Part shown: positions 1 to 20,592 of the stretch, one piece after another | How positions within the stretch are numbered: position 1 is the first letter of the stretch | How the letters are laid out: the number at the start of each line of letters is the position of its first letter | Source: a virus | Length of the DNA: 20,592 nt | Reading direction: 5' to 3' (one strand) | Virus record (IMG/VR): IMGVR_UViG_3300030328_003242 | Span: 36,483 to 57,074 of that record | Position numbers and translations under genes: made by a program | The notes under the pieces: generated by a model | Told to the model about the DNA's origin: nothing | What the model saw: the letters and a program-made list of their open reading frames with translations, nothing else | Database searches by the model: none

Positions 1-157
1 TGTCTGCTTCTATAAAGACATTATCGACCTGAATGTCTTTGTCATAGTTTGTGTCTGATTGTTTCATTGCATTAGGAAAATGAATTTCAAAATCATCTAG
101 ATTCTTTACTCCAGGTCGGAGTGGTTCTTTGAAATAATCTTCAGTCATAAGTTTCAT
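1..157 (-). CDS. Hypothetical protein, C-terminus beyond window
   Basis: The reading frame opens with ATG at 157 and stays open to the window edge, giving 52 residues that begin MKLMTEDYFKEPLRPG. The start overlaps the stop of the upstream gene as ATGA, so translation is probably coupled. A second in-frame ATG (MTEDYF) nine bases further on is an alternative start. The visible part is acidic and hydrophilic, with no membrane segment or motif I recognise. It belongs to the compact leftward run of small genes with overlapping ends. No function can be assigned. Confidence 0.6.
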   Translation of the reverse strand, partial: MKLMTEDYFKEPLRPGVKNLDDFEIHFPNAMKQSDTNYDKDIQVDNVFIEAD

Positions 158-354
158 TTAAGTTGGATTTCAAAATCAATTGATTTAATGCACCAGCCTG
201 ATGCAGTTGTGAGTTCTTCAATTAAATCGTCCTCATCATCTGCTGACCAACAACCAATATGGTTACGAATAACATTTTGTTGCTCATCATTAGTCATGGG
301 AGATTCATAATCATCTTTGAAATCAAAGTCAATTGATTTAACATTAAAAAGCAT
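154..354 (-). CDS. Small acidic hypothetical protein (66 aa)
   Basis: This encodes 66 residues that are very rich in Asp and Glu, including the run SADDEDDLIEELTT. The segment KSIDFDF near the N-terminus is echoed by KSIDFEI near the C-terminus, which suggests an internal duplication or two matching beta strands. A good ribosome site (GGAGG) lies about eight bases upstream of the ATG. The ATG overlaps the previous stop as TAATG, and the gene's own stop overlaps the next start as ATGA. No family was recognised. The strong acidity would fit a phage protein that binds a host protein, but that is speculation. Confidence 0.65.
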   Translation of the reverse strand: MLFNVKSIDFDFKDDYESPMTNDEQQNVIRNHIGCWSADDEDDLIEELTTASGWCIKSIDFEIQLK

Positions 355-533
355 TAAGTTACCTCCGTGATGTCATAGATTTCTGGTTTGTCATTACTAA
401 TTTCTCCATAAGAAGGGAAATCATCATCAAGACATTTCTCTGCTAATGCAGTAACTTTCTCTTTAGTTTCTGCATGATATGTGTACTCATAGTAAATAGT
501 ACATTTTGCAAAAACTCTAAATTCTTTAGTCAT
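354..533 (-). CDS. Small hypothetical protein (59 aa)
   Basis: I chose the ATG at 533 (MTKEFRVFAKCTIYYEYTYH) rather than the in-frame ATG at 563. The 533 start overlaps the stop of the upstream gene as TAATG, the same junction used at this gene's other end. The longer form would lie over the upstream gene in another frame. The N-terminal half alternates hydrophobic and aromatic residues like beta strands, followed by a helix (KEKVTALAEKCL) and an acidic tail. No family was recognised. It is probably translationally coupled to both neighbours. Confidence 0.6.
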   Translation of the reverse strand: MTKEFRVFAKCTIYYEYTYHAETKEKVTALAEKCLDDDFPSYGEISNDKPEIYDITEVT

Positions 534-673
534 TAGATAGTCCCTAGTTGACGTTGTTGCCATTTCAGAAAGGTACTCTTTAAAGCATTCTTAGCTAAGA
601 GCTTACGAGTTGGATCTTTCTGTGTGTAATGTTTCTTAGGACGTTTGGTTAATCTCTTTGGTTGTAGTTCCAT
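533..673 (-). CDS. Small basic hypothetical protein (46 aa)
   Basis: This frame starts with ATG at 673 and ends in TAA at 533-535, which overlaps the next ATG. It encodes 46 residues beginning MELQPKRLTKRPKKHYTQKD, with many Lys and Arg and few acidic residues. Such composition fits nucleic-acid binding or contact with an acidic partner; the protein encoded two genes downstream is strongly acidic, but an interaction is only a guess. It is the first gene downstream of the inverted-repeat-rich gap at 674-849. No ribosome site is obvious. The clean junction with the next gene is the best support that it is real. Confidence 0.55.
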   Translation of the reverse strand: MELQPKRLTKRPKKHYTQKDPTRKLLAKNALKSTFLKWQQRQLGTI

Positions 674-849
674 AATTAGTAATAAACAGAAATGAATAAA
701 GAGCTGGGATCATGTACTTCGACTTACATGACGACTTACATAGATGTATAAGTATGCAGACCTATGTAATCTCTTTACGAACCACCATAAAGAGACCTAC
801 ATCTAATGCCCAGCTACGCTAAGTATTTATAAACCTGGGTGCTAATACG
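674..849. other. Non-coding gap packed with inverted repeats
   Basis: No convincing gene lies here. Several perfect inverted repeats are visible: 710-716 with 725-731 (TCATGTA/TACATGA), 736-743 with 762-769 (TTACATAG/CTATGTAA), 771-777 with 788-794 (CTCTTTA/TAAAGAG), and 809-813 with 835-839 (CCCAG/CTGGG). An 8-base pair, 741-748 with 798-805 (TAGATGTA/TACATCTA), would compete with some of these. GACTTACAT is directly repeated at 721-729 and 733-741. The gap separates two leftward gene groups, so it may end one transcript, start another, or form a structured leader for the gene that starts at 673. Confidence 0.7.
824..831 (-). promoter_or_regulatory. TATAAATA, T4-late-type promoter-like box
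   Basis: On the minus strand the gap contains TATAAATA, the late-promoter box of T4 and many T4-like cyanophages. It faces the leftward genes from 673 down. In DNA this AT-rich the motif is expected by chance several times per window, and no sigma-gp55-like gene is visible here, so this is only a weak suggestion. Confidence 0.2.
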
Positions 850-1107
850 CTACCGAGGGGGGAGGGGACAAGCACTTAAACGATGTCCAAGATGCTTAGA
901 AATTTTACCTGTATTTTCATGCTTAATCTCATAGTAATAATGAAAACGACCAGCTGAATTAGATTCATGGCATACCTTAATGATATGACCATAGATTTGA
1001 TCTTTAAAAGCTTTAGAGTTCTTTGCTTTTAAGGATAAAGCTGGATTGTTCTTCTTAAAGACTCGATCACCTATTTGAAAGGTTTGTCCAACAATGGGTC
1101 GTGTCAT
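850..1107 (-). CDS. Hypothetical protein (85 aa), possible SH3-like fold
   Basis: This encodes 85 residues beginning MTRPIVGQTFQIGDRVFKK. The pattern 'F..GDRVF' near residue 10, a middle segment YGHIIKVCHE and then FHYYYEIKHENTGKI look like the strands of a small SH3-type or KOW-like barrel, but I could not assign a family. The C-terminus runs into a pyrimidine-rich stretch (CPLPPR). The ATG lies 29 bases after the stop of the upstream gene, with no strong ribosome site. The protein is basic overall, as in many small phage nucleic-acid-associated proteins. Confidence 0.6.
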   Translation of the reverse strand: MTRPIVGQTFQIGDRVFKKNNPALSLKAKNSKAFKDQIYGHIIKVCHESNSAGRFHYYYEIKHENTGKISKHLGHRLSACPLPPR

Positions 1108-1136
1108 AAAATTACTATTAATATTGCATAAGCATA

Positions 1137-1442
1137 CTAGAAAGGGATTCTTTCAGCAGAATGGAGTTTACATTCTGGAGTGATAATGAATTTGTGTGGT
1201 TCATCAATGTCTTTAGTCTTTAGATGATCTAATTGTTTGATGAGAATCTTTAATGATTTCTTAGCAGCATCTAAATTTTCAAAACTGATTGTACCTCTAC
1301 TTGTGTGGCAAGGTCCAATACAAGTGGAATGTTCTATGTAAATAGATTCATTACCAGCATTTGGATGACAATGATGAGATGTTTTTGAAACTTGAAAAGT
1401 TTGATTTGTAGGAGTGTTTTGAAGCTCTTCCTCTAAGCTCAT
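1137..1442 (-). CDS. Hypothetical protein (101 aa) downstream of hammerhead
   Basis: This encodes 101 residues beginning MSLEEELQNTPTNQTFQVSK. A Cys/His-rich stretch, HHCHPN...HSTCIGPCH (residues about 23-46), could bind a metal, and a Lys-rich helix follows (LDAAKKSLKILIKQLDHLK). The ATG at 1442 has no Shine-Dalgarno site. Its leader lies immediately 3' of the hammerhead motif, so if the ribozyme cuts, this gene is carried on the 3' product with a 5'-hydroxyl end about 60 bases upstream of the start. No family was recognised. Confidence 0.65.
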   Translation of the reverse strand: MSLEEELQNTPTNQTFQVSKTSHHCHPNAGNESIYIEHSTCIGPCHTSRGTISFENLDAAKKSLKILIKQLDHLKTKDIDEPHKFIITPECKLHSAERIPF

Positions 1443-1470
1443 GGTTAATGTTGCGATTGGATAATAACCT

Positions 1471-1525
1471 GTCTCGTCAGGATGGGTCGGTTAGTTCCCA
1501 TCGACTCCCCGAAGGGAGTTTCGAC
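1471..1525 (-). ncRNA. Type II hammerhead self-cleaving ribozyme
   Basis: Every conserved core element is present in order on the minus strand. GTC (1525-1523) pairs with GAC (1473-1471) as the open stem II. GAAA follows at 1522-1519. Stem III is ACTCCC-TTCG-GGGAGT (1519-1504) and includes the A15.1-U16.1 pair. The cleavage triplet is GUC with C17 at 1503. Stem I is GATGGG with CCCATC (1502-1497 with 1486-1481) and has a 10-base loop. CTGACGA (1480-1474) matches the CUGANGA box. The predicted cut lies between 1503 and 1502. Beyond GTC/GAC, a 3x3 internal loop and then TAA/TTA may extend stem II. The G of the ssb stop codon is the first base of stem II. Type II hammerheads are known from bacteria and phages; activity here is inferred. 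Confidence 0.92.
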
Positions 1526-1926
1526 TATTTAGCCATAGTCTTAACCTCTTTAGAAGTCTTAACTTCTTTAGTAGGTTGTTGTAGTTTTTCTGCTGCTCTC
1601 TTTTCTACACTGATTTTACCTAGTGCAGAACAGTAGCATTCATCAACTACTAGTTCATATTTACCTCTGAATTCACCTTCTTCTGTTTTCCATGTCTTAT
1701 AAACAACATGGTATCTCAAAGAAACTAAATCACCTTGGTTTCTCATTTTCTGAAGTCTTTCACCATAACCGTTATAACAAGTAACAGGTATAGCTTTAGA
1801 TCCTTCAGGAGCACCATCAGGTATAACACGAAATTCAGTGACTGAAATACGTGTATTTTCAGGGTATCTAATGGTTACATCGCTAACGATGCGACCAATT
1901 AATGAACCGTTGTTACAAGCAGACAT
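1525..1926 (-). CDS. ssb: Single-stranded DNA-binding protein (SSB)
   Basis: This 133-residue protein has the order of an SSB OB-fold: SLIGRIVSDVTIRYPENT at the N-terminus, then IPVTCYNGYGERLQKM (compare 'W..V..FGK.AE' in the family), then GDLVSLRYHVVYKTWKTEEG and the closing strand KYELVVDECY near residues 89-98. It coats single-stranded DNA during replication and recombination. The C-terminus is Lys-rich and ends KTMAK, so the acidic tip bacterial SSBs use to recruit partners is missing. A good ribosome site (AGGAG) lies about eight bases before the ATG. The leader is highly structured and the stop codon is built into a hammerhead ribozyme, an unusual pairing that suggests post-transcriptional control. 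Confidence 0.85.
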   Translation of the reverse strand: MSACNNGSLIGRIVSDVTIRYPENTRISVTEFRVIPDGAPEGSKAIPVTCYNGYGERLQKMRNQGDLVSLRYHVVYKTWKTEEGEFRGKYELVVDECYCSALGKISVEKRAAEKLQQPTKEVKTSKEVKTMAK

Positions 1927-1943
1927 GTGAGTCTCCTAGTGTG

Positions 1944-2018
1944 CTGGAGCCTATCCCAGTCGATTAGGCAGAGAGGATGAACCCCTCAGGGAGCCAACCC
2001 TTTCGGGAATGACTCCAG
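1944..2018 (-). promoter_or_regulatory. Structured leader of ssb with competing helices
   Basis: Between the previous stop and the ssb ribosome site the transcript can form three hairpins in a row: 2016-1990 (GGAGTCA with TGGCTCC, GAAA in the loop), 1987-1971 (GAGGGG-TTCAT-CCTCTC) and 1969-1949 (GCCTA with TAGGC). Alternatively CTGGAGTC at 2018-2011 can pair over eight bases with GGCTCCAG at 1951-1944, closing the whole leader and excluding the first and third hairpins. The ribosome site (AGGAG) lies just outside. Two mutually exclusive folds before an SSB gene suggest translational control; T4 gp32 represses its own mRNA through leader structure. Confidence 0.6.
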
Positions 2019-2029
2019 GAGAGAATCAA

Positions 2030-2521
2030 CTAGATTTCCACGTTCTTAACCCTCGTAATGAAAGAGTTAATAGCTTCCTTTAAAACAGGTAGATACTTGT
2101 TTTGGAAGTCGGAAACTAGATCGTTCCATTCCTTTAGATGCTCTTTCCAACGAAGGATAAAATCACTCTGGTAGCTAAGAGTATCAGTACCTAGAAGAGG
2201 AATTTTACGGACAGAAGTAGCAACTTTGTCACTTTGAGATCGAACTTTAGCTAGTTCTTCCTCAAGAGACTTGATGTCACTAGTATGTGTTTTCTGTAAA
2301 TTGTCTATTTGATTCATTTGATTTTCATTAAAACCACGTAAATCTTTAATAGTGAGATTTAAAGAATCACATTCTTCTTGACTACCGTCGTAATCATCTT
2401 GAAGTTCAATCTTTTCAAGATAGAAGCTCTTCTTGCTACCATTGCGATATTCCGCATTGGTTTTAGGATCTAGGTCCACATCAAATTTCTTGATGAGACT
2501 TTCCTGTTGAGCTTTGTCCAT
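2030..2521 (-). CDS. Hypothetical coiled-coil protein (163 aa)
   Basis: This encodes 163 residues beginning MDKAQQESLIKKFDVDLD. Residues about 52-100 have the heptad-like spacing and Leu/Glu/Lys content of a coiled coil (DNLQKTHTSDIKSLEEELAK). A more globular helical C-terminus follows with several Trp and aromatic residues (ILRWKEHLKEWNDLVSDF). No catalytic motif is visible. There is no Shine-Dalgarno site: the start codon lies in the second copy of a short tandem repeat (CTTGTTCTAT), downstream of two hairpins. Its position before ssb suggests early expression, but its role is unknown. Confidence 0.7.
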   Translation of the reverse strand: MDKAQQESLIKKFDVDLDPKTNAEYRNGSKKSFYLEKIELQDDYDGSQEECDSLNLTIKDLRGFNENQMNQIDNLQKTHTSDIKSLEEELAKVRSQSDKVATSVRKIPLLGTDTLSYQSDFILRWKEHLKEWNDLVSDFQNKYLPVLKEAINSFITRVKNVEI

Positions 2522-2543
2522 AGAACAAGTAGGTATAGAACAA

Positions 2544-2581
2544 GCAGGGAGAACCCTGCAGGGAACCTACGAATAGGCTCC
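2544..2581 (-). promoter_or_regulatory. Two-hairpin RNA leader (TTCG hairpin plus G-rich hairpin)
   Basis: On the minus strand an 8-bp stem GGAGCCTA-TTCG-TAGGTTCC (2581-2562, one G-U pair) is followed at once by a 6-bp stem GCAGGG-TTCT-CCCTGC (2559-2544). There is no U-run, so it does not look like an intrinsic terminator. The same order, a capped hairpin then a G-rich hairpin whose loop begins TTC, occurs at 1971-2016 and 2874-2912 with different stem sequences that remain paired. Confidence 0.7.
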
Positions 2582-2590
2582 GTGAAGGGA

Positions 2591-2851
2591 TCATTGACTA
2601 CATGACTTTTCCTCGTAATAATCTCTCATGGTTTCTATTAGATCTTTGCAACCAGTCATACGACTGATTTCAAATTCTCTAGCTTCTACCATTTCGTCAT
2701 AAGGAGAAAAGTTTGTAACTTTGTGATACTCCATGAGTAATGACCTATTGTGACTCGTACGGTTAATAACCTGAGTAGGAGCACATTGAACCCAATCATC
2801 AGATGTTTCTGATTTTGGAGGCCAGAATTCAAGTTTGTGAGTAATAGCCAT
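2591..2851 (-). CDS. Hypothetical protein (86 aa)
   Basis: This encodes 86 residues beginning MAITHKLEFWPPKSETSDDWVQ and ending in a helical acidic tail (CKDLIETMRDYYEEKSCSQ). I rejected longer out-of-frame alternatives because they read through the hairpin leader. There is no clear ribosome site before the ATG at 2851; the leader is the two-hairpin element at 2874-2912 followed by an A/T-rich spacer. No signal peptide, membrane segment or family motif was seen. It is one of the series of small leftward genes each preceded by structured RNA. Confidence 0.6.
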   Translation of the reverse strand: MAITHKLEFWPPKSETSDDWVQCAPTQVINRTSHNRSLLMEYHKVTNFSPYDEMVEAREFEISRMTGCKDLIETMRDYYEEKSCSQ

Positions 2852-2873
2852 AATAAATTAGGGGCTAAAGGAC

Positions 2874-2912
2874 AAGGGGATGAACCCCTCAGTCTGCCTC
2901 CGAAGAAGCAGA
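2874..2912 (-). promoter_or_regulatory. Two-hairpin RNA leader (cUUCGg hairpin plus G-rich hairpin)
   Basis: An 8-bp hairpin TCTGCTTC-TTCG-GAGGCAGA (2912-2893, one U-G pair) carries the extra-stable C(UUCG)G loop. It is followed two bases later by GAGGGG-TTCAT-CCCCTT (2890-2874). The second hairpin has the same loop and left strand as the one in the ssb leader, but its right strand differs (CCCCTT against CCTCTC) while pairing is retained. It lies directly after the stop of the gene at 2922-3071 and has no U-run. Confidence 0.7.
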
Positions 2913-2921
2913 GGGAGAGGA

Positions 2922-3071
2922 TCAATCAGGAGCATTGAATTGAGAAGGTAAGTACCAAGGGGTAAATACTTTCAATGCACTGAATAATCTTTTACGTGTC
3001 TCGATCTTGCGATCTATTAAAGATCTTTGGTAGCGATCTTCAATGTCAGACCATGTGTGATTACTTTCCAT
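2922..3071 (-). CDS. Small basic hypothetical protein (49 aa)
   Basis: This frame encodes 49 residues beginning MESNHTWSDIEDRYQRSLID and ending SQFNAPD. A strong ribosome site, GGAGG, sits seven bases before the ATG, inside the end of the upstream gene, and the two frames overlap by 11 bases, so expression is likely coupled. The middle is helical and Arg/Lys-rich (DRKIETRKRLFSALKVF). No domain was recognised. The stop codon is followed almost at once by the hairpin pair at 2874-2912. Confidence 0.65.
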   Translation of the reverse strand: MESNHTWSDIEDRYQRSLIDRKIETRKRLFSALKVFTPWYLPSQFNAPD

Positions 3072-3273
3072 ACTTAACCTCCTGGCGTTCGATTAATTCA
3101 ACAACTTCTTCATAATGTTCACGAGCTTGAGCAAGTGATGCAGAAGTACATTTGGGATAATCAGGAGCACCTTTAAGAGGTTCAAAGGTTACACGGGCTT
3201 GATTACTAGCTTCGTTAATGGAATAAACGTAGCAAGCAACTTTTGGGTGTACCAAGGTAAACTCTTTGATCAT
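3061..3273 (-). CDS. Hypothetical protein (70 aa)
   Basis: This encodes 70 residues beginning MIKEFTLVHPKVACYVYSIN, with an alternating hydrophobic N-terminal half like beta strands and a Glu-rich C-terminal helix (AREHYEEVVELIERQEVKYGK). The ATG at 3273 lies in the right arm of a small hairpin (CATGG with CCATG, 3287-3271), so the start may be partly masked, and no ribosome site precedes it. The longer leader holds a tRNA-like element. The gene overlaps the next one by 11 bases. No family was recognised. Confidence 0.6.
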   Translation of the reverse strand: MIKEFTLVHPKVACYVYSINEASNQARVTFEPLKGAPDYPKCTSASLAQAREHYEEVVELIERQEVKYGK

Positions 3274-3295
3274 GGGATAATTCCATGTGTGCAGT

Positions 3296-3357
3296 GCCTA
3301 TCTCTGCTGTAGGCAATACCGAGGGAGGGAGTTGAACCCTCCTTAAGACCCACTCAG
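3296..3357 (-). ncRNA. tRNA-like leader element 1 plus hairpin
   Basis: Reading the minus strand, CTGAG (3357-3353) pairs with CTCGG (3323-3319, one U-G pair). Between them are a 10-base linker and a 6-bp hairpin GGAGGG-TTCAACT-CCCTCC (3342-3324), whose 7-base loop matches the tRNA T-loop pattern TTCRANY. A second hairpin, GCCTA with TAGGC (3314-3296), follows. This is the most divergent of four related elements: it lacks the middle hairpin and the conserved ACTGA loop. It lies between two small genes and has no terminator-like U-run. Confidence 0.6.
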
Positions 3358-3504
3358 TTATTCACTAAAGTATTCTTCACCTTCTATCTTGATGACTTGT
3401 TGCAGTGAATATTTAGCCATAACGTCAGGACGACGATAGGTTTTCACAGCTTCATCAATGATGGAATTGAATTCAGTTTCAGTGATGGAATGTTTTCTAG
3501 ACAT
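3358..3504 (-). CDS. Small hypothetical protein (48 aa)
   Basis: I start this at ATG 3504 (MSRKHSITETEFNSIIDEAV), not at the in-frame ATG far upstream at 3612, because the longer version would translate the structured leader and part of the previous gene. The 48 residues are helical and charged, with KTYRRPDVMAKYSLQQVI in the middle and an acidic end. The 13 bases before the ATG (TTACTTCGACATC) are nearly identical before two other genes and contain no Shine-Dalgarno site. The stop lies immediately before tRNA-like element 1. No family was recognised. Confidence 0.6.
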   Translation of the reverse strand: MSRKHSITETEFNSIIDEAVKTYRRPDVMAKYSLQQVIKIEGEEYFSE

Positions 3505-3517
3505 GATGTCGAAGTAA

Positions 3518-3592
3518 GCTACTCTCAGTGAGTAGCAATACTGAGGGAGGGAGTTGAACCCTCCATTACAGCTAAAGCTGACCAAGCTCAGT
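3518..3592 (-). ncRNA. tRNA-like leader element 2 plus hairpin
   Basis: ACTGAG (3592-3587) pairs perfectly with CTCAGT (3545-3540). Inside are a small hairpin CAGC-TTTA-GCTG (3580-3569) and the T-arm-like hairpin GGAGGG-TTCAACT-CCCTCC (3564-3546). The two stacked stems total 12 bp, as in the acceptor/T helix of tRNA. After a short linker comes GCTACTC-ACTGA-GAGTAGC (3536-3518), then 13 bases, then the ATG at 3504. The stop codon of the upstream gene (TAG, 3574-3572) lies inside the small hairpin. Element 3 matches the 53-base core at 50 positions. Confidence 0.75.
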
Positions 3593-3772
3593 TGGATAAC
3601 CATAGTCATCACAAAAGTTCATCATGTTCTGGTGCTTATTGACAGGCCAGTCATGTGTTAAACACTGATGAGCTGTAGCCTTATCAAGTAAGTGACCAAT
3701 CACAGATGGGATGCCTAGAAATAACACTGCAGTAGCAGCTACTGATAGGACATTTTTATAAGGTGTAGGCAT
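3572..3772 (-). CDS. Small membrane protein (66 aa)
   Basis: This encodes 66 residues starting MPTPYKNVLSVAATAVLFLG. One hydrophobic helix spans about residues 7-29 and fits a single membrane segment. A Cys/His/Asp-containing soluble tail of about 37 residues follows. Small phage proteins of this shape are often lysis, superinfection-exclusion or host-takeover factors, but nothing identifies which. The longer in-frame start at 3853 would translate tRNA-like element 3 and is rejected. Its last codons (TELGQL, stop) form the 5' strand and middle hairpin of tRNA-like element 2, so ribosomes finishing this gene must disrupt that fold. Confidence 0.65.
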   Translation of the reverse strand: MPTPYKNVLSVAATAVLFLGIPSVIGHLLDKATAHQCLTHDWPVNKHQNMMNFCDDYGYPTELGQL

Positions 3773-3785
3773 GATGTCGAAGTAG

Positions 3786-3860
3786 GCCACCTTCAGTAGG
3801 TGGCAATACTGAGGGAGGGAGTTGAACCCTCCGATACAGCTAACGCTGACCAAGCTCAGT
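3786..3860 (-). ncRNA. tRNA-like leader element 3 plus hairpin
   Basis: This has the same layout as element 2: ACTGAG (3860-3855) with CTCAGT (3813-3808), middle hairpin CAGC-GTTA-GCTG (3848-3837), T-arm-like GGAGGG-TTCAACT-CCCTCC (3832-3814), then GCCACCT-ACTGA-AGGTGGC (3804-3786). Most of the last stem differs from element 2 (GCTACTC/GAGTAGC) yet all seven pairs are kept and the ACTGA loop is unchanged. This covariation is strong evidence of selected RNA structure. The stop of the upstream gene (TGA, 3858-3856) lies in the first stem. Confidence 0.78.
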
Positions 3861-4002
3861 TTTTAACAAGGGATACAGTGCAACCACGAGGGGTTAGACG
3901 CATCCACCAATAGAGATATACAAAAGGAACGAACAAGAAGAAGACTCTTCCTGCTGCGTATCCGTCATAGTCTCCATAGGAACTAAGAACGCTATAAAAC
4001 AT
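3856..4002 (-). CDS. Small membrane protein (48 aa)
   Basis: The ATG at 4002 gives 48 residues, MFYSVLSSYGDYDGYAAGRV onward. A strongly hydrophobic aromatic stretch (FFLFVPFVYLYWW, about residues 21-33) is followed by Arg, as expected for a single membrane helix with positive residues on the cytoplasmic side. There is no ribosome site; the start lies seven bases after the previous stop, so re-initiation is likely. The stop overlaps the first stem of tRNA-like element 3. It is the middle of three adjacent mini membrane proteins. Function unknown. Confidence 0.6.
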   Translation of the reverse strand: MFYSVLSSYGDYDGYAAGRVFFLFVPFVYLYWWMRLTPRGCTVSLVKN

Positions 4003-4009
4003 TGTTGAA

Positions 4010-4153
4010 TCAGTTAGTTGGGACGTATGAGTGCCATGAGCCAGAGTAATGATGTGTGACTACAGCCATGCCAATAGCAAAGATTGCAAATGGGATTGGA
4101 TAGTCATCAATCATGTAGCTAATGCCAGCCAAGATACGTTGAATAGATTTCAT
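4010..4153 (-). CDS. Small membrane protein (47 aa)
   Basis: This encodes 47 residues beginning MKSIQRILAGISYMIDDYPI. A hydrophobic helix, about residues 19-33 (IPFAIFAIGMAVVTH), suggests one membrane segment, and the C-terminus is short and polar (SGSWHSYVPTN). The start is preceded by the shared 13-base leader ending CTTCGACATC and by a 7-bp hairpin, and no Shine-Dalgarno site is present. It is the first of three consecutive mini membrane proteins. No family was recognised. Confidence 0.6.
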   Translation of the reverse strand: MKSIQRILAGISYMIDDYPIPFAIFAIGMAVVTHHYSGSWHSYVPTN

Positions 4154-4166
4154 GATGTCGAAGCAA

Positions 4167-4239
4167 GCCATCCTCAGTGGACGGCAATGACAAGTGGGGG
4201 AGTTGCACCCCCGACCTGGCTATGATCCAGTAACTTGCC
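4167..4239 (-). ncRNA. tRNA-like leader element 4 (D-arm-less cloverleaf) plus hairpin
   Basis: This is the most tRNA-like copy. It has an acceptor-like stem of 7 bp (GGCAAGT 4239-4233 with ACTTGTC 4195-4189, one G-U), two linker bases, a 4-bp stem with a 7-base loop ATCATAG (4230-4216), three linker bases, a 5-bp stem with the 7-base loop TGCAACT (4212-4196), then the 3' acceptor strand. In tRNA terms the middle loop reads U33-CAU-A37. There is no D-arm and no encoded CCA. The hairpin GCCGTCC-ACTGA-GGATGGC (4185-4167) and the common 13-base leader follow. The upstream gene's TAG stop lies in the middle loop. Confidence 0.7.
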
Positions 4240-4414
4240 TATGAGACTCAAGGAAGTCTCCTGTAATACGTGGTCTTCCCATATCTTGGATGCGAGAAGA
4301 TCCTTTGCGGTAAACAGTCTTAACAGCTGCTTTAGCACTTGGGATCAGAGTCTCTTTCTCCAAAGAATCAGTGAAAGAACGTAATAGACTTACAGATTTA
4401 GTACGAAATGACAT
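4220..4414 (-). CDS. Small basic hypothetical protein (64 aa)
   Basis: This encodes 64 residues beginning MSFRTKSVSLLRSFTDSLEK, rich in Lys, Arg and Ser with a hydrophilic C-terminus (RPRITGDFLESHRQVTGS). It has no membrane segment or known motif. It is the first gene of the leftward block and so nearest the putative control region. Its leader carries CTTACTTCGACA, matching the conserved leader of three downstream genes, but with seven bases more before the ATG. Its final codons encode half of tRNA-like element 4. Composition hints at nucleic-acid contact; function unknown. Confidence 0.6.
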   Translation of the reverse strand: MSFRTKSVSLLRSFTDSLEKETLIPSAKAAVKTVYRKGSSRIQDMGRPRITGDFLESHRQVTGS

Positions 4415-4456
4415 GAGTAATGTGTCGAAGTAAGGTGTACGATTGCCTGGGCTTAC

Positions 4457-4472
4457 CTGCGGAAAACCACAG
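4457..4472 (-). promoter_or_regulatory. Leader hairpin of the first leftward gene
   Basis: CTGTGG-TTTT-CCGCAG forms a 6-bp stem with one U-G pair, about 45 bases upstream of the ATG at 4414 and followed by the CTTACTTCGACA motif. The plus-strand copy, TGCGGAAAA, is one mismatch from the DnaA box downstream, so it may act as DNA instead of RNA. Confidence 0.4.
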
Positions 4473-4573
4473 TGCCAAGATAAATACAGTTCTACACCGC
4501 AGTTATCAGAGCGAGATTCTCACCCTAATTTCGGGCACGATTGGGGAAAAACCGTGTAAATTTGGGGAAAACC

Positions 4574-4582
4574 TGTGGAAAA
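4574..4582 (-). promoter_or_regulatory. DnaA box TTTTCCACA
   Basis: TGTGGAAAA on the plus strand reads TTTTCCACA on the minus strand, an exact match to TTWTNCACA and the form typical of cyanobacterial DnaA boxes. One near copy (TGCGGAAAA, 4458-4466) and two looser GGGGAAAA motifs lie within about 120 bases. A single exact box can occur by chance. Confidence 0.4.
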
Positions 4583-4750
4583 CTAGATGTAAAGCTGTCG
4601 TCAGGCAACTTAGCGAGGAGCGAAGCGACGAGCGGTACCTCAGAGGTGTCACTCGGTAATGTCGATGGACATTCACTCGATCCTTCTATGCCTTCCTTTT
4701 TTTTTTCTTTCCAGTATCGCAATCGGGAGGGTGGTGGGAGACTACTCAGG

Positions 4751-4815
4751 TAATTTTGTACCCTATTTGGGCTATACACGGCCCCTTCTTTTGAACAAAA
4801 AGTCTAATTTTGTAC
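4751..4815. repeat. Direct repeat TAATTTTGTAC
   Basis: TAATTTTGTAC occurs at 4751-4761 and again at 4805-4815, 54 bases apart from start to start. The second copy also pairs in part with the preceding ACAAAA to make a short hairpin. Paired identical 11-mers in a gene-free control region suggest binding sites for a regulator or a polymerase. Confidence 0.5.
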
Positions 4816-4889
4816 TAAAAATTCCTAATTAGCCCAAGTATGCAGCCAAAATCCTTTTTCGTACGAGTTAACTTACTAACAATTATTAA

Positions 4890-5099
4890 TTATTTTTTAC
4901 TTTTCTTATACTTAAGAGTTGCATCTACTGCTTTTTTAAATGATTCTTCATCTGGAAGTTCAAATGCTAATTCTTTTCTAGCTGATGTTACAAAGTTACG
5001 AACATCACCAGCAGTATTACCTTGAGCAGCCATCTTCAAAGCTTTATCTTTAATAGCTTCTAGACCATCAACTCGTTTTTGACGTTTTCCAGCCTCCAT
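4890..5099 (-). CDS. Small basic helical hypothetical protein (69 aa)
   Basis: This encodes 69 residues beginning MEAGKRQKRVDGLEAIKDKA and ending TLKYKKSKK. It is almost entirely predicted helix, with basic termini and an acidic patch (ELAFELPDEESFKKAVD) in the middle. It stands alone between the gene-free control region and the rightward late operon and is transcribed away from the latter. No ribosome site is clear. It might be a small regulator or a DNA-associated protein given its position and charge, but no helix-turn-helix is evident. Confidence 0.6.
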   Translation of the reverse strand: MEAGKRQKRVDGLEAIKDKALKMAAQGNTAGDVRNFVTSARKELAFELPDEESFKKAVDATLKYKKSKK

Positions 5100-5198
5100 T
5101 CCGCTTCATTCACGTTATTTACTAATAATAATCGAAGTATTTCTTAGATTTATCAAGAATAGAATGATTAGAAGGAAATAATTAAAGAATAAGCTGAT
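5100..5198. promoter_or_regulatory. Divergent intergenic region
   Basis: About 100 AT-rich bases separate the small minus-strand gene from the first gene of the rightward block, so promoters for both are expected here. I see no sequence I would confidently call a -35/-10 pair or a phage-specific promoter, and no strong ribosome site close to the ATG at 5199. Confidence 0.35.
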
Positions 5199-8100
5199 AT
5201 GGCTGTCGCTGCTGCTGATTTTTACACATATGCTAGAGCCACTGGCACACCCTTACCTCAGAACAAAAAAGAAGAGGCTGAATTAGTACCTGCTATTAAT
5301 CAATGGAAGAGGAATCAACTTAGACAGCAAAGACAAGAAGAAAATAATATTAATGGTGGTGCAATTGCTGCTGTTGCAGGTTTAGCAGGTCTTGGTGCTG
5401 CTGCATTAGCTGCTAGTAGAGGTGGATTGAGAAGTAGAGTTACAAATGCAGTTGATCCTACTTCTGGATCTAGAGTTTCGACAGGTGTTGGTGGATTACA
5501 ACAAGATTTAAATGAAAAAGTAACACAAAGTCGCAATTGGGATGATTATAGAGATTCAATTGCACTTAAGACACAAGTAGATGAACAAGATTTTGTAGAA
5601 CAAGCATTAGATAAAGTTGAAAAGGATGCAATAGGTCCAGCTTCTATTGATGAATACACGGGAGAAGAAATAGCTGCTTTAAAAGCTTTTACTGATTATG
5701 GAACAGGAGTTGAAAATAACAGAATAAGAAGAATAGAAGAAGGAGGAGAAAAAGTTAGACAAAACATCATAAGAGGTTTGGAATTACCAGAACCTTCTTG
5801 GGAACAAACATCTGTAGTACAAAATAGACAACCAGAAGTTAAAGCTATATCTCCTAAAGAAGTTTTAGCTTTACCTCCTGCAAAAGTACAACAAGAAGTT
5901 GAAGATCCTTGGTTCACACAAGCTATAACTAATAACGATGTTGATAGTCCTATTACTACTAATGACTTTTTACAAAAACAAGGTCCTGGAAGATATACTG
6001 CTCCAATTGATCCTGAAAAAGTAACTAATAATTCTGTTGCTAATGTTCCTAAATCTACAACAACTGAAAATCAGACAATTAGTGCTATTAAGTCAGCAGA
6101 GGATCAAATTACTGGAAGAATATATAATAAAATTGTTACAGATCCCAATGTAGATACAAGTAATCTTGATGATGTTAATTTACAAAATATTTCAGAAAAC
6201 CTTCCTCCACCACAACAGGAACAAAGAGTTGGTGTTTCTAAAGAACAAGATTTTGTAGAACAAGCATTAGATCAAAAACTTTATAACAGGCTTCGCTTTC
6301 AGTCAGAAGAATTAAATCGAGACGAATTAAAAGCACTAGAAGGTATTAATTGGGAATTAAAAAAATCACGTAGAGCAGCACAACCTAAACCTTGGGAAAA
6401 TAAAGATTTTAATGTAGATAGAATTATAACTACTGCTCCTATAAAAACGGGTAATCCTATTGTTGATAGTTTAATTGGTCGTCTCCCTACTGCAGTTGTT
6501 GCAGCTAAGGAAATTGCAAAACAAGGTGCTAAAGATGTTTCAGATGCAGCTCAAAGTATTAAGAAAGCTGTTGTAGAAAACGCACCATCTAATCTTCCTG
6601 ATTTCTCAAGAGTTCCTAACTCTGGAATAAATACAAGTGCTACTGTTCAACTATCAGATGGAAGTGCTGCTGGACCTTTATATCCTTTTAAACAAGCTTG
6701 GAGAGGATTAACTGGAGGTACAAGTGTAGATGCAGTAGAGGACAGTGTAGATGCAGTAATACCTAAGGGAAAAGTTATTGATTCAAATGTTGAAGGTGTA
6801 GATAAAACATATGTTCTTAACGAACGAGACCAGATCATTCATGAGTTAGGAGCTAAATCTGATCTTCCTATAAATACTCCTAAAGATGTAACAGATTTAT
6901 CACAAACAGAACTATCTCGTCTTTTACAAAGACAAAGATATGAAATAGCTTCTCAATTACGTCAAAAAGGTGAACCTATTACCCCTGGAAAAATTGAAAG
7001 GGAATTAGAAAAATTTTACGGACCGAAATCTTATGACTATGTACGTAAGCTTAATGAAGAGTTAAAGCAAAAAGGTTTGCCAACAAAAAATATAAGGAAC
7101 ATTACAAAAAGAAAACATGCTATGCAACTAGGAGCTACTTATGATCCTGACTTTTTTGATAATGTAAATCTTAAGAGTGTTAAAATTGCTGGAGAAGATA
7201 TACCTGTTATACCATCAAGAAGATTTACAGAAGCAAAGACTCCTTATACAGGTAAGGCATATTTGGATGATTATAGTGACAGCTTAAAGACTCCTTTCTT
7301 TTCAGAAGACACAGCTTTAGGTTTAGCAGAACAAGTAGAGAAAAAGAAAAATTGGGGATTAACTCGAAGGGCAGAAATAGAAAGTGATATAGCTGAAATT
7401 TATAAAGAAAGAAAAATTAAAGCTGAACAAGAAGGGAAAAAAGTTGCTGCACAATTAAAGATAGCTGAATCAAAAGGTCAAATAGGACTTGTAAAGAAAC
7501 TTTCAAATCAATTAGAAAATATAAGAAAAGTATGGAAAAATCCTTCTTTAGGTTATTATCGTCAAGGTGATATTAGATTAGCTGAAGGACGGTTAAGAGG
7601 AATAGCAAGAAAAGAAATAGAGATGCAAGGAGAAATTGCAGATTTGACCGTACCTTTAACTGTTGCTGAACAACCAGAAAATGCAGGTAAACGTGTCTAT
7701 TTTGAAATAGATACAACAGGAGGAAGCGGTAAAAAGATCGGCAAACAATTAGCTCCTGGAAGTAGGGATTTATCAGATGAAGATGTAGATGAGATAGATA
7801 AAGTGGGAAATTATTTTATTGATCCTGAAAGTCTTCAATTACGTTCTGAATATCAGATTAAAGATACAGAACTAAAAGGTGGTCAGGGAAGAAAGCAAGC
7901 TGAAGCTCTTTCTCCACGACCTGATAATCCTTTAGATACACTTGTTCCTTTGCAACAAAGAGGTGGAACTTTATTTGATAGAAATACTAATACGTGGAAG
8001 TTAATGGCTGATATACCAGAAAACAATAAAGGATTAAGTCGTCAAACTACAAGACCTGTTGTTGATGCTATTGAACCAGATAGAGCAGGAAGTGATCCTG

Positions 8101-8819
8101 GAGGATTAGAAGAATCTCCTAGAATTTTCGAAGATGAACAAGGTGGCGTTACCGATATATATGGTAGACGGCTTGCTTCCGATTTAAAAGATGATGACAC
8201 AGTAAGACCTACTCAGCTTGTAGGAAAAGTAAAAGGACCACAAACACAAAAAGCTACTGCTGAAAGAAGACGAGCAGTTAATATATCTGAGAATATTAGA
8301 CATTTGAGTGATCCTAATTGGCTTGCTTCAAAAGGATATGATTTAAATAAAGTATCACCTAAACAATTAGTTGGAGAATACTTGCAAAGATTACAAAGTA
8401 AGACAGGTAGTGCTGATTTAGAAGAGTTTCTCCAAACAAGAGGTCAATCAAGACCTGCTACTTATGAAAATACTTATACAAATTTACGAGGTAATAGAGT
8501 TAACCTTAATGCAGAGGTTGAACCTTCTGTAACTCAGACTAATGTTGCACAATCTTCAAATTATCCTGCTGCACAAAATCAAGTGAATTACGTACCTCCC
8601 ACTGAATCAACAATACGATCTCTTTCCATAACTCCTAGTGAGATAGAAAAAGCTGAACGTATGCATTTACTAAATTATATTTCTGCTGCACATGGTCAAA
8701 TTAAAGGTGGGGCAAGAGCTGGTGGTACTAAAATGAGAAATAACTTAACTCCTTATCAATCACCTTCTGATGCAATGATTAATCAGTTGGTAATGAAAAG
8801 AAGAATGGAGCGTCTCTAA
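5199..8819 (+). CDS. Very large probable virion protein (1206 aa)
   Basis: This 1206-residue protein opens the rightward operon. Residues about 53-72 form a Gly/Ala-rich hydrophobic segment (GAIAAVAGLAGLGAAALAAS). The rest is hydrophilic and low in Cys, with long Pro/Gln/Glu-rich stretches and a Lys/Glu-rich, probably coiled-coil region near residues 715-800. EQDFVEQALD occurs twice (about residues 129 and 349), encoded by a perfect 30-base repeat. I recognise no enzyme motif such as a transglycosylase. Size, composition and position upstream of other virion genes fit an internal or tail-associated structural protein; a large ejection protein is an inference. It ends directly against the next ATG (TAAATG). 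Confidence 0.8.
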   Translation: MAVAAADFYTYARATGTPLPQNKKEEAELVPAINQWKRNQLRQQRQEENNINGGAIAAVAGLAGLGAAALAASRGGLRSRVTNAVDPTSGSRVSTGVGGLQQDLNEKVTQSRNWDDYRDSIALKTQVDEQDFVEQALDKVEKDAIGPASIDEYTGEEIAALKAFTDYGTGVENNRIRRIEEGGEKVRQNIIRGLELPEPSWEQTSVVQNRQPEVKAISPKEVLALPPAKVQQEVEDPWFTQAITNNDVDSPITTNDFLQKQGPGRYTAPIDPEKVTNNSVANVPKSTTTENQTISAIKSAEDQITGRIYNKIVTDPNVDTSNLDDVNLQNISENLPPPQQEQRVGVSKEQDFVEQALDQKLYNRLRFQSEELNRDELKALEGINWELKKSRRAAQPKPWENKDFNVDRIITTAPIKTGNPIVDSLIGRLPTAVVAAKEIAKQGAKDVSDAAQSIKKAVVENAPSNLPDFSRVPNSGINTSATVQLSDGSAAGPLYPFKQAWRGLTGGTSVDAVEDSVDAVIPKGKVIDSNVEGVDKTYVLNERDQIIHELGAKSDLPINTPKDVTDLSQTELSRLLQRQRYEIASQLRQKGEPITPGKIERELEKFYGPKSYDYVRKLNEELKQKGLPTKNIRNITKRKHAMQLGATYDPDFFDNVNLKSVKIAGEDIPVIPSRRFTEAKTPYTGKAYLDDYSDSLKTPFFSEDTALGLAEQVEKKKNWGLTRRAEIESDIAEIYKERKIKAEQEGKKVAAQLKIAESKGQIGLVKKLSNQLENIRKVWKNPSLGYYRQGDIRLAEGRLRGIARKEIEMQGEIADLTVPLTVAEQPENAGKRVYFEIDTTGGSGKKIGKQLAPGSRDLSDEDVDEIDKVGNYFIDPESLQLRSEYQIKDTELKGGQGRKQAEALSPRPDNPLDTLVPLQQRGGTLFDRNTNTWKLMADIPENNKGLSRQTTRPVVDAIEPDRAGSDPGGLEESPRIFEDEQGGVTDIYGRRLASDLKDDDTVRPTQLVGKVKGPQTQKATAERRRAVNISENIRHLSDPNWLASKGYDLNKVSPKQLVGEYLQRLQSKTGSADLEEFLQTRGQSRPATYENTYTNLRGNRVNLNAEVEPSVTQTNVAQSSNYPAAQNQVNYVPPTESTIRSLSITPSEIEKAERMHLLNYISAAHGQIKGGARAGGTKMRNNLTPYQSPSDAMINQLVMKRRMERL
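5583..5612 (+). repeat. 30-base direct repeat, copy 1
   Basis: A 30-base stretch encoding EQDFVEQALD is identical to 6243-6272 in the same gene. Identity at every synonymous position implies a recent duplication or active recombination, not just conserved protein sequence. Confidence 0.85.
6243..6272 (+). repeat. 30-base direct repeat, copy 2
   Basis: This is the second exact copy of the 5583-5612 sequence, in frame and 660 bases downstream. Flanking codons are not alike beyond a few bases. Confidence 0.85.
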
Positions 8820-9050
8820 ATGGCTAATAAAAAGAAAAAGGATAAAAAGAAGAAAAAGGATTGGATCGGTTCTGCAGTAGATCGTCCAGGTGCTTTCACG
8901 GCTAAAGCAAAGAAACGTGGTATAACCTCTGCTCAACTACAAGAAAATGTTTTAGCCAATCCAGATGAGTATGATGAGAAAACAGTCAAGCAAGCTAATC
9001 TTCGTAAGACATTAGTTGGTCTTGATAAAAAGAAAAAAGCTAAAAAGTAA
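8820..9050 (+). CDS. Small Lys-rich phage protein (76 aa)
   Basis: This encodes 76 residues with Lys-rich ends (KKKKDKKKKKDWIG and DKKKKAKK) around a short conserved-looking core, RPGAFTAKAKKRGITSAQLQ...TVKQANLRKTLVGL. From memory this core resembles a family of small basic proteins found in virion gene clusters of many tailed phages ('PGAL..KAK..G....', then 'RQA.LA.TL'); their role is unclear, possibly packaged DNA binding. It begins one base after the previous stop and ends immediately before the next ATG, so all three genes are co-translated. Confidence 0.75.
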   Translation: MANKKKKDKKKKKDWIGSAVDRPGAFTAKAKKRGITSAQLQENVLANPDEYDEKTVKQANLRKTLVGLDKKKKAKK

Positions 9051-9704
9051 ATGGTTAAAGACGCACGACTAGATCTAGGACGTTACATCTCTAATCCTTT
9101 TAATAAAAGAGGTGAAGTAACAAAGCGTTTAGATTTTAATGACCTATTTAAATCAAGAGCTGCAGATGGAGAATATCCTTGGAACCCTTCTCGTTTTACT
9201 AGTCGAGATCTTTTGAAACGTTCAATGACTAGGAAAACAACGTTAAACCCTGATCTTAACTTTGTTGGTAATTCTCCTTTCTTTGATGAGAATAGATCTT
9301 CTACTCAAGACTATGAAGTGTTTGAAGGAATAGGAAGATTTAACAGACCATTTGATTATGATTTTGAAGAAGGTAGAGCACGTACAAAACAAAGACCTGA
9401 ACAACAACCTGATTTTAATCAAGAATGGTTAGAAGCTTATAACATTAGTCCTACATTAAATCCTGCAGAAAATGCTAGTAACCCAATGCCTCGCATGCGT
9501 AATCCTGATCCTCATGGTTACTTAATGGCAGAAGCTGAAAATGCAGTGAAGTCAGAGGAAGAAGGAAGTACATCAATTGCTGAATTATTATCTAGAGAAA
9601 AGAAAGTAGTGACAGAACAAGTAAAAGCAACAGAAGAAAGACAAGGAGATAAAGCTATAAAAGAATCTAAGGATAGTCCAGATAAAATAGAAACAACTGG
9701 ATAA
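9051..9704 (+). CDS. Hypothetical probable virion protein (217 aa)
   Basis: This encodes 217 residues beginning MVKDARLDLGRYISNPFNKR. The first two thirds are rich in Arg, Phe, Asn and Pro (for example NPDLNFVGNSPFFDENRSS), and the C-terminal third is highly charged Glu/Lys (LSREKKVVTEQVKATEERQG), probably helical or disordered. There is no membrane segment. The start abuts the previous stop without a separate ribosome site. It sits among hydrophobic and basic proteins that look like internal virion components. No homologous family was recognised. Confidence 0.7.
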   Translation: MVKDARLDLGRYISNPFNKRGEVTKRLDFNDLFKSRAADGEYPWNPSRFTSRDLLKRSMTRKTTLNPDLNFVGNSPFFDENRSSTQDYEVFEGIGRFNRPFDYDFEEGRARTKQRPEQQPDFNQEWLEAYNISPTLNPAENASNPMPRMRNPDPHGYLMAEAENAVKSEEEGSTSIAELLSREKKVVTEQVKATEERQGDKAIKESKDSPDKIETTG

Positions 9705-9708
9705 ACAA

Positions 9709-10191
9709 ATGGCATTTAGTTTAGCTAGAAATGTATATAAAGGAGTTAGTAAATTACCTTTAGGACAAAGGTTTTTACAACGTGGTGGAAAAGAATTAAT
9801 TGGACAATCTATTCCTGGTGCTCTTATTACTGCAGGCATCTCAACAATGGCTACAGGTAATCCTTTTGCAGGAGCCTTAGTAGGAGGAGCTGACTTAATT
9901 TCTAGTTCTGTATTAGCAAGAGGTTTAGCTGGTACTGGTTTAAATAATTTTTTAGCAAAGAGAGGTTTACCACAAACTGCAGGTAGATTTCATCGTTCTG
10001 TTGATTTAAACCAGACGAGAACAATGAGAGATGTTGCAAAACAACCTCTTGTTTATCACAGTAGTATGCCTCAGAACATGGGAATGTTAGTTGGAAGTGT
10101 AGGTTCAACATTAGCTCTAGAACCTTTATTTTATCCACAAAGAACGGTACAGCCACAACAGCTGGCAGAACTTAGATATATGACGGGTTAG
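9709..10191 (+). CDS. Gly/Ala-rich hydrophobic protein, probable internal virion protein (160 aa)
   Basis: This encodes 160 residues with a basic N-terminus (LARNVYKGVSKLPLGQRFLQ) and then a Gly/Ala-rich hydrophobic region, about residues 35-75 (PGALITAGISTMATGNPFAG, LVGGADLISSSVLARGLAG). A second, shorter hydrophobic segment lies near residues 123-138. It has no signal peptide. Such small amphipathic, glycine-spaced proteins beside the packaging genes are typical of ejected virion proteins that cross or line the host membrane (compare T7 gp14 in role, not in sequence). The functional call is an inference. It starts four bases after the previous stop. Confidence 0.7.
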   Translation: MAFSLARNVYKGVSKLPLGQRFLQRGGKELIGQSIPGALITAGISTMATGNPFAGALVGGADLISSSVLARGLAGTGLNNFLAKRGLPQTAGRFHRSVDLNQTRTMRDVAKQPLVYHSSMPQNMGMLVGSVGSTLALEPLFYPQRTVQPQQLAELRYMTG

Positions 10192-10201
10192 GAGAAATAA
10201 T

Positions 10202-11179
10202 ATGTTTGCTCAAATACAAAAAGGATGGGATAGAGGAGTTGCTTTAACAAAGCGACAAGGTAGATATAGTAATAGTGTTTTTGATCCTCGTTTTTATAAA
10301 GAATTAGCTAAAGGTGAAACCCAACAAAGAAATAAAATTACTGGAACAGGTACAGGAAGAAGTGTTGCATTTACAGGAACAGCTCAGCCTATTACGTTAT
10401 TAAAAACACCTTTACAGTTTGCAGGTGCAACAGCAGCACGTTTAATTACAGATTTAGGAGAAGATGCAAGTCGTAGATTTTACTGGCATTACAATCATCC
10501 CAATCCTATTTCAGATTCAGTTTCAAATAAATTTTTAGGTAAGAAATTAGCAGCAGATTTAAAACCAAAACAAGTAGGAGGAAGCGGTAGATTTAACCCT
10601 ACTCAGCGTAGTCTTATACGTCTTGCTGCAGTTGGAATACCTGTTGGTGCATCATTAGGTCATTTAGATTTAACAAACCCTGGTGAGATGTTTAGAGCTA
10701 AAGGTTTTAAACAGAAATATACAGATCAAGGACAAGAAGATAGAAGACAGACTGCTCAAGCTGCTCCAGAATTTGTAGATAGAGTTTTATTAGGTAGAAG
10801 AGGACAACCACTTAAGTATGAAACAGCACAACAAGATATTCCTGATTTAACACCTGAAAGATATGGCAGATATATGAAACATGCATATCAAAATAAAGGA
10901 CTAACAGGTTTAGGTTTATTGAAATTTACAGGTGAAAATTTAGAAGGTTATCCTGAACTTAGTGTTGTTGGTTTCCCTGCTGGTTTACAAGCAATTGGAG
11001 CAGGTGCAGGTGGAACTATAGGATTAAATAAAGCATTACAAACAAAAGCAAGTGCTCCAAGGATTGCAGCTCGTAGTGGTAAGTATGCCTTAGCTGGAGC
11101 CTTAGCTGGAAAGTTATCTAATATGGCAATTGCAGCTGCTAACAGACCTCGGTATCCTTCAACATTAAGTTATAGTTAA
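10202..11179 (+). CDS. Hydrophobic-patch probable virion protein (325 aa)
   Basis: This encodes 325 residues with a good ribosome site (GGAGA) about seven bases before ATG. The N-terminus is polar and basic (QKGWDRGVALTKRQGRYSNS), the middle is mixed, and two Gly/Ala-rich hydrophobic stretches near the C-terminus (about residues 255-280, PAGLQAIGAGAGGTIGL, and 297-316, YALAGALAGKLSNMAIAAAN) could insert in membranes. The segment GEDASRRFYWHYNHPNPIS near residue 90 is notable for its aromatic and His content but matches nothing I know. It is grouped with the neighbouring glycine-rich proteins as a candidate internal or ejection protein. Confidence 0.7.
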   Translation: MFAQIQKGWDRGVALTKRQGRYSNSVFDPRFYKELAKGETQQRNKITGTGTGRSVAFTGTAQPITLLKTPLQFAGATAARLITDLGEDASRRFYWHYNHPNPISDSVSNKFLGKKLAADLKPKQVGGSGRFNPTQRSLIRLAAVGIPVGASLGHLDLTNPGEMFRAKGFKQKYTDQGQEDRRQTAQAAPEFVDRVLLGRRGQPLKYETAQQDIPDLTPERYGRYMKHAYQNKGLTGLGLLKFTGENLEGYPELSVVGFPAGLQAIGAGAGGTIGLNKALQTKASAPRIAARSGKYALAGALAGKLSNMAIAAANRPRYPSTLSYS

Positions 11180-11229
11180 TATATGTACTCTGATAAAATA
11201 AATATATTAGATAAGTATTTTACAAGATA

Positions 11230-12147
11230 ATGTTTCCAATAACGAGTAGTAATACACAAAACCCCTTACTTGATAGAAGGTCAGTTGATCCATTTGAAAT
11301 AGTAGGAGAAGGTACAAATAGAACATATAGGCCAGGTGGTGGTGGTAATGTAGCTTTAGCAGGTGGAGGTTTACTTGGTCAGTGGGGTTTAGGTACAGTA
11401 ATGGATGATCTAGGCAAAAGGCTTGGACCAGCTGGTACTGCTCTTAAAGAAACTTTATTAGAAACTGGTCAAAAAGCTGGAGAAAATCTCCCAGGTGCAT
11501 CACAAGGTTTCCTTAGATCAACAGCTCAAAAAATAGCTCCAAAGGCTTACGCAAGAGCAGCTACAGCAAGCACTTCAGCTGGTGTTGCAGCAGCAAAGAA
11601 TGCAATAAAAGCAGGTCTTGGACGTGAAGCTGTAAAGAACGCTGCACAAGTTGCAGGAATAAAAGCAGGAGGAAAGATAGCTGGAAAATATTTAGCAAAT
11701 AGAGTTCCATTCTTAGGAGCAGGAATTTCTCTTGCTGCAGGTGATCCATTAGGAGCAGCAGGAACTCTTGCTGGTGGTGCCATAGGAAGTATGATTGCCC
11801 CTGGGGTAGGAACTGTTATCGGTTCAACGATTGGTGGTGGAATTGCTCATGGAATAAGGAATGTAGGAGGAGGCATGCTTGGCCTTGGCACTCCAGGTGA
11901 TCCTTTAAGTGGTAATCCAAATGCAGTTTTATTTGGAGTACCTTTAAGTCCATATGCAAAAACTCTTAAAGATCAAAAGAGACGATTAGATTTATATGAA
12001 AGAGGTGAGGGTGCATTACTACAAAAAGCAAATGAAAAGCAAATGGAAAGGGAAATGAAATTAATGCAATTAGGAATGTTACAAAGCCAGATGCAATCAG
12101 GAGCTAATGCCTTAAGTCAAGTTATGGCTAATAACCCTTATACTTAA
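11230..12147 (+). CDS. Glycine-zipper probable ejection protein (305 aa)
   Basis: This encodes 305 residues. The N-terminal 50 residues include a Gly tract. Residues about 100-150 form an Ala/Lys-rich amphipathic helix (ARAATASTSAGVAAAKNAIK). Residues 161-219 are a clear glycine-zipper region (GTLAGGAIGSMIAPGVGTVI, then GSTIGGGIAHG) of the kind that packs helices in membranes. The C-terminus is Met/Gln-rich and helical (KQMEREMKLMQLGMLQSQMQ). This is characteristic of proteins that form channels or line membranes, such as ejected phage internal proteins; the exact role is inferred. A 50-base gap with no strong ribosome site precedes it. Confidence 0.7.
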   Translation: MFPITSSNTQNPLLDRRSVDPFEIVGEGTNRTYRPGGGGNVALAGGGLLGQWGLGTVMDDLGKRLGPAGTALKETLLETGQKAGENLPGASQGFLRSTAQKIAPKAYARAATASTSAGVAAAKNAIKAGLGREAVKNAAQVAGIKAGGKIAGKYLANRVPFLGAGISLAAGDPLGAAGTLAGGAIGSMIAPGVGTVIGSTIGGGIAHGIRNVGGGMLGLGTPGDPLSGNPNAVLFGVPLSPYAKTLKDQKRRLDLYERGEGALLQKANEKQMEREMKLMQLGMLQSQMQSGANALSQVMANNPYT

Positions 12148-12165
12148 TAAAGGAGATTATTTATT

Positions 12166-12789
12166 ATGTCAAGTTCATATTTTAAAGGACTGGAAGATTT
12201 GATACCAAGTAATTTCACTGGAGGTCCAAATGTTTTTGGAACGCAAATTGGAAATATGAGTGGTTCTTTTACACCACAGAATGCTTTACAAGGATTCAGT
12301 AATTTTTTTACTGGATTTCCTAGTCAAGATGAGATAATGAATATAAGAAAAGATTATCCAAGAAGCGATCATTTCAAATCTGAAACTGATTTAAAAAAAG
12401 AGAATAAATATAAAGATCCTATTACAAATAAGATTAAAGATATAGATACTAGAGAAGAAATAAAAATCGGAAAATCTACAGATGCCAATGTAGGAGGAGA
12501 AAGTGAGAGTAAGGGTGGCACCATGGGTAAATGGAATGAAGAGGAATATAAAAGGATTAATAAAGACTATTTAGAAACTGTAGGTACAGAACAAGCTAAA
12601 TTAGCCCAACATAATTTTCTACTAAGACAAATGGACAAATTACCTGATCGCATGTCTTTAGGTAATATGATGAAAGCAGATGCTTATAAAAGCCAAGCAG
12701 ATAGATCTGTTACTTCTAATCTAGGTTTGATGAGCAACATGAGTTTACCTTTAGCTGGCTTTAGATATGACTTCCAACGGTTTGGTTAG
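12166..12789 (+). CDS. Hypothetical protein (207 aa)
   Basis: This encodes 207 residues beginning MSSSYFKGLEDLIPSNFTGG. The N-terminal 65 residues are Gly/Phe/Asn-rich, followed by a Lys/Asp/Glu-rich middle (TDLKKENKYKDPITNKIKDI) and a C-terminus with Met and Leu. There is an AAGGAG ribosome site, though 13 bases from the ATG. No membrane helix, signal or known motif was seen. Its place inside the virion block suggests a minor structural or assembly protein. Confidence 0.65.
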   Translation: MSSSYFKGLEDLIPSNFTGGPNVFGTQIGNMSGSFTPQNALQGFSNFFTGFPSQDEIMNIRKDYPRSDHFKSETDLKKENKYKDPITNKIKDIDTREEIKIGKSTDANVGGESESKGGTMGKWNEEEYKRINKDYLETVGTEQAKLAQHNFLLRQMDKLPDRMSLGNMMKADAYKSQADRSVTSNLGLMSNMSLPLAGFRYDFQRFG

Positions 12790-12836
12790 TTTAAAATAAT
12801 AAGATGATTAAAGAACAAGGGAGGGAAAAATAAATC

Positions 12837-13319
12837 ATGGTAGCACCGATAATAGGTTGGAAAGCCGCAGCAATTTTAGGAGGAGCAGCTTTAGGTAGTG
12901 GATTACTTCAAAATAGAGGTGCAGGTATAGGAGCACAAGCCAATGCTGACATGCTGGCTCAGCAAATGGAGCAGAATAAGTGGAATATATTAGAAATGCG
13001 TCAGAAGAATTATGGCATTTTAGGCGGAGAGATTGCTAATAGAAATTTTATGAGAACTGGGAATGAACAAAGACAGAAACTTGCAAAAGATTTTGGAATG
13101 TTTCAAGCAGGTCCACTTGCTAGAGAAAAAGGAAAATCAATGGTTGATGCTACAGCACGAATGAATGCTTTAGAATCAGGTCCAGAGGCTACAGCATTAA
13201 GAAAACAAAAAAATTGGGAAAACATACAAACTCAATTAGCTTTACGAGCAGATGAAGCTAATCGAAAATGGGGCTATGTCCCTAGTAGAAATCCCTTTGG
13301 ATTTGGAGGTACTACATAA
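12837..13319 (+). CDS. Probable internal virion protein, gp14-like in layout (160 aa)
   Basis: This encodes 160 residues with a hydrophobic N-terminus (VAPIIGWKAAAILGGAALGS, residues 2-21). A long Gln/Asn/Met-rich helix follows (ANADMLAQQMEQNKWNILEM) and then an Arg/Lys-rich segment. One N-terminal hydrophobic helix plus a Gln-rich coiled coil is the layout of small podovirus internal core proteins such as T7 gp14, but I cannot claim sequence homology. A strong ribosome site (GGGAGGG) lies upstream. The stop overlaps the next start as TAATG. Confidence 0.7.
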   Translation: MVAPIIGWKAAAILGGAALGSGLLQNRGAGIGAQANADMLAQQMEQNKWNILEMRQKNYGILGGEIANRNFMRTGNEQRQKLAKDFGMFQAGPLAREKGKSMVDATARMNALESGPEATALRKQKNWENIQTQLALRADEANRKWGYVPSRNPFGFGGTT

Positions 13320-14365
13320 TGGGATCTAAAACAGTTGTACAGGCTCCCGCACCGCCTCCAAAAGATACAACAATGCAGGATTACCTGGAGTATCAAGGTA
13401 AAAAAGAAGATAGATTAGATTATCGTGATTGGGCTGCAAATCTTCAAGATTATAAAGCAAAGAAAGGACAGCAACAAGCAGGTCGTGCTGGATGGCAAGA
13501 TCATAAGAGTTTAGTTCAAAACCAATTAGAAAAAGGACTACTTACTTATAATGAAGCTCAAAATCAATTAACAGATTATGCAGATAAATATAAGTTAGCT
13601 GCTAATACAATTACTAAACCAGGAGAAGATCCTAGAAGAGGCTGGAAGGAAGCAGATCGTCCTGATTCTTTTGATGATATACCTGAATATGAAACACCAG
13701 AACAATGGCAATCATGGTCGCCTAATCAAGCAAAGAACACTTTACAACAGTTCTATACAGGTACTGGTGATATAGATCCTGTAACAGGTGAAAAAGACCG
13801 TGGAATATTAGGTAGAAGACAAGATATAGGTGTTGAAGCAGCTTATCAAGATTTACTTGGTAGAGACGCTACTAGCGAGGAATTAGCATCAGCTAGAGAT
13901 AGATTTGGCTCTGGTTATTACAAAGATATTGATAGCTTAAAATCTACTCTTACTCAAGGTGAAGAATATACAGACAAATTTCAAACTAGCTATTTAGCTA
14001 ATTACTATGATACTCAATTTGGAAAAGAATTAAGAGACGATGAAGGTAAGAGAACAGGTAAACGTAAGTTTAGTTTTGATCAAACTTTATTACCAAGTTA
14101 CGGTACAGATTTAGCAGAAAGAACAGGAGTAACTTTACCTGACTTTGGTGATTCATTCACAGGAACACCTGGAGAAATTGATTTTCAATTAGAGAATGTT
14201 AAAAGATCTCGTGAGTTTATTTATAATTCAGGCTTAACAGCTTTACAAGGAGATATTAATAAAAATATTGAATCACTTAAAGTTGAAGGTCAAAAAGAAA
14301 TTACAAAGATTGCTAAACAAGGTGATATTTATCAAGGTTTAGTTGGAGCATTTAATTTCTCTTAA
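13319..14365 (+). CDS. Probable structural protein with DUF4214-like domain (348 aa)
   Basis: This encodes 348 residues. A Pro-rich start (VQAPAPPPKDTTMQDYLEYQ) is followed by Gln-rich helices. Residues about 169-220 read IGVEAAYQDLLGRDATSEEL, then ...SLKSTLTQGEEYTDKF. The 'AY..LLGR.a...EL' pattern followed by a '...i...l..s.Ey' helix is the signature of DUF4214-type modules, common in cyanobacterial secreted proteins and cyanophage virion proteins. The C-terminal region is mixed, with a charged helix near the end (IESLKVEGQKEITKIAKQG). Translation is coupled to the previous gene by TAATG. The molecular role of the domain is unknown; surface adhesion or virion assembly is plausible. Confidence 0.72.
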   Translation: MGSKTVVQAPAPPPKDTTMQDYLEYQGKKEDRLDYRDWAANLQDYKAKKGQQQAGRAGWQDHKSLVQNQLEKGLLTYNEAQNQLTDYADKYKLAANTITKPGEDPRRGWKEADRPDSFDDIPEYETPEQWQSWSPNQAKNTLQQFYTGTGDIDPVTGEKDRGILGRRQDIGVEAAYQDLLGRDATSEELASARDRFGSGYYKDIDSLKSTLTQGEEYTDKFQTSYLANYYDTQFGKELRDDEGKRTGKRKFSFDQTLLPSYGTDLAERTGVTLPDFGDSFTGTPGEIDFQLENVKRSREFIYNSGLTALQGDINKNIESLKVEGQKEITKIAKQGDIYQGLVGAFNFS

Positions 14366-14412
14366 AAGATACATTACTGCTAAAATTAGTTTAAGTTAAA
14401 AAAGTATTTGAA

Positions 14413-14583
14413 ATGACTCAAGGTACTAATCCAGGACAAGACGACTATTTCGATATTACTAAGTTCGAAGAGCTTCTTAATCGTCTAGAAGGTTCTAAAG
14501 GTAGACAACAGCGTCAGAAGTCTGTAGAAGGTCGTCGTGATACATTTGCGGCTGGTCTAGCAAACATGATGAACAACTTCTAA
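14413..14583 (+). CDS. Small hypothetical protein (56 aa)
   Basis: This frame gives 56 residues, MTQGTNPGQDDYFDITKFEE onward, with an acidic N-terminal half, a basic Gln/Arg-rich middle (GSKGRQQRQKSVEGRRDT) and a short C-terminal helix ending NMMNNF. The opening (TNPGQDDYFDITKFEELLNR) resembles the start of the next gene (VPPGQTDVDDWFDLDKYRQA), suggesting the two small genes arose by duplication. No ribosome site is evident. Function unknown; it may be a small assembly or packaging factor given its neighbours. Confidence 0.6.
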   Translation: MTQGTNPGQDDYFDITKFEELLNRLEGSKGRQQRQKSVEGRRDTFAAGLANMMNNF

Positions 14584-14606
14584 ATTTCTTATAGGATTTA
14601 TTCGTT

Positions 14607-14855
14607 ATGACAAGCAGCGTTCCCCCAGGTCAAACTGATGTCGATGACTGGTTTGATTTAGACAAATATAGACAGGCCGCTGGTGTCGCCTACGATTTTT
14701 CCAAAAAGAAAATGGAGGATGCTGGTGAGCAAGATAGAAAAACTATCGGTAAAAAAGGAACCGAACAAAGAACGTCTGCTGCCCAAGAGCAAGAGTTCAA
14801 AAATAAAGACGAAGAAAGAGACTACAATCAGGCCCAACGAGCTTATAGATATTGA
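14607..14855 (+). CDS. Small hypothetical protein (82 aa) overlapping TerS candidate
   Basis: This encodes 82 residues beginning MTSSVPPGQTDVDDWFDLDK. The first 30 residues look folded and match the pattern of the preceding 56-residue protein (PGQ.D..D..D..K...). The rest is Lys/Glu/Gln-rich and low in complexity (KNKDEERDYNQAQRAYRY). The last 131 bases probably also encode, in the +1 frame, the N-terminus of the next protein. The stop TGA overlaps an ATT codon of that frame. Alternatively a +1 frameshift joins the two. Role unknown; possibly a scaffold-like or terminase-associated protein. Confidence 0.6.
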   Translation: MTSSVPPGQTDVDDWFDLDKYRQAAGVAYDFSKKKMEDAGEQDRKTIGKKGTEQRTSAAQEQEFKNKDEERDYNQAQRAYRY

Positions 14856-15342
14856 GCTATTTGAGTCATGGGTTGATGATTTAGATTCATCAACTCAAGA
14901 ATCTTTCTGTTCCTTTTCATCTGATAATTATTCAGTCATTGAAATATATTTATATTCCCGATTCCTTGGTTATCGGGGATCTATTACTGCGTGTGATCTT
15001 TGGATAAAAAATAATCATCCTAAACCAGATCATCGTAAAAAACTCTTGTATGAGATTGATGCAATGCAAGAGGATATTCGTAAATTACGAGCTGATGTTG
15101 AAACAGGTTTAGTCAAGCGTGATGCAGGTGTTGCACGTGTTGCTTCTATGCAAAAAGAAGTACGTGGACATATAGATTTAGTTGAAAAGTTTACTAATAG
15201 TAAAGATAGGAAAGGTTTATTAATGGCTGGTGCAGATCGAGCTATTAGAGAATTAATGTTTATTTTTAAAGATGATCCAATTGAAATACCATTAGAAGAA
15301 GCAACGATGAGTGTTTGGGCAAGGATGCAATTAGAAGAATAA
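14725..15342 (+). CDS. Probable small terminase subunit (205 aa with proposed GTG start)
   Basis: The frame is open far upstream, but convincing protein begins around ELIDIELFESWVDDLDSS. I propose GTG 14725 because GGAGG lies six bases upstream; ATG 14719 is too close to that site, and ATG 14683 has none. From about residue 70 a helical segment (YSVIEIYLYSRFLGYRGSIT, then ACDLWIKNNHP) resembles the DNA-binding helices of small terminases. It is followed by a long coiled coil (MQEDIRKLRADVETG to DLVEKF) typical of TerS oligomers. The large terminase lies two genes downstream. TerS recognises viral DNA and recruits the motor. The start and the call are both inferences. Confidence 0.5.
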   Translation: MSKIEKLSVKKEPNKERLLPKSKSSKIKTKKETTIRPNELIDIELFESWVDDLDSSTQESFCSFSSDNYSVIEIYLYSRFLGYRGSITACDLWIKNNHPKPDHRKKLLYEIDAMQEDIRKLRADVETGLVKRDAGVARVASMQKEVRGHIDLVEKFTNSKDRKGLLMAGADRAIRELMFIFKDDPIEIPLEEATMSVWARMQLEE

Positions 15343-15361
15343 CTAAAGTTAAAATAGATTA

Positions 15362-15369
15362 TATAAATA
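15362..15369 (+). promoter_or_regulatory. TATAAATA, T4-late-type box
   Basis: TATAAATA sits 17-24 bases upstream of the ATG at 15386 in the gap after the TerS candidate, a suitable place for a late promoter of the T4-like type. The motif is common by chance in AT-rich DNA, and the virion gene content here does not look T4-like, so confidence is low. Confidence 0.2.
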
Positions 15370-15385
15370 TTCAGGGTTATAAGTC

Positions 15386-16105
15386 ATGGGTGCAGGAAGA
15401 GCAATGAAATCTATTATTGATAGACAAAAAACTACAGAAGAAAAAGCAAAATATTGGGATCGTAGAAATGAAAGTGATAAAGCTAGTGAGCTTGTTGGAA
15501 AAGGTTTAGGTGCTAGAGCTGAGTTTAAAGGTTTTGATCGGGATGCATTCGCAAGAGAAAAAAGAGAGTCAGCTAGAAATAGAAGAGCTACTAGAAGAGA
15601 TGAAAGACAAGCAAGAAGAGAAGAAAGACAAGATTATTACAGACAACAAATGGATGAGAGAAGAAGAGCACATGAAATGAGAAAACCTAAAGAAGAAATG
15701 GGTAATGTAGGTGTATTAGGTGCTCCTAATCCATACGGAGACGATGCCATTTGGGATAACAAGAATAGAAGTTGGCAACCAAATACTGGTACTCAGCGAG
15801 CGAAAGAAAGAGCCTTTGTTGATTACTTTCCAGAAAAAGAAGAAATTTTTGATGTAGAGGGTAAAGGTCTTCCTGGATATGACATAACTAAAGAGATATG
15901 GCAAAGATCTCAAAATAATAAACCTGAAACAGCTCGAGACATGCCTATGACCAATATTTTTGGTCAAAGTAGAGGAGTTAACTTAGGTCCTGGTTCTGCT
16001 GATAGAGGAGCTGTTAATGAACAACCTCAAACTGGTGGAGATAATAGAGACTTTAAAAAACTTTATGAAGAACTCTTAAAGATACATAACGCAGGTAAAA
16101 AATAA
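15386..16105 (+). CDS. Arg/Glu-rich hypothetical protein (239 aa)
   Basis: This encodes 239 residues. Residues about 50-105 are extraordinarily rich in Arg and Glu (REKRESARNRRATRRDERQA, then RREERQDYYRQQMDERRRAH) and should form a long, highly charged helix. The C-terminal half is Gly/Asn/Pro-rich and looks flexible, ending in a short helix (FKKLYEELLKIHNAG). It lies between the TerS candidate and TerL. Charged helices of this sort occur in scaffolding and nucleic-acid-binding proteins, but nothing decides between these. The ATG follows a gap holding a TATAAATA box. Confidence 0.65.
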   Translation: MGAGRAMKSIIDRQKTTEEKAKYWDRRNESDKASELVGKGLGARAEFKGFDRDAFAREKRESARNRRATRRDERQARREERQDYYRQQMDERRRAHEMRKPKEEMGNVGVLGAPNPYGDDAIWDNKNRSWQPNTGTQRAKERAFVDYFPEKEEIFDVEGKGLPGYDITKEIWQRSQNNKPETARDMPMTNIFGQSRGVNLGPGSADRGAVNEQPQTGGDNRDFKKLYEELLKIHNAGKK

Positions 16106-16106
16106 A

Positions 16107-16277
16107 ATGGCTAAAGGTAAACTTCCTCCACAACTTCTTGAATATCTAAAGAAAAAAGAAGCTAAAAAAAAGGATGGGTCTGAAATGAATGACAAAGAAA
16201 AACGTAAGGCTGCTCTAGATAAAGCCCGTAAATATCAGGATCAAAAAAAAAATAAACCAAAAGAAGAAGAAAAGTAA
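16107..16277 (+). CDS. Small Lys-rich protein (56 aa)
   Basis: This frame gives 56 residues, MAKGKLPPQLLEYLKKKEAK onward, about a third of them Lys, with a Glu-rich end (NKPKEEEK). KLPPQLLEYLKKK is a recognisable opening of small Lys-rich proteins seen next to phage head genes, but I cannot name the family with confidence. It starts one base after the previous stop. The charge suggests binding to packaged DNA or RNA; this is inference. Confidence 0.65.
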   Translation: MAKGKLPPQLLEYLKKKEAKKKDGSEMNDKEKRKAALDKARKYQDQKKNKPKEEEK

Positions 16278-16334
16278 TTCAGACTGCGGTTGCAATCATT
16301 AGTTATTATTAAAGTAATAGTTTGATTATTTCTT

Positions 16335-17861
16335 GTGCCTTCATATACCCATCTGGCTTATAGACGTAATGCGAAGGCTGCAGCACGTAATCAACAAATT
16401 AAAAAACCTAAAAATTTAGAATCATTAGCTAAAGCTAGAGATGATTTTGGATACTTTTGTGATTATGTAGCTGATAAACCTCCTGCTTATCATCATCAAG
16501 AATGGAATAGAAAATTTGTTACGAATGAAGATAGTAGTTGTTTAATAAAAATCGCTGGACCAAATATAGATCTTCTTGCTCCCCGTGGTTCTGCTAAATC
16601 AACTGTTCTTGGTTTATTAACTGCTTGGGCTATTGGTGTTCATACACAAGCTGGTCTTCCATTACAAGTTCTTTATCTCTCTTATACCGTTGATATTGCT
16701 AGATCTAAATCAGCAACAATTAAACGTATTATTGAAAGTAAAAGATACCAAGAAGTTTTCCCTAAAGTTCGCTTACTTAAGAATGTAACTAGTAATGAAT
16801 ACTGGTCCATTGATCATAAATTTGCAGGTATAGATACTACTGGTGAAGAACAATTCACTCTTTGTGCAGCTGGACTAAAAGGTTCTGTTACATCTAAGCG
16901 TTCTCATCTTGTCATGATTGATGACGCTATAAAATCAGCTGCTGACATCGCTAATCCTGATATTCGTAAAACAATGCAGGAAAATTGGAATGCAGTTATC
17001 GCTCCGACTATGTTTGAAGGGGGTCGGGCTATTTGTCTTGGTACTCGGTTTAGGCATGACGATATTCATTCCACCACCTTTAACGAACAAAATAATTGGA
17101 TACAAATTGTCCTCTCTGCTATACAAAATAATCCTGAAACAGGTGATGAAGAATCCTATTGGCCTGAAATGTGGTCACTGGAATACTTAAAAGAAAAAAA
17201 ACGGCAATCTCCGATTGCCTTCTCCTTTCAGTATATGAATCAAGTCGTGCGACAGAACGAATTATCGCTTGCACCTGAACTGATCGTTAAAGCAGAAATA
17301 TCAACCGAATTTGATACGTTAGGAGTGGGGGTAGACCTGTCAGCGGGAATAAGAGAAAAGAATGACTATACAGTAATGGTGCTAGGGGGGAGGATCGAGG
17401 ATCGAATACATATCATTGATTACAGAAGAATACGAGTAATGGGTAATTTAGAAAAACTAGATGCATTAAAAGAGTTGTTAAATGATTGGTCAATCATAGG
17501 AGTTGATCAAAGTGGTAATTATTATCCAACTCACTCAACATGTGATGTATGGTCTGAAGCTGTTCAATATCAAGCATCTTTAGAAGCAGACTTTAAACGT
17601 ATTTGTCTACAAAATGAAAGTTTATATAATTTAATTTGGCATCCTGTTAAAGGTTTTAGAGGTGATAAGTTGGCTAGATTCCGTGGAATTATGGGTATGT
17701 TTGAAGATAGAAAAATTATATTTAATCGCTATCGAAACTTTACAAATATGTTTGAAGAATTAACTAACTTTGGTGTGAGTGGACATGACGATTGTGTTGA
17801 TGCATTAGTTTGGTTAGTAACAGGCTTAATGAAGAAAGGTCATTTACAATTAGATTACTGA
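16335..17861 (+). CDS. terL: Terminase large subunit (DNA packaging motor ATPase/nuclease)
   Basis: This 508-residue protein drives viral DNA into the prohead and cuts it to length. The Walker A-like loop is LAPRGSAKST (residues 81-90), similar to the 'RG.GKS' type of T7-like terminases but with Ala before the Lys. Walker B is HLVMIDDAI (191-199) with D196/D197. The C-terminal RNase H-like nuclease shows its acidic residues at D334 (GVGVDLSAG), D391 (IIGVDQSGN) and D485-D489 (GHDDCVDAL). Length is normal for the family. The start is GTG: the nearest upstream in-frame codon of note is a stop at 16323 and no ATG intervenes. The ribosome site is weak. Bases about 17000-17410 are richer in G and C than the flanks. 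Confidence 0.95.
   Translation: MPSYTHLAYRRNAKAAARNQQIKKPKNLESLAKARDDFGYFCDYVADKPPAYHHQEWNRKFVTNEDSSCLIKIAGPNIDLLAPRGSAKSTVLGLLTAWAIGVHTQAGLPLQVLYLSYTVDIARSKSATIKRIIESKRYQEVFPKVRLLKNVTSNEYWSIDHKFAGIDTTGEEQFTLCAAGLKGSVTSKRSHLVMIDDAIKSAADIANPDIRKTMQENWNAVIAPTMFEGGRAICLGTRFRHDDIHSTTFNEQNNWIQIVLSAIQNNPETGDEESYWPEMWSLEYLKEKKRQSPIAFSFQYMNQVVRQNELSLAPELIVKAEISTEFDTLGVGVDLSAGIREKNDYTVMVLGGRIEDRIHIIDYRRIRVMGNLEKLDALKELLNDWSIIGVDQSGNYYPTHSTCDVWSEAVQYQASLEADFKRICLQNESLYNLIWHPVKGFRGDKLARFRGIMGMFEDRKIIFNRYRNFTNMFEELTNFGVSGHDDCVDALVWLVTGLMKKGHLQLDY
17194..17219 (-). terminator. Intrinsic terminator-like hairpin antisense to terL
   Basis: On the minus strand, GGCAATC-GGA-GATTGCC (17219-17203) forms a perfect 7-bp stem followed, one base later, by eight T. 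This is the canonical form of a Rho-independent terminator, inside the terL coding region and pointing against it. It could stop leftward antisense transcripts. The plus strand has no matching U-run. Confidence 0.5.
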
Positions 17862-17875
17862 TTTAGAATAAATAT

Positions 17876-18169
17876 ATGGGACCAGACTTTCTGACACTTG
17901 CATTAACAGCTGTTATCTCTTCTATAACAGGAGGTGGTTGGATTGCTAGTAAAGTTTTAGAACGTCATAAAGAACGTTTAAAAGATTCTATTCAAAATGT
18001 AGAAAATCAAAGAATGCGGATTAATGCATTGGAAGAACATGTAAATAGAATGCCTTTGGAATATGTTTTAAAAGTAGATTTTGTTCGAGAATTACAAGAT
18101 ATGAATGATCACTTTAGAGCAATTCATAATAAGCTTGATAAGCTAATGGAAAAGCTTATAGAAAAATGA
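17876..18169 (+). CDS. Membrane-anchored coiled-coil protein, holin/spanin candidate (97 aa)
   Basis: This encodes 97 residues. A hydrophobic helix at residues 5-25 (FLTLALTAVISSITGGGWIA) is followed by a charged coiled coil to the end (ERHKERLKDSIQNVENQRMR, later IHNKLDKLMEKLIEK). One N-terminal membrane helix plus a cytoplasmic or periplasmic coiled coil next to terL fits several small podovirus proteins, including holins and Rz-like spanins, but no sequence motif settles it. The stop overlaps the next start as ATGA. Confidence 0.7.
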   Translation: MGPDFLTLALTAVISSITGGGWIASKVLERHKERLKDSIQNVENQRMRINALEEHVNRMPLEYVLKVDFVRELQDMNDHFRAIHNKLDKLMEKLIEK

Positions 18170-18348
18170 CTTACATATTGGAATTGGAAGATAATGTTTT
18201 TGGTGACTTATGTATTAGTTTTCCTCCTGAAATAACAGATGAATTGCAATGGCAAAGAGGAGATCATTTGGAATGGGACATCAAAGGTATTGGAATTATT
18301 TTGACTAAATTGAATGATCCCAAAGGATATAAAGTACAAGAAGAGTAA
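18166..18348 (+). CDS. AbrB/MazE-like mini-protein (60 aa)
   Basis: This encodes 60 residues, MTYILELEDNVFGDLCISFP onward. The pattern 'G.L.I.FP.ei...L.W..GD.LEW......i.l.k' is that of a SpoVT/AbrB swapped-hairpin half. Small proteins of this shape (...LGW..GD.LEW.D...G...L.K) are frequent in T4-like cyanophages. AbrB-type folds usually bind DNA as dimers and act as transcription factors or antitoxins; that role here is an inference. Translation is coupled to the upstream gene by ATGA. Confidence 0.65.
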   Translation: MTYILELEDNVFGDLCISFPPEITDELQWQRGDHLEWDIKGIGIILTKLNDPKGYKVQEE

Positions 18349-18375
18349 AATAGATTTATATATTGTTTAGTATCA

Positions 18376-18894
18376 ATGTCTACGATTAATTATAGAGGAG
18401 AACAAGGTTTCGATCCTTTTAGAGGTAGAGGAGGTGTTAATGGTGTTGGTGGAAATTTAGGAGGATTATCAGGTAATACAACAGGTGCTCCTGTCGGTTT
18501 TAATCCTAATAGTCAATTACAAATAGCTGTAATGTCAGCAGACCCCATGAATCAAATGGGTAATTCAGGATATTTTAATAACACGGAAGTAGCTGGTGGT
18601 CCTTCATTATTTCCTATTCCTAAAGACATAAATAAAGGAGAAGTAAAGGGAGTAATACGAGGTACTCAAGGAGGCTCTAGAAACGATTTATCTAAACCAT
18701 ATGGAGGTTTACAAGGCAGATTACAAGCGATGGGATCTAGTAATTTAAATAATGCTTTGCATCAGATGGGAGGAGATATTAATAATCCTAATTTTACAGC
18801 AGAAAATAAGCAGTTTAATACAATCAATGGTTCCTCATCTCAACTCCCTGGTAGCACAGCATTTAAAAAAGTAATGGGAACACTTCTTGGTTAA
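18376..18894 (+). CDS. Gly/Asn-rich hypothetical protein (172 aa)
   Basis: This encodes 172 residues, rich in Gly, Asn, Gln and Ser throughout (RGRGGVNGVGGNLGGLSGNT and later LPGSTAFKKVMGTLLG). It is probably disordered or loosely structured, with no membrane helix or Cys. Its position directly before the portal gene and its composition suggest a minor virion component. The stop overlaps the next start as TAATG. No family was recognised. Confidence 0.65.
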   Translation: MSTINYRGEQGFDPFRGRGGVNGVGGNLGGLSGNTTGAPVGFNPNSQLQIAVMSADPMNQMGNSGYFNNTEVAGGPSLFPIPKDINKGEVKGVIRGTQGGSRNDLSKPYGGLQGRLQAMGSSNLNNALHQMGGDINNPNFTAENKQFNTINGSSSQLPGSTAFKKVMGTLLG

Positions 18895-19040
18895 TGAAAA
18901 CAAAAAAACTTGTTAAACAAGCACTTAAAAAAAGAAAATTATTTTCAAAAGAAGAATTACTATTTTTTAAAAAATGGTTGTATCTTAAGAAAAAAAGCAA
19001 AGCTGCTAAAATTAATAAAAGGAAAGAGGCAAAAGATTAA
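18894..19040 (+). CDS. Small highly basic protein (48 aa)
   Basis: This frame encodes 48 residues, MKTKKLVKQALKKRKLFSKE onward. Nearly half are Lys or Arg, with a central hydrophobic/aromatic patch (EELLFFKKWLYLKKK) forming an amphipathic helix. It is joined to both neighbours by TAATG overlaps, so it is translated between the Gly-rich protein and the portal. It is likely a DNA-binding or membrane-active peptide; no known family was recognised. Confidence 0.7.
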   Translation: MKTKKLVKQALKKRKLFSKEELLFFKKWLYLKKKSKAAKINKRKEAKD

Positions 19041-20592
19041 TGGCTACTGATGCAAAAGCCCGTCTTAAAGAAATAATTGACTCTTATCTTGAAAGAGATG
19101 GAGGAGCGTCTATTGATACAGGAATAGTAGCTTCTCATTTAGCTCAGATGAAGCTATTTGGAATTAGACAAGGAGTTGAATTCTTTCCTGCTCAAGATAA
19201 CTTTGGTAATCAAAGAAAAGATTTTATAGATCGAGTAATAAAATATAATCAACTTGAATCACGTTTAGATTCTATTTGGGATTATTTCTTATGTGATGGA
19301 CAAGGTTTATTTTATATTCGTCCAACTAATAACAATTATCGTTTATATTATTTCAGACAACATGAGTATAGAACTTACTACAATCCTGATGGAGAAATAG
19401 ACGAAGTAGTAATTATCTATAACTATAAAGTTAGAAAACAGCATGGTGGTGATCAAGCTATTGCAGATTCAAACTTAACTGGTCAACAGCAAGATCATCA
19501 TAGTAAAAAACGTTATATTCGCTTATCCATTAAAAGAAAAACAATAGAAGAAACTCATTCTGAACATGAGATTAAATTTGATGCACCATATCCAGCAATG
19601 CCTGGAAAGAAAAAAGAATTTAAAAATACATTAGGTTTTATTCCTTGTGTAGAGATATTCAATAATCCAAAAGGTTTTTCACATGAAGGATCAGGTGAAT
19701 TTGATGCTTTAGCAAATCACATCTGTACTCATGATGAGATTATGCAAACCATGAGAAAGAATATAAATTTCTTTGGTAATCCAACATTACTTTCATCAAG
19801 ACCTAAAACTGATTTAATGGAATCAGGAGAAGCTAGTGTACAACGTCCTTCTATTGCAGCTAATTCAGGTTTTGTTGGTGTTGGAGCTTTAAGTCAATCA
19901 CGATATAAATCTGATCCAGTTTCCCGTGGTGTTGATGGACAAATAAGAGTTCCAAGAGTTATTGCAAATTTGGAACCAAATGATCGTGTTGGATATATTG
20001 TTCCTGATGCAGTTACTGGAGATCAAAATGCTTATTCTCGTATGTATCGAGAAGAAATACGAACTGCTTTAGGTGGTGTGGATGAACTATCAATATCTGC
20101 GGGTATAACGGCTACAGAATACAAATCATTATTTGGACGTGTTGCTGCAACTTCTAAAAAGAAAGCAAGATCAATTTATGACTATGGATTATCTCGTTGT
20201 TTTGAATTAATTATTTTTCAAGAAGAAAGAATGTTCCGTGAAACATTAGCCGCAGCTGCTGGTTTAGAAAAGCCATTAGATCTTCCTGAAACTGCTACAG
20301 ATGAAGATAGAAATGCATATGAAGAAGCAATGAATATGTTTGAAGATCAAGTTAAGCAATTAATGATGGCTTGTTTACAAACTCAACAGATACCACCAGG
20401 AGTTTTAGGTTTAATACCTGATGGTGATGTAACCATGCAATGGAGATGGATGGGGCCAGTATATGAGGATTCAACTCAAGACACTTTAAATAATTCAATT
20501 GTTGTAAGAAACCTTCAAGAATTAGGGGTAGATAGCATAGAAGCACTGAAATATCTCTTTCCGTCCAAGACGGATGAAGAAAGAGCAGCAAT
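19040..20592 (+). CDS. Portal protein, C-terminus beyond window
   Basis: The frame runs from ATG 19040 to the window end (517 residues, no stop). The portal is the dodecameric ring at the head vertex through which DNA is pumped by terminase and to which the tail attaches. Evidence is its position after terL, its size and portal-like features: DSIWDYFLCDGQGLFYIRP near residue 78, the LGFIPCVEIFNNP strand region, SGEFDALANHICTHDEIMQ helices, and the long helical YDYGLSRCFELIIFQEERMF segment that resembles a portal stem and wing. No single catalytic motif exists for this family. The start overlaps the previous stop as TAATG. Confidence 0.85.
   Translation, partial: MATDAKARLKEIIDSYLERDGGASIDTGIVASHLAQMKLFGIRQGVEFFPAQDNFGNQRKDFIDRVIKYNQLESRLDSIWDYFLCDGQGLFYIRPTNNNYRLYYFRQHEYRTYYNPDGEIDEVVIIYNYKVRKQHGGDQAIADSNLTGQQQDHHSKKRYIRLSIKRKTIEETHSEHEIKFDAPYPAMPGKKKEFKNTLGFIPCVEIFNNPKGFSHEGSGEFDALANHICTHDEIMQTMRKNINFFGNPTLLSSRPKTDLMESGEASVQRPSIAANSGFVGVGALSQSRYKSDPVSRGVDGQIRVPRVIANLEPNDRVGYIVPDAVTGDQNAYSRMYREEIRTALGGVDELSISAGITATEYKSLFGRVAATSKKKARSIYDYGLSRCFELIIFQEERMFRETLAAAAGLEKPLDLPETATDEDRNAYEEAMNMFEDQVKQLMMACLQTQQIPPGVLGLIPDGDVTMQWRWMGPVYEDSTQDTLNNSIVVRNLQELGVDSIEALKYLFPSKTDEERAA

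Follow-up and report, generated by a model that had tools for sequence, protein, structure and literature searches.

A type II hammerhead ribozyme on the stop codon of a phage ssb gene, and a probable role of phage hammerheads in forming the 3' ends of upstream mRNAs

On the minus strand of a phage genome, a type II hammerhead ribozyme in which no core base is missing adjoins the end of an ssb gene (positions 1525-1471, minus, of the 20,592 nucleotides from IMG/VR record IMGVR_UViG_3300030328_003242 that we analysed as a whole and refer to as the window). The reading that we favour, at a probability of roughly 0.7, is that this ribozyme, stabilised by a pseudoknot, cuts the minus-strand polycistron at 1503|1502 and has as its main job the formation of a hairpin-protected 3' end on the upstream mRNA. 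Across their three types, phage hammerheads follow one arrangement, i.e., stop codon, hairpin, cut, which suggests 3'-end formation for the upstream mRNA rather than ribosome-controlled folding. What purpose many phage hammerheads serve has been a question since 2011, and the comparison presented here gives a sharp and testable answer: hairpin-ended 3' ends for the upstream gene would explain why types I and II, and not type III, are seated on stop codons.

A first-pass annotation of this DNA had described a complete type II hammerhead with three stems, a UUCG cap, and a GUC triplet, in which stem II starts on the final base of the ssb stop codon; core and stems lie exactly where it had placed them. 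Starting where the ssb gene ends, the minus-strand letters are AAATAGTCGAAACTCCCTTCGGGGAGTCGATGGGAACTAACCGACCCATCCTGACGAGACAGGTTATT. The stop codon UAG (1527-1525) provides with its final G base 1 of stem II, the 5' arm of which (GUC, 1525-1523) pairs with the 3' arm GAC (1473-1471). The 5' arm is followed by core bases G12, A13, and A14 (1522-1520), by stem III (ACUCCC-UUCG-GGGAGU, 1519-1504), and by C17 (1503), the base preceding the expected cut (GUC/G); GAA, stem III, C17, and the stem II 3' arm all match the Rfam model RF02276, and C17 is also placed by the motif. Stem I (1502-1481) consists of GAUGGG (1502-1497) and CCCAUC (1486-1481) around the loop AACUAACCGA, and the core CUGACGA (1480-1474) leads into the 3' arm of stem II. 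A fourth helix had been overlooked, namely a 5-bp pseudoknot between UAACC in loop I (1493-1489) and GGUUA in the 3' tail (1469-1465); Perreault et al. (2011, PMC3088659) described a pseudoknot between loop I and the 3' tail as the tertiary contact of most type II hammerheads in nature. The cut is predicted to fall between 1503 and 1502, and the sequence supports the earlier proposal of a 5' end at 1502 that would separate ssb from the next cistron.

Judged from its sequence, the window element has the structure that defines type II hammerheads: the invariant core (CUGANGA, GAA, A15.1-U16.1, and H17), loops that close stems I and III while stem II is open, a pseudoknot of 5 bp with covariation between loop I and the 3' tail, and a core and pairing that are kept in relatives (L001 and L083). 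Its sole failure is on the Rfam gathering score, a curated cut-off for automatic calls and no structural criterion. The covariance search that the first-pass annotation had called for returned, in a narrow scan of 161 bases, a match to RF02276 (Hammerhead_II) that covers the entire model at 30.9 bits (E=7e-5), and this score stays under the gathering score of 37 bits, which the homologue in record G015 passes (37.5 bits). A scan of the whole window against Rfam did not list the ribozyme, which was lost to filters, and the narrow scan was needed. Chance resemblance is unlikely because the full RF02276 match is joined by an expectation of 0.005 strict hammerhead motifs per dinucleotide-shuffled window and by six compensatory changes, described below. 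The folding energy of the ribozyme segment is not unusual (z = -0.90), and a competing fold lies 0.7 kcal/mol below the hammerhead if the pseudoknot is left out of the energy; free energy by itself is uninformative as evidence for this ribozyme. Its weak points are a stem II of 3 bp and the score under the gathering threshold.

Conservation in relatives points to function. L001 carries a ribozyme at the equivalent place in a phage whose SSB is 83% identical in amino acids to the window SSB, and L083 (record G015) carries one on the stop codon, UGA, of a gene that is not ssb but has 24 codons and encodes a hydrophobic product. The three ribozymes align free of gaps and retain 20/20 pairs including the pseudoknot; six pairs show double (compensatory) change, i.e., one in stem II and two in stem III (in L083), two in stem I, and one in the pseudoknot, which reads UGACC/GGUCA in L001 and L083, and in every slid control for covariation among the same three sequences the number of double changes was 0. 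Outside the helices, the core differs solely at N7, the unconstrained position, which is C in the window, A in L001, and U in L083. Because L001 and L083 keep 20 pairs with compensation in four helices, the window hammerhead is genuine and very probably active.

A search with RF02276 over 50 related records found a match in G015 only; absence in this search means little because even G000 and G001 were missed. Reading G003, G008, and the remainder of G000 in sequence revealed no further hammerhead. The ssb relatives in G003 and G008 (44-45% identity) are without a ribozyme and have a tRNA-like element right after the ssb stop. The special tie to ssb put forward by the first-pass annotation did not survive these comparisons, given these two junctions and the G015 ribozyme, which is seated on a small gene's stop codon but not on that of ssb; the gene 3' of the ribozyme is likewise not the same among relatives.

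With regard to gene context, the upstream cistron (1525-1926, minus) encodes a 133-aa protein of the SSB family, and its match to PF00436 (30.1 bits, cut-off 26) bears out the earlier identification as ssb. The downstream cistron (1137-1442, minus) encodes a 101-aa protein with 53% identity to a homologue in G001; its start codon lies 60 nt past position 1502, with which the downstream product would begin, and family searches with this protein gave no match. The large terminase subunit shares ~81% identity with its counterpart in Synechococcus phage S-EIV1, which was isolated from a lake in the high Arctic, and the host of the window phage is therefore probably a cyanobacterium. Similarity to named phages was limited to short cyanophage matches at the DNA level, and the window SSB had no match among named phages. 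The S-EIV1 large terminase gene (L445 12181-14721; KJ410740 54080-56620) exceeds its window homologue by ~340 codons, and the alignment of the two falls into two pieces, as with an intein or similar insert. Among the proteins scanned at 5199-8819 (plus; a 1206-aa product, scanned against PHROGs only) and in the small minus-strand genes from 154 to 3273, the majority are without a family match; the matches are to SSB, terminase, a small lipoprotein-like protein, and a weak coiled coil only.

Hammerheads of all three types were gathered by pattern scans of viral contigs, and the counts that follow are samples. An upstream stop codon lies within -3 to +12 of the ribozyme 5' end for 127 of 197 type II and 170 of 240 type I ribozymes and for 0 of 91 type III ribozymes among the matches listed; clustering these matches by ribozyme and upstream protein leaves 26/48 (II), 29/44 (I), and 0/25 (III). 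The commonest type II offset is that of the window, with the stop's last base inside stem II (41/149 among the matches listed), and the stop at this offset is nearly always UAG. UAG is in excess at type II junctions (55/144 vs 243/991 elsewhere, p=8e-4, among the matches listed), where the fixed GTC/GAC stem II of the scan dictates that a stop at offset -2 be UAG and does not create the stops themselves. Among the matches listed, stops reach deeper into type I than into type II ribozymes, and the next start codon follows at a median of 20-24 nt past the ribozyme in every type. A pseudoknot of at least 4 bp is possible in 105 of the 149 non-redundant type II ribozymes among the matches listed, as compared to 54 +/- 4 with permuted tails. 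The survey used an ORF filter of at least 40 codons, by which the 24-codon gene upstream of the L083 ribozyme was misassigned; it was read by hand. Abutment on a stop codon is thus general for phage hammerheads of types I and II and not tied to ssb, and the genome compactness of phages alone could press any spacer element onto a stop codon. A preference of phages for type II was considered and rejected; neither type I nor type III turned up in an initial local scan of loci that had been selected for type II, but dedicated scans find both types common. Runs of hammerheads at successive junctions were also seen, with 7-8 type II copies in L165, L120, and L200 and 10 type I copies in L314.

Type III is the informative exception. 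Stem III of types I and II is closed by a loop, and the upstream product keeps it as a hairpin that ends one nucleotide before the cut, whereas in type III this stem is open and the upstream product would have no hairpin at its end. Where a type III ribozyme has an upstream gene nearby, however, a hairpin below -3 kcal/mol lies between stop and ribozyme in 53/56 cases among the matches listed, and a separate hairpin is present in 16/20 clusters of these matches. Taken from stop to cut, the tail folds below -5 kcal/mol in 100% (I), 99% (II), and 88% (III) of the matches listed vs 42% after other stops, with a mean z of -2.67, -2.50, and -3.49, respectively, vs -0.33 after other stops; tail folding is informative for type III only, since in types I and II the hairpin is part of the ribozyme itself. 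A hairpin between stop and cut is common to all types, and 3'-end formation is therefore favoured as the main function.

For the window, the ribozyme would cleave the polycistronic minus-strand transcript between 1503 and 1502 while the transcript is being made. The ssb mRNA would then end in its stop codon, a short spacer, the UUCG-capped stem III hairpin, and a 2',3'-cyclic phosphate, while the downstream mRNA would begin with a 5'-hydroxyl at 1502, directly on the stem I hairpin. We infer that cleavage occurs in vivo, affects mRNA stability, and benefits the phage, and that its main role is most likely to provide the upstream gene with a 3' end that a hairpin protects. The ribozyme would do, independently of the host, what nuclease sites do in the transcripts of other phages. 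In T7-like phages, RNase III processes polycistronic mRNA at gene junctions and leaves a 3' hairpin upstream. The window ribozyme resembles these sites in that it lies at a junction and would leave the upstream message with a hairpin at its 3' end; however, they need a host protein and the window RNA is predicted to cut itself.

It is unlikely that the cut is made mainly for the downstream gene, with the 5'-hydroxyl and the stem I hairpin blocking 5'-end-dependent decay or with the start becoming exposed. The stem I hairpin does head the downstream product in types II and III, and a hammerhead variant of haloviruses HF1 and HF2, 13 nt before a helicase gene, coincides with a mapped mRNA 5' end (PMC3088659); but type I, which is equally common, has leaders that are mostly unstructured (16% below -5 kcal/mol among the matches listed), so that what the types share is not a hairpin at the 5' end, and the gene after the ribozyme changes between relatives. 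Control by translation, in which a ribosome terminating at the ssb stop would sit over stem II, GAA, and a portion of stem III and slow their folding, so that cleavage would report the intensity of ssb translation, is decidedly unlikely as the function of the arrangement. The one-base overlap of stop and stem II in the window speaks for it, as do, among the matches listed, the recurrence of this overlap in type II ribozymes, the over-use of UAG, and the even deeper stops of type I; yet type III ribozymes, among the matches listed, are never within the terminating ribosome's reach and keep a stop-proximal hairpin, and spacing is just as tight on the downstream side, which is what genome compaction alone would predict. 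Since type III keeps the hairpin and not the overlap, ribosome occlusion is disfavoured as the organising principle; the blocking of folding that the first-pass annotation had envisaged is possible as an event and loses ground as the reason for the arrangement, and gating may be a by-product of the stop overlap. That the element is a relic, inactive or in decay, or resembles a hammerhead by chance is highly improbable, as its score under the gathering threshold and its ordinary folding energy are set against three homologues with an intact core (changed at N7 only) and compensation in every helix.

Type II hammerheads between phage genes, some of them clustered, were described in 2011 together with a proposed role in processing phage transcripts (PMC3088659), and bacterial hammerheads have been associated with Mu-like phage genes (PMC10085705). 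Other examples were cleaved in vitro and in E. coli, while 4 of 18 consensus-conforming hammerheads assayed showed no cleavage (PMC3088659). The window ribozyme shares with these hammerheads (RF02276, PMC3088659) the open stem II permutation, the invariant core, a short stem II, the pseudoknot, and a place between phage genes; it differs in being present as a single copy in its 57-kb source record and in a 3-bp stem II that begins inside a stop codon. The HF1/HF2 variant likewise cuts phage mRNA beside a gene, with a 5' end mapped near the cut, but is a core variant for which PMC3088659 reports no tie to an upstream stop. PMC3088659, in which the term "stop codon" has 0 occurrences, contains neither the stop relation nor the rule on type III hairpins. 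More broadly, the stop-codon relation, the type III hairpin, and the tRNA-like elements were not found in the open-licence papers searched, and an earlier description elsewhere is possible. The claim that such an arrangement was not described can thus be kept, within those papers, for the stop relation, but not for phage type II hammerheads and transcript processing, which had been published. The window ribozyme adds to the published type II hammerheads, and the comparison has brought out a general rule and an exchange with tRNA-like elements at junctions.

Four tRNA-like elements are located in the window at other gene junctions of the ssb operon (all minus): 3318-3358, the first base of which is overlapped by the stop UAA; 3540-3592; 4189-4239; and 3808-3860, in which the T-arm alone gives a weak match to tmRNA (RF00023, 13.7 bits). 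In a scan, such elements occurred at ~12 times the shuffled rate (8.7 vs 0.7 per 100 kb), and in the phages read they are confined to this operon and its strand. Acceptor-like helix and T-arm together comprise 11-14 bp, mostly 12 and 12 in the four window copies, the T-loop has 7 bases, mostly UUCRANY (UUCAACU or UGCAACU in the window copies), a GG is found in the segment between acceptor-like helix and T-arm, and the first bases of the acceptor strand are usually overlapped by the stop codon. The same class is present in L212, L214, L220, L222, L445 (S-EIV1), L449, and L450, and probably in L059. The elements lack a complete cloverleaf; ARAGORN recognised none of them as tRNA or tmRNA, and Rfam assigned them to no family beyond the partial T-arm match to RF00023. 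Because the stop sits inside the 5' strand, processing by a 3'-side, RNase Z-like cut is the more plausible route. The exchange of hammerhead and tRNA-like element at homologous ssb junctions suggests that phages have several interchangeable RNA devices for separating cistrons, among which the tRNA-like one is without an Rfam family. A joint reading, which we offer tentatively and at somewhat less than even odds, is that in S-EIV1-like cyanophages the junctions of one operon bear exchangeable 3'-end RNA devices on stop codons (a hammerhead, or tRNA mimics cut by host RNase Z or RNase P) and that all three hammerhead permutations obey the order of stop, hairpin, and cut. Equally tentative, as part of this reading, is our proposal of a new minimal class of tRNA mimic, with a stack of acceptor and T-arm of ~12 bp, a canonical T-loop, a D-loop-like GG, and no cloverleaf.

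Two further kinds of spacer were observed in the operon. A short hairpin with the loop ACUGA, e.g., CCACCUACUGAAGGUGG, directly follows most tRNA-like elements (3780-3807, 3515-3540, and 4165-4188, minus; also in L205, L206, and L059) and would head the downstream message. Finally, a third class of junction spacer (2876-2924, 2543-2593, and 1966-2029, minus), conserved in L001 and L205, has the layout UGAUYCUCUCC, hairpin, GAGGG...CCCUC, and its GAGGG can pair with either the 5' or the 3' CCCUC copy, a possible switch between alternative folds.
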